64,000 nucleotides of DNA from Cenococcum geophilum 1.58 (Eukaryota; Ascomycota; Dothideomycetes; Gloniales; Gloniaceae), in NCBI GenBank assembly GCA_001692895.1, contig KV748189.1:2302432-2366431 (forward strand), in the 5' to 3' direction. Both the position numbers and the translations under genes were made by a program. Shown one piece after another: positions 1 through 64,000 of the stretch; position 1 is the stretch's first letter, and every line of letters begins with the position of its first letter. The notes beneath the pieces are model-generated. The model saw nothing but the letters and a program-made list of their open reading frames with translations. It was not told the origin of the DNA and ran no database searches.

Positions 1-92
1 TATATCTACTTACCTATCTATATCTACCTACCTATTAGCATCTACCTATTTATGCCTACCTATCTATACTACCTTAATTTAATCGATTGATT
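1..92. repeat. Pyrimidine-rich CTAC/TATC microsatellite, cut by window start
   Basis: Degenerate runs of ctacctac, tatctatc and similar tetranucleotides. It is the first block of a composite repeat; its counterpart in inverted orientation lies at about 27655-27895, where the units read gacagacag and taggcagg. Confidence 0.8.
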
Positions 93-112
93 AAATCGTT
101 TATAGTGTTGGC

Positions 113-1066
113 TAGCTAGTTATTATCGTCTAGCTTTGGCAAGGGTTGTCTAGTTCTAGCAACGGTCGTCTAGCTTTAGTAACGGTCGTCTAGTTCTAGT
201 AACGATTGTCTGGTTTTAGCAACAGTCGTCTAGTTCTAGTAACGGTCGTCTGGCTAGCGATGGTCGTCTAGTTTTAGCAACGGTCGTCTAGTTCTAGTAA
301 CGGTCGTCTAGCTAGCAACGGTTATCTAGTTTTGGCAACAGTCGTCTAGTTCTAGTAACAGTCATCTAGCTAGCGACGGTCGTCTAATTCTGGTAACGGT
401 CGTCTAACTAGCGACGGTCGTCTAGTTCTAGCGACAATCGTCTAGCTCTAGCAACGGTTGTCTAGTTCTAGTAATAGTCGTCTAGCTAGCAACAGTCGTC
501 TAATTCTAGCGACGGTCGTCTGGTTCTAGTGACAGTCGTCTAGTTCTAGCAATAGTTATCTAGCTCTAGCAACGGTCGTCTAGTTCTAGTAACGGTCGTC
601 TAGCTAGCAACGGTTATTTAGTTTTAGCGACAGTCGTCTAGTTCTAGTAACGGTCGTCTGGCTGGCGACAGTTATCTAGTTCTAGTAACGGTCGTCTAGC
701 TAGCGACGGTCGTCTGGTTCTGGCGACAATCGTCTAGCTCTAGCAACGGTTGTCTAGTTCTAGCAACGGTCGTCTAGCTCTGGCAACGGTTGTCTAGTTC
801 TAGTAACGGTCGTCTAGCTAGCGACGGTCGTCTAGTTCTAGTAACAGTTGTCTAGTTCTAGTAATAGTTATCTAGCTAGCGACGGTTGTCTAGTTCTAGT
901 AACGGTCATCTGGCTAGTAACGGTCGTCTGGTTCTAGTGATAATTATTTAGCTTTAGTAACGGTCGTCTAGTTCTAGTAACGGTTATCTGGCTAGCGATA
1001 GTTATCTAGTTCTGGTAATGGTTATCTAGTTCTAGCAATGGTCGTCTAGTTCTAGCAACGGTCCTC
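113..1066. repeat. 20-bp minisatellite (RIP-mutated copy)
   Basis: About 48 tandem units of the form tctagttctagtaacggtcg. Variants keep gacggtcgtc but show tct-TGG versus tct-TAG and TGGC versus TAGT differences. Inverse-complemented, the unit matches the GC-rich array at 27163-27545 (ccagacgaccgtcgccagaa). The differences between the arrays are mostly TG to TA, i.e. CA to TA on the other strand, the RIP signature. No reading frame is maintained. Confidence 0.9.
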
Positions 1067-1086
1067 TACTAGCTGCTATTCTAGTA

Positions 1087-1180
1087 CCTCCCTAGGTAGG
1101 GAGGATATAAAGAAGAAAGGAAGGGTAAAAAATAAGGTGGCTATATAGGGTAGAGGCACGTGTAGAGGCTATTGGGAATA
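1087..1180. other. Spacer of the composite repeat with an 8-bp inverted repeat
   Basis: Starts with cctcccta-gg-tagggagg (1087-1104), followed by a purine-rich stretch and the text ataaggtggctatatagg. The same spacer in inverse orientation is at 27056-27161, with cctcccta-cc-tagggagg at 27144-27161. This conserved non-tandem piece shows that the two satellite blocks are copies of one unit and not independent arrays. Confidence 0.8.
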
Positions 1181-1184
1181 TAGC

Positions 1185-1540
1185 GGGGACCCGATATAGA
1201 GCTTCGTGTAGAGCCTCTATACGTAGAGCTTCGCGCAGAGCCTTATACAGAGCCTCTATACGCAGAGCTTCTCGTAGAGCCTCGTGTAGAGCCTCTATAC
1301 GTAGAGCTTCGCGTAAACCCTCGCGCAGACCCTTACGTAGACCCTCGTGCAGAGCTTTATATAGAGCTTTATATAGAGCCTCTATACGTAAAGCTTCGTG
1401 TAGAGCCTTATGTAGAGCCTTATACGAAGCTTTATATAGAGCTTTATATAGAGCCTCTATGCATAGAGCTTTATATAGAGCCTCTATACGCAGAGCTTTA
1501 TATAAAGCTTTATATAGAGCCTTATACAGAGCCTCCAAGT
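1185..1540. repeat. 12-bp minisatellite (gagcttcgtgta type), copy 1
   Basis: Tandem 12-bp units such as agagcttcgtgt and agagcctctatacgt (a 15-bp variant). The period is a multiple of three, so frames stay open and yield repetitive peptides (for example Tyr-Lys-Ala-Leu repeats on the minus strand). These are artefacts of the period, not a protein gene. Same family as 7890-8161 and 26535-27045. Confidence 0.9.
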
Positions 1541-1542
1541 AA

Positions 1543-1600
1543 TAAGATTATAAGATTATATGAGATTATATAAGATTGTATAAGATTATATATAATAGTT
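1543..1600. repeat. Short AT-rich agattatat tandem run
   Basis: Five imperfect units of taagattatat/tgagattatat directly after the 12-bp array, joining it to the AT-rich sequence before the 41-bp satellite. Confidence 0.7.
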
Positions 1601-1663
1601 AAATATATAGTATATAACTTTACCTTAATCGCACGTTAAGAAATATATAGTTAGCTTTTAAAG

Positions 1664-2057
1664 TTATTAAGTAGGTTAACTATATATTAAGTTAGTTAAA
1701 TTATATATTAAGTAGGTTAACTGCGTATTAAGTTAATTGAATTACATATTAAGTAGGTTAACTGCGTATTAAGTTAGTTAAATTATATATTAAGTAGGTC
1801 AACTGCGTATTAAGTTAATTAAATTGCATATTAAGTAGGTTAACTGCGTATTAAGTTAGTTAAATTATATATTAAGTAAGTTAACTGCATATTAAGTTAG
1901 TTAAATTGCATATTAAGTAGGTTAACTGCATATTAAGTTAGTTAAATTACATGTTAAGTAGGTTAACTGCGTATTAAGTTAGTTAAATTGTATATTAAGT
2001 AGGTTAACTGCGTGTTAAGTTAGTTAATTACGTGTTAAGTTGGTTAAATTATATGTT
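1664..2057. repeat. 41-bp AT-rich satellite
   Basis: About nine and a half units. Each is a dimer of a 20-bp half (attaagtaggttaactgcgt) and a 21-bp half (attaagttagttaaattata). The gttaac core recurs every 41 bp. Units differ mainly by C/T and G/A. The satellite ends just before Gypsy A1 begins to be recognisable. Confidence 0.9.
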
Positions 2058-2189
2058 AATTACGCGAAACGCGAAAACTAAAGTCTACTTAAATCTTATC
2101 CTGCGAATATTTTCCCGATAAGAGTCTATTATAAGAAAGTATAACGTTATAACTAAGAAGCTACTATACCTTGCAGATAGCATTCTAAC

Positions 2190-5100
2190 TTTGCTTATTA
2201 TAAACTACTTTACCGCCTAAATGTTAATCGGCCTCTATACTAAAGCCATGCTCTTTTTTATTACTAAACTCTTACCTACTACCCTAATTATTCTAGGTAT
2301 ACCCTAGCTTTAGAAGCACGAGCCCTATCCTAGCTTTAGGAAACTTAAAATCTACTTTAACTTAGACTACTACTCTAGGCACTGCCTCCCGTAGGGGATA
2401 ACTGACGTTAGTAGAGACGCCCTATGTAGATACTTAGCACTACTAAGCCTAGTGCCTAGGACTATATATAAAGCCCTAATAGTAGAAGACGTTCCTAATA
2501 AAGGGGAGCCTATATAGCTATAAAGAAATAAGATAGTAAAAGACTAGACTACCTTAGCACTTAAAACTAAAATGATGGGCTAGCTAGCCTTACCAAGACT
2601 AAGGAAAAAGGTCCGCTTTATACCGCTATTATTAAGAATCTAACCCTAACCTAGGCACTATTTAAACCCTAGCCGCCTAGCCTAACACCTAGAATTAAGC
2701 CATATACCATATACACACACTACAGCTCGCGTTATAGTAAGGACTGGCTATAGAACTACTAAAACCCGGATAATAGAAACCGCGCCACCGTAACGCCTAA
2801 CCTTATACCTATCTCCCACGCGTACCGTATAGGGCCGCCGCCTTATTTCCGCCCCCCTAGGCTAACTAAGCTGTGCTAGCCTAGCCGTAGCACCGGAGAA
2901 CTAGATATGCCCTAACCTAGATAATATTAAATATACTTATACTATTAATTTCACCTAGTTCTATAAACAAAAGGATATAGGGGTGGTAAGGATCTATATA
3001 GCAGAGCTAGTAAAACTAGTTAAATAAGATAAGTACTAATAGCTACTTAAAGAGCTACCTATAGGCCTAATAGAAGTACTAAACCTATTAAAAAGGTCTT
3101 TCTATTAGCTAGTAGAAGGCGACTATATAATAAAGGAAGCCCGTAAAGTACTCCCCCCCTATTTTTATAACTTTCTTAAAATAAATCTAAAAACTAAACC
3201 TAAGCTTTTATATTGGAAGATAGTTAATACTAATATTAAAAAATTCCTAAAAGGCAAACCAGGATTAACCCGCAAAGATATTCTATAACGCCTACTAAAG
3301 GAGTTTAATAAATATATTAAGCACTTTCTCCCTAAGAACGCAGATAAGCTGCCCCCTTACCAACTATAGGACTATAAAATTAAGATTACCCCCAGAAACT
3401 AGGCCCTATACTATAAAAATAGACCACTCTTACCTACTAAACTTAGGTATATAAAGAAGTAGATTAATAAGATGCTGGATAAGGGTTTTATTTATAAATT
3501 AACCTCACTAACTGCCGCACTACTCCTCCTTGCTGCTAAGCCCGGCAGCGGTATATAAATCTACTATAACTACTAAGGCCTAAACACAGTTACTATTAAG
3601 AATTAATACCCACTGCTACTAATCCATAAGACACTTAACGCACTTTATAGTGCTAAGTACTTTACTAAACTTAATATAATTGCTATGTTTAACCGGATTT
3701 GGATTACAAAGGGCTATAAGTAGCTTATAGTATTTATTACCTAGTTTGGACTCTATAAAATACTAGTTATACTATTTAGCCTCTATAACGCACCCGCTAC
3801 GTTCTAAAACTATATTAACTATATTCTATATAACACCCTTAACAACTACTATACCGCCTACCTTAATAACGTCCTTATCTTTTCTAAAACATACGCTAAA
3901 TATACTAAGTATATAAATAAAGTCATCCAAAGACTTGGCAATGCTAGACTTTAGATTAATATTAATAAGTCTAAGTTCTACTCTACTAAAACAAAATACC
4001 TCGGCTTAATTATCTTAACTAATAGTATAACTATAGACCCTAAGAAGGTACAGGCCTTATAGGAATAAAAGGACCTAATATTAATTAAAGAACTATAACA
4101 ATTTATCTAAGGCTACTCTACTATTATTATACCTATAACAAAACTTCTAAAGAAGAATATTAGATGGCTATAGGGACTAAAATAAGCTAAATCATTTAAG
4201 GCCCTTAAGGGAGCCTTTACTTCAGCACTAGTACTAGCATACTATAACTATATAAAGAAAACAGTAGTAGAGACGGACGTATTAAATTAGGCTTTTAGCG
4301 GAGTCCTTTCCCAGTATAATAATAATAGAAAATTAAAACTGGTTGCATTCATCTCCGTAAAACACTCTACGCTAGAGTATAACTATAAGATCTATAATAA
4401 AGAACTTTTAGCTATTATTAAGGCTTTAGAGAAATAGTATCCTAAGCTATAAGGGACTAAGGAGCCGTTTAAAATTACTACCAACTATAAGAACCTATAG
4501 ACGTTTATAACTACTAAGCAGCTAAACTAGCGCTAAGTCTAGTAGGTAGAGTTCCTTTTATAGTTTAACTTTATAATTATATACAGACCTAGTAGTAAAG
4601 CCACGCTCCCTAATACCCTAAGCCGGCTACTAGAAATAAGGCCTAAGGATACTAATAATAAACGCCTCCGCCACTAAGCCCAAGTCGTTATACCTCCCTA
4701 GAAAGTTAACCCTATAATCTTAGAAGAATTACTATATAAGTCCCGTAACTCTAATAATATAGAGTTTATAGCCGCTTTAGACCCCAAAATAGCTAAAAAG
4801 TTACTAGATAAGTTAATCTAGCTAAAATACTAGGAGAACAAACTCGTAAGAGATATAGTAGCAGCCCTATATAATTAGAAAGCTTACTATTAGCCAAAGA
4901 AGATTAGGAAATTACTCTATTACAATAAGTTAAAATATAGTATTATTGATAGATAGATCTACTTCCGCTAATATCTCTTTATCCCTAACGCCCTAAACCT
5001 CTACCTAGAAGTTACCTATCGCTTTTATAGTAGCGGCCCCGCTAGTTACCCTAGCTAGGTTAAGACTTTTAACCTCTTAAACTAAATATACTAGTAGCTA

Positions 5101-6365
5101 GGAATCTCCTAGTTCACGGCTACCTTTATTAAAGACTATACCCTATACTTTCGCACTAAGACCCCCTATTCTACCCCGCCTGGTTTTTTAAAGCTACTAA
5201 AATTACCTACCCGCCCGTAGACCAATATCTTAATTAACTATATTATAACGCTGCTAGTATACTAATATTATGGTAAGGTATATAAATATATCCTTATTAT
5301 TATAGACCGCCTAACTAAAATACGACACCTTATTTTAGTAATAGGACTCTTAATAAAGGAGCTAGTTAATAGCTTTATTAATAATATATATAAGCTCCAC
5401 GGTGTACTAAGTATAATTATCTCTAATTACGGCACACAATTTATTAGCGACTTCTGGCAATAATTAAGTAAACGCCTTAAGATAACCTTGCGACTAAGCT
5501 TAGCCTAGCACCTAAAAACAGACGGCTAAACCGAAATTATTAACGCTGCCATAAATAAATACCTCTATACTTTTATTAGCTTTATATAGGATAACTAGGT
5601 TAACTACCTACCGCTTACTAAGTTTGCTATAAATAACTAAGTTAATAAGAGCATAGGCATCTCCCTATTTTTTGCAAACTATAGCTTTAACCCTTACCTT
5701 AAAATCGAGCCTGCTAGCCCCTACCTACCGATATTATTAGCATAAGTAAAGAAGGAGTTCTTTTACGCAGACTTTATAGCTAACCGCTTTAAGCGGATAT
5801 TAACACAGCTTAAGGCCCTAGCCTAGATTTTATAGTAACGCTATAAAGATAATACTAATACCTGTAGGAATAAGAGCGCGTTATTCTATAAAGGTAATAT
5901 AGTTATAGTTAGCTTAGAAAATATAAAAATAAATAAACCTAAGAAGAAATGGGACGATAAATAGGACGGCCTATACCCCGTACTCGCAGTATACTAAGGG
6001 GTAGTTATAGTAGACCTCCCTAACTATATCTAAGTAAATAAATCCTTTTATATATCTAAGGTCTGCCTCTAGGCCGCTAAAGAGATCCCTAGCTAAGCAA
6101 ATATTAATACCGTAGAGCGCCATAATATATAAGGACGAGTAGCAGAAAGAGATAATAATGGCAATATAGAAGATAAATAGGAGTTTAAAAAAATCCTTAA
6201 TATATATAACAAAGACCCCTAGGGCTTAACTTATAAGATTAAATGGAAATATTATAAGGATATAACCTAGCAGCTAAAGGAAGACCTAAAGGGTTACGAA
6301 TAAGCTATATAGCGCTTCTATAAGCAACACCCTAAGAAGCTAAGACCCCCAGACTAGGCATAAGA
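2190..6365 (+). pseudogene. Gypsy-A1 pol remnant: protease end, RT, RNase H, integrase, chromodomain
   Basis: Conceptual translation across stops shows the following in order. Protease tail at 2230-2390, with ILGIPW and a following KHEP. RT at about 3400-4080, with KLNIIAMF, FGLYK, the NAPATF region, and YLNNVLIFSK where YLDD is expected. RNase H at about 4320-4520, with YNYKIYNKELLAI and TTNYKNL. Integrase core at about 5250-5650, with DRLTKIRHL, ISNYGTQFIS and KTDG. A C-terminal chromodomain at about 6210-6350, with YKIKWKYY and LKEDLKGYE. Stops are almost all TAA/TAG at positions expected to be Gln or Trp, consistent with RIP. The first protease part does not stay in frame with the rest; relative to A2 there is a 16-bp length difference near 2120-2230. 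It cannot encode a functional polyprotein. Confidence 0.9.
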
Positions 6366-6431
6366 TAAGGAAAAGTCACGCTAGAGTCGCGGCCGACCAC
6401 CGTATTAAAATTTATAGTGGTTAAAATGTTA

Positions 6432-6599
6432 TAGAACTTTAACTAGCGGTTAAAGTTATCTAATTAGCCAAATTCTTGCTAAGAAACGCCACGCGGACTA
6501 ATTTAGGTGGCGGTATAGAGTTCTGCCGGCCTTACTTACTAAACTAACTAATTAGGATTTTCTATGCCCGGTATAGAAAATTGCTATTAGCTTAGTTAA
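6432..6599 (+). repeat. Shared 3' module, copy in Gypsy-A1
   Basis: A ~167-bp block between the pol end and the 3' LTR. It begins with an inverted repeat (aactttaac-tag-cggttaaagtt), then tatctaattag, ggtggcggtatagagttct and aggattttctat. Homologous blocks are at 59160-59327 (A2), 19406-19572 (Copia-1) and, rearranged, 30482-30645 (Gypsy-B). Confidence 0.85.
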
Positions 6600-6713
6600 G
6601 GGCGATAAGCGGAACTAATATCTTTACAGTAAAAAATAGACAACCCTATATACTGCCTATTTTTAAATTATCTATTCGGTTTAGGGACTAAACTATCTAG
6701 GGGAAAGGAGTAC

Positions 6714-6890
6714 TGTTACGGCACTAACCTAACGCATACTATCTTATACTATTTCCTACTGTTAGCTAGCCCACCACTAGCGACTTAGCGGCCGGCCCTA
6801 CTATTTATATATAATACCCCCTTTCCACCTTCTTCCCCTCTTTATACCGTAACGTAGTTATTTAGTCTACTTTATTACAGCACTGTGACA
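6714..6890 (+). repeat. Gypsy-A1 3' LTR (177 bp)
   Basis: Begins tgttacggcac and ends cactgtgaca. Matches the 187-bp LTRs of A2 at 52643-52829 and 59442-59628; about 10 bp (around atctcgtact) are missing here. Confidence 0.93.
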
Positions 6891-7575
6891 ACATCTATAA
6901 ACGCTAAAGATTAATTTAACTTATATACCTGGGCTTAACAGGAGCTTAGTAAGGTTATTAGCGTTTTACTTAATACCATTAATATAAAGGAGCTAAATAA
7001 GCTAGCTAAGAAAATAGCTAACTTATAGAGTATTATTAATTTAATAAAGCCCTCCTGTTACTTCTTTAGTAAAGAGTATAAGTTATATAGTAAACGTATA
7101 CGCTAAATAAATCTTAACGCCCTGGTTAAGAAGTTACCCCCTAATATTAGTAGTACTACTTAACAGTATTTTAATTAGTGGATTACCGTAGTTAAGAACC
7201 AATTTAAGGTTAATAACACTAACTACGACTATAAGTAACCCACGCGCTAGGCTATTAAAGGTCTTATAAAAGAAAAGATAATTACCTAACTAGTTTATTA
7301 CCGGTTAGGTACTAAGGATAGGGGTCCTTTACTATAAAATAAGTTTAAAACTATAGTCTAAGACTAGATTAGGAACCCTATAGTAAGACGCTTTAATAAC
7401 GCTACTATATACTATACGGCTGTTATAAAGGAGAACTAGAGGTTTAATGCCTTTTTAGCCCATATACGTAGCTTAGAGGACCTCTTCTTATATATACCTT
7501 TTATTAATCCTAAACAATAGGTAGACTTTTAGTTTTTATACCTTCTAGTTTACCTATCAGCGGAGATTTAAATAA

Positions 7576-8434
7576 TCCGACGGTCAATATTATTGGCCAA
7601 TATTTAGTATTGGCCAATATCGCCAAATTGCCCAATATTGGCCAATAATTCTTGGCATTCCCCACAACCCTAAATTTCTTTTATAATATTTATTATATAT
7701 ATAATAAAATGGCTTCTAATAATAAAATATTAAATTCTATACTATCTACTAGTACGGAGAGATTAAAAGATAAAAGGAACCCTAAAATCTAGTGCTATAA
7801 CGTAATACACGGGGTTTTGCTCGTCCCCTCGGCTTGCTGCCGGCTACTACCCGGAAGGAATGTGAGGCTCCGCGTATAAAAGCTCTGCACAAAGCTTTTA
7901 TATAGAGCCTCCGTGGTAGAGCCGTCCAGAACCGTCGTACGCAGAGCCGTTCTGCAGAGCTTCCGTATGCAAAGCTTCGTACAGAGCTTCGTGCAGAGCC
8001 TCGTGCAGAGCCTCCGTACGCAGAGCTTCGTACAGAGCTTCGTGCAGAGCCTCCGCAGAGCTTCGTGCAGAGCTTCGTACAGAGCTTCGTGCAGAGCTTC
8101 ATACGGAGCTTTGTGCAGAGCTTTATACAGAGCTTCGTGCAGAGCTTCATACAGAGCTTCGTGCAGAGCTTTTATACGCGGAGCCTTACATTTCTTCCGG
8201 GTAGTAGCCGGCAGTAAGCCAAGGGGACGAGTAAAACCCTAAGTATTACGTTACGTGGTATCTAGGATAAGTAGCTATATAGCGAAACTAAACAGATCAC
8301 TATGTATACAGTTATGTAAGTTTTATTTTATTTTAATGTTGCGGAAATATAATTTTCCGGTATATATTGGCCAATAACCCAATATTGACCAATATTTTAT
8401 TGGCCAATAAGCGATATTGGATCGACATCGTATT
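7576..8434. mobile_element. Satellite-loaded inverted-repeat element inserted in Gypsy-B gag
   Basis: Both ends carry clusters of the palindrome tattggccaata: 7591-7602, 7608-7619 and 7636-7647 on the left; 8365-8376, 8383-8394 (one mismatch) and 8398-8409 on the right. Inside lies a near-perfect 92-bp inverted repeat (7798-7889 versus 8162-8252) that flanks a 12-bp minisatellite. The sequence keeps many CA/TG dinucleotides, unlike the Gypsy-B around it, so it is young or escaped RIP. No transposase is encoded. The exact ends and target duplication could not be fixed. Confidence 0.7.
7890..8161. repeat. 12-bp minisatellite (cagagcttcgtg), copy 2
   Basis: About 22 units of cagagcttcgtg/cagagcctcgta, with 15-bp variants (cagagcctccgtacg), forming the loop of the 92-bp inverted repeat. 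Long open frames on both strands (Arg-Ala-Ser-Cys and Lys-Leu-Cys-Thr repeats) follow from the 12-bp period. Confidence 0.9.
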
Positions 8435-9601
8435 TGCTTATTTTTAACAAGCCTGTTACCTATATATAGAGCTCTTCTGCTAGAAATTCGCCTAATAGGT
8501 AAGAACCGCTAAGAACCTTTTTAATAAAATCCGCTATATAGAGTAATTGCTTAATACTATAAAGCTCGCGAAAGACCGTATAAGTAGTAGTAGTAAATTA
8601 TTATAGATAAAGCGTGGTCGTAGTATAGGCTCTATAAAGTTAGGTTTAGGGAATAGAATCTAAAAAGGGTAACGCTTTAAGTAAACTCCTAGGGAGACTA
8701 CCTAAAAGGCAGATGGCTTAGGGGACCCCCTAGACGCTAATACTATATAGGCGAGTTAAAGGACCGTAAGCGGCTATTATAAGGAATACTAGAAGTATGC
8801 TAATAAAGAGAAGTTAGCTTAGCCTTTAGAAAACCTAAAGCCCTAGTAGTGTATCTTTCTTAACTGCAACTAGGGCCTAATATAGAGGGAGAAAAGAAAC
8901 GTATTATGGTATATATTGCGATGGATATACCCTAAGGTAAAGTCCGCCTACGTACTTTATATAATAATGGGTGCTAAATTAACCTTATTAATTAAGACGT
9001 TGTCTATAGGTTTAACCTACCTATATACTACGCGCTATATTTATATAAACCTATTATATATTTCCTTAATAGCAACTAGCTAATAATCTAGAATGCTTAT
9101 AATCTAATAGTTACTACTAGCGACTTCTAGGGTACCCCTCGCACTATTAGTCCACAAACCTTTTAGGGCGGCTTATTTAATAGTTATAATATAGTTTTTA
9201 AATAGGATTAGCTTACGGAAGTAGATCTATTAATTAGCTTTCGTTCTAGATAGTTTATCTAAAGTACTTTAGACCCTAAACGCCTCTAAATAGTCACCCT
9301 TAATGCTCTCCTAGTAGACATTAAGGCTAGTAAAATAGTCTATTCACTATAGCTAGAAGACTTCTTCTTTATACTAGTTATAAATATAATAAAGGACCTA
9401 TTATTACTGGCAGCGAGTACCTATATAAACCCTTTAGATATAGAGATACCAGTTATAAATATAGTAAAGAACCTGCTGTTACTGGCAGCAAGTACCTATA
9501 GAGACCCTCTAGTGCTAGCGTAGATTACCTATACATAAGGGGGAGGTAATTAAAACCCTAAAACTATTAAGTATACTATAGCAGAGCTATATATACTCTT
9601 A

Positions 9602-10851
9602 GTGCAAGCACACCTACGTACCGTATATCGGCTATATCCTTCTCTTTACTGGCTTTTAGAAGCACACTATTATATAATAGTCACTTTAACCCCCGTAGCC
9701 CCTAGCCTACTAGATATATATAAGGAGGAAATTAATATCTTCTCTAATAAGCTAGTAAGCATACTACTACAGAATTCTAGGTATAACTATGCGATTAACT
9801 TAGAAGAAGGCAAAACACTACCGTAAATCCCCTCTATAACCTCTTATAGAAAGAGTTATAGATTTTATAAGAGTACCTAGACAGTACTCTTAAAAAGGGC
9901 TAAATTAAGGCCAGTAAGTCGCCTATTAGAGCGCCTATCCTCTTCGTGCTAAAAGCAGACGGTATCCCTTAACCCGTTAATTTAGGTCCTACGGTTATCG
10001 ATAAGGGACCAGCCAATCAGAGAACCTAGTTTAATGCAGGTGCCTAGTTAAATCTAGTAGCGAATTCTCTAAGGACCCTAACGGGTTAAGGGATAATACG
10101 GCTATATGTTAATTATAGACGCCTATATAAGATTACAATTAAGAATTAGTACCCCCTACTACTAGTTGGCGAACTCTTTAATAGGCTTAGCTATATAAAG
10201 ATATTTATAAAGCTAGACCTTTATAATACGTACTATAGAATTTGCTTTAAAAAGGGAGATAAATAAAAGACCGTATTTAAGATACGCTATAGTTACTTTA
10301 AGTACCTAGTAATGCCCTTTAGTTTTACTAATACCCCTAAAACGTTTTAAAGCTATATTTATAAAGCTCTAGAAACCCTAGTAGATACTATCTATATAGT
10401 TTACCTAGATAATATTCTTATTTACTGAAATAATAAGAATAAGCACGTTAAGTACGTTAAGCAGGTACTATAATAGCTCCGTGCTTAGGGCCTATTCGCT
10501 AAACTATTAAAATATATCTTTTATACTAAGAACGTTAAGTTCCTAGGCTTTATTATTACCCCTAGGGGTATTGTAATAGACCCTAACCGCGTAAAAGCTA
10601 TTAAAAAATAGCCTAAGCCTAAGTCCTATATGGATATCTAGGTCTTTCTTAGCTTCGCTAACTTCTATAAGCGATTTATTTAGAACTATTTGGATACTAT
10701 ATACCCTATACACGTATATCTTATATAGGAATATTATAACCTAACGTTAGATAGGGAGAAGAAGTAAAAGCATAAGTTAGAAGGGCCTACTAAATGGTAT
10801 TAACCTTAGTCCTGGCCTAATAACACTTAATAGGCGTTCCGTAAGCTACGC
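9602..10851 (+). pseudogene. Gypsy-B pol, first part: protease-RT linker and reverse transcriptase
   Basis: Starts with a linker containing EEGKTLP (9800-9826), typical of the segment just upstream of Gypsy RT. Next comes FVLKADG, interrupted by MITE-1 (9963-10095); removing the MITE and one TA joins ADG to RLYVNYRRLYK in frame. RT continues with FIKLDLYNTYYRI, KTVFKIRYSYF, YLVMPFSF and TFQ-SYI (stop at Gln). The active site reads YLDNILIY (about 10398-10425), where YLDD is expected: a G-to-A change. The thumb region ([22 protein letters not shown]) is clear to about 10680. Gypsy-C interrupts at 10852. Non-functional. Confidence 0.92.
9963..10095. mobile_element. MITE-1, TA-flanked
   Basis: Inverted ends tatcccttaacccgttaa and aacgggttaagggata, with TA duplication at both sides. 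The interior carries gttatcgataaggg and agccaatcag (10011-10020). Excising it with one TA restores the Gypsy-B RT frame. Same family as 38928-39219, 39744-39886 and a partial at about 42404-42480. It keeps CA/TG, so it was not RIP-mutated. Confidence 0.92.
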
Positions 10852-11273
10852 TGTAATAAAGCCTTATAGTAGTAACTACGGTAGACTTATTAATAGGCTA
10901 GGTATATAGATAACAAGAAGTTAATAATATAATAATAACTAGTGGAGTGGTTACCTAATAGATTAACTTTAATTATATTCTAAGATTTACTATAAAGAAG
11001 AGAACTATCTAGGTAGGGACTATAGTCCTTTAAATACATAATACTACGCCTAAGAAATACTAAGTATATCGGTATATTAAATAATCTAAGTATATAACGT
11101 TCTGATAGATCTTATAAATCCTATATTTTAAACTTATAACGTAACTAGCCATGTAACTTAACTACCCCTTATTCTATAGCTTAATCGGTACTAGCGCCTC
11201 CTATATTATCTTAACTAACCCATTTATATCTCTTTTTAGTAGTTATACTACTGCTAATATAAGGTCCGTAATA
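10852..11273 (-). repeat. Gypsy-C 3' LTR (left)
   Basis: Begins tgtaataaagcc and ends ggtccgtaata on the plus strand. 422 bp, matching 24903-25324 across its length with scattered transitions. Confidence 0.93.
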
Positions 11274-12339
11274 CCATCCCCCTCCTCTTTATCTTCGTCC
11301 TTAAAGATATCTCCTCTCTCTAAGTTATCTATTAGAGGTATAGCATTCCTATAAGGGTACTTTTAGTCCCTTACTCGGCTACATCCTAGGAGCTCTTAGG
11401 GGCTTCTAAGGCTAGCCTTTGGCTAGGCCTTAGCCACCCCTTATAAGCTTCTTAGGCTTACAGCCTCCTTTCTTCCCCATTAGTTCGTCTCTTTCTTTCT
11501 CTATACTAGGCTATTGCCTACCCTCATTACTATATCGTCCTCTTCTATCGACTCTCCTTATAACTCACGCTCGGTTTACCTACTCCCTACCATATACCCT
11601 AGCAATATGCCTTACAATTACCGTCTATAATTTAATAACCTTTATTATTTCTAATACCTTTTATTAGATCTTCTATATTTAAGCGTTATACTTATATAAT
11701 TTTAATAATTCTTTTACTAGGTAAAATTATACCTCCTTATTCTTGTTATAAGGAAAAGAAGTTAGTATATATTATAATCGCGGCTCTATCCAGTCGCTAA
11801 CCTTCTTTTTATACTAAGTGTACGTAAGTAAATATACGATTGTTCTATAATGTTTAATTTATCTCTAATGCTAAGTATATATATCTTATTAATCCTTTAA
11901 GTCTCTAACTTCCTTATCTAATTTGCTATAAGGTCCTATATTTAATCTACTGCTATAAAGCTTAATAAAGAGCTCTCGCTGGCCCTAAATAAACTTTATT
12001 ATTTTTATAAGGTAGAGTAAAAGGTTATAAAAGCTTAGTAATAGGCCACTAAGGCTTACCTAGCTATATCTATTCGGCTACTTCGTCTTAAAAAGGTTTA
12101 TAAAAAGGTACGCTTAAAGAAGTTTTATTTTATAGAGTAAGGTCTTTATAAGCTTAAGGCTAAGGAGGCTAAAAAGGATTCTAATTAAGAAGAGGCGGAA
12201 ACAACTAATACGCTAATAGTAGATCCCCTAGATAATCTGGCTCGTCTATTACCCTTAACTAATCCCTTTATCTTTAGCTCCTTCTTAATATTGCCTAATC
12301 TATTTTCCTTTAATACTTTTATACCTTTCCTATAGCGTT

Positions 12340-13929
12340 TCCTAAATTCTATAGCAGCTCCTAGATAGTCTTATTATAGCCTATCCACTTTACTTTATAC
12401 TATATTTTATTATTAATATCCTTATAACTAATAATCTTTAAAACTTACTATTTGTCTTCTTCTTATCCTCTATATATATCTACCTTATAAACTAGTAGCT
12501 CCGCGTTTCCATATACTGGCTCTAGTATCGTAATATACTATATAGGGTAGATCTTTATCTTTATTAGTAAGTTAAGTCTATATATAACCTTTAAAACCTT
12601 AGCTATAATTTTAAATAGTCCTAGTTTAACGTAGTTTAACTTCTTACTTAGTTGTTAACTTGTGAAATTTTTATATAATAGCTACACTTTATTCCCCTCC
12701 TTAAGATCTAGTCCCTTAGATCTCTTAGCATTATAGTACCTTTTAATTTTTTATACTAATTTTGCTAAAAAAATTAATGTCCTTATAGAAATTTATTAGA
12801 GTCTCTATTCTCTACTTTACTATTCTACTTGTCACGGAACGAGGTCAGGAGGCTCTGTGAACGTCGTAGCATTGACTATAGTACACGACAGGATATTGCA
12901 CGAAGGTGCAAAGAGGTGCGAAGGGACCAGCACTCTATATACTGTGGGGTGCCAAGGCTCGCTAAGGGCCGCCAGGCCGGAATCTGTGACACTACTTATT
13001 TTCTTTACCTGTCTTAGTAATAATAATATTCTAGGCCTATACCCATAATTTGCCTAAAATAGTAATATCTCTATGCCTTTTTATGGTGTCACGTTATATA
13101 TAAACTGTATAACTAGTAGTAATAATACCTAATTATTCTGCGTATAATTAATATAATATCTTAGATACTGCTCTAGTATCTAGTTTAATCTTTCTATCTA
13201 TTTATCTGTCTATAGATAATATATAGTAGAAGCTACTGCTCTAACTCCTTATTCAACTAAGAATACCTCCTAGAATACTACTATAAATCTTAAATCTCTA
13301 TCTAATATAATCTTACTTAGTACTCCGTGTCTTATAAATACTTCCTTAATATAGATTTTAGCGATATCCTCCGCTAAGATTTCTTCTATGTATGCTATTA
13401 AATAGCCCTATTTAGTTAACTTATTTACTATTATAAGGATTATATTATACTCCTATCCGGTAATAGGATCTTTTAACTTTAGCAACTTTATAATAAAGTC
13501 CTATAATATTGTCTCCTATAGACGTTCTAGTACTTTAATAGGCTATGGCTTTTTATACGGCTTATACCTTATTAGCTTATTCTATTAGGAATCTAAATAC
13601 TCCTTTATAACTTTTCTCGCTAAGCCCTAAATTTTATAAATAATATATTCCTTTTAAAGTCTTAATACTAAGCCTATGGCTCCATTATATCCTTATATTA
13701 TTCCCTTATAGAAATCTTTAATAAACTTCTCCACTATTCCCCTTAGGATATATATATTTATTCTCCATTTATATTAGTCCGTTTCTACATCCTTAGATTA
13801 TACCTCTTAGATCCTTCTTATTTAATTGCTTTCTAATAGCTTATATTTTTAAATTACTATAATCTTAGGATAATTATACCTAATTAATCTATTACTATCC
13901 ATACGTAGCATTACTCCTAATAGTTTTTC
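12340..13929 (-). pseudogene. Gypsy-C integrase and chromodomain remnant
   Basis: On the minus strand the integrase C-terminal segment reads YYNAKRSKGLDLKEGNKV, then LLYKNF and LSKKLNYVKLGPFKII (about 12610-12750), the usual Gypsy motif before a chromodomain. The chromodomain follows toward 12380. The integrase core is toward 13300. A solo LTR sits at 12830-12991. The N-terminal end is cut by Copia-1 at 13930, and the frame resumes at 19920 in RNase H. Many TAA/TAG stops from RIP. Confidence 0.85.
12830..12991. mobile_element. Solo LTR (162 bp), not RIP-mutated
   Basis: Begins tgtcacggaacg and ends aatctgtgaca, with perfect 5-bp target duplication ctact (12825-12829 and 12992-12996). GC-rich and full of CA/TG, unlike the Gypsy-C around it. 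The two overlapping ~62-codon open frames here have no recognisable content and are not called genes. Inferred to be an LTR from TG...CA ends, size and 5-bp duplication; no internal element of this family is in the window. Confidence 0.82.
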
Positions 13930-14130
13930 TGTTGGGAATAGGGCAAATTGCCGCCATATGCGGCAAATTGCCGTCACGTGAGGCAAGTTGCCGTCACGTA
14001 TTGCCGCGGCACTAGCGTGGTAAGAAACCTTAAGTTCCTTACCCTTCCCCTTTCTTGGAAGAATATATAAGAACAATTATCATACTATCTACGAACCGTA
14101 GCTACGTGATATCCCCTTATAAGTCCAACA
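13930..14130 (+). repeat. Copia-1 5' LTR
   Basis: 201 bp. Contains three copies of a ggcaaattgccg-type inverted motif near its start (gcaaattgccgccatatgcggcaa). Relative to the 3' LTR, the differences include cacgtgagg versus cacataagg and tcttgg versus tcttag, all C-to-T or G-to-A. Confidence 0.95.
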
Positions 14131-14559
14131 CTAATCAGTGGTTAACTTTACAGTTATGCTATAGAACAGCTAGGTATTCACCAAAAAAAGACGAGCCACT
14201 ATACTAGTGCTACTCGTGCTAAGGGAAGCTATTTTTTAAGGTTAGAACTGGTCCTAAACTTTAAATAGAACTCTTCTATAAATCTAAGGATCTAAAAGCC
14301 AGAACTAGTCCTAAGCCTTCCCCAGATTATAGATTCTTGCATTTATTACGCAGAACAATACGCGTTACAAGTCTTCGCAATTTAAGGCTAGAACTGGTCT
14401 TAAGCCCTATAATTATAAATATATGTTACGAACGCGTACCAAATAACAATCCCTATACTACTAATATTCCCTTCCTCCGAAGATATAACTATAGCCACTT
14501 TAAACAACTAGAGAGACTCCTTACCACTAAGGGTAGCTATATACGCGAAACTCATCGAT

Positions 14560-17500
14560 AAAGATTAGGACGCATTTACCTTTAATATAACAACCTATAC
14601 CGTAAAATAAGTTAACGGCTTTCTCCTACACCATATTCTATTCTACTAAGATAGCTACTACGCCAATTTACAGTTATAGGAATACTTTAGGGAGGATTTT
14701 ATAGGATGGACCGCCGACACCTAGGCACTTGGCAATATTAATATTATTTAGGATTTTTAAGACTCCCTTTAAAGGAATAGGGTATATATTACTAAGGACG
14801 GTAACCTAATTACTAGTAATATTTACGCTGTTTTTACTAGTATAGAAGAACCAGTATAGATGGAAGCTAAGATTATATGTTAACTACGGAAACCTAAAAC
14901 TAACCTATATTCTTTAAAAGGCAACTTTAATTTGGAATAAAACCCCTAGAACGCTACTCTCCTACCTAAAGGTGCTCTACCACCTAAAGGTGCTCTTCCT
15001 CTACCTCTACTACCTCTAACTCCTCTATTTCAGCTAACCGATAAGCCTCTATTTTAAGAAGTCACGAATCTAATAAAGGTATATTTAGACAAAGAGAAGA
15101 AGTTTAGAGGAGAATTATATAATATACTTAGAGCAAAACTATAGGTCTTTTATAACTGCTATAATAAGGTTAGAATTTAACGCCACTAGTTCTATTATAC
15201 TTTCTCTATCATATTAAAGGGACGGGCGGTGACGTTCTATTATAACCATATTACAGGTAAAAACTATAGCTTTAATATAATGCTTTAGCTTACTAGAGCC
15301 TACTTTAAAACCAATAAAAACCGCCAACTCTATATATCCGAATGGCGGGAAACTATATTTTAGAGAGTTATCGCTTCTAACCCAACAATAACTTGCCTAG
15401 AGTGTCTTTAACTACTCTTTAATAAACTCTAGAAAATCTAATATAATCTTACTAAAACCTATTAAAACGAGAACAGTCTAAGGGACTAGGTTATCTTAGC
15501 ATACCGTAGCGTTCCTAAGTACAACTTGGCGCTATACAAACCTATAAATATATTTAAAGGAGTATATACTAAACTACGCTTCGCCGTAGGCACTACAATA
15601 CAAATATAAAAACCCCAATAATTCTATACCAAAAGCCCTACCCAACTAAGCGTTCCCAACCAATATAATTATAACTAGACTAATCGAATATATAGCGGCC
15701 GTGGTAGAGAATACGGTAAAGGGTACAATTAATGTTAACTATAAGGTAATTATAGAGGTCCTCGTAGAGGTTTATTTCAAAGTAATTACTAAAAGAAGTG
15801 CTACGTTTGTAAGAAGCCAAATTACTAGTTAACTAGACACTCCCTTAATAAGCGAAAAGAGGTATATAATAAGTTCCGTTAAAGTATAAGAAACGTCGGA
15901 AATTGCGAAGTTACTATAGCCTACTTCTAAAGCTTCCTAGTTTAATACAAAGGTATAGAAGACCTTAAGGGTAAGGTTAATAAGACTAAACAGCTCCTTA
16001 TAGATATAGAAATTAAGGACTACTTACCTAACTAATACTTTACTAAGTATGGTAAGGTAAATAGCATATAAACCGTCGCTATTCTTAATGACCAATCTAC
16101 GCTCCATTTTATTATAAAGTTAAATATCTTTAACAAGCCAAAGGAGAGCTCCGCGTTTTCCTTCAACGATAGATACTCGGCGAACGTCTTCTATAGTATT
16201 ATACCGGATACTAGAGCCGCAAAAGTATCTATAGTAGGAGAACCTCAAGTTCGAGCCCTTTAGTAGCTTAATAGCTCTATTTAGATTGACTATTTAACGG
16301 CAGGCCAACACACGATTCGTTTTAGTAAAGGTACTGCGATTTCTCTCAACACAATTAGGGTTTAAACCCCTTTAGGGTATATCACTTTTCACGTTATTCC
16401 CACAAATACCCCATTTCTATTTTGCATTAGAGATATAGACAAACTAGGTGTTAAGCTTAATAACCTTAAGAATATACTCATATAGGGAGATAATTAGGTG
16501 CCTATTATACGTAAATAGGGTTACCCTTAGCTGCTCCTTTAACAACCAAAAAAGAGTATTGCTTAGAGCCATTTAACTAAGTTAGAGTTACGCTAACTAT
16601 ACCGTCGTTTTAGTTACCCATTAGTTTACCAATTACTTAGGGTTCTTCAGCAAGTAGGCCATAAAGTTAAGGTTAAGGCAATTAAGCATCTTATAAAATA
16701 CTATTACCACTACTAAATAAACCAGAGGTCCCCTAGCCGATTTAAGTTTACCCTTAAAAATAACTACGACTTTAACTTCTATATCATCGTCAACATTATA
16801 TACCTTAGCGGCAAGCCAGTACTCTAAGTTATTAACTTCTTAACCTCCTTCTAAGCCGTATAATTCTTAAAGGATATATTAGCTAGAAACGCATAAGATA
16901 CCCTTTAGTTATACTAGATTAATATCTACCTAGGACCCCCTAATTAAATCGTCTATAACGTAGGAAAGAACTTCTTATTTATAAAGTTCCGACAATAAAC
17001 AAAGGCAATAGCAATTAAGGTTAAGGAAGTCCCTATTAAGGCATATAATAGTATCAGAAAAGTAAAGCGATATTACGCGCTATTACACCGCGTATATAAG
17101 ATTATCTCTTCAAAACTAAAGGATGCTAGTAAAGAACTTACCTTATAAATGGCTGTTAAAGCTATTAACAATTCCGCTGGCCCGGATAGACTCGTACCTA
17201 TATTACTAGTCTTTAGCGCCTACCCTTAAATAACTAATAATTCTCCACTATCTCCCTCTATTGTGTAATAAGCTAAGGCTATTCGCAAAGCAACAAAGGA
17301 GGTATAACGTCTATACGCTACGCGCTAGGTCAATAACACACTAGGAATAAGAAATAGCCTAAATACCTTAACTACGCTTAATCTGCTACTCCAATCTAAA
17401 GTATAGGTATGGCGTAAAAAGGGAGGATGGTTAGGCCTATATAAACTTATTACAATTAATAGTTAAACTTATACTCTTTAGATGCCCCATAGACCTACTT

Positions 17501-19362
17501 AATTCCGTTCAACCGTTATTAGGCCCTACTATAAAGATAACAGTTCCAAGCCTTTACAGGATACCCTAGAAGATGCCCTAGAAGATGCCCTAGAGGAGAA
17601 CTACAATTAACGTGCCTTAGAAGGCGACTGTAATCCTAATACAATTGTAGTAGACATGCCGCAACCACAACGCGGTAGAGGTCGCCCGAAGGGATCACAA
17701 AATCGCCAATATCTTATTAATTTTAAAAAGTAATTTGTTACTGCTATAGAGAGTAAAGTTAAGTTATTAATAGCCTTTATAACAGCTAAAGAGAAGGCTA
17801 ACTTTAAGCTCGCAAAATAGCTCCGAAAGGAAGGTCGTATTATAACCCCAAGAGCTCCTTTCCAAGCATCCAACAAGCAGGAGATCGACGGTCTTATCAT
17901 AAGAGGAGTCTTTAAATTCGAGAAATATAACCCTACTAAGTTCAATGGAGTTCGCATCTTTAAGTCAAGAATAGTCAACGAAATTAAGGGCAAAGCTACT
18001 AATGCCCCATTTAAGAAATCAAGGCTTATTATTTAAGGTTACAACAATAATAGCAAAGAAATAATTCTTATACAATCTCCCATAATTTAACGAGCTAGTT
18101 AGCGAATTATTATTATATTAGCTCCCTCCTTAATAAAGAATAAAATAGTAGTTTATTTGTGAGATATTACTTAAGCCTACACCTAATTAGAGACGCACCT
18201 TTAGCGCTTAATATTGGCATACCTTCCGGAGCAAATTCGCCACTAGTATCCTAAAGATATAATTATAGTTGTGCTTAAGCCATTATACAAAATCGCAGAG
18301 GTAGGAACTTATTAGTGGGCTACTTACAGTAAGTACTATAAAGAGAAGCTTTTAATAACTACTTTTATATTTAATCCCTACTTCCTTATTACAACTATAG
18401 GAACTCTATTCGGAATCGTCGGCATATAAACTAATAATATAATTATCTTAGGAGACGACCAATTCTTAGCTCTTAAAGAAGATAAGCTAGTAAAGGTAAA
18501 TCTTATAGCAAAGCTAAAGGAAAGACTTAATTTAATAACACTATTGCTCTTTAATAAATATATCCTTTCTATAAATAAGGATTCCATTGCTTTACGCCAG
18601 AAGGGTTAAGGCAAGAAGATCAACGTTATTAACGTTAATTCTCTAAAACAAGAATATATAGAATAACGCGCTTACGGGGCTTATGTTACTTTTATCTATT
18701 AACCTAAGGCTTCCTTTAATCTCTCTATTGCCGCCTAATACCAGAAACTAACTAAGGATGACGTTCTTGCTCTAAATAAGCGCCTTTCCTAGTAGATAAA
18801 TCATCTCAACTAAGGGCTACTCTATATACCTATTAATCTCCCCACCGCCAAGATCTTTGTATTTGTTAATAAATCATTTACTAATAATAAAGATTTTAGC
18901 TCCTAGTTAGGATATAAGATTATTATTACGAACGAATCTACTAGAGAGAATAACTTTATAATCTACGGCAACCTTATCTATTAGAGCTTAACTAAAAGTA
19001 AACGCGTTACTTAAAGCGTTCTAGCGTCAGAGATATACGGAATAGTTAGCGGAGTTAATATAGCAATTATAATTAGAACTACCCTTAAGATAATTATAGA
19101 TTAACTTAAAATTCCTACTATTCCTACAATCGTGTGCACTGACTTATACTCCCTCTATAAGTATTTAGTTAAGCTTAGCACCATAAAGGAGAAGCGTCTT
19201 ATAATTAATATTATAGCACTTTAGCAATCCTATAAGCGTTAAGAACTCTTTAAAATTCGATGGATTAATAGCCAAGATAACCCAGTAGATGCGATAATAA
19301 AGGTAAACCTAAACAAGGTACTAGAGACATTCGTTAATATAAATACTCTATATATATAAGTT
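14560..19362 (+). pseudogene. Copia-1 gag-pol polyprotein remnant
   Basis: One frame is followed for most of the length; interruptions are mainly Gln/Trp codons turned to stops. A zinc knuckle (KCYVCKKPNY) is at about 15800, where fungal Copia elements have CxxC followed by CWST. A protease-like DTRAAKV (Gly changed to Arg) is near 16207. Integrase follows from about 16700. A GRGRPKGSQN basic motif is at 17670. RT runs from about 17930, with RLIIQGY, PIIQRAS (stop at Gln) and QTNNIIIL followed by GDDQF. RNase H is at 18860-19340, with FTNNKDFSSQLGY, SVLASEIYG, CTDLYSLYKYLVKL and NPVDAI. Ends with NTLYI and stop near 19360. Confidence 0.93.
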
Positions 19363-19405
19363 AAAGGTAGGGTTAAGAGGGAAATTTAGAGAAGTTAAGA
19401 TCTTA

Positions 19406-19572
19406 TAGAACTTCGACCGCCGGTTAAAGTTATCTAATTAGTTAGATTCTTACTAAGAGCGCCGCACCTAATTAATTCGGGTGGCGGTGTAGAGTTCTAC
19501 TAACGCTATTCGTTAATCTAGCCAATCAGGATTTTCTATACCCGGCATAAAAAATCGCCATTGGCTCACTTA
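19406..19572 (+). repeat. Shared 3' module, copy in Copia-1
   Basis: Lies between the polyprotein stop and the 3' LTR. Least mutated copy: ccgccggttaaagttatct, then attcgggtggcggtgtagag, then agccaatcaggattttctat and ggctcactta. Homologous in order to the Gypsy-A blocks, although Copia and Gypsy are unrelated superfamilies. Confidence 0.88.
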
Positions 19573-19718
19573 CTACTAGCGCCTCGGCGGCCCACTTATC
19601 TTCGCGTTAACCCCCTAACACCCTTCCTCTTTTCCTTCTTCCCCTTAGCTTTGTACTTTTATATAGTAGCAATCTATAGGTGTTTATAGATGGCAACTAC
19701 AAAAAGAAGAGTTGCTAG

Positions 19719-19919
19719 TGTTGGGAATAGGGCAAATTGCCGCTATATGCGGCAAATTGCCGTCACATAAGGCAAGTTGCCGTCACATATTACCGCGGCA
19801 CTAGCGTAGTAAGGAACCTTAAGTTCCTTACCCTTCCCCTTTCTTAGAAGAATATACAAAAACAATTATCATACTATCTACGAACCGTAGCTACGTAATA
19901 TCCCCTTGTAAGTCCAACA
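19719..19919 (+). repeat. Copia-1 3' LTR
   Basis: 201 bp, equal in length to the 5' LTR; ends gtccaaca at 19919, followed by the ttttc duplication. Confidence 0.95.
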
Positions 19920-21860
19920 TTTTCCTTATTCTATAGTTTAGCTTTTCTACTTAATACATTAGCTCTTATATTCTTAGTGCCCTTAGTATACTAAATCTTA
20001 AAATAGTATTCCGTAAGCATCTCCGCCTATTTAACTTATTTTTAATTAAGTTCTTTTATTATTAGGAACCCCGTTAAGTTTTTATTATCTATTTTAACTA
20101 TAAATAGTTTCTCTATGCTTTATAAGAATACTCTTTATTCCTTAAATACTGCGATTATATTTAATAACTCCTTATTATAGTTTAACTCTAATAGTATTAT
20201 TTTCCGACTATAGTATGCTACTAAATGCTATATGTCTTTATACTTTTATAGCAAATATACTCTTAGTATAAAGTTTAATATTTTTATTTTTATAACTGTC
20301 TCTAATCCTAGTTAATAAATTTTAAGGATTAGTTCCTAGGTAAATAACTCCTTAAGTTCCTTAAATAACTTCCTTTATTTGTTTCCCTATATATATAGTT
20401 CCTCTTTCTTTATAAGTTTAGTAAAGGGTTTAATATTCTTTAACTATTATATTACAAACCTTCTATAGTAGTTACAAAACCTAAAAATAACCTTAACTGC
20501 GTTACGTTCTCTAGTTCTTACTAATTTACTATAGCTTTAATCCTCTTTAGGTCCATACTAATATAACCTAGTTTAATAATAAATTTAATATACTAGGACA
20601 TAGTTATTAGTACATGTTAAGCTGCCCTAAGGGATTCATATATATAGGACTATAGCGCCATAGCCTAGAGGCTGCATGCGCAGTATTGTACGTAGTATAA
20701 TACAATGGATATTTAAAAATTTTTTAATAAAATCCGTCTTCCTTATAAAGAACTCGCATTTCTTAATTACTACTAGTATTTGTTCTTCTTATAGTCTCTT
20801 TAAAACCCATTTAACGTATTCCCCGTGTTCTTCCTTAGTTATATATACTATAATAAACTTATTAAGGTGTTCTCCTAATACGCTATTAACTCGCTTCTTG
20901 AACATTACTAGTGCGTTTATAAGTCTGAATTATATAACTAATAGCTTATATAGTCCTTCCTTTAACCTAAAGGCTGCTTTCTATTTATTATCTTCCTTAA
21001 TTCTAATCTAATAGTATGCCTATCTTAGATTTATCTTTATAAAGATTTACGCATTACCTATCTAATCCTAGATTTCGCTAATTAAGGGTAAAGGATACCT
21101 ATCCTTTGTAGTAATGCTATTTAACTACCTATAGTTAATATATAGCCTAAGTTTTCCGTTCTTCTTTAGTACGAATAGTACTAGATATCCTATTAATAAC
21201 TATAATGATTTAATATATCTCTTTTATAAGTTCTCTTAAACAAATTCTTTAAGTACTTTTAACTCTTTTTTAGTTAGCTTATATATTAGAAAGAACTTTA
21301 AACTTATTTCTAGTTCTAACTCTATCTTATAGTCCTATATTATATACTTTAATAGCTTTTTACTTTCTAGGCTCTATAGTTTTTTACTATACTTATAATA
21401 TCTCTTTAGTATATAGGATAACCCTTTTTCGGTTTCCTTATATATTGCTCTAACTTAGTACTATACTAATTTAGTTACTATACGCCTTTTACGTCGTTAA
21501 GTATCTTTAATATCGACTTAACCTATAACCTAATTAATCCTTAGATTATATTTTTGTAACTAAGGCATGCCTAATACTGCCTTATCTCCCCCTAATAGTA
21601 AAATATTAAAAGATATCTTAATTTATCTTCCTTTAATGGTTATCTAAATAGGTCCTATTTTAAGGTTAATAATGCCTCCTTTATAGGCTATTAAATTTTT
21701 TAAAATTGTAACTAATAGATATAGGTGCTTCTTTTGTCTATATAGTAGCCCTATCTATTTCACTACTACTAATAAGATATAGTTCCTTATTGCCCTACTA
21801 TCTATTAATGCTTTAAACTACTAATCTTACCAATTAACTTATAAATTTAGGTGTTATTCT
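19920..21860 (-). pseudogene. Gypsy-C protease, RT and RNase H remnant
   Basis: On the minus strand, protease text (ALIDSRAIRNYILL) lies near 21750-21820, with Ser-Arg where Ser-Gly is expected. RT is at about 20500-21450. RNase H is at about 20000-20250, with LELNYNKELLNIIAVF. Compared with Gypsy-D at 47950-48020, a 24-bp in-frame deletion near 20841 removes the codons for the YLDD active-site segment. The downstream end is cut by Copia-1. Confidence 0.85.
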
Positions 21861-21999
21861 TAAATTCCTTTAAGGGTCTAAGGCTCTACTACTAGCTCCC
21901 TCTAGTCTTATAGGCCTTTACTTTTCTTAACTATTAGCTACTTAATCCCTATATACTTAGCTTACTCTTTAGCTAATACTTAGTTTACTTCTTATCCTT

Positions 22000-24850
22000 A
22001 ATATACTATAAATAGGTATTTTCTAAATATTCCCACAACTATTATCCGTTTAAGTATTCTTCTATAAGGAATCTTTTTAGTTAAAGTATTAAGTCTTCTG
22101 GCCCCTAAACTTCTACTAGATGCTATCCGTATATATATTTAGTATTTTTATACTATCGCTTATCTAACGCCGAATATATCCTTATAGGGTACTTCCAATT
22201 CTTTTTCTTTAGATTTTTGTATATATTATATATGTTATCTATATATACAATCCATACCAATATATAATATACTAGGTGTCTTAAGTTAACTCTTAGCTCG
22301 TCTTTACTTATAAGTTTAAACCTATATCTAGCTAATCTAAACGCTAGTCTATCGTTTACTAGTACTATAATTTACCTTTTACCCCTTTAGTCCTCTAATC
22401 TCTCTTCTAGTTTTCTTGCCGTTATAATTAACGCTCCTTTAATATAACTTGTGTGTTTTTCCGTAATTACTTAGTTTTAAATAACTTTTTTTATCTAGCT
22501 ATATATAAAAGTCTTCCCACTTATTATTATATCGCTGCCTATACTACTTTTAGTATAGCTCTATAAGCGTATATAATCTATCTATAAGGAAATATTTTAT
22601 TATTACTACATTATTATAACCTTTTATATGCCGTTCTTTAAATCTAGTTAAAACCCCTAGGTTTTCTTCTTATTCCAGTTCTTTAAGCTACTTTACTTTT
22701 AGCGTGCCTATTTTTAGTCCATTAGTAATCTTCTATATAGGTACTTTAACCCTAAGTCTACCTAGTATTCTTAACCCTTAGTAGCCCCTTTATTCTTACT
22801 ACGCTTTAATTTAACTCTTAAATCTTTTTTAGTCTTTTTTTTAGTTTGCGTCTAGCTATAGAATCCTCTAGATCTATAAACTTTATAATTCTAGTATTAA
22901 TCGTCCAACTCTAAGGCTAAATACTTTATTTACCTATTATAGGTACTCCTATTTACTCTTTAAAGTCTTAAGTCCCTAGGAATTCTCTCCCTATACTTAT
23001 TCTTATATCTTTAAACTAAGCTACTGCTCTACTCTATTAATTTTCGTCTATTATAGGTCCTTAAATATATCTTACCCTATCTTAGGAATTTTAAGCGTCT
23101 CTTATCTCGCCTTAAGAATCTTAAGCCTTTGGCCTTTTGCCTTTATTAAGTACCAAAGTAGTTTACTATCCTACTTCTCTTGCGTTTTATAAAGTAATAG
23201 ATATTATATATAATAGAGTCTTAATCCCTATTACTAATCCGTCCTTTATAGTAGATTTAACTTCTACCTCTATTATAACATCTCTAAGGTCTATATACTC
23301 TTAGTAAGCTACCTTTATTACCTTATTATTATTAAAGGTTTCGCCTATATTAAATTTATCGTCTTTAATATCCGATCTACGTAATAGTTTATTAGTTCCT
23401 CTAAACTCTAATAATTTTAGCTCCTATTGTAATGGGGTAAAATGGGCCACTACTATTGCCTTAGCATTTCCCTGTATATATTAAGCCTTTGGCTTCTCTC
23501 CTTCTCTCTATTACGACCTACCGGAATACATTCTTTCCTTTCTTCTTACTGACTGCTTTTCTACTGATTGATTATAACTGATGACCGACTAACTAACTAA
23601 CTGACCGACCGACAGACAGACAGCATTGTGACTTCCTATCTAAGAGGGACCGCGTACACCACTACACTATGGCTAATAGCTTACGCTATACTTAGCGTCT
23701 TTATAAATTTAGTATGTGTTATTATAATAAAACGTAAAGCTCTTAATTAAATACTCTTTTATTCCTTATAGCATACTATTATCCCTCTATACGTATATAT
23801 TGTCTACTAGCCTAGTTCCTCTAACTATCTTTATAGTCTCTAGTAAAGTAACCCTATTTTCTGCAATTTATATAAGCTCCTTTTTTAAACCATTTTTCTT
23901 ATTATGGAGTCCGCCTAAACGTCTTTTACTACTAAGATCCCTGGTTTAGCCTCTACTTCTTAGACCTTTAATTACTTAATTCTTATCCTCTAGGTTTCTA
24001 TAGTCGTTTACTTCTATACTCTTTAGTACTACTTAAGTCTATTAGCTCTAGTCCGCTATTTTATAGTTTCTAACTTAGTTAATACGTGCTTTACGCCTTA
24101 TATAACTATAGAACTCTATTCTAACCTTTCTTAGCTTATTGCCTTTGGTAGATTTTATTATTAATCTTAATTGCTTAATTAATTTATTCCCTTAGGGTAT
24201 CCGCATCTTCTATTAGGATAATTATATCTTAGACTTTTACTTTAAGTCCTTATTTATACTATGCTATAAGCGCCTTATTGTTCCATTTAACTTATATAGC
24301 TAATATTTAAACTATATCGTATACTTAATTACTAAGGTTCGTTGTACTAGGTTTTAAAGCTTTTATTTTACTATAGTAGTTACTTCCGGGTTTCTAAATA
24401 TCTATATTAATTATTCTGCGAACCTATTTTAGCTAGTAAATATATATTGTACTTCTTAATTAGTAGTTACTATACTGTGTTCCTATACTTCCGTAAGGTA
24501 AGATTTAAACTACTTAAGTGCCCTTCCTGTTAGGAACAATCCTATATAGACTACTTAGTCTATAGCTGTTACTAACCTCCCTCCTTCTTACGTAACCTTA
24601 AAGTGTATTTGCGTAAAGAATCCCTTAAGCTTTAACTTTTCTCCTAAGAATTACTTAATTAATAATAGCTTAACCTTTACTACTCTAATCCCGTTAATCC
24701 TTTCTTTAAATATCCTGTTATTATCTGTTAATTAATTAACTATTTCCTATAGCTGTCTAACGATAACTAGTTATAAGTTAGTATCTGCTATACTAGTGTT
24801 ATTACCTAATTCTAAAGTAGTTGCTGCCGTTAACGGCGTTATAGCTGCTA
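22000..24850 (-). pseudogene. Gypsy-C gag region remnant
   Basis: AT-rich, stop-ridden minus-strand sequence between the protease and the right LTR. It matches Gypsy-D 49100-52030 throughout (for example the tcccacttattattat and taagcgccttatt stretches). Called gag by position and by the D counterpart; no zinc knuckle could be read securely. The interval 23430-23660, with a short tract of actgactgaccgaccgacagacag, is absent from D and is an unexplained small insertion. Confidence 0.7.
23430..23665. other. Unexplained ~230-bp GC-richer insertion in Gypsy-C gag
   Basis: Not present at the matching place in Gypsy-D (near 50790-50810, where the flanking texts tagctcctat and gctaataact are almost adjacent). 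It keeps CA/TG, begins tgtaatggggtaaaatgggc, and contains a gact/gacc/gacag tract. The ends and a target duplication were not resolved. Confidence 0.55.
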
Positions 24851-24902
24851 TTTTTAGTAATATATTGTTTAACTTATTAATACTATAACTAGGTAGTAAA
24901 TA

Positions 24903-25324
24903 TGTAATAAAGCCTTATAGTAGTAACTACGGTAGACTTGTTAATAGGCTAGGTATATAAATAAGAAGAAGTTAACAATGTAATAATAACTAGTAGAGTA
25001 GTTGCTTAATAGATTAACTCTAATTATATTTTAAAATTTACTATAAAGAAGAGAACTATTTAGGTAGGGACTATAGTTCTTTAAATATATAATACTGCGT
25101 CTAAGAAATACTAAGTATATCGGTACGTTAAATAATCTAAGTATATGACGTTCCGATAGATCTTATAGATCCTATATTCCAAACTTATAATATAACTAGC
25201 TACGTAACTTAGCTACCCCTTATCCTATAGCTTAATCGGTTTTAGTGCCTCCTATACTATCTTAACTAACCCATTTATATCTCTTCTTAGTAGTCATACT
25301 ACTACTAATATAAGGTCCGTAATA
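24903..25324 (-). repeat. Gypsy-C 5' LTR (right)
   Basis: 422 bp; starts tgtaataaagcc and ends ggtccgtaata, followed by the tacgc duplication. Confidence 0.93.
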
Positions 25325-25329
25325 TACGC

Positions 25330-26262
25330 GCTGCGTTTATATAGGCTTTACTACTTTATTACTTTAACCTAAATCTACTCTTAATAGTAATTAATAACGC
25401 TTCTAATTATGCCTATAGCGGTATACTTCTATAGCCTTTAGGATATAGAGACTAACTCTACTAGTACCTAATTGCTTATTATAGTTAGAAGCTTACTAGC
25501 TTAAAAGTATAGTATAATACGCATAATAAAGAACTGCTTACTATAGTATAATACTTTAAGATATAGCGCTATTACCTTAAATACGCCGCGTATACACTAC
25601 AATTATAATAATCTTAGGTACTTTATAACCACTAAAAGCTTATTTACTCGCTAGGCCTAGTACGCTAAAGAACTAGCTAATTTTAATTTTAAGATTAAAT
25701 ATAAGCTAGGTAAAGGAAATCCTACTAATATACTATTTTGGCGCCCGGATTATACTAAAGGCTTTAAAAATAGTAGTAAGAGGATAGTTCTTAATGATAT
25801 ACTGCCTATATTATAGCAAAAGTTGTAGGTTATAGGCCTTGTGGGCGGCTCTAGTGCTATTATACTATACTAGTAAGTAGCATGTATGTAGTATACGAGC
25901 AACCCTTATAAACTTGGCGCCGACGAACTAGAGCGCCCTACTATTCTCTTTAAGACTACTTTAACTGTCCTAATGGCGCTTAACTCTAGGGAAGACCCCT
26001 TAGCTTAGGCTACGGTCCCCTATAATAACCCGGCGAGTTACCTATATATTATACGTTACTTTACTAGTACTAACTTTACATAGAGTCTTATGCCACAGTA
26101 AGAGGTAGTAGTAGCTGCTTTAGCTAAAACGGCGTTTATAAAATACCCCCCTAAGTTACTGGTTAATTTTATTTATAGAGTATAAAAAAGAGACGCCTTT
26201 ATACGCTCTATATATAATTAGTTAACCTAGAAATAAGTTCCTACTAGTAATAAGGACTATAC
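25330..26262 (+). pseudogene. Gypsy-B pol, second part: RNase H
   Basis: Continues pol after Gypsy-C. Recognisable text includes YNTHNKELLTIV followed by FKI-RYYL (stop at Trp), with the usual RNase H spacing. Next come FTTTKSLFTR, QAQYAKELANFNFKIKY (leading stop at Gln), KLGKGNPTNIL and RRPDY-type text (WRPDYTKG), the end of RNase H and the connector. The satellite element at 26263 then interrupts before the integrase. Confidence 0.9.
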
Positions 26263-26267
26263 CATCA

Positions 26268-26521
26268 GGAAAATTTTTTTTAGGCGCGTTGTTGCAGCCG
26301 AAAATTGGGGTCTGCAAAACCTGCGTAAGTCGCGATTTTAGCGATTTGCGGTAACTTGCGGCAATTTGCTACAAATACACAGGCTACTCNTGCAAATTGC
26401 TGCAAATTGCTACAAACACACAGGCTACTTGTGCAAATTGCTGCAAATTGCTAAAATCGCGACTTACGCAGGTTTTGCAGACCCTAATTTTTGGCTGTAA
26501 CAACGCGCCTAAAAAAAAACC
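26268..26521. repeat. 88-bp foldback at the left end of the 2.1-kb element
   Basis: Arms share taggcgcgttgtt, gggtctgcaaaacctgcgta and agtcgcgattttagc with few mismatches. The ~70-bp loop has a direct repeat (gctacaaa-acacaggctact) and one undetermined base at 26390. Alone it resembles a palindromic MITE. Confidence 0.85.
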
Positions 26522-26534
26522 TAATACTATAACC

Positions 26535-27045
26535 ATAAAGCTCTGCATAAAGCTCTGCACGAAGCTCTACACGAGGCTCTGCACGAAGCTCTACACGAAG
26601 CTCTACACGAAGCTCTGCGTATAGAGGCTCTGTACGAGGCTCTGCACGAAGCTCTACACGAGACTCTGCACGAAGCTCTACATCTGCACGAAGCTCTACA
26701 TGAAAGCTCTTGCACGAAGCTCTACACAAAGCTTTGCACGAGGCTCTACACGAGGCTCTATACGAAGCTCTGCGTATAGAGGCTCTGCACAAAGCTCTAC
26801 ACGAAGCTCTACACAAAAGCTCTATACGAAGCTCTACACGAAGCTCTGCGCAAAGCTCTACATAAAGCTCTGCGCAAAGCTCTACACAAAGCTCTGCGCA
26901 AAGCTCTACATAAAGCTCTACGTAAAGCTCTACACGAAGCTCTGCGTAAAGCTCTATACGAAGCTCTACACGAAGCTCTACGTACAGAGGCTCTGCACGA
27001 GGCTCTGCACGAAGCTCTGCGTACGGGGCTCTGCACAAAGCTCTG
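26535..27045. repeat. 12-bp minisatellite (gctctgcacgaa), copy 3
   Basis: About 42 units of gctctgcacgaa/gctctacacgaa plus 15-bp variants (gctctgcgtatagag); inverse complement of the 7890-8161 unit. Three overlapping long open frames over both strands are products of the 12-bp period. Confidence 0.92.
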
Positions 27046-27162
27046 CATAACACATTACTATCGAGGTCCCCGCTATATTCCCGATAGCCTCTACACATAC
27101 ACCGTAGGTAGCCACCTTATTTTTTACCCTTCCTTCCTTACATCCTCCCTACCTAGGGAGGC

Positions 27163-27545
27163 ACCAGAACGGCAGCCAGCTGAGGACCGTCCGCCAGAAC
27201 CAGACGACCGTCGACCGTCGCCAGAGCCAGACGACCGTCGCCGGAGCCAGACGACCGTCGCCAGAACCAGACGACCGTCGACCGTCGACCGTCGTCAGAG
27301 CCAGACGACCGTCGCCGGAGCCAGACGACCGTCGCCAGAACCAGACGACCGGTCGACCGTCGCCAGAGCCAGACGACCGTCGCCGGAAGCCAGACGACCG
27401 TCGCCAGAACCAGACGACCGTCGTCAGAGCCAGACGACCGTCGTCAGAGCCAGACGACCGTCGCCAGAACCAGACGACCGTCGACCGTCGCCAGAGCCAG
27501 GACGACCGTCGTCAGAGCCAGACGACCGTCGCCAGAACCAGACAA
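27163..27545. repeat. 20-bp minisatellite (un-mutated copy)
   Basis: About 18 units of ccagacgaccgtcgccagaa, some extended by gaccgtc (27 bp). Inverse complement of the 113-1066 array, with CA/TG intact. Confidence 0.92.
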
Positions 27546-27654
27546 CCACCGTTCGAATGTACAGCCAGCGAACGGCCGTAGAGAACGATTCGAATTAATA
27601 CGATCAATCGAATTAGGCGGAGCCTTCAATCGGGCCAACCTTTCCAAATTACAG

Positions 27655-27895
27655 ACAGGTAGGCATAGACAGTAGCACAGACAGGAGGCACAGACGGTAG
27701 CACAGACGGTAGGCACACAGACAGTAGGCACAGACAGGTAGGCACAGATAGTAGGCATAGACAGTAGGCATAGGCAGGTAGGTATAGGTAGGTATAGATA
27801 GACAGATAGACAGATAGGTAGGCAGGCAGATATATAGACAGATAACAGATAGACAGACAGACAGATAGGCAGGCAGGTAGGCAGGCAGGCAAGCA
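27655..27895. repeat. CAGA/TAGG microsatellite
   Basis: Degenerate runs of cagacagta, gtaggcac, gatagacag and aggcaggc. Overlapping minus-strand frames rich in Cys, Leu, Pro and Ser result from the repeat and are not called genes. Confidence 0.88.
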
Positions 27896-28082
27896 CTAGG
27901 CCTAGTTAGGAAATCAGTACACGGCTAGTGGATTATCGGGAACACCGCTAATTGACGATTTGGAGCTTTTGCGAAAGGCTTCCCCTCCTAAGTAGATAGC
28001 TCTGTATTTTATATAGTTATAATATAAATATATTTAAAAGTATATTATAGCAATCTGTGGTAATATATATAATTTAGTTACG

Positions 28083-28189
28083 ATTTATATAGTTATTATA
28101 ATTTGTATAGTTCGTACAGTTTGTAGTTCGTACAGTTTGTATAGTTCGTACAGTTTGTACAGTTCGTACAGTTTGTACAGTTTGCGCGC
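28083..28189. repeat. 9/18-bp tandem array (gttcgtacagtttgtaca)
   Basis: Roughly eleven half-units alternating agttcgtac and agtttgtac near the right end of the 2.1-kb element, followed by a unique AT-rich part and the right terminal repeat. Confidence 0.85.
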
Positions 28190-28395
28190 TATATAATTAT
28201 AAGGTAGCAAAATGCTAGCATTAGTTTAGTAGTTAAGTATTTTGCTGCGATTTGCTAGTAGACGCTGCAAACTTATTGCGAAATGCGCGGTTTGTACGAA
28301 TCGCTAACGACCATATACGACCGCCGCGATCGTACAGTTTGCGGCAATTTGCGGCAAACCGCAACAACCTGCCACAAAAAAAAATTCCTGATGAC

Positions 28396-29830
28396 CCTTA
28401 ATAATTAAGGACTCCTAAGGTAAAATAATAAGGTTTAGGTACTAAATTATATACTACAATAATAGGAGATCCTTAAGCGGAATTATGACGATCCTATAGG
28501 CGGCTACTATGGTTTTAACAGTACTTTTAAGGTAATTATATAGAAGTATATTTAAAACGGCCTTACCTAGGACCTCCGCAAATACCTAGATAATTATAAT
28601 ACCTACTAATGCTTTAAATCGCGCCGCTATAAACCCTATAGTAAGCTATAGCCTCTCTAGGTCCCTACCTAAGCCTAGCGGCATTATTTACTTAACTTTA
28701 TTATAGATTTCCTAGAGTCTAAGACTCCTAATAGCGTAGAGTATAACTCCGTTCTTATTCTTATAAACTATTTTATAAAGCTAGAATGCTACTATCTAGT
28801 ATGTAAAATAATTAATACTACGATTCGCAGAACTCTTATTTAGAGTCTTTATATAAATAGGGCCTTTAAATAATATTATCTTTAATAGGGGTAGTATATT
28901 TATAAGCGAGTACTAGAGCACTATATCCTACTATCTTCGCATTTAATGTAAACTTAGCACTATATTCTACCCGTAGATAAATAGTTAGATATATAGCGTT
29001 AGAATTAGGAGCTTAAGGTATACCTACGTATATTTATAAACTGGGAATAGTCTAATTAGGCCTCCCTACTTAAAGAAGCAGCCTTTACCTATAAATTTAA
29101 GGTCTATACTATAATAAAGCGTTCCTTTATTAAGCTCGCCTATAGCTAGCTGCCAAACGTCCTAAACGGAGCCCTAGACGGCGTCTAAGACGCCTAGCAA
29201 GGTAGGGAGGGGTCTAAGTTAACAAATATTAAACTTATAGAGACGTATTTATAACGCCTGCGCTTTATATATAAGGTAGTAGCGGTGTTAATAATATATA
29301 CCTAATAGCTTTAGGTAAAATACTATAATCGTCACTATCTAGCTAAGCATTTCGCCGTCGGTAAACAAGTCCTGCTCTTTTTTAAGAATATCTATACAAA
29401 ACGTCCTTATAAGAAGCTTAACAGTAAGTTTATAGGACCGTTTTAGATTATAAAGCGCGTAGGGCAGTAAGTATATAAGCTAAAGCTCCTACCTACTATA
29501 GTATAGCTCTACCTAGTCTTTTATATCTCCTTACTAGAGCCTTATAGATTACGCCCTAGGTTTTAACCCCTAGTAGTAAAAGAGCTTAAGGAAGGCAGCT
29601 AGGAAGTAGAAGTAATTGTTACCTATTAAGATCGTGCTAAATAACCATAGTACCTTATTAAATGGCTAGATTAGCTAAATAAGTATAATAAATAGAAATA
29701 GAAGACAGAACTTAAGAATTGTTAATAACTACTAGATAAGTACCGTAAGTAGGATACCCTAGCTTTATAGCCAAAGCATAGGCAAAAGTAAATGCTACTA
29801 TTAAAATATAACCTGCATTAAAGCAGAGTA
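28396..29830 (+). pseudogene. Gypsy-B pol, third part: integrase and chromodomain
   Basis: The integrase zinc-binding start reads EILKRNYDDPIGGYYGF (His to Tyr changes) with a later YQCFKSRRYKPYSKL. The core has FIIDFLESKT and NSVLILINYFIKL (about 28690-28790). The C-terminal segment reads GKQVLLFFKNIYTKRPYKKL, GPFQII (stop at Gln) and VFYISLLEPYRLRP (about 29360-29570). A chromodomain follows at about 29600-29740 with YLIKWLD. Stops are those expected from RIP. Confidence 0.92.
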
Positions 29831-30210
29831 GAGGACGTCCTAAGGGATTAAAGAATAAGTAATAATTGCTATAAGAACTGCGGCGTATATATAGGGTAAA
29901 GTTTTAATTTATTAATATTCTATATAAGCTACACTCTAATATAACCTAGCAATGCTAGTAAGTCGCAGGCGACTTATAGGCGAGGCTATAGCATATGCTG
30001 GCAATAAAGCTTAATTTAAAAAGTACCCTTCTTAAACCTAGTCCGTTACTCTATACTAGCTAAGCAGATTGCTTATATATTAGAGAATAAGCCTATTTAT
30101 AACTAGGGTCTATTTAACTAGAATTTATAACCTACTAGTAACCCGCTAGTAGTAACCTATACTAATAACTTACACTATTTTATATATATACTATATAGAT
30201 AACGCGTAAG

Positions 30211-30445
30211 GCTAAAGTATAGATTAGCGGCGGATTTAACGAGTATATAGCCTTACTATCCTAAACCTAGCTATATATAAGTAATCTATAACCTACCTAT
30301 AAAGTATATATAGCGCTACGCTGGTATAGCCTAAGGCTTAAGTAGGGTTAGTGGTAGATTTAATAGGTATATAGCCTTACCATTTATAAATCTAGCTGTA
30401 TGTAAATAACCTATAACCGACCTGCGAGGTACTAGCGACCTACCT
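30211..30445. repeat. Tandem duplication of ~115 bp in the Gypsy-B 3' region
   Basis: Two units, at about 30211-30325 and 30331-30445, share tatatagccttac and taacctataac-type text and the order of all landmarks; differences are mostly transitions. Lies between the integrase end and the 3' LTR. Confidence 0.75.
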
Positions 30446-30481
30446 ATATAAGTAAGCTTTTAGAATATTTCTAGTCTACTA

Positions 30482-30645
30482 AATTTAGGTGACGGTATTA
30501 AGCTCTACTAGCTCTACCTATTAAATAGACTAATTAGGATTTTCTATACTAGGTATATAAAAGTATTATTAGCTTAGTTAAATATAGGGAAGTTTAGGTA
30601 AGGCAAATTTAATTAATTAGATAACTTTAACCGCCGGTTAAAGTT
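30482..30645 (+). repeat. Shared 3' module, rearranged copy in Gypsy-B
   Basis: The second half of the module is in direct orientation (aaatttaggtgacggtatta to gcttagtta, 30482-30580). The inverted-repeat head is displaced to the right in reverse orientation (aactttaacc-gcc-ggttaaagtt at 30623-30645, preceded by aattagat). Confidence 0.75.
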
Positions 30646-30787
30646 CCTTAATATCTTCACACCGTGTATATACACCACCTGTCTCTCTATACGAAAAATT
30701 AAAACACTTTTTCCCCTCTAAATTTTTTCCTTATTAAGGCTTAAGTGTATAAAGGATTGGGGACAATCCTTTTAAAAGGGGGGGCAT

Positions 30788-30987
30788 TATTAGGTAAAAC
30801 CTAAGTAGATAGTTATATAGCTGCAAGGTATAGGCGACTTAGGGGTAACTCGCCTATAAGGTATGTGCCCTATACGTACCTAGGGAAACCCCATTCTACC
30901 TCGCACATAGACTCCTCCTTTTCCCTTAAGAATTTGTCTCTGTCTATATAATATACCTATTATTCTATTATTGGACTCCCTATTTAC
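30788..30987 (+). repeat. Probable Gypsy-B 3' LTR
   Basis: Starts tattaggtaaaacc (expected tgttagg before RIP) directly after the polypurine tract aaaaggggggg. A plausible end is ccctatttaca at 30987. An inverted repeat (ggattgg-ggac-aatcc) lies upstream of the tract. No second copy in the window, so the right boundary is an estimate. Confidence 0.5.
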
Positions 30988-31334
30988 ATCCTTACTTTAT
31001 ATAAGCATTTAAAATAAGATAAAGTTGCTACTATTTTGATTTTGGAACCGGTAATATACTATATTAGGAAGGCGGTAAACTTAATTAGGAAGGCGGTACT
31101 AGTCGACCGTTATAACCCTATCGCCGTTATAACTTTATTACTTACTATGATACAGTATCGCCCTTCTGCTAACTTTATAATGAATTATTTTAGAGCTGCG
31201 TATAAGGCCTGCAAATCTTATAAGGTTAATCCTTTTTTTACTCTCTTTTATATTGCTACCTTTTTATTTAACTCTATATATATATAGGATAAAAGAAAGG
31301 GATAGGTACGGTTCTAATAATCTTTAATAAAACC
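30988..31334. other. Unassigned stretch between Gypsy-B and the Helitron
   Basis: Contains two direct copies of attaggaaggcggta (about 31062 and 31090) and an open frame of 83 codons on the plus strand (31036-31287). Its product has one hydrophobic C-terminal part and no family resemblance I recognise. The codons are AT-rich like the transposons around it. It could be the 5' flank of the Helitron or a separate fragment. Confidence 0.4.
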
Positions 31335-34300
31335 CTCTGTAGGCCATAAACCAAACTATAACTGCCGCTGCCCCCGCTGCTACCCCCGCTACTACCCCCA
31401 CTACTGCCCCCGCTGCTACCCCTACTGCTACCCCCGCTGCTACCCCTACCGCTATCCCCGCCGCTATTCCTGCCACTACTTCTCCCTCTACTTCCCGCCT
31501 TCTTATACCGCTTATATCAATTCTGCCGCGACCTATTATAGTCCGTCCTATTACGGACCAGTTGGATATTAAGCCTATAAGTATAGCCACTATTACTATA
31601 GTCCGCCCTATTGTAGACTAGTTAGATATTAGGCCTATAAATACGGCCTATAATTACTGCAAAGCTTTACACTAAATAGATAAACGGATTAGTTCTATAT
31701 GGGCTAAATAGCCTTGCTTTAAGAGCTGCTATAAGTAAGGTAATATTATTCTACCTTTATTTAGACCCCTACCGCGGTATTTATAGACCCTACTATAGTC
31801 CTAGGAACGCTTCGCCCGTACATTTTAGGACTAGCTCTATTTATATAACGCAGCTTTAGCTTTTACCCTATTAACTACACCGTTACTAACTATAGTGCTA
31901 CTTTAGCCAGTATTAATTGTTTCCAGATTTATAGCGAACTATACTACCTTACTAGGCCTATAGAAGGTCCCTCTAAAGCTATACCTTAATATACTTAGCT
32001 TTACTTTTATAACCCCGCCTATACTACTAATATCCGTCTATAAACTAACCCGCAGCTTAATGCGGAGGTTTTATAGCGTCTTACTAATATGCTATATAAG
32101 ATTGGTAATCCTTTTATTACCTTATACCGGACCGCTATAAAATAGCTTTAGGCGTAGGTATAAGCTACGTCTACTTCATTATAGATTATTCTAAACCTAT
32201 AAATATAGCTAATTATTAAGGCGGGCGCTAATTAGCGCCGTAAAAATCTACCTATAGCTACTAAGGTCGCTATTATTATTCCTAATAAGTATAAAAGCGC
32301 TAGCTTCCGCAATATTATTCTTACTAACTATAGCCGGCCTAGGGAGCCCCTATAGTACCACTATATTAACTTAAACTATGCCACCTATATACCGCTATAC
32401 TACGTACTACTCTTTTCTTACGGCAACCCTAGCTGGCACTAGGGTATGCAGCTCTATAGCGAGTCCTATACCTACTAGTATAACCGCCTTCCCTAATAAG
32501 CTTACTTTCGGTTTTACCTTTACGTCTATAACGGCTCTAAATTAGTACCGTTCGCCTTTCGGCGCCTATTTTAATAGTATATTATTAACGCCTAGGCCCT
32601 ATATAACCAGAATAAGCTTAACTAAATCCGTTCCTACTAGTCTAATATCTATATAGACCTATATAACGGTATTGCGGATACTATCTCTTACGGAGATATT
32701 AACCCTAATTCTATTAGCCGCCGCGTTATTCTTCCTTTAAACTACTTTAGTAGCCCCTACTTTATCGGCTAGTGCTACCAAGATTCTATAGCTATAGTCC
32801 GCCGTTACAGCCGTTTAAGCCTATTTATTACTTTTATAGCCAATCTATAGTGGGATAAAATTACCTATAAGCTTTTACCTTACTAAACCGCTATTAACCG
32901 CCCTAATTTAGTTACCTGTGTCTTCTATATAAAGGTTATCTACCTTCTAAACAACCTTAAGAAAAAGTAGATTTTTAGTAGATTCCTTAGCTGCGTTTAG
33001 ACTATTAAATATTAAAAACGGTGCCTAGTATATTTTTACTTTCTTCTCTTTTTATATCCAGAGGACCGTAATATGTTAATAGATCTTATAGTTATTAACT
33101 ATTATATATCCGCAGAGCTTCTATAGCCTTAAAATAACCCTACTAGACGGCTTACCAATATTATACGGACTATAATAGTTTATAAGCCCTATAGTACTAA
33201 TAACCCAAACGCCCCCTATATAGTCGCCGGTACTTTAGGCCGTCCGCTAGCCTACTTAAAGTAATTTCTAAAGCCGTTCTACCCCGTAATAGCCGTATAT
33301 AATAATAGTTACCCTTAATATCGCCGCTATAATAATTTGGTCGTAGCCTACCTATATACTAGGCGGTAACGGTGCTACTATAAACCTTAATAACCGCTAG
33401 GCTGTACTATATAATCCCTATCTTAGCGTAAAGTATAGGGCCTATATTAACGTTAAGGTCTGCGCCTTTATATAGGCCGTAAAGTATATCTATAAGTATA
33501 TTTATAAGGGGACCAACCAAACAATTATATAGCTCTTAGACAATAACGACGAAATTAGTAGGTACCTTTATAGTAAATATATTAGCCCTATGGAGGCCAT
33601 CTAGCAGCTATTTAAGTTTCCAGTTTATAAGGAATACCCCCCTATAATATAGCTTACCGTATACCTTCCTAGCTAGTAGCCTATTTACTTTAACTGGATA
33701 AGTCTATAGAGGACCTATAATAACGCCTTAAAATAGCCCATTTAACTTTAATTACTTAGTTTTGGTACAACTCTAAAAATATAAATAGTTGTGCTATGCT
33801 TTACTAGGACTTCCCTTATAGATATACCTTTATAATAAAAACATGCTAATAGCAGCACCACGTCTGCCTAAAGGATACCATTATCGGCTATATATATTAC
33901 TACAGCCCCATTACTAGTAAACGGTATTATTTATAGCTACTACTTACCGCTGTTTCTGGCGCTACCTCTTTTAAATACCTCCGTACTATCGCTAGCACTA
34001 TTTACCTAACCTTTTAAGCCGCTTGCGTGGCTTTAGGGCTCCTTAACAACTATAAGTGGGTTAACTGCCTATAGAAAGAATCCGTATTCGCTACTAGCGC
34101 CTAGCTATAGTCTCTTTTTATAACTACTTTAATCTACGGCCCCATAAGTAACCCTCCTGCCCTTTAGGCAAAATTTAAGCCGTTTCTCTATAATAATCTC
34201 CCTTACGTTTTAGAGCGTTAGCCTAATTTTTTAGGTAGTATTAACAATATATATCTAGATTACGGCCTATATCTTATCTAGCGAATGCTTATAGACTATA

Positions 34301-35820
34301 GCAAAACTCTTATAAATTACTTTTTACCTTTATTATAACACCGCTAGAACCTTATAGATAGTAACCTACTTATTACCGTAGAGCTTAATTACAGCACTAT
34401 TAATAAAGGCCGCCTTTTTACAGAGCTATATTTTTAGCTAAATTCTAACTAGGCCGCCTACTTTACTATAGTTACTACCGCTATAGATACGGACCCGCAA
34501 ACCGCCTATTTTTTCTTATAGGGCCATATAAGCACCAGTAAAACCTTTCTTTACCATTATATCTACTACTACTACCGCTCCCGCGGCCGCATTGTTCTCT
34601 ATATCGCCTCTTTTAGTATAGCTGCCCTTTTACTGCTTAGCAGCCGAACTGCCCACTCCCGTTTTTATATTCCTATTAATCTATATAAGGAATCTATATA
34701 TAGCGTACCTAAAGACTTTTAGCTAGCACAGTGACTGCGCTCTACTGCCCTTATAATTTAGGACGAAGTGCTAATATAGTACCGTTACTGCTTTAAAGCT
34801 ATACACTATATACTTATAGACGTCCGTTCTAATACCTAAGCTCTTTTTAGCGGCGTTCCTATTATTTTAGGCGGTAATTTTATTTAAATTCTACCTGTTA
34901 TAAAACGGGGGACCTATACTAATGTTATTGCGGCCTACTTACGGCAGTCCTTTTTATAGCCTTCCCTCTATATTCTATTGCTACGCTAAAATATACGCGT
35001 TTTAAAAGGCGAGCTAAATTAGCGCTTTACTACCTAGGTCCGTAGTCATTCTTATAACCCTACTCTTACTAGCGGCATCTAGTTGCCTACCGGTATCGCC
35101 CAGTTTACCAGTCTATAGCCTTTTTTTACACTTTTTTTACCCTCCTACTCTTTTACGGTAGGCCTATACTAATCTCTATACATTCTACGGCCGTGCTATT
35201 TTAACTATCTATAACAACACCGTTACTACTATTAATAATACTATTCTCGACTCTCTTTATAGCCCTAAGTTAGTTTTCTACTCTATAGATACTATAGAAT
35301 AGGATAATCTAAATACTAAAAATACTTTCCCCCTAGAGCTTTTATAGAGCTTTAATCCTATAGGCCTTCCTCCTATACGGCTCTACCTTAAGGTTAATGC
35401 TCTAATAATTCTTTTACGGAACCTATATCCTAAAAAGGGCCTCTATAATAGTACCCATATAGTTTTTACCTAAATAGGCCGCTGCTATCTTAAAGCCCGT
35501 ATTCTTAGCGGCACCTTTACTAACTAGCTATAGGTTATCCTATAAATTAAGCTGTCTTCTATAGAAGGCGAGCTACCGTTTATTATTAATTAACGGCAGT
35601 TTCCTATCTATTTATCTTTTATAATAACCGTAAATAAGTTATAGGGTTAGTCTTTTAACTTTATAGGCGTTAATTTATAGATGCCGGTTTTTATACACGG
35701 CCAGCTCTATATTACACTATCTTAGGTTATTACCGTAAATAGTATTTCGGTACTGCTTTCCCCAAATTAAACAGAAACGGACAATATTATATATCTAGAA
35801 GTTTTGCTTTCGTAATATAG
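31335..35820 (+). pseudogene. Helitron Rep-helicase remnant
   Basis: Conceptual translation gives a fungal Helitron protein in the expected order. A low-complexity Ala/Pro/Thr-rich start (31360-31490). The Rep region at about 32800-33700, with FLLFLYPEDRNM. A KGTNQTII-type segment (33510) and NDEISRYLYSKYISPMEAI, then FKFPVYKEYPPII. A PIF1-like helicase from about 34480: the Walker A reads GHISTSKTFLY (G changed to S), and HSRFYIPINL and IIQDEV (stop at Gln) follow. RLKGELN-type and VNK-like text then runs to ALYYTIL near 35710. The two catalytic His of the HUH motif are Tyr (YFY at 33031-33039). Frameshifts and many RIP stops. The TC start and the hairpin-CTRR end could not be placed. Confidence 0.88.
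31360..31485. repeat. gctgcccccgctgctaccc low-complexity repeat
   Basis: Imperfect 15-bp repetition of cccgctgctacc/cccactactgcc inside the Helitron reading frame. It also gives an Ala/Val/Gly-rich minus-strand frame, which is an artefact. Confidence 0.85.
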
Positions 35821-35905
35821 TAGTAATAGTAGTAGCAGCGGGAGCAGAAGAAGGCGCAGAAGCAGGAGCGGCAGCAGTAGCAATAGTGGTAATAGTAGTG
35901 CTAGT
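35818..35905. repeat. agtagtaat/agcagcggc trinucleotide-like tract
   Basis: Purine-rich triplet repeat (gtagtaatagtagtagcagc, gaagaaggcgcagaagc) just after the helicase frame ends. Confidence 0.85.
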
Positions 35906-36222
35906 ACTATTGCTTAAAAAAGAAGACAATAACAACAACGATGTAAATAGCTATTATTAATATATATTATATAATTAATTATATAAATTATATAGAGGCC
36001 ACCTAAGTTAAAACAGCGAAAGGCTACCTGAGTTGAGACAGCGAGACGCCACCTCGCTACACGAAGTAGTAGATTGGATTTCCTCCTAGTAAGATAAGAT
36101 ACTACAGAGTATCCTTTATACACAATACAACCAACTTACTAAACACGAAGCTTCTATTAATACCGCTTATATTTCAACACATCGAGCTCCTAGCGCGCCG
36201 CCAAGAATTAGTTATTTAGAGT
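35906..36222. other. Helitron 3' flank, non-coding
   Basis: Holds an AT-rich palindromic run (35961-35995) and two and a half 25-bp units at 35996-36056 (aggccacctaagttaaaacag and aggctacctgagttgagacag). The rest is unique sequence that keeps CA/TG from about 36060 on, so the RIP-mutated zone ends near here. No gene seen. Confidence 0.6.
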
Positions 36223-37797
36223 GGATTTGTAAGCTTTTGCAGTGTATGGAAATTAAACAAGCAACTTGATTGTAAATCTATGGAAATCAAGAGGTATATA
36301 TACATGAAATGGTGTAGGTAACAGGATGAAATGGGAACAGTGATCTGCAAGCAATATTGATCTGCGATCAATATATAGGGTGGCGTTGAGGCTGTCTCGG
36401 CAGCACCCGTAGTCGGTTACTGAGACTCCCCACCTAACGCACGGCCCCCACCTAACGCATAGTCAACACCAAAACTTCGACATCTTCATACGCCCGCCAC
36501 TACCCCAATATATACGCTATGGAGGCCGCGCTAGAGTCGCTAAAGTCGCTAAAGCTTGGAGAAAAGCCTAATTATATGCAGATTGCCAAAAAGTATAGTA
36601 TTAAGCGCTTAACGCTGTCGCGCCGTTACCGTGGGGTACAGGGCAGCTGTACAGAAAAAGTTAATATTAGCCGCCTCCTTAATGCTACCTAGAAATCCGA
36701 GCTTATACGATATATAGATAACCTTTACGCAAGAGGGCTACCTTCTTTAAGGTAGATAATATGGAATTTCATAGCAAAATTAGCAGAAAAGGAGCTAGGT
36801 AAGAACTGGGTTAATCGCTTTATCTTATAGCACCGCATTAATCTAGTTACTTAATAGATATCTAGCATTAATGCTATACGCAAGCGCGCTAACTCTGCCT
36901 TTAAGTATAGCCTATATTTTAGGCTTCTAGGCAATAAAATTAAGCAGTATAATATTAAGCCTCGAAATATATATAATATAAATAAAAAGGGCTTCCTAAT
37001 TAGGGCGCTATTAAGGATAAAGCGGGTGTTCTCCTAATATTAGTATAACTAAGGAGGAATTAAGTAAATAATCCAGGACGGCAACCGTAAGTGGATTACG
37101 ACGATAGCATATATTTACGCCAACGGCAGTTACCTTACGCCTTCTCTAATTTATTAGGCCGCCTCTAGAAATATATAAGACTTATAGCTTTAAGATTTTA
37201 ATTCTATAGAGTATAAAACCTTCTTTACCTTATTACCTAGTAGATAGACGAATAATCAGCTAGGGCTAATATAGCTATAATAGGTCTTTAATCGCGAGAT
37301 AAATGCAAAGGTAAGGCGATCGTACCGCCTAATTATCCTTAATGGCTATGGATCGCATATTACGATAGAGTTTATTAAGTATTGCGACAATAATAGAATC
37401 CTCCTAGCTATCTATCTACCTTATTTAACCTATACCCTACAGCCGCTTAACGTCTGCCTATTTAAGCCTCTTTCGTCCGCCTACTCTATTAAGCTCACTA
37501 ACTTTATATATAAGTGCTAGGGCATCTTAGCAATTACTAAAAGAGACTTCTTTCGCTTATTCTATAAGGCCTAAAATATAGCGTTTAAAGAAGAAACAAT
37601 CCTCTAGGCTTTTAAAGTTACTGGCATCTCACCACTAGATTTAAAGTAGGTACTTAAAAGATTTAAGATAGAGGAGCTTAAGAGGCCTTCCTCTAGCGAT
37701 AGTATAACATTCGTACTTAGCGCGTTAGACTAGAGGAAGATTAAACGCTTACTACGCCAGGTAGTTAAAGATATCTACGATTTATGCTCCTAATAGC

Positions 37798-38900
37798 CAG
37801 TAATCTTCTTAGACTGGAGTGGAGTGGATCTGAGCTCAAATCCACTCCATCCAGCTAGTAAATTGTTTGACTCCAAGAGCTCCTTAGAGCTCCAGTAAAT
37901 TTATATACTAAAAATAGAAAGGCTTGGCATCGGCATAGTATTATAAAAAGAAGAGTAGATATAGGATAACTGACTAAAAGCTACCTATATTACTCCTCAC
38001 CAATAACCTTAGCCTTGTAGTTAGTCTTAATAGCTATATATTGCTTATCTAGCTCCCCTTCCTCCTTATTAATTACGTTGTCTTCTACCTAAGCAGAGGC
38101 CTCTATAGCAACCGCAGCAGCAAGCCGGGCCTCTACCGCTTCCTTAAGGGACACCCTTTCGCAAGGCTCTTCTACCAAGTTATCTACTTCCTTATTATCA
38201 AATATACCCTTTAGCGGTGGCCCATATACATGCCAAAGAGCCTTATTTGCCCTAATAATATCTATTTGTAATTAAGAGCGCCGGTTATTAAGAAGAATCT
38301 TACAGCTGCTAAAGAGTTATTCGCATTCGTCGCTTATAGGAGGTATAGCTAATATATTAAGCGCAAACCGGGTAAGATCTGGCTGGCTCTTATAGCAATC
38401 CTGCCAGTATTATATAACGTTAAGATATTGGTTCTCGGTAAGAAGTACAGTTGGTAGCAAGATATTCTTTAAAGCAATTAATTGGCGCCGGGCCGTACAT
38501 TTAGGGTGAGTTGTCTTAAGGCGCTTGTGAGCTCGGGTAGAGGTATAGATCTTCTCTCTTGTAACTGGCAGTAAGAAAGAAGATGAGGATAAATTAATTA
38601 AAGTAATAACAATGACGACGACGATGACGACGGGCGCAGGAGGAACGACACTTGTATATACCAGAGTTTTTAGATTATATAGCTTGTACACCCAATTAAA
38701 ATTAAATCTTATTATTGACGTCGCTAATTAGCTCTATCCTTATATGACACCTACCGAATTGGGTTAGAGAATTGGAGCTCCAAGAGCTCCGCAGCTTCAA
38801 ATCCACTCCATCCAACCAATTAAATTGACAGGATCCACTCCGATCCAAAGGCGGCTCCGCCACAGAGCTCCAGAATTTACCCAGTCCAAGAAGATCACTG
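37798..38900 (-). mobile_element. hAT element (1103 bp), internally deleted
   Basis: 20-bp terminal inverted repeats cagtaatcttcttagactgg and, from the right, cagtgatcttcttggactgg. A perfect 8-bp target duplication ctaatagc is at 37790-37797 and 38901-38908, as hAT elements make. Subterminal repeats of aaatccactccatccag and gagctccaagagctcc occur at both ends. Only the C-terminal part of a transposase remains. Confidence 0.95.
37980..38690 (-). pseudogene. hAT transposase C-terminal fragment (dimerisation domain)
   Basis: On the minus strand: LNVI, stop (from Gln), YWQDCYKSQPDLTRFALNIL, AIPPISDECE, stop, then LFSSCKILLNNRRSQLQIDI and KALWHVYGPPL (about 38430 down to 38200). This is the conserved hAT dimerisation block. 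An acidic tail with VEEPCERVSLKEAVEARLAA follows. The RNase H-like catalytic part is absent, so it could not move itself. Confidence 0.9.
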
Positions 38901-38927
38901 CTAATAGCTTAGTTAGACGATCCATAC

Positions 38928-39219
38928 TATCCCTTAACCCGCCGGAATGCGTCCTACCGTTATCGATAAGGACTAGCCAATCAGATCAACCAAATCGAAT
39001 CGTCGTAGGAGTAAAATCGGGCAGCGGCCATGGCTTCGGTGGTGGCTTTTCAGCATATCGATTTGGCTGAACGTTATACTGAGTCGGTTGGACAAGGCCT
39101 ATATCATTGGAAGTANGATTGGAAGGCATTTTTAATAGTAATTAGCTATACATGTTATTTTCATTCTGGTGTTCAAGCACGGACCAGCTTCCGGTAGGAC
39201 GCCGGCGGGTTAAGGGATA
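38928..39219. mobile_element. MITE-2 (292 bp with TA)
   Basis: Ends tatcccttaacccgccgg and ccggcgggttaagggata, flanked by TA. The interior has gttatcgataaggactagcc and agccaatcag (38975-38984), as in MITE-1. An undetermined base lies at 39116. Inserted in the Fot1 transposase; removal with one TA restores its frame. It encodes nothing recognisable. Confidence 0.9.
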
Positions 39220-39743
39220 GCTATTCAGAAGACGCTACTATAACATAAAAATAAGTAACTTAAAGAGGCCCTAATAAACGAGAAGAAGCGCCGATAGCGT
39301 AGCAAGCCTCTACTACTTAAGGCACCGCAGGAGTACAATAGTGGCGCTGTCTTTTGGTCGCCATCTAAGGTTAAGGACGCTCGCGCCCGGTAGGCCCAAA
39401 AGGACGCCAACAAGCAGTTACTATAATACCAGAAGGACAAGGAGATACAGCATAAGAAGGCGGTAGAGTGGGCGGAGGTAGATATGCTTAAGGAGAGGTG
39501 TTATATAAGGCTGGCGGCAAAGGAACTCTAGATCCAGTAACAGTAGATAAAGGCTGCTAAGTGCGAGGAAGCTTAGATCGCTCAGGCAGTAGAAAAGTAA
39601 CTCCACCAGGATATACAATTATCTAAAAAGGGTAATCGACGTAGTCATAAGCCTCCTCCACCTACTATAGATGTCGCTGAGGAGCCTAAGGCTGTTGTTG
39701 CGGATTTACAGTCCATTGTTAATGAGGTGCCTATATCCGGCCC

Positions 39744-39886
39744 TATCCCTTTACACGGCAATTTGGGTCCTCAGGTTATCGATAAAAACCAGCCAATCGG
39801 AAAAGCTGGGTTAATATAAATATCCAATTGAATCCAGTCGTCAATATAAGCGAACTTGGCAAAGGACCCTGCCGTGTCAAGGGATA
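39744..39886. mobile_element. MITE-3 (143 bp with TA)
   Basis: Ends tatccctttacacggcaatt and ccgtgtcaagggata, with TA at each side. The interior has ggttatcgataa and agccaatcgg. Same family as MITE-1 and MITE-2 but with a diverged terminal repeat (acacggca instead of acccgcc). Confidence 0.88.
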
Positions 39887-40102
39887 ACGCGTACCCGCAA
39901 TATATAACTCCCACAGCGCTATCGCATATAATTTATTGTTGCCAATTAGTTTATATAGCAGCTTAGAGTGCTATAATAAAAAATCTAGTGATAATACGAT
40001 TTATATATAGCTCTACAGCCTCATTTGTCGTCGTCGTCGACACCCTAAAAGTGTGCGCCAAGAGGGGGTCGTGCGTCAGGTGGGGAATCTCAGTACAGGA
40101 TT

Positions 40103-40298
40103 TAAAGGCCTCTACCAACCTACGCCAATCCAAATAGATCACTGCGTAGTTGCCCCCTACCACATCATTATTGTCACAAGCAGTCGATAAGGTGTGTATA
40201 AATCGATGGCGCTAGTTAATAGGATAGTTTACCTTATAAAATAAGAATATTAGAACACTGTATCCGAGAGTCAATAAGCATAAGAAACCCCAACTAAC
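40103..40298. other. 3' intergenic region of the sugar transporter
   Basis: Unique, not RIP-mutated sequence between the target duplication of the solo LTR and the stop codon of the transporter gene. It should include the 3' untranslated region and poly(A) site; aataag occurs near 40243 and 40276, but on the plus strand. No gene seen. Confidence 0.5.
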
Positions 40299-42099
40299 TC
40301 AGACGTGCTCAATTTTTTCCGCAACTATGGCCTTCTCGATCTCCGGAGTAATACCTTGCTCAGTTGCCACATAGGTGAGCTCGGTACCCCTGCCGCCATG
40401 TGTTTTAACAACTAACTCGTGCGTGTTATGGTCGATAAGAATGTCTTCTGCGTAAACTATGACATCTTCAGTGTCTCCAAAGATCTTCGCCATTTCCTCC
40501 AGGGGAATTCCTTTCGTTTCGGGCAGAACGAAGAACATGACGATTGCGCCAAGGCCGGTGATGATTATAAACACCTACAACGAACATATTAGCTGCTAGT
40601 TTCCTTCCGAGGGGCATACTTACAAGATAAAATTTCCAGCCAATATTTGCAAAGGCTGTAGCACTAGCCTGAAGATAGACGAGATCCGTAATGGCGATTG
40701 TGGCCATTGACAAACAAAGACCCTTTGCGCGGACGTGGTTGGGGAAGAGTTCGCCATAGAACACGACCCCAACCACATCAATTCCTAAGCCGTATATCGC
40801 GAGGAATATATAAAAGGCGGCAACTCCAACACCCAAACCGACCTTGTTTGTGCCTGCTTCAGCATAAGTAGCTACTATAGCAGCTTCGAGGATGAGTGCT
40901 ACGCAACAGCCAGAAATTCCGAATAACATGAGCGGCCGACGGCCGATCCGATCCATTAAGGCCGCTCCGACGAAATTAGAGATAATCCCGACTGTTATCC
41001 AGCCACATTGAAGTGCGAGCTGGTCCTTTGTGCCGTATCCAAGAGCTTTATACAATGTCGGGCCGTAATTGTTTATGACCAGCACAGCTGTGCTCTGCCC
41101 GATAAACGCGAAGCCCATTGCCAACAACGAACGCTTGCGGTAACTTGGTCTTCTAAACATTTCCACCTACTTCGCGTCAGTTCATTTTATATATCCCTAA
41201 TAGACCGTCCGACATACCCATCCAGGATTTAGAGTTCGGTCAAGCTCTGATTGCTTATGCATCTGGTAGAACTCTCCACGTGCAAACTCTTGGTCGGGAT
41301 CACTTTTAATTGTGTGAAGCTTGTACACAATCTCTCTTGCTTTCTCCACTTTCCCCTGCATTAAAAGCCATCTTGGCGACTCCGGTGTGAAGAAGGTAAT
41401 AATGAGCATCATCAGCGGCCAAATTAATGCTAACCCCAATGGCCCGCGCCATTGGGTAACGGGGTCCTTCGCGAAATAGAAAGCCATGCCCATATACGAG
41501 GCAAGACCGTATCCTAAAGCAATATTTACGCCGTTCATACCGACGAAAAAACCGCGTAATTCGGGAGGAGCGAGCTCGGCGGAGTATACCGGTGCTACGG
41601 GAGTCAGCATTTTACACAACTTTCACCCCAGGCATGGTATACTTACTGACGGCAAGGAAACCCCAACTACCAATTCCAGCAAAAAACCGGGCTACAATAA
41701 ACATTGCAGCGCTCTTCGAACCGACGAGAAGAGCTCCACCAAACAGGGAGAAGACAGAACAGTATATGACTCCAGCTTTTCTGCCCCATCTGTCCATAAC
41801 ATAGCTCACAACTAGGATTCCGAAGAAAGCACCAGCCTGTCATTATCAGTGCACGATTCCAGAATGGCCCAGATCACACGGACCTGAAAAACTCCGGACA
41901 TGGCTCCGATAAGTTCATTGGCATTCGAGGTCAAAGCTTCAGACTTTAGGTCGAACAATTTCATGTACACCAAGAATGACGGTTCTCCTAAAGTAGTACC
42001 GATAATAGATGCTGGGTATCCAAATGCAATCTGCCCAAGGGAGACAAGAAAGCAAATAAAGAAGTTGTACCAATTGAATTGGCGTTTTTGTAGGGACAT
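40299..42099 (-). CDS. MFS sugar transporter (sugar porter family), five exons, intact
   Basis: Five exons, spliced from the minus strand: 42099-41884, 41836-41647, 41594-41218, 41166-40624 and 40574-40299. Introns are 47, 52, 51 and 49 bp with GT-AG ends (gtccgt, gtaagt, gtatgt, gtaagt). Joined, they give 533 residues and a stop, usual for fungal sugar porters. I chose the ATG at 42099 (MSLQKRQFNWYNFF); an upstream in-frame start would need TTG. Diagnostic motifs: DRWGRK (87-92, loop 2-3), PESPRWLL (206-213), DRIGRR (333-338, loop 8-9) and PETKG (460-464). Hydrophobic segments fit the twelve membrane helices of the family, so it probably sits in the plasma membrane and brings in a hexose or related sugar by proton symport. 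The substrate cannot be told from sequence. No RIP stops. It is the only clearly functional gene in the window. Confidence 0.95.
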
Positions 42100-42403
42100 G
42101 ATGGCCAAATCGACGAATAAAAAAGGTTTGATTTCTTGCTTAAAGAGTAAACTCTAAAAGATTTGCACGTGGGTATCCCAAGAGCCTTATATTCTTCCTC
42201 TCCATCATAATAGGCTGAATGTCGGATCTCGGATTCCTCTACACTCGACTCAATGTGCCGACGTACGGTGTTACCTTCCTGATAGGGTATAGATTAAGTG
42301 GTACCAGTGACCAGGGTACCAGTGACCCACCCACTCCGTGTATTTATCCGCTGGCGTCTACGGAGTAAGTGGTCCGTGCAAAACACCGAATCCAAGCAAC
42401 GGG
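42100..42403. promoter_or_regulatory. Upstream region of the sugar transporter
   Basis: Unique sequence with a normal CA/TG content. Visible are gcacgtggg (42165, an E-box-like core), a direct repeat of ggtaccagtgacc (about 42300 and 42315), and an inverted pair cactccgtgt and acggagtaagtg around 42330-42370. Any promoter role is an inference from position. Confidence 0.35.
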
Positions 42404-42480
42404 TACAGTCGATTGCGTTGATTTAATTGGCTAATTCTTATCGATAACGCGTGGACGAATTTCAGCGGGTTAAGGAATAG
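42404..42480. mobile_element. MITE family fragment (MITE-4)
   Basis: Contains ttatcgataacgcgtgg and the terminal part cagcgggttaaggaatag, matching in reverse the MITE-2 end. The opposite end is missing or rearranged; ggtccgtgca and acaccg nearby resemble internal MITE-2 text. Confidence 0.6.
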
Positions 42481-42482
42481 AG

Positions 42483-43129
42483 GCTCAAAAGGCCTCATTT
42501 CAAAAGACAGAGGTCTCATTCTTGATCTACCGATTGACACAATGTCGTCGATTGGTAACAACATCATGATTCGGGGGGCGCCCTGTGCCCCGCCTGGAAC
42601 ACACTTCACAGGACCATAAGACTGACTTATGGGCCCAGGCCGTCTCAGCTAGCACCGGAAGGCAGGGACCATATTTAGCAAAAAATCCGGGGAAGAACAT
42701 GGAGTCAAAGCGAATATATGTGGGGAGAGTGGAGCCTTTTTTGGAACTACAGGCAAAACTCCTTAGTACGATACCGGGTATATAACGATACCATTGGTAT
42801 TACAATCTACACGCCCTGATCAAGCCTTTTTTGGTGTAATTAACGATAATCTGACTTTTAACGATCCCTTTGTGTGGCAACCATTTCAAGGACTTTTCGT
42901 ATATGCACGCCTCATAAGCCAATCTAGAGGCTCTATACCGTATAGAGCTTGGTGTTGAAGTCTCGAGTCAGTACGTCAAGGGTGCTGGCGCCTCATTTGA
43001 CGCTTGGATATTGCGGTGAACAGCAGCGACGTGGCCAGGAAGCCTATAATATTTAGTGTAGTTGATCAAAAGGTTTCAATATTGCTGCCGTCTATTTAAT
43101 TATTAAATTATCAGTAAAATATCGTCCTT
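42483..43129. other. Unassigned, not RIP-mutated region before the piggyBac remnant
   Basis: Unique sequence with open frames of up to 83 codons on either strand that show no recognisable domain and overlap MITE text. It probably holds the 5' end of the piggyBac-type element, but no clear TTAA plus terminal repeat could be fixed. No gene is called. Confidence 0.4.
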
Positions 43130-44548
43130 ATGCCGCCCAAAAAACGTCGTGCGTCTTTAGCTCTGAAGCCTCCAAAGCCTCCAAAAGCACCTCAAGCCTA
43201 GGAGCCCTATTCGCAGACCTTTTAAGCGACGCAGTATATACACGATAGCTTGTTAGCAGTAATTATACAGCCTCTAGAGGCTTTAGTGGCTTTAGTAGCT
43301 ACGCAGCAGGCAGTGGTGCTAATTAAGGATATTAAGGAGGCTTAGCTAAGCAGCTAGAGAGGATATTGAGGACGAATCAGGAGCCGTTTTTAAGGCCCGT
43401 GGCGAAACTACTAAGGATGAGGTAGATAAGGTAGATGAGACTGAACTACTAGAGCTATTAGCTGAAGAAGTTACAAAAATGGGCCTTCCTGCTGTTCCTA
43501 CTTTATAGGAGCCTATAGCCGCTGTCCCTAAACTAGACCGTAAAGTTATTAACCTTCTAGATAAGTTAATATTTGCCGCTTAGCGTACTGGTAAGCCTAT
43601 TAGTGGTATTAACGCGGGCGTTAAATCTAATAACCTTCCTAATTAAAATAAGGATAATAAGCGTGCTGCTTATTATATACTAGCGGATTAAATTTATATA
43701 GAGTCTAGTGGGTATAGATCTGGATAGAACCTGCCGATTTAAGTATTCCTACTATTCTTTAATATTAGTGTATTTAAGAAGCTTATAATTAATACAAACC
43801 TATATATAGCCTCTTAAAATGCTAGCGGATATTACTAATTAGGATAATATATGGGTAAATAATTACAGACGTAAAAGGAGACCTCTGCTAGTAAATTAAT
43901 AATTTAGGTAGAACTTATTATCTATATAGGCGTCTTTAAAGTCACCTAGGTAAGAGACCTTTGGGCTATAAATCCTAAATATCCTAAATATTTAATTAGC
44001 TTATTTATAGGCTAAAAGAGATAGAAGTAACTTAAGCGCTTTTTCTATACCTTACTATCTCCACTAGAGGGTATTAAATATTAGGGTTTTAAGAAAATTA
44101 AGCCGTTAATAACTCCTTTAAGCGAGGCGTTTAGGAAGTATGTTATACCTAAATCTATAGTTAGCTTTAATAAGATAATAGTAAGGTTTACTAAACAATC
44201 TATAGCTATAATTAAATTGCCTAGTAAGCTAGTACCTAAGGGCTTTAAGATATTAAGCCCTTATTAATATAGGTATTACTATAGCTTTATATTTACCTCA
44301 CCTAGCTACTTTTTTAGGCTTCCTTCTTAAATAGATTATTAGGATATTGTCCTCTTAAAGACCTTTAAGTACGTCCTCTACTTTACCTAATAGCTCCCTC
44401 TTTACGCTTATTGATTTTGCCTATTCTTAAATAACTATTTTACGAATATTCCGTTGCTTTAGGTGCTTTAATAACTTAGAATTACTATAGCTAGTATAGC
44501 TTAATTAAACTTAAAGGACTATTTAGAGGTATATAAAAGGGCTAATAA

Positions 44549-44973
44549 TATAACGGAACCTTATAGCAAGAACTACGGTAGGCTCGTTATTGGGCTAGGT
44601 GTGTAGGAAATGCAAGTATAAAAGTTAACAACGTAATAACAACTGGTGGAGTGGTTGCCCAATAGATTAACTCTAATTATATTCTGAGAATTACTATAAG
44701 GAAGGAACTATCTAGGTAGGGATTAAGGGTCCTTAAATACACAACCGTACTCCTATAAAATCCTTCTTATATGTAATATACGTCTTATACATAAGGTATA
44801 TAAGTTCCTCTTATTCCTCTTGTTTAATATGTAGCACATTATATAACCCTAGTTACCATTCCTCATTATATAGTTCTATCAGCTCCATCCTAGACCGTGC
44901 CTAAATTAACTAACTAGCTTCTTCTGTCTCTTCTCTAAGTAGTTATAACATTATACTTAAAGCGTCCGTAATA
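44549..44973 (-). repeat. Gypsy-D 3' LTR (left)
   Basis: 425 bp, starts tataacggaacc and ends gcgtccgtaata on the plus strand. The right copy ends gtccgtaaca, showing the ca-to-ta change at the very end. Confidence 0.95.
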
Positions 44974-45689
44974 CCATCTCCCTCCTCTTTATCTTCGTCC
45001 TTAAAGATTTAAAATATCTCCAAGTTATTTACTAGAGGTATAATATCCGTCTAATTAATTTGGTTAATATTATTACTTATTATACCTAAAGCAATTTCTT
45101 CTTTATATACCCAACGTCGTGCTCGCACTGTTGCTGCAATATTATCTCTTAGTGAGATTATACCGTCTCCGTATTCTCGTTATTTAAAAAAGGGGTTAGT
45201 TTATATTATGTTGGCGAACCCATCTTTATAATAACCGTCCTCTTACTTAGAGTATATTAAAGCGAATATTTATTCGTTTTATAACGTTCGCTCTACTTCT
45301 AATGCTAAATATACGCGACCTATTACTCTTAATAGTCGTCTAATTCCCTAATTAATTTGTCTTAGGGTTTTGTGTTTAATCTACTGCTGCGCGGCTAGAT
45401 AGTAAACTGTCGTAAGCCCTTACTAAGTTGGAACGTTCCCGTAATGCGGAACAGAAGGCCCTAAATGCTTAAATTGCGGCGTCTACTCGTTTACTTCGTC
45501 TTAAGAAGGTTTATAAGAAGGTTTGTTCTAAAAAGTAGAAACTTATAGAATAAGGTTTATAGGAACTAGGTAATAAAAGAACGGATTCTCCTCTAATAGA
45601 GAAGGAAATAAATCCAAGTAGTTTAGTAACTGCTCTTCTTAGGTCCCCCTTAGGTAACTCATTCTTTAGCGATTTTTCTTTATTAATAC

Positions 45690-48600
45690 TGCCTGACCTA
45701 ATTTCTTCTAATACTCCTATACCTTTCCTATAGCGTTCTTTAAATTCTCTAGTGGCTCCTAGGTAGTCTTAGTATAGCCTATCCACTTAACCTCATACCA
45801 TATTTTGTTGTTAATGTCCTTATAATTAATAATCTTTAATACTTGCCATTTATCTTCTTCTTGTCCTTTATACATGTCTACTTTATAGACTAGTGGCTTA
45901 ATATTCCTATATACTGGCTCTAGCATTGCGATGTGCTATATAGGGTAGATCTTCATTTTAGCTGGTAGGTTTAACTTAAATATAACCAGTAAAATCCTCT
46001 ACGTAATTTTAAAAGGTCCTAGTTTAATATGGTCCAACTTCTTACTTAATCGTTAACTCTTAAAATTTTTGTATAGTAGCTATACTTTATCTCCCTCCTT
46101 AAGATCTGGTCCCTTAGATCTCTTAGCATTATAGTACTTTTTCATTCTCTTTTATACTTCCTTTGCTGATTCCATAAGGTCTATATAAAGATTTATTAAC
46201 GTTTTTATTCTTTCTTTAGCTATACTACTTATTTTCTTTACTTGCCGTGGTAATAACGATATTCTTGGCTCATATCCATAATTTGCCTTAAATAGTAATG
46301 TACCTATTCCTTCTTAAGGTGTTATATTATATGCAAACTGTGTAACTAGTAATAGCAATACCTAATTATTCTATGCATAATTAATATAATACCTTAAATA
46401 CTGCTCTAGCGTTTAATTTAATCTTTCCGTTTAACCGTCTATCTATAAATAGTATGCGGTGGAAGTTACTGCTTAAACTCCTTGCTCCACTAAGAACACT
46501 TCCTAAAATACTACTATAAATCTTAGATCTCTATCTAATATAATCTTGCTTAGTACTCTATATCTTATAAATACTTCTTTAACGTAGATTCTAGCAACAT
46601 CTTCTGCTGAGATTTCTTCTGTATATGCTATAAAGTATCCCTACTTTATAAGCTTGTCTATTATTACCAAGATCGCATTATAATCTTGTCCGGTAATAGG
46701 ATCTTTTAATTTTAGCAACTTAATAATAAAGTCCTATAATATAACCTTCTATAGTCTCTCTGGTATTTTAATAAGTTGTAGCCCTCTATATAGCTTATAC
46801 CTCGTCGGTTTGTTTCTTTAGCAATTTAAATATTCCTTTATAACTTTTCTAGCTATCCTCTAGATTCCGTTAATAATATACTCCTCCTAGAGTCTTAAAA
46901 CTAAGCCCGTAGCTCTATTATGTCCTTAAGTTAGTCCCTTATAGAAGTCTTCTATAAACTACTCTGCTATACTTCTTAGGATATACTTTACTTCTCGATT
47001 TTTGTATATATCCGTCTATAGATCTTTTAGCTATGCTTTTAGAATTCTTTATACCTAAAAGCTTTCCGGTGTCTCGTAAACTTTCTCTAGTTTATTATCT
47101 TCTTAAGTTGCTATAATTTTTAGATAATTATATCTAATTAATCCGTCTATATCTTTTTGTAATAAAGCCCCTAATAGCTTCTCCTTATTTTATAGTTTAG
47201 CTTTACGGCTTAGAGCATCTACCCTCGTATTATCTATACCTTTAGTATACTAAATCTNNAAATAGTATTCNGTAAGNATCTCTGCCTATCTAACCTATCT
47301 TTAGTTAAGTTCCTTTATTATTAGGAATCCTATTAGGTTCTTATAATCCGTCTTAATTATAAATAGTTTCTTTATGCCTTATAAGAATGCTCTCTATTCC
47401 TTTAATGCTATAACTATACCTAACAACTCCTTATTGTAGATGTTATAGTTTAACTCTAGTAGTATTATCTTTCGACTATAGTATACCACTAGGTGCCATC
47501 TATTTTAATACTTTTATATAAAGTATGCCCCTAGTATATAGTCTAATACATCTATCTTTACAACCGTCTCTAGTCCTAGTTAATAGATCTTAAGAACTAG
47601 CTCCTAGGTGAACAACTCTTTGACTTTCTTAAAGAGTTCTCTTTACTCCTCTTCCTATACCTATAGTTCTTCTTTCTTTATTAACCGCGTAAATGGCTTA
47701 ATATCCTTTAACCACTGCGTTATAAACCTTCTGCAGTAATTGCAAAACCCTAGAAATAATCTTAACTATATAACGTTTTCTAGTTCCTGCTAATTTACTA
47801 TAGCCTTAATCTTCTTTGGATCTATACTAAGTTAGCCTAGTTTAATAATAAATCTAACGAAATTAGTCTTCCTGGTAAAGAACTCGCATTTCTTAATTGC
47901 TACTAGCATCTGTTCTTCTTATAGTCTCTTTAAAACCTATTTAATGTGTTCCCTATATTCTTTCTTAGTTATTAAGTAGATAATAATATCGTTAAGATAT
48001 ACTATAACAAATTTATCTAAGTGTTCTCCTAATATATTATTAATACGCTTTTAGAACGTTGCTAGTACGTTTATAAGCCTGAATTGCATAACTAATGGTT
48101 TATATAGTCCTTCCTTTAACCTAAAGGCTACCTTCTATTTATTACCTTCCTTAATCCTAATCTAATGGTACGCCCATCTCAGATCTATCTTTATAAAGAT
48201 TTGCGTATTGCCTATCCTATCTTAGATTTCGCTAATTAAGGGTAAAGGATACCTATCCTTCCTAGTAATGCTGTTTAACTATCTATAGTTAATACACAGC
48301 CTTAGTTTACTATTTTTCTTTAGTACAAATAGTACTAGATAACCCGCTAATAACTGCGATAGTCTAATGTATCCCTTTTATAGATTTTCCTAGATAAACT
48401 CTTTTAACGCTCTACCTTCTTCTTTAGTAAGCTTATAGATTGGAAAGAACCTTAGACTTATTCCTGGTTCCAACTCTATCTTATAATCCCATACTGCATA
48501 TTCTAATAGCTTTTTACTTTCTAATAACTATAGTTTCTTGCCGTACTTGTGGTATCTCTTTAGTATATAACTTAGTCCTTTTTCTATTTCTTTATAGGTT

Positions 48601-48740
48601 GCTCCTACTTAGTACTATACCAACTTGGCTTATTATCACATTTTATAGCGTTAAGTATTTCTAATATTAACCTAACCTATAATCTAATCGATCCTCAGAT
48701 TATATTTCTATAACTAAGGCATGCCTAATACTGCCTCGTT
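45690..48740 (-). pseudogene. Gypsy-D pol remnant: RT, RNase H, integrase, chromodomain
   Basis: Reading from the right: LGMPQLQKYNL at the protease end (48700-48735). RT, with FVIVYLNDIIIYL (47975-48015; Asp to Asn in the active site). RNase H at about 47170-47560. Integrase at about 46100-47150. The C-terminal LPAKMKIYPI followed by LEPVYRNIKPLVYKV and a chromodomain, WYEVKWIGYTKTT, then EPLE (45750-45960). Unlike Gypsy-C the active-site segment is not deleted. Stops are mostly former Gln and Trp codons. Confidence 0.9.
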
Positions 48741-51700
48741 CTGTCCTAATGGTAGGATATTAAAAGATATCTCGATTTATCTCCCTTTAATAGTTATCCA
48801 AATAGGTCCTATTTTAAGATTAATAATCCCTCCTCTATAGGTTATTGGATCTCCTAAAATCGTAACTAATAGGTAAGATTACTCCTTTTATCTATAAGGT
48901 AGTCCTATTCTCTTAACTGCTGCTAGTAAAATATAGTTTCGCGTTACTCTACTATCTATTAGCACTTTAAACTGCTAATCTTACCAATTAATTTATAAAT
49001 TTAGGTGTTGTCCTTAAATTCCTTTAAGGGTTTAAGGCTCTACTACTAGCTCCCTCTAGTCCCGTAGGCCTCTACTTTTCCTAACTATTAGCTGCTTAAT
49101 CCTAGTATACTTAGCTCGCTCTTTAGCTAATACCTAGTTTACTTTTTATCTTTAATATACTATAGACACGTGTTTTCTAGGCATTCCTACTACTGTTGTC
49201 TATCTAAGCATTCTTCCGTAAGGAATCTTTCTAGTTAAAGTACTAAACTTCCTTTCTCTTAGACCTCTGCTAGATGCCATCTATATATATATTTGGCATT
49301 CCTATACTATTACTCGTCCGTTATCTAGTATATCCTTATAGGGTATTTCCAATTCTTTTCCTTCGGATTCTTATGTATTTTGTATATATTATCCACGCAC
49401 GCAATCCATAATAACGTATAGTGTGCTAAGTGCTTTAGGTTAACTCTTAGCTCGTCTTTATTTTTAAGTTTAAACCTTTATTATGCTAATCTAAACGTTA
49501 TAACTTTATTTATAGGTACTAAGATACGCCTCTTACTTCTCTAGTCCTCTAAATATTCCTCTAGATCCTTTAACGTTATAATTAAGGCTCCTTTAATATA
49601 CGTTATAGCCTTCTCTATAATTAGGTGGTCCTAGATAACTTTTTTATCTAACCACATATAGAAATCTTCCCACTTATTATTATGCCTTTGCCTATACCAC
49701 TTTTAGTATAGCTACTAGAGTATATACGGTCTGTCCGTAAAGAAGTATCTTCTTATTACTATATTATAATAGCCCTTTATATATCATTCCTTAAACCTAG
49801 TTAGAATCCCTAGATCCTCTTTATCTTCTAGTTCGGTAAGCCACTTAGCTCTTAGTATACCTACTCTTAGCCTATTAATAATTCTTTGTACTAGTGCTCT
49901 ATCCTTTATACGTCCTAATATACTAGATCTCTTATCTAGTTTCTATTCTTGCTATACAATAATTCTTTACCTAAACTCTTCTATAGTTTCTTTTAGTTTG
50001 CGCCTTACGCTCTAATCCTTAAAGTTATCTTGCTTCTTAATCCTAGTATTAATTTTTTAATCTTTAGTCTAAACACTTTGTTTAACTAGTAAATCCTCTA
50101 GGTTTATATATTCGTCTCCTAGTCTAATTACTATTTATACCGCAGATTCTCTAATCTATAAAGAAGCTCCTTGCCTCTTATCTATAGGTGTCCTAATTTA
50201 TACTCCGAATTCTTAACCCCTAGGGTTCTTTAATCCCAAGCTCGCTTTTAACTTAAGCTTAGCTCCAGCCTTAGTCCAACTAGGCTTACTTAGTGTTCTT
50301 ATCTCGTCTTAAGAGTCTTAAATCTCACTTATCTTGTCTTAAGAATCTTATGCCTGTAGGAACTTCTATCCCGAGCTTATTTGTATATTTTTAAACTAAG
50401 CTGCTACTCTACTCTATTAGTTATCGTCTATTATAGGTCCTTAAGCTTACCTTATCTCGTTTTAAGAATCTTGGTTATCTCTTATCTCGCTATAAGAATC
50501 TTAAGCCTTTAGCCTTTTGCCTTTATTAAGTGCCGAAGTGGTTCGCTATCCTACTTCTCTTGCGTCTTATAAAGCGATAGATATTATATTTAGTGGGGTT
50601 TCAATCCCTACTAATGTTCCCTATTCTGTAGTAGAATTATCCTTTACCTCTAGTATAATATCTTTAAGGTCTGCTCGCTCCTAGTAAGCGGCCCTTATTG
50701 CCTTATCGTTACGGAATATTTTACCTAGGTTAAATTTATTGTCCTTAATATCCGATCTATAAACTAGTTTATTAGTTCCTCTATATCCTATAGGTGCTAG
50801 CTCTTATAGCTAATAACTTACGCCATACTTAGCGTCCTTATAAATTCGGTATACGTTATTATAACAAAACGCAAAACTTCTAATTAAATATTCTTTTATT
50901 CCTCGTAGTATATTGTCGTTCCTTTATACGTATATATTGTCTGCTAGTCTTATACCCTTTACTATATAGTAACTCTGCCCACTTTTATAATCTCTAACAT
51001 AATAACCCTGTTTTCCGCAATTTATATAAGCTCCTTCTTTAAACTATTTCTCTTGCTATAGAGTCCGCCTAAATGTCTTCTGCTGTTAAGATCCCTAATT
51101 CGGCCTTTGCTTCTTAGACCTTTAATTACTTAATTCTTATCCTCTAAGTTTCTATAGTTTGCTCTATCTCTTATAGGCTTCTTTAATGCCACTTAGGTCC
51201 ATTAGCTCTGCGCTATACCATAGTTTCTAACTTAGCTTTTATTGTTGCGTACTCTACGCCTTATATAACTATAGAACTCTATCCTAGCCTCTCTTAGCCT
51301 ATTTTCTTTAGTAGATCTAATTATTAATCTTAATCGCCTAATCTATTAGTTCCCTTAGGGTATCCGTATCTTCTATTAGGATAATCGCGTCCTAGACTTT
51401 AGCCTTAAGTCCCTATTTATACTATGCTATAAGCGCCTTATTATTCCACTCTATTTATATTGCTAGTGTTTAGAACTATATTATATACTTAATTGCTAAA
51501 GTTTATTACACGAGGTTCTAGAGTTTTCTTTCCGCTATAGTTATTTCTTCCGGGTTTTTAAATATCTGTATAAGTCGCTCTACAAATTCTTCCTAACTTA
51601 AGAATATAAATCGCACGTCTTAGTTAGTGGTCGTCATTCCGTTTGCCTATATCTCCGTAAGGTAAGATTTAAACTACTTAAGTGCTTTTCCTAATAAGAA

Positions 51701-52030
51701 TAGTCCTATATAGGCTATCCGATCCACGGGTATAGGTAACTTTACTCCCTCTTATAAGACCTTAAAGTGCATCTACGTAAAGAATCCTTTAAGCTTTAAC
51801 CTCTCTCCTATAAATCTCTTAATTAATAGTAGCTTAATCTTTACTGCTCCTATCCCATTAAGTCTTTCTTCTAATACTATATTGTTAGCTGTTAGCTAGT
51901 TAACTATTTCCTATAGCTATCCGACCGTTATAGGTTGCTATAAGTTAGTATCTGCTATATTAGTATTACCTCCTATCCTTAAAGTAGTTGCTGCCGTTAA
52001 TGGCGTTATGGTGGCTGCTTTTAGTAGTAT
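48740..52030 (-). pseudogene. Gypsy-D gag and protease remnant
   Basis: The protease reads VLIDSRVTRNYILLAAVK near 48940-48990 (DSR for DSG). Upstream (49100-52030) is stop-ridden sequence homologous to Gypsy-C 22000-24850, taken as gag by position. No secure zinc knuckle. One AT-rich frame on the opposite strand (48440-48664) is a shadow. Confidence 0.75.
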
Positions 52031-52074
52031 ATTATTCGACTTCTTATATTAATACCGTAACTAGGTAGTAATTA

Positions 52075-52499
52075 TATAACGGAACCTTGTAGCAAGAACT
52101 ATAGTGGGCTTATTATTAGGCTAGGTATATAGGAAATGCAAGTATAAAAGTTAACAACGTAATAATAACTGGTGGAGTGGTTGCCTAACAAATTAACTCT
52201 AATTATATTCTAAGAATTACTATAAGGAAGGAACTATCTAGGTAGGGACTAAGGGTCCTTAAATACACAACCGTACTCCTATAAAATCCTTCTTATACGT
52301 AATGTACGTCTTATACGTAAGGTACGTAAGTTCCTCTCGTTCCTCTCGTTTAATACGTAGCACATCATGTAACCCCGGTTACTATTCCTCGTCACATAGT
52401 TCTATCGGCTCCATCCTAAACCGTGCCTAAATCAACCAACTAGCTTCTTCCGTCTCTTCTCCAAGTAGTCGTAACATTATACTTAAAGCGTCCGTAACA
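52075..52499 (-). repeat. Gypsy-D 5' LTR (right)
   Basis: 425 bp, tataacggaacc to tccgtaaca, followed by the aataa duplication and the resumed piggyBac frame. Confidence 0.95.
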
Positions 52500-52642
52500 A
52501 ATAAAAGGAAGGAAAGGCTACCGTTTAATTTTATTACAGAAGTAGTCATTAGAGTAGTTAATTTGGTGCTTTTAATCGTATAGTAGGACAAGAATTTAGT
52601 ACGGTTTTTAATAATAGCTCACTTATATAGCAATAAGGATAT

Positions 52643-52829
52643 TATTACGGCACTGACCTAACGTATACTGTTTTATACTGTCTCGTACTGTTTCCTACTA
52701 TTAGCTAGCCCACCACTAGTACCTTAGCGGCCAGCCCTACTATTTGTATACAATACCCCATTTCTACCTTCTTCTCCTCTTTATACTATAACATAGTTAT
52801 TTAGTCTACTTTATTACAGCACTGTAATA
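52643..52829 (+). repeat. Gypsy-A2 5' LTR
   Basis: 187 bp; starts tattacggcactgacc and ends cactgtaata (expected tgttacgg and taaca before RIP). Confidence 0.94.
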
Positions 52830-53009
52830 GTTTATAGTATCTCTAATTGCATCCCATTACGATCTTTATTTTTCCTAATCCACTATCTCTGTTTTCTTAG
52901 TATAATTACGGTCTAGCGTAACTAATAATACTATACTACAGTCCTATACAATCTTAGCACAGTCTTAGTATAGCCTTAGTACAGTCTTAGCAATCTTAGT
53001 ATTATAGTT

Positions 53010-54310
53010 AGCCTTATAGATTCCGATTGCCTTACCCAGATCTCCTAAAATAGGCGACTATAATATAGACGACGTCCCGCCAATAAACCCTCGCGAAGCG
53101 CTCGCCCGCCTCCTTAACACTTTCTATACTAATATTACCTAGGTAATTAGGAACGGTCCTAAATACCTAAAGAACCTTAATATGGCAGGAACCTTTTAGC
53201 AACTCTCTATATATGCAGCTTTTTTAACTAGTATTAAGAGCGGCCTTTAAGCTATCTAAAGTAAAGGCTAAGCTATAAAGTCCTAACTTAAAAAAGCTTA
53301 ATACAGAATTAACTCCCTTAAGACACTTAAACTATATATTAAACAATATAAATAGTAAGCCCTTATATACACCGAGACTATATAAAACTTAAGCTCTTAA
53401 ATTACTACACTTACCAAGACTATTACCAACAAGAACCCTACTACTAGCTCCCCTCTTTTAACTAAGCCCTATAGAAAAAAGCGTAAAGTAAAAGATCTAA
53501 CCCTATTTAATGGTAAGGGATCACCAATTAAAAAGTAAGAAAAATTTAAAATATAGGAAATAAAAATTTAAGGTATTTTCTAGAGGGATATGAAGTGCTT
53601 TAAGACCCTAATAGATAAAATTCTCTATATATTAGACATGCTAATAGATAAGGCTTATAACTATGTTAAATATAGCCTTAATACGCTATATATATACCCG
53701 AACGACCTAAGTAAATAGACCTTTTCTAACTGAGAGTCTATGTTTATATATATAAGAGAACACTATAAGACTATAGATATAACCTAAGCGGCTAAAAATA
53801 AGTTGGATATCTTAAGCTAAGGTAAGCGTAACTACTGGTCCTAGAAAGTAGAGCTTAATAAGTTAATAATTAAAGTAAATAAAACTAAGGAATAAAAAGT
53901 AGATTTACTTAAGAAGAATATTTCCTTTAAGATAAAGAACCTGGCCCTTACCTTTAGCTGTAAAATCGGCGATACTAACTATAAAGGCTAAAGTAAGTAG
54001 ATAAATATATTCGCTTATAACCTATAGAACTATACCTATTATACTAAGTTAAATACTGCTAAGCTAAGTGCCGCTAGTAGCTATTAACCTATATTATTAT
54101 AGAATGACCTAATAGACCTAGACGCCGTTAAGTTTAGCAGTAATAGTAATAGCCTCTTTAATAACATCTAAAGATATTGTATAAATAATAGACTTTATAT
54201 AGCGTGTGGTTAACCTAGCTACTAAAAAGATGCTTATAACCCCTAGTAAAACCTAAATCCCCTTTTAATACTACCGCGCTAACTCTTCCCTAGCCGCGGC
54301 GGATTCTTTA
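53010..54310 (+). pseudogene. Gypsy-A2 gag remnant
   Basis: Plus-strand text between the 5' LTR and protease, with a possible degraded zinc knuckle (YIACG, then PSY and KDAYNP, about 54190-54240). Long Lys/Asn-rich stretches and RIP stops. Called gag by position in a complete element. Confidence 0.7.
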
Positions 54311-54769
54311 ATAGAGGGGATAGTAATTAAGGTAGTAACCACGGATAAGGATATAGGTTTGGATATAAAAACCTATCCCTATAATTCCCTTCCCTAACGT
54401 AGCCCTAGCTAATAGTCCTATATATAAACTATAGACAAGTACTCTATATTACTACTAACCGTAAAACCGGCTATATTATTAGCGAAGTACCCCCTAGTAT
54501 ATATACACTGTTAAAGACTAATACGTTAGGATATACTAGCTAAGACTATAGCTACTAGCTAAGCCCTATAACGCAGCTATTAAAAGGCTAACCCTTAAAC
54601 TAAGTCGCCTTTAAGGGTTAAAACTATACGGAGAGGAGGATAAAGGGATTAGATTTATACTACTAGATTAGTTAAACCTTATTTTAAGCCAGCTGCTATT
54701 TAATCTTAGAATAGTAAATAACAATAGAAATTCCATTCTTATTTAGACTTACCTCTCCTTACTATATAA

Positions 54770-57700
54770 CCCACTCCTAAAAGTTCTTATCGAAATAGTA
54801 AGCCTTATTAATAGTAGTAGTATAGCACTAGCGTTTATAGATAAAGACTCGCTTATAAAGAAGTATAATATTATAATAAAAAGACTCCTAGTTCTAAAAC
54901 CACTCCGCCTTACTAACAGACTCCAATCTAGCTTTATTACCTATTACTTTACAGCAAAAATAATAATCGGCCACTATATAGAATCTATACTTTTCTATAT
55001 TATAAAGTTATTACCTTTAATACTAGTAATTCTTAAAATACCTTAGCTTAAAAAGCATAACCTAAGTATAAACTTCCCCGTTCTAGGGCTTAAGTTTAAC
55101 TCTAATTACTATACCTATAACTGTCTTTTATAGCATATCCCTAATTATAACTAAGTAGCACTATACAGATGTATTATACGGCTAACGCTTAAATACTATT
55201 AGTTAATAGTAAAAGAGGTACCTAATACTAGTGAGCTAATATATATAGTAAACAAAATAGAAACTCTAGAAGACTAGACTACCACCCTACCCCTAAAAAA
55301 CACCGCCCTACCCTTAAGAATATAAACACCGCTAGAACTATAAGTCCCCTATATATACCCGCTTAACCTAGGCTAGTTAATAAATACCTAACTTTAAGTT
55401 ATTTGCTATACGTATATATAACCGCGCGTATAATAGCTAAAGGCGTTATAGCTAAGACTAAAACCAAAGCAATTAAGACCTTCCCCCCGTAACGCCTAAC
55501 TTTATATCCGTCTCCCGCGTATACCGTATAGGGCCGCCGTCGCGTTTCCGCCCCCTAGGGCCAACTAAGCCGCGTTAGCCTAGCTATAGCACTAGAGAAC
55601 TAAACACGCCCTAAACTGGACGACATTAGATGCACTTATGCCGTTAATTTTACCCAGTTCTATAAATAAAAAGGCGTAAAGGTAATAAGGATCTATATAG
55701 CGGAGCTAGTAGAACTAGTTAAATAAGAAGAACACTAATAGCTGCTTAAAGAGCTGCCTATAGGCCTAATAGAAGTATTAAACTTATTAAAAAAGTCTTT
55801 CTACTGGCTAGTAGAGGGCGACTATATAATAGAAGAAGCCCGTAAAGCGCTACCCCTTTATTTTTATAATTTCCTTAAGACAAACCTAAAAACTAAGCCT
55901 AAGTCTCTACGCCGGAAGATAGTTAATACTAATATTAAAAAATTCCTAAAAGGTAAACTAGGATTAACCTATAAAGACATTTTATAACGCTTACTAAAGG
56001 AGTTCCGCGAATATATTAAGCACTTTTTCCCTAAGAATATAGATAAGCTGCCCCCTTACTAACCATAGGACTATAAAATTAAGATTATTCCTAGAAACTA
56101 GGCCCCGTACTATAAAAATAGACTACTCTTACCTGCTAAACTTAGGTGTGTAAAAAAGTGGATTAATAAGATATTAGATAAGGGTTTTATCCGTAAATTA
56201 ACCTTACTAGCTACTATACTACTCCTCCTTACTACTAAGCTTAGTAGTGGTGTATAAATCTATTATAACTACTAAGGCCTAAATATAGTTACTATTAAGA
56301 ATTAGTACCCACTGCTACTAATTTATAAGATACTTAACGCACTTTATAGTGCTAATTACTTTACTAAACTTAATATAATTGCTATATTTAACTAAATCTG
56401 GATTATAAAGGGCTATAAATAGCTTATAGCATTTATTACCTAATTCGGACTCTATAAGATACTAGTTATACTATTTAGCCTCTATAACGCACCCGCTATA
56501 TTCTAGAACTATATTAATTATATCTTATATAACGCCCTTAACAACTACTGCACTACCTACCTTAATAATATCCTTATTTTTTCTAAAATATATATTAAAT
56601 ATACTAAGTATATAAATAAAGTTATCTAAAGACTTAGTAATGCTAGACTTTAGATTAATATTAATAAGTTTAAGTTCTACTCTACTAAAATAAAATACCT
56701 TAGTTTAATTATTTTAACTAATAGTATAACTATAAACCCTAAGAAGGTATAGGCCTTATAGGAATAGAAGGACCTAACATTAATTAAAGAACTATAATAA
56801 TTTCTTAGCTTCGCAAACTTTTACTAATAATTTATCTAAGACTACTCTACTATTGCTATACCTATAACAAAACTCCTAAAGAAGGATATTAGATAGCTAT
56901 AGGGACTAAAATAAGCCAAATTGTTTAAGGCCCTTAAGGGAGCCTTTACCTTAGCACTAGTACTAGCATACTATAACTATATAAAGAAGACAGTAGCAGA
57001 AATAAACGTATTAAATTAGGCTTTTAGCGAAGTCCTTTCCTAGTACAATAATAACGGTAAATTAAAACTAGTCGCATTCTTCTCCATAAAGCACTCTATA
57101 CTAAAGTATAACTACAAATCTATAATAAAGAACTCTTAGCTATTATTAAGGCTTTAAAGGAATAGCGTCCTAAGCTATAAGGGACTAAGGAGCCGTTTAA
57201 AATTATTACCGACTATAAAAACCTATAGACGTTTATAACTACTAAATAGCTAAATTAACGCCAAGTCTAGTAGGCAGAGTTCCTTTTATAGTTTAACTTT
57301 ATAATTATATACAGACTTAGCAGCAAAGCTACGCTCCCTAACGCCCTAAGCTGGCTACTAAGAATAAGGCCTAAGGACGCTAATAATAAACGCCTCCGCT
57401 ACTAAGCCTAAGTCGTTATACCACCCTAGAAAATTAACCCTATAATCTTAGAAGAATTACTATATAAGTCCCATAACTCTAATAATGCGGAGTTTATAGC
57501 CGCTTTAGACCCTAAAATAGCTAAAAGGTTACTAGACGAGTTAATCTAGTTAGGATACTAGGAGAATAAACTTATAAGAGATATAGTAGCGGCCCTATAT
57601 AATTAGAAAGCTCGCCATTAGCTAAAGAAGATTAGGAAATTACTTTGTTGCAATAAGTTAGAATATAGTATTATTAATAAATAGATCTACTTCCGCTAAC

Positions 57701-59085
57701 GTCTCTTTGTCCTTAACGCCCTAGACCTCTACTTAGAAGTTATTTATCGCTCTTATAGTAGCGGCCCTACTAATTACCTTAGCTGGGTTAAAACCCTTAA
57801 CCTTTTAAACCAAATATATTAGTGGCTAGGAATCTTCTAATTTATAGCTACCTTTATTAAAGACTATACCCTATACTTTTATACTAAAACCCCCTATTCT
57901 ACCCCGCCTGGTTTTTTAAAGCTATTAAAACTACCCACTCGCCTATAGACCGATATTTTAATTAACTATATTATAACGCTGCTAGTATACTAACGCTATG
58001 GTAAGGTATATAAATATATCCTTATTATTATAGACTACCTAACTAAAATATAATACCTTATTTTAGTAATAGAACTCTTAATAAAGGAGCTAGTTAACGG
58101 CTTTATTAATAACATATATAAGCTCCACGGTATACTAAGTACGATTATCTCTGATTATAGTATATAATTTATTAGCGACTTTTAGTAACGACTAAGTAAA
58201 CTCCTTAAGATAACCTTAAGACTAAGCTTAACCTAGTACCTAGAAACAGACGGCTAAACTAAAATTATTAACGCTGCCATAAATAAGTACCTTTATGCTT
58301 TTATTAGCTTTATATAGGACAACTAGGTTAACTACTTACTACTTACTAAGTTTACTATAAATAACTAAGTTAATAAGAGTATAGGCATCTTCCCGTTTTT
58401 TATAAACTATAGCTTTAACCCTTACCTCGGAATTAAGCCTACTGGCCCCTACTTATTAACACTATTAGTATAAGTAAAAAAGGAGTTCTTTTGCGTAGAC
58501 TCTATAGCTAACCGCTTTAAGCGGATATTAATATAGCTTAAGGCCCTAGCCCAGATTTTACAGTAATACTATAAAGATAATACTAATACCTATAGGGATA
58601 AGAGCGTGTTATTCTATAAAGGTAATATAGTTATAGTTAGCTTAGAAAATATAAAGATAAATAAACCTAAGAAGAAATAGGACGATAAATAGGACGGCCT
58701 ATACCCTATACTTATAGTATACTAAGGGGCAGTTATAGTAGACCTCTTAGACTATATCTAAGTAAATAAATCCTTCTATATATCTAAGGTCCGCCTCTAG
58801 GCTGCTAAAGAGATCCCTAGCTAAGTAAATATTAATACTATAGAGCGCCATAATATATAAGGACGAGTAGTAAAGAGAGATAATAACAGTAATATAAAAG
58901 ATAAATAGAAGTTTAAGAAAATCCTTAATATATATAACAAAGATCCCTAAGGCCTAACTTATAAGATTAAATAGAAATATTATAAGGATATAACCTAGTA
59001 GCTAGAAGAAGATCTAAAGGGTTATAAATAGGCTATATGGCGCTTCTATAAGTAATACCCTAAAAAGCTAGGACCCCCAGACTAG
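54770..59085 (+). pseudogene. Gypsy-A2 pol remnant
   Basis: Protease LINSSSIALAFIDKDSL (54800-54850; Asn for the catalytic Asp). RT from about 56090 (YKNRLLLPAKLRC), with KLNIIAIF and YLNNILIFSK (about 56562-56590; both Asp of YLDD are Asn). RNase H at about 57060-57330. Integrase core at about 57990-58350, with ISDYS and FIIYTD-type text, and KGNIVIVSLENIKI (58620). A chromodomain at about 58960-59080, with YKIK, KYYKDIT and EEDLKGY. Stops at Gln/Trp sites throughout. Confidence 0.9.
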
Positions 59086-59159
59086 GTATAAGATAAAGAA
59101 AAGTTACGCTAAGGTCGTAGCCAACCACCATATTAAAATTTGTGGTGGTTAAGATGTTA

Positions 59160-59327
59160 TAGAACTTTAACTAGCGGTTAAAGTTATCTAATTAGCCAGA
59201 TTCTTACCAAGAAACGCTATACAGATTAATTTAGGTGGCGGTATAAAGTTCTGCCAACCTTACTTACTAAACTAACTAATTAGGATTTTCTATACCCGGT
59301 ATAAAAAATTACTATTAGCTTAGTTAA
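59160..59327 (+). repeat. Shared 3' module, copy in Gypsy-A2
   Basis: Same block as 6432-6599: starts tagaactttaactagcggtt, then ggtggcggtataaagttct, then aggattttctatacccgg and tagcttagtta. Confidence 0.88.
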
Positions 59328-59441
59328 GGGCGGTAAGCGGAACTAATATCTTTACGGTAAAAAATAGGTAACCCTAAATACTGCCTATTTTAGAGTTATT
59401 TATTCGGTTTAGGGACTAAACCATCTAGGGGAGAGAAGTAC

Positions 59442-59628
59442 TGTTATGGCACTAACCTAACGCATACTATTTTATACTATCTCGTACTATTTCCTACTAT
59501 TAGCTAGCCCACTATTAGTACCTTAGCGGCCGGCCCTACTATTTATATATAATACCCCATTTCTACCTTCTTCTCCTCTTTATACTATAACGTAGTTATT
59601 TAGTCTACTTTATTGCAGCACTATAACA
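59442..59628 (+). repeat. Gypsy-A2 3' LTR
   Basis: 187 bp; starts tgttatggcactaacc and ends cactataaca, followed by gatat and the resumed piggyBac frame. Confidence 0.95.
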
Positions 59629-60199
59629 GATATTAATAAAGTTAATTAGTGTTAACTACGGGTATATAATTCCTTCCTTAAGAAGCTAGTAGCTAATATT
59701 TAGGGCGATAATTTAATTAAGAAGTTAACGCTCCTAAGGCTTTTTATTAACTATAATAACTAAATAGGCGGCGTTAATATTTATAATTAGCTTTAAAGCT
59801 ATTATACTACCTAAATTACTACTATACGTACCTAGCTGCCCTTATTCTTCTAGGCGCTTAATATAGCTATAATTAATACCTATATTATTAGTAAGAAGAT
59901 CTTCTAAACGTTAAAGAAGCCCTTCCTTTAAACCCACCGCCATTTCCGTATATAACTAGCATAGAACCTTATTATTATAGGCAGTTGGCAGATAGGCCTA
60001 AATAAGCATAATACTAAGCGTCTTCTTTATTAAAGCTTACTAAAATCTAGGTGATATTAATCTGGTATTAGGCCTGGTTATAAAAATAAAACAAATTAAA
60101 AAACTACCTACTGTTAGCGACTTAGTTAATTAAGGTATAAGCACAGCAAGAGGGACGCGTAAGCCTATATAATTAGTAGTCTATAAACAAGGATCTAAA

Positions 60200-60429
60200 G
60201 CTAAAAAAAGGAAAGGAGATAGAGAGTAGTATCGCTTATCGTTATATACAATCCTCTAGTTATATAATAGCAATTATCTAAAACTATATAAAACTATCTA
60301 CGACTATCTATAACTGTCTGCTATAATCCACTAATATCTATTAGCTATAATCTACCAGTTTCCACTAGCGCTATAATATTACCCCCCCTCTAAAAAAAAG
60401 CCTGCCCTTGGGCTTTATACATCCATATT
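60200..60429. other. 3' part of the piggyBac-type element, non-coding
   Basis: Past the last readable transposase text. Contains a run of related ctatctacgactatct-type units (about 60270-60360), a ccccccct tract (60379-60386) and an inverted pair gcctgccc/gggctttat. It may include the element's 3' end; no terminal repeat was fixed. Confidence 0.4.
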
Positions 60430-60652
60430 TATAAGCTTTTGCAGTATAGGAAATAAATAAGCAACTTAATTATAAATATAGCTCTAAAGTATCTATATAT
60501 ACACAAATAAAGGTAGGTCACTAGTACCCCTTAATCTTATCCTCAATATAGCCGTAATTAACATTTTAGGCTAATTAAAGCCGGCTATAATCATTGCGGT
60601 CCACAGTACGTGATATAGTAGTATTTATAACGTAGTACTAGTAGTCGGTTAC
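60430..60652 (-). repeat. Copia-2 3' LTR
   Basis: Starts tataagcttttgcag and ends gtagtcggttac on the plus strand. Same ends as the solo LTR at 36228; about 223 bp. Confidence 0.85.
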
Positions 60653-60849
60653 ACACCCCCCTAGATTTAACGGTGTAGTTAAAGCTATAGAAAATAAAAA
60701 TAAATGTAGAGATTATACCAAAATAGGAAATTTAGATACAATTTAGGAGTAGTAAAAGGATATAGTAACCGTGACGGATATTGCGAATATCGCGGATATT
60801 GCGGATATTGCGAATGAAATTAATTAATCTAACGTCGAATATCTACCAA

Positions 60850-63800
60850 ATTCAATTGCTTTATCTAAGCCTTATGCTTTTAACGGGGTAGGACCTTAGT
60901 AAGGCCGTCAGTAGGCATCTTATCTATTGGGACCCATCGGACGTCAATCTTTTTATTTTAGACTTCCTATCTAAGCCAGTGCTAATACACGTCAATATAT
61001 CGAAGCTTGGTGTCTAGTTTTGGTATATCTTATCTTAGCAGGCGGATAGTCTGCATATTATTACATAGCAGGGTAAATTCGCGCTCTATATTAAAGCCAA
61101 TTGCCTTAAAAAATCGTTACCACCAGATGATCTTAACAGTAGCAGTAGATAGGGAGAGAAGCTCTGTTTTGGTAGTTAAGCGAGTTACTAATTATTATAG
61201 GGTCGCTTTCTAATTAATTAGTCCTCTAAATAGGATAAAGAGGTATCCTTAAAAGCTCCGTCTAGTCTCCTTATAGTCCATAAATACTGCATTAGATGCT
61301 CTATAAAAGGTAATATCTTCTCCTTTAGGGTTTCTAAAGTAGATATAGGTTCTAAATACTTCGCCAGAGTATTTAATAGCTGTAGATTTTGTTCTAAGAC
61401 AGTAGGTAATAGCTTAGTTTGCTACATTAAGGTGTTTTTAATTTGGATTAGTAAGGAATTCGGCCAGCTTAGAATGCGTCTTAGTAATATTAGGCCTTTT
61501 AAATACGGCGAGGTGTGCAAGAGAACTAACCCGCTGCTAGTAGGCTAGTGTCCTTTAAGGGTTCATCTACTGGTCGGATAGAATTAGTTCTTCGGCAGGA
61601 AGTAGTAACTTAGGAAATCTTTCTAATAGTTAAATATTAAATTAATTGGCTATCCTTTTAATATAGGAATCTTGGCAGAGCCAGAGCTTTTAATTTAGTC
61701 GATCTTATTTAATTTAAATTCTTAGGAACTACTATAGGTCTCCTAGTACATAGATCTCGTATCATTGTAGAAGCTTAGCTTTAAATTCTTCAAGTCTTAA
61801 AAAGTCCTTTTTGGTAAATAGAACGGCAATGTCATCTACGTAAAAGAAGATAATAAGTCGTCTATTAGTGTATAGGCAGTTAGTACCTAGAATAGGCTTT
61901 AATCCGAATTCGGCCAGTATACTAGTAAGCTCTTTATACTATAGTAGCGGTAATATTTTTAATCCATATAGCGCCATAAGTAGCTTTAGGACATATCTAT
62001 CTTAACTAAATCCTTTTAGGTAGTAGCAGTAGACTGGTTTACTAAGCTTAGCGTTTATAAATGCGTTTACAGCGTTATACTATCAAATTTACAAATTAAA
62101 TGCGGCTGCTATAGCCATAAGAGCACGGAATATTCGAGCAGCTAGAGTTGCTGTATAGGTCTCTTCTTTGGTAATCTATAAGTCTCCGCAGACGCATAGT
62201 CTAGCTTTAAGCTTTTATAGGTAGCCGTCACTATCGAGCTTATATTTAAAGACCTATTTTAGTAAAAGGATCTGCTTATTGCTTGCTTCTTCTTTTAGTG
62301 CAGTCTTAAATGTCCCTTAGCGTTTTAGGTTATTATATTCTTTTTCTATAGCCTTTTAAAAGCTAGTAGTTAAAGGATACTTTCTTAGTTCTTTAAGGTT
62401 CTTTAGTTTAAAAGGAAGATTGTCCTAATATAGAGATAAGGATAAGAATCTAGTTCGGCTAATGTCCTTTACTAGTCCTATAGCAAATCCAGCGTAGTAA
62501 CCAAATAGGGTAGATAGATTAGCTAGGGCTGTCGCATACGCTTAACATCAAATTCGTTTAGATCCTTTTGGTAGGATAAGGTCGGCAGAAGGTTTGGCTA
62601 AGACTTCGTTAGCTTATAAAGCTATATTTAACGGTTTTAATAAACTGCTTAGCTAGGTAAGACTTATTTCAATTATATCTAGAATATCGTCTTAAAGTCC
62701 TCCTGGTATAGTGTTTGTTTCTAGCAGATCTAGAGATACCGTTCTACTAGGAGTTAGTAACTACTTAGTATCCTTTATAGGAGGCTCTGCTAAATCGTTC
62801 GATTTAGGTATAGTCGTTTAATCTATATTTAAGGTAGGTCTATATAGGATAGATTTATCCTTAGACTTATCCTTATAAAGAGGTTCTAGTAGACTAATTG
62901 TCTATAGGGTGTCTTCTAATACTTCCCTTAGCAGGTAGTTAATGTTTTAACCCTTAGGGTTATAGAACAAGGTCTTATTAAATATAACGTCTCTAGTTTA
63001 AATAACCTTATAAAAACTTAGAATCCAGATTTAATAAATATTAGTTAAATTATAGCCGACTAGGTGTCTAATCAATGCACAAGAAGCTAGCTTATCTCCC
63101 CTTTTAACTCTTTTATCTAGCGTATAGGTCTTATAACTATATACATGCATATAGGTAAGAGATGGCGTCTTGCCGTAGGCAATCTTATACGGAGTTTTCC
63201 ATCCTAGCTACTTATTTAGTGTTTAATTAAGGGCGTATCTAGTAGTAAGGAACGCCTCTAGTCCTAAAGACGGGGGTAAAGAAGCTTCTAGCTGTATAGC
63301 CCTAGACCGTTCTATAAGGGTTTGTCTAGATTATTTAGCTCCGCCATTTTATTCTTCTGTATATAGGGCTTAGCATTTAAAAGTAATGGCTTCGTCTGCG
63401 CACCATGTCTGTAGGGTATCTCCTATCTATCTAAAAGCTTGTTTATTATTGCTCCAGAAGAAGATAACGTCTTAGTAAAATCGTATTTTAATTAGCCGGT
63501 AAGTCTTACAAATAGTAAGTAGGATAGTAGCTTTATCCTTATTCTTTAAGGTGAACATAAAATTAAATTTAGAATATATGCAATAGAAGTATATTATATA
63601 TCTATCGCCGTTGTACCCTAGTTCTCTAAGGGTAATAATATCGAATACTACCCGCTTAGATGGTTAAGTGGCTAGGAATTTATGTTCTTGTCTTTAAGAG
63701 ATCTGCTATATATACTTTAATATTAAGCAAACTTTATATTCAATCTTAAGTGGTGCTCGTTTATTAATTAGCTCTTCAAGCTCTGCGCTATTAACGTACT

Positions 63801-64000
63801 TAGGAAGCTGCTTAATAGTATCAGGTCCTATATAGCCAAGTATTTTATGCCATTTTATAGCTGTGGCTCTGACTAGTTTACGGGCCATTCTGCTTAGTTA
63901 GTGTCTTCTTATTAAGAAGGTCGATTAAGTTGTTGAATTTAGGGTATTTATAGGCTTAGGCTGTCTATGCATTAGCGCCTAATAGCCCCCTAATTATTTT
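60850..64000 (-). pseudogene. Copia-2 polyprotein remnant, partial
   Basis: Read from the right: the gag-pre-integrase domain contains AIKWHKILGYIGPDTIKQLP (63706-63888, open for 60 codons). The integrase end includes NK, stop, LGWKTPY near 63190. RT includes LIIFFYVDDIAVLF (61812-61853), with the YVDD active site intact. RNase H is at about 60950-61250. Stops at Gln/Trp codons are present, but long stretches stay open. It has lost function through these stops; whether a complete 5' half exists cannot be seen. Confidence 0.88.

Follow-up and report, generated by a model that had tools for sequence, protein, structure and literature searches.

A dispersed family of gene-less, satellite-bearing transposons, probably of Plavaka type, in the fungus Cenococcum geophilum

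Introduction

Non-autonomous transposons that bear satellite repeats are already known, as the accessible parts of two accounts make clear (PMC4079207, PMC9659126). The first of these presents Tetris of Drosophila virilis, in the portion available, as a non-autonomous, palindromic and modular element with internal tandem repeats of varying copy number, and as having ends in common with a second element that is believed to depend on the same transposase (PMC4079207). The available part of the second links the CACTA-like element Jozin of Chenopodium with satellite DNA and mentions MITEs and pearl/CvA elements that bear tandem repeats (PMC9659126). Among fungal transposons, the PlavakaB elements are given, in the accessible part of a recent study, the termini 5'-CATCA..TGATG-3' and duplications of 2 or 3 bp (Kojima 2025, PMC12730594).

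Satellite DNA is usually studied apart from transposons, and the family described here, which we call family I, joins both. Its host, Cenococcum geophilum, is credited with a repeat-rich genome of 178 Mb and has Glonium as its neighbour among the fungi compared in the available portion of the genome report (PMC5023957). We analysed a stretch of 64,000 nucleotides from this fungus (the window), in which an initial annotation had delimited a non-autonomous, foldback-like element filled with tandem repeats and lying within the retroelement Gypsy-B. We find that the sequence at 26263-28393 is one copy of a large, dispersed family of gene-less transposons, and that it had been correctly delimited.

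Results

Structure of the window copy

The termini of the element read CATCAGG..CCTGATG and its borders are exact, the inverted similarity between the two ends covering 33 nt at 82% complementarity, in agreement with the roughly 33 bp first claimed (Table 1). At the left end the arms of a hairpin (26274-26359 and 26433-26518) extend over 86 nt and are 92% complementary, and the inner end of this head, TATTAGG, is reached at element position 264. No internal hairpin of the right end occurs among the 10 inverted repeats listed, and the description of a strong hairpin at the left end only therefore holds for the window copy. Tandem Repeats Finder likewise agrees with the five kinds of tandem array that had been recognised, and places a short 41-mer array inside the head.

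The sole long open frame of the element, 272 aa in length, crosses the arrays and has no Pfam match; no Plavaka transposase (PF18759) is encoded, which bears out the earlier statement that a transposase is lacking. Between two of the arrays, the mid segment at 27048-27184 holds TTTTTTACCCTTCCTTCCTTACATCCTCCCTACCTAG, which may resemble either a fungal CT-rich promoter or the pyrimidine tract that precedes a splice acceptor.

In composition, the element is less RIP-like than its surroundings, as its reportedly un-mutated base composition had implied: the ratio (CA+TG)/(AC+GT) is 0.85 within the element against 0.31 in 10 kb of flanking sequence, with a smaller contrast in TA/AT (1.61 for the element, 1.82 for the flanks). 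Given the difference in the former ratio, Gypsy-B had likely undergone most of its RIP-like change by the time that the window copy was inserted, or else the copy escaped RIP.

Table 1. Positions in the window of the family I element and its parts, of the adjoining host sequence and of the family II element.
Feature	Positions	Strand	Basis or occurrence
Second element, family II, with same satellite core; Plavaka-type left end at 2120; extends past left edge of window	1..2120	-	
Target site duplication AC, left copy	26261..26262	.	element border
Non-autonomous satellite-bearing element, family I	26263..28393	+	both ends, 2-bp duplication, empty sites
Left terminal inverted repeat, CATCAGG...	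26263..26295	+	inverted-repeat listing
Foldback head, composed of outer end and an inverted inner copy that ends in CCTAATA (inward reading, TATTAGG)	26263..26526	+	
41-bp repeat within head, 2.4 copies	26356..26453	+	Tandem Repeats Finder
12-mer array (A12), unit AAGCTCTGCACG, about 42 copies	26538..27047	+	Tandem Repeats Finder; in 31/31 elements
Unique mid segment with pyrimidine-rich tract	27048..27184	+	in 31/31 elements
20/68-mer array (B20), unit CGACCGTCGCCAGAGCCAGA	27185..27547	+	Tandem Repeats Finder; in 31/31 elements
13/40-mer array (C13)	27651..27782	+	Tandem Repeats Finder; in 24/31 elements
4/12-mer array (D4)	27794..27888	+	Tandem Repeats Finder; in 31/31 elements
9/18-mer array (F9)	28084..28184	+	Tandem Repeats Finder; in 17/31 elements
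Tail with subterminal GCGGCAATTTGC-type repeats	28187..28393	+	in 31/31 elements, at least partly
Right terminal inverted repeat	28361..28393	-	inverted-repeat listing
Target site duplication AC, right copy	28394..28395	.	element border
Host retroelement, weak Integrase_H2C2 match right of insertion	28463..28621	+	E 0.014

Copies elsewhere in the genome

The assembly searched comprises 177,193,698 bases in 162 contigs. Of 2619 candidate places found in a search of it, 40 were scored and yielded 208 matches; 39 of these places together with the window copy make up the 40 loci considered here, which are the best-scoring of the 2619 candidates and no random sample. Both ends are present in register at 31 of the 40, delimiting elements of 2007-3762 bp, and the two ends of the window copy are thus found together elsewhere. 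The nine loci left out (L013, L014, L026, L028, L033, L037, L042, L045 and L046) did not pass the thresholds used: an end or both ends were absent or too weak, or the ends lay on opposite strands.

An exact target duplication of 2 bp flanks 28 of the 31 copies, or 29 if the left border of L047 is moved by one base. The commonest duplication is TA, seen in 13 of the 31, and among the 29 matching copies 16 have a duplication other than TA. The flanking dinucleotides fail to match in only two copies, L017 and L030, and the difference in L030, CA against TA, is the change expected from RIP.

With as many as 3 mismatches allowed, the 33-base end pattern was hit 277 times in forward and 277 times in reverse orientation, and a reversed control pattern 0 times and once; the resulting figure of 554 for the 177-Mb genome is a count of sites and not of elements. 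In the two sets of ends listed, a reverse partner lies within 6 kb of 29 of the 51 forward ends. Of the core copies, 32 of the 48 listed on contigs C1-C23 have no listed family I end nearby. One of these, L069, does belong to family I, its variant end having escaped the pattern, and some of the others adjoin ends of family II, described below. The locus L048, with ends 7565 bp apart, was considered as a long autonomous element and rejected, as it consists of two satellite elements at 357-3476 and 5379-7921. These two family I elements (G000:C6:2979000-2987300) have the same orientation and are separated by about 1.9 kb.

Order and turnover of the satellite core

The same order of parts (head, 12-mer array, mid, 20-mer array, 4/12-mer array, mid3, tail) is kept in all 31 copies, a further segment, mid2, being recognised in 11. 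The arrays themselves vary in extent across the 31, the 12-mer array spanning about 480-1440 bp and the 20-mer array about 50-1160 bp. The closest comparisons are instructive in this respect: L012 and the window copy are identical over 260 bp on the left and 230 bp on the right, yet L012 is 335 bp longer, with a 12-mer array of 667 bp against 517 bp and a 20-mer array of 166 bp against 378 bp. Similarly, the ends of L016 and L020 are 98.9% alike while their lengths are 971 bp apart. Since copies as close as these differ in length, the arrays change faster than the ends, and the suggestion that the element 'breeds' repeats is borne out in the sense that array lengths vary between near-identical copies. 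The arrays may grow and shrink in place through slippage or unequal exchange.

Within the mid segment, a 34-mer shows 98% conservation across 36 copies; it occurs at 245 genomic sites, with none for its control.

The window also contains, at 7798-8253, a third, unrelated palindrome, whose arms of 99 nt are 91% complementary and enclose a 12-mer array of the type seen in family I. Neither Plavaka end accompanies it.

Plavaka transposases and their ends

The Plavaka transposase (PF18759) was matched at 123 scored places in the same genome. Every one of the 123 matches listed has in-frame stops and so none represents an intact donor. Two of the copies, L051 and L052, align over 4.97 kb at 88%. 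The left end of one Plavaka family, in which a flanking TA is followed by CATCAGGAAAATATT.., has as its first 12 bases CATCAGGAAAAT, and these are also the first 12 bases of the window element. In seven copies the left end reads [CT]AT[CT]AGGAAAATATT, and the flanking dinucleotide is TA in six of these and TT in L052. For the right end of this Plavaka family there is a single candidate. A different right end, at 6756 of L052, was discarded because L052 is interrupted at this point and five other copies run on through it. In a separate set of copies, Plavaka group B, the unit must exceed 9.4 kb and have its ends outside, since L050 and L053 are 92% alike over the whole 9.4 kb compared.

A comparison of the 123 Plavaka places with the 200 family I ends listed, out of 716 sites counted in the two end searches, gave no pair closer than 14 kb; about three pairs within 20 kb would be expected by chance. 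An autonomous, transposase-bearing element with the 33-bp CATCAGGAAATTTTTTTT ends of family I, a partner envisaged in the initial annotation, was not found near these 200 listed ends; at the borders searched of L049, L050 and L051, which do bear transposase, family I ends are absent. The best-scoring Plavaka match (L049 4370-5122, at C30:1712561-1713541; 230 bits) has few stops and no CATCAGG ends nearby, and is followed downstream by a 10-mer array of about 92 copies (CCACTGCTTT).

A second family with the same core

At its left edge, the window contains part of a second element, which we assign to family II. The sequence at 1-2120 is RIP-altered, with a (CA+TG)/(AC+GT) ratio of 0.37, and comprises the 20-mer and 12-mer arrays of family I, but its left end is TATCGGGAAAATATTCGCAGG. 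A further Plavaka-type left end (L064; C14:2300840, minus strand) lies some 1.6 kb upstream of the window.

Family II was sampled as the window copy and the first four copies picked from the end list on contig C1. In all five, the 12-mer array, the mid segment and the 20-mer array follow one another in the order of family I. Among the four copies in which the right end was found, three have TA on both sides and the window copy has CT and TA. Over 128-153 bp, the left ends of these copies match those of two transposase-bearing Plavaka copies at 85-94% identity. The end pattern of the family, with up to 2 mismatches, occurs at 290 and 296 sites, against 7 and 1 for the control.

The relationship between the two families can be read in two ways. 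In a tree of 38 cores family II forms one group (support 86/86, 90% of bootstrap trees), in a topology of which no branch reaches the stricter support mark, and this grouping is compatible both with a single move of the core between the end types and with ancient common ancestry. We infer that a single exchange, through recombination or capture, probably brought the core from one end type onto the other. The alternative, that families I and II inherited their core from one ancestor whose ends then diverged, with no transfer, we regard as doubtful though still a serious contender. It would account at once for the single grouping of the family II cores, for the order of parts common to both families and for the fact that the ends of both families begin CATC[AG]GGAAAAT; against it, the ends are unrelated beyond about 12 bases while the mid segments of the window element and of family II are still 83-89% identical.

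Assignment to a transposon class

The terminal signature of PlavakaB is found in the window copy, CATCAGG..CCTGATG, with which the 31 copies were aligned, and the exact 2-bp duplication of 28 of the 31 copies agrees with that group in length. CACTA/EnSpm elements proper, with 5'-CAC..GTG-3' termini and a 3-bp duplication, differ from the present element in both respects, since it has CAT..ATG ends and duplicates 2 bp. MITEs are short elements, roughly <800 bp, that have no coding capacity; the window copy resembles them in the latter, though the 31 copies, at 2007-3762 bp, are well beyond their size. We consider it highly probable that the element is a non-autonomous, cut-and-paste transposon of Plavaka type (CACTA/EnSpm-Mirage-Chapaev group), with satellites as cargo and a transposase supplied in trans. 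A Plavaka transposase provided in this way would cut at the outer CATCAGG ends and move the whole package.

Membership of another superfamily with 2-bp duplications, such as the Harbinger/ISL2EU group or Tc1-mariner, the CATCA end then being a coincidence, seems to us improbable. The prevalence of TA among the duplications (13 of 31) and the failure to find a donor transposase with family I ends among those listed would both sit comfortably with it, and Harbinger-related elements with TA duplications do exist in fungi according to the accessible part of the study cited above (PMC12730594). However, more than half of the matching duplications (16 of 29) differ from TA, the five terminal bases and the duplication length fit PlavakaB, and family II carries the same core on left ends 85-94% identical to those of Plavaka copies.

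The foldback head

A strong stem, with an alignment score of at least 78, is present in 15 of the 31 copies, the other 16 scoring 57 or less. Because target duplications are seen in copies of both kinds, the stem is dispensable for movement. This weighs heavily against a foldback element of the kind represented by Drosophila FB or Tetris, mobile through a long palindromic end, which the left palindrome of the window copy, with its 86-nt arms at 92% complementarity, and the internal tandem repeats might suggest and which we now think very unlikely. Elements of the FB/Tetris type carry, at either end, long inverted repeats that are palindromic or bear repeats; here the 86-nt stem is confined to the left, and the two ends have 33 bp in common. 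The 'foldback-like' label of the initial annotation is accordingly dropped, with a strong stem in only 15 of 31 copies, target duplications around the others as well, and ends that fit PlavakaB.

Under the Plavaka-type assignment, the head has features of its own. Of 34 elements, 18 have a discernible inner end, which reads TATTAGG in 17, CATTAGG in one and CATCAGG in none; the pattern used accepted either base at position 4, and the test was in this sense a fair one. The fourth base is T in all 18 inner ends and C in 54 of 62 outer ends. The head resembles a miniature but complete element, with an inner end that may have been switched off: in copies with a foldback head, an inner TATTAGG or CATTAGG would be disabled and the outer end hence used. 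Since 16 of the 31 copies are without a strong foldback head, this idea is not a general one.

Heads standing alone as elements were also sought, and there is no inverted pair less than 400 bp apart among the 100 exact ends listed. Thirteen short end pairs in the merged list were rejected as solo heads: all include an end from the search with the TATTAGG pattern, a search biased towards inner ends, and they fit the inner arm of a head.

Insertion site and empty sites

The flanks of the element (26040-26262 and 28396-28619) were joined, with one AC kept, into an empty-site query of 447 bases. The joined flanks are uninterrupted at 40 of the 40 scored places, at 90-92% identity; the query is covered in full at 39 of these places, and at 38 the matched sequence has exactly its length of 447 bp. 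Gypsy-B copies elsewhere therefore lack exactly the element and one AC, as foreseen for empty sites without 26263-28393 plus 2 bp. That the sequence is instead a chromosomal satellite cluster or a native part of Gypsy-B, an idea for which the tandem arrays filling most of its length might speak, is refuted by these precise empty sites, with the fixed ends and target duplications adding to the case against it. Two-ended copies, target duplications, empty sites and the excess of ends over the control show that the structure of the element did not arise by chance, and the first three of these vindicate its original description as a non-autonomous terminal-inverted-repeat transposon carrying tandem repeats.

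The insertion had been placed between the RNase H and integrase regions of Gypsy-B. With X substituted for stops, the right flank gave a match to SH3_Tf2-1 (E 1.8e-13), beyond Integrase_H2C2, and more weakly Chromo (0.019), and these domain matches place the start of the host integrase just to the right of the insertion. The integrase side of the claim thus stands; on the RNase H side, the left flank gave no domain in the five of six frames searched.

Further along the window, at 40468-41166, is a fragment of a sugar transporter (PF00083) whose best match is an environmental protein, 94% identical, and whose closest named protein is from Glonium stellatum (78% identity).

Discussion

Since the family was probably moved by a borrowed transposase of Plavaka type, its satellite repeats would have spread as transposon cargo. 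The exact ends, the empty sites and the close copies of different length make satellite growth and loss datable against identical flanking ends, in a fungus whose repeats undergo mutation by a RIP-like process as well. The probable swap of a core between two end systems offers a test case for the acquisition of cargo by elements that have no genes.

A more sweeping scenario, speculative and in our view rather unlikely as a whole, would have these satellites spread mainly as cargo, with the core passed between at least two Plavaka end systems, the conserved segment functional as a promoter, splice or replication signal, and a miniature head with its inner end switched off allowing the transposase to carry everything as far as the distant end.

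The literature searched, mainly outside subscription papers, yielded no satellite-bearing non-autonomous Plavaka element, and two features seem new within that literature, namely a core of five arrays borne on two types of Plavaka end and the presumed switching-off of the inner end. As far as the accessible parts of the sources go, the nearest systems compare as follows. PlavakaB, in the portion at hand, shares CATCA..TGATG termini and the 2-bp duplication with the window element; it encodes a transposase, whereas the window element encodes none and is filled with satellites, and it is described from Agaricomycotina, whereas the present host is a dothideomycete (PMC12730594). Tetris, in the part of its description available, has its repeats in both terminal inverted repeats; family I has internal arrays of five kinds, and its palindrome is found at one end and in about half of the copies (PMC4079207). 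A MITE of Porphyromonas gingivalis with a minisatellite likewise places a tandem repeat inside a non-autonomous inverted-repeat element, but is bacterial and, judging from the accessible text, apparently of much smaller scope than family I (PMC4596501). Finally, Jozin and the other class II satellite carriers covered in the available part of their account bear one satellite as a rule and come from plants or animals (PMC9659126), whereas the present core has five arrays in fixed order, in a fungus and on two types of end.
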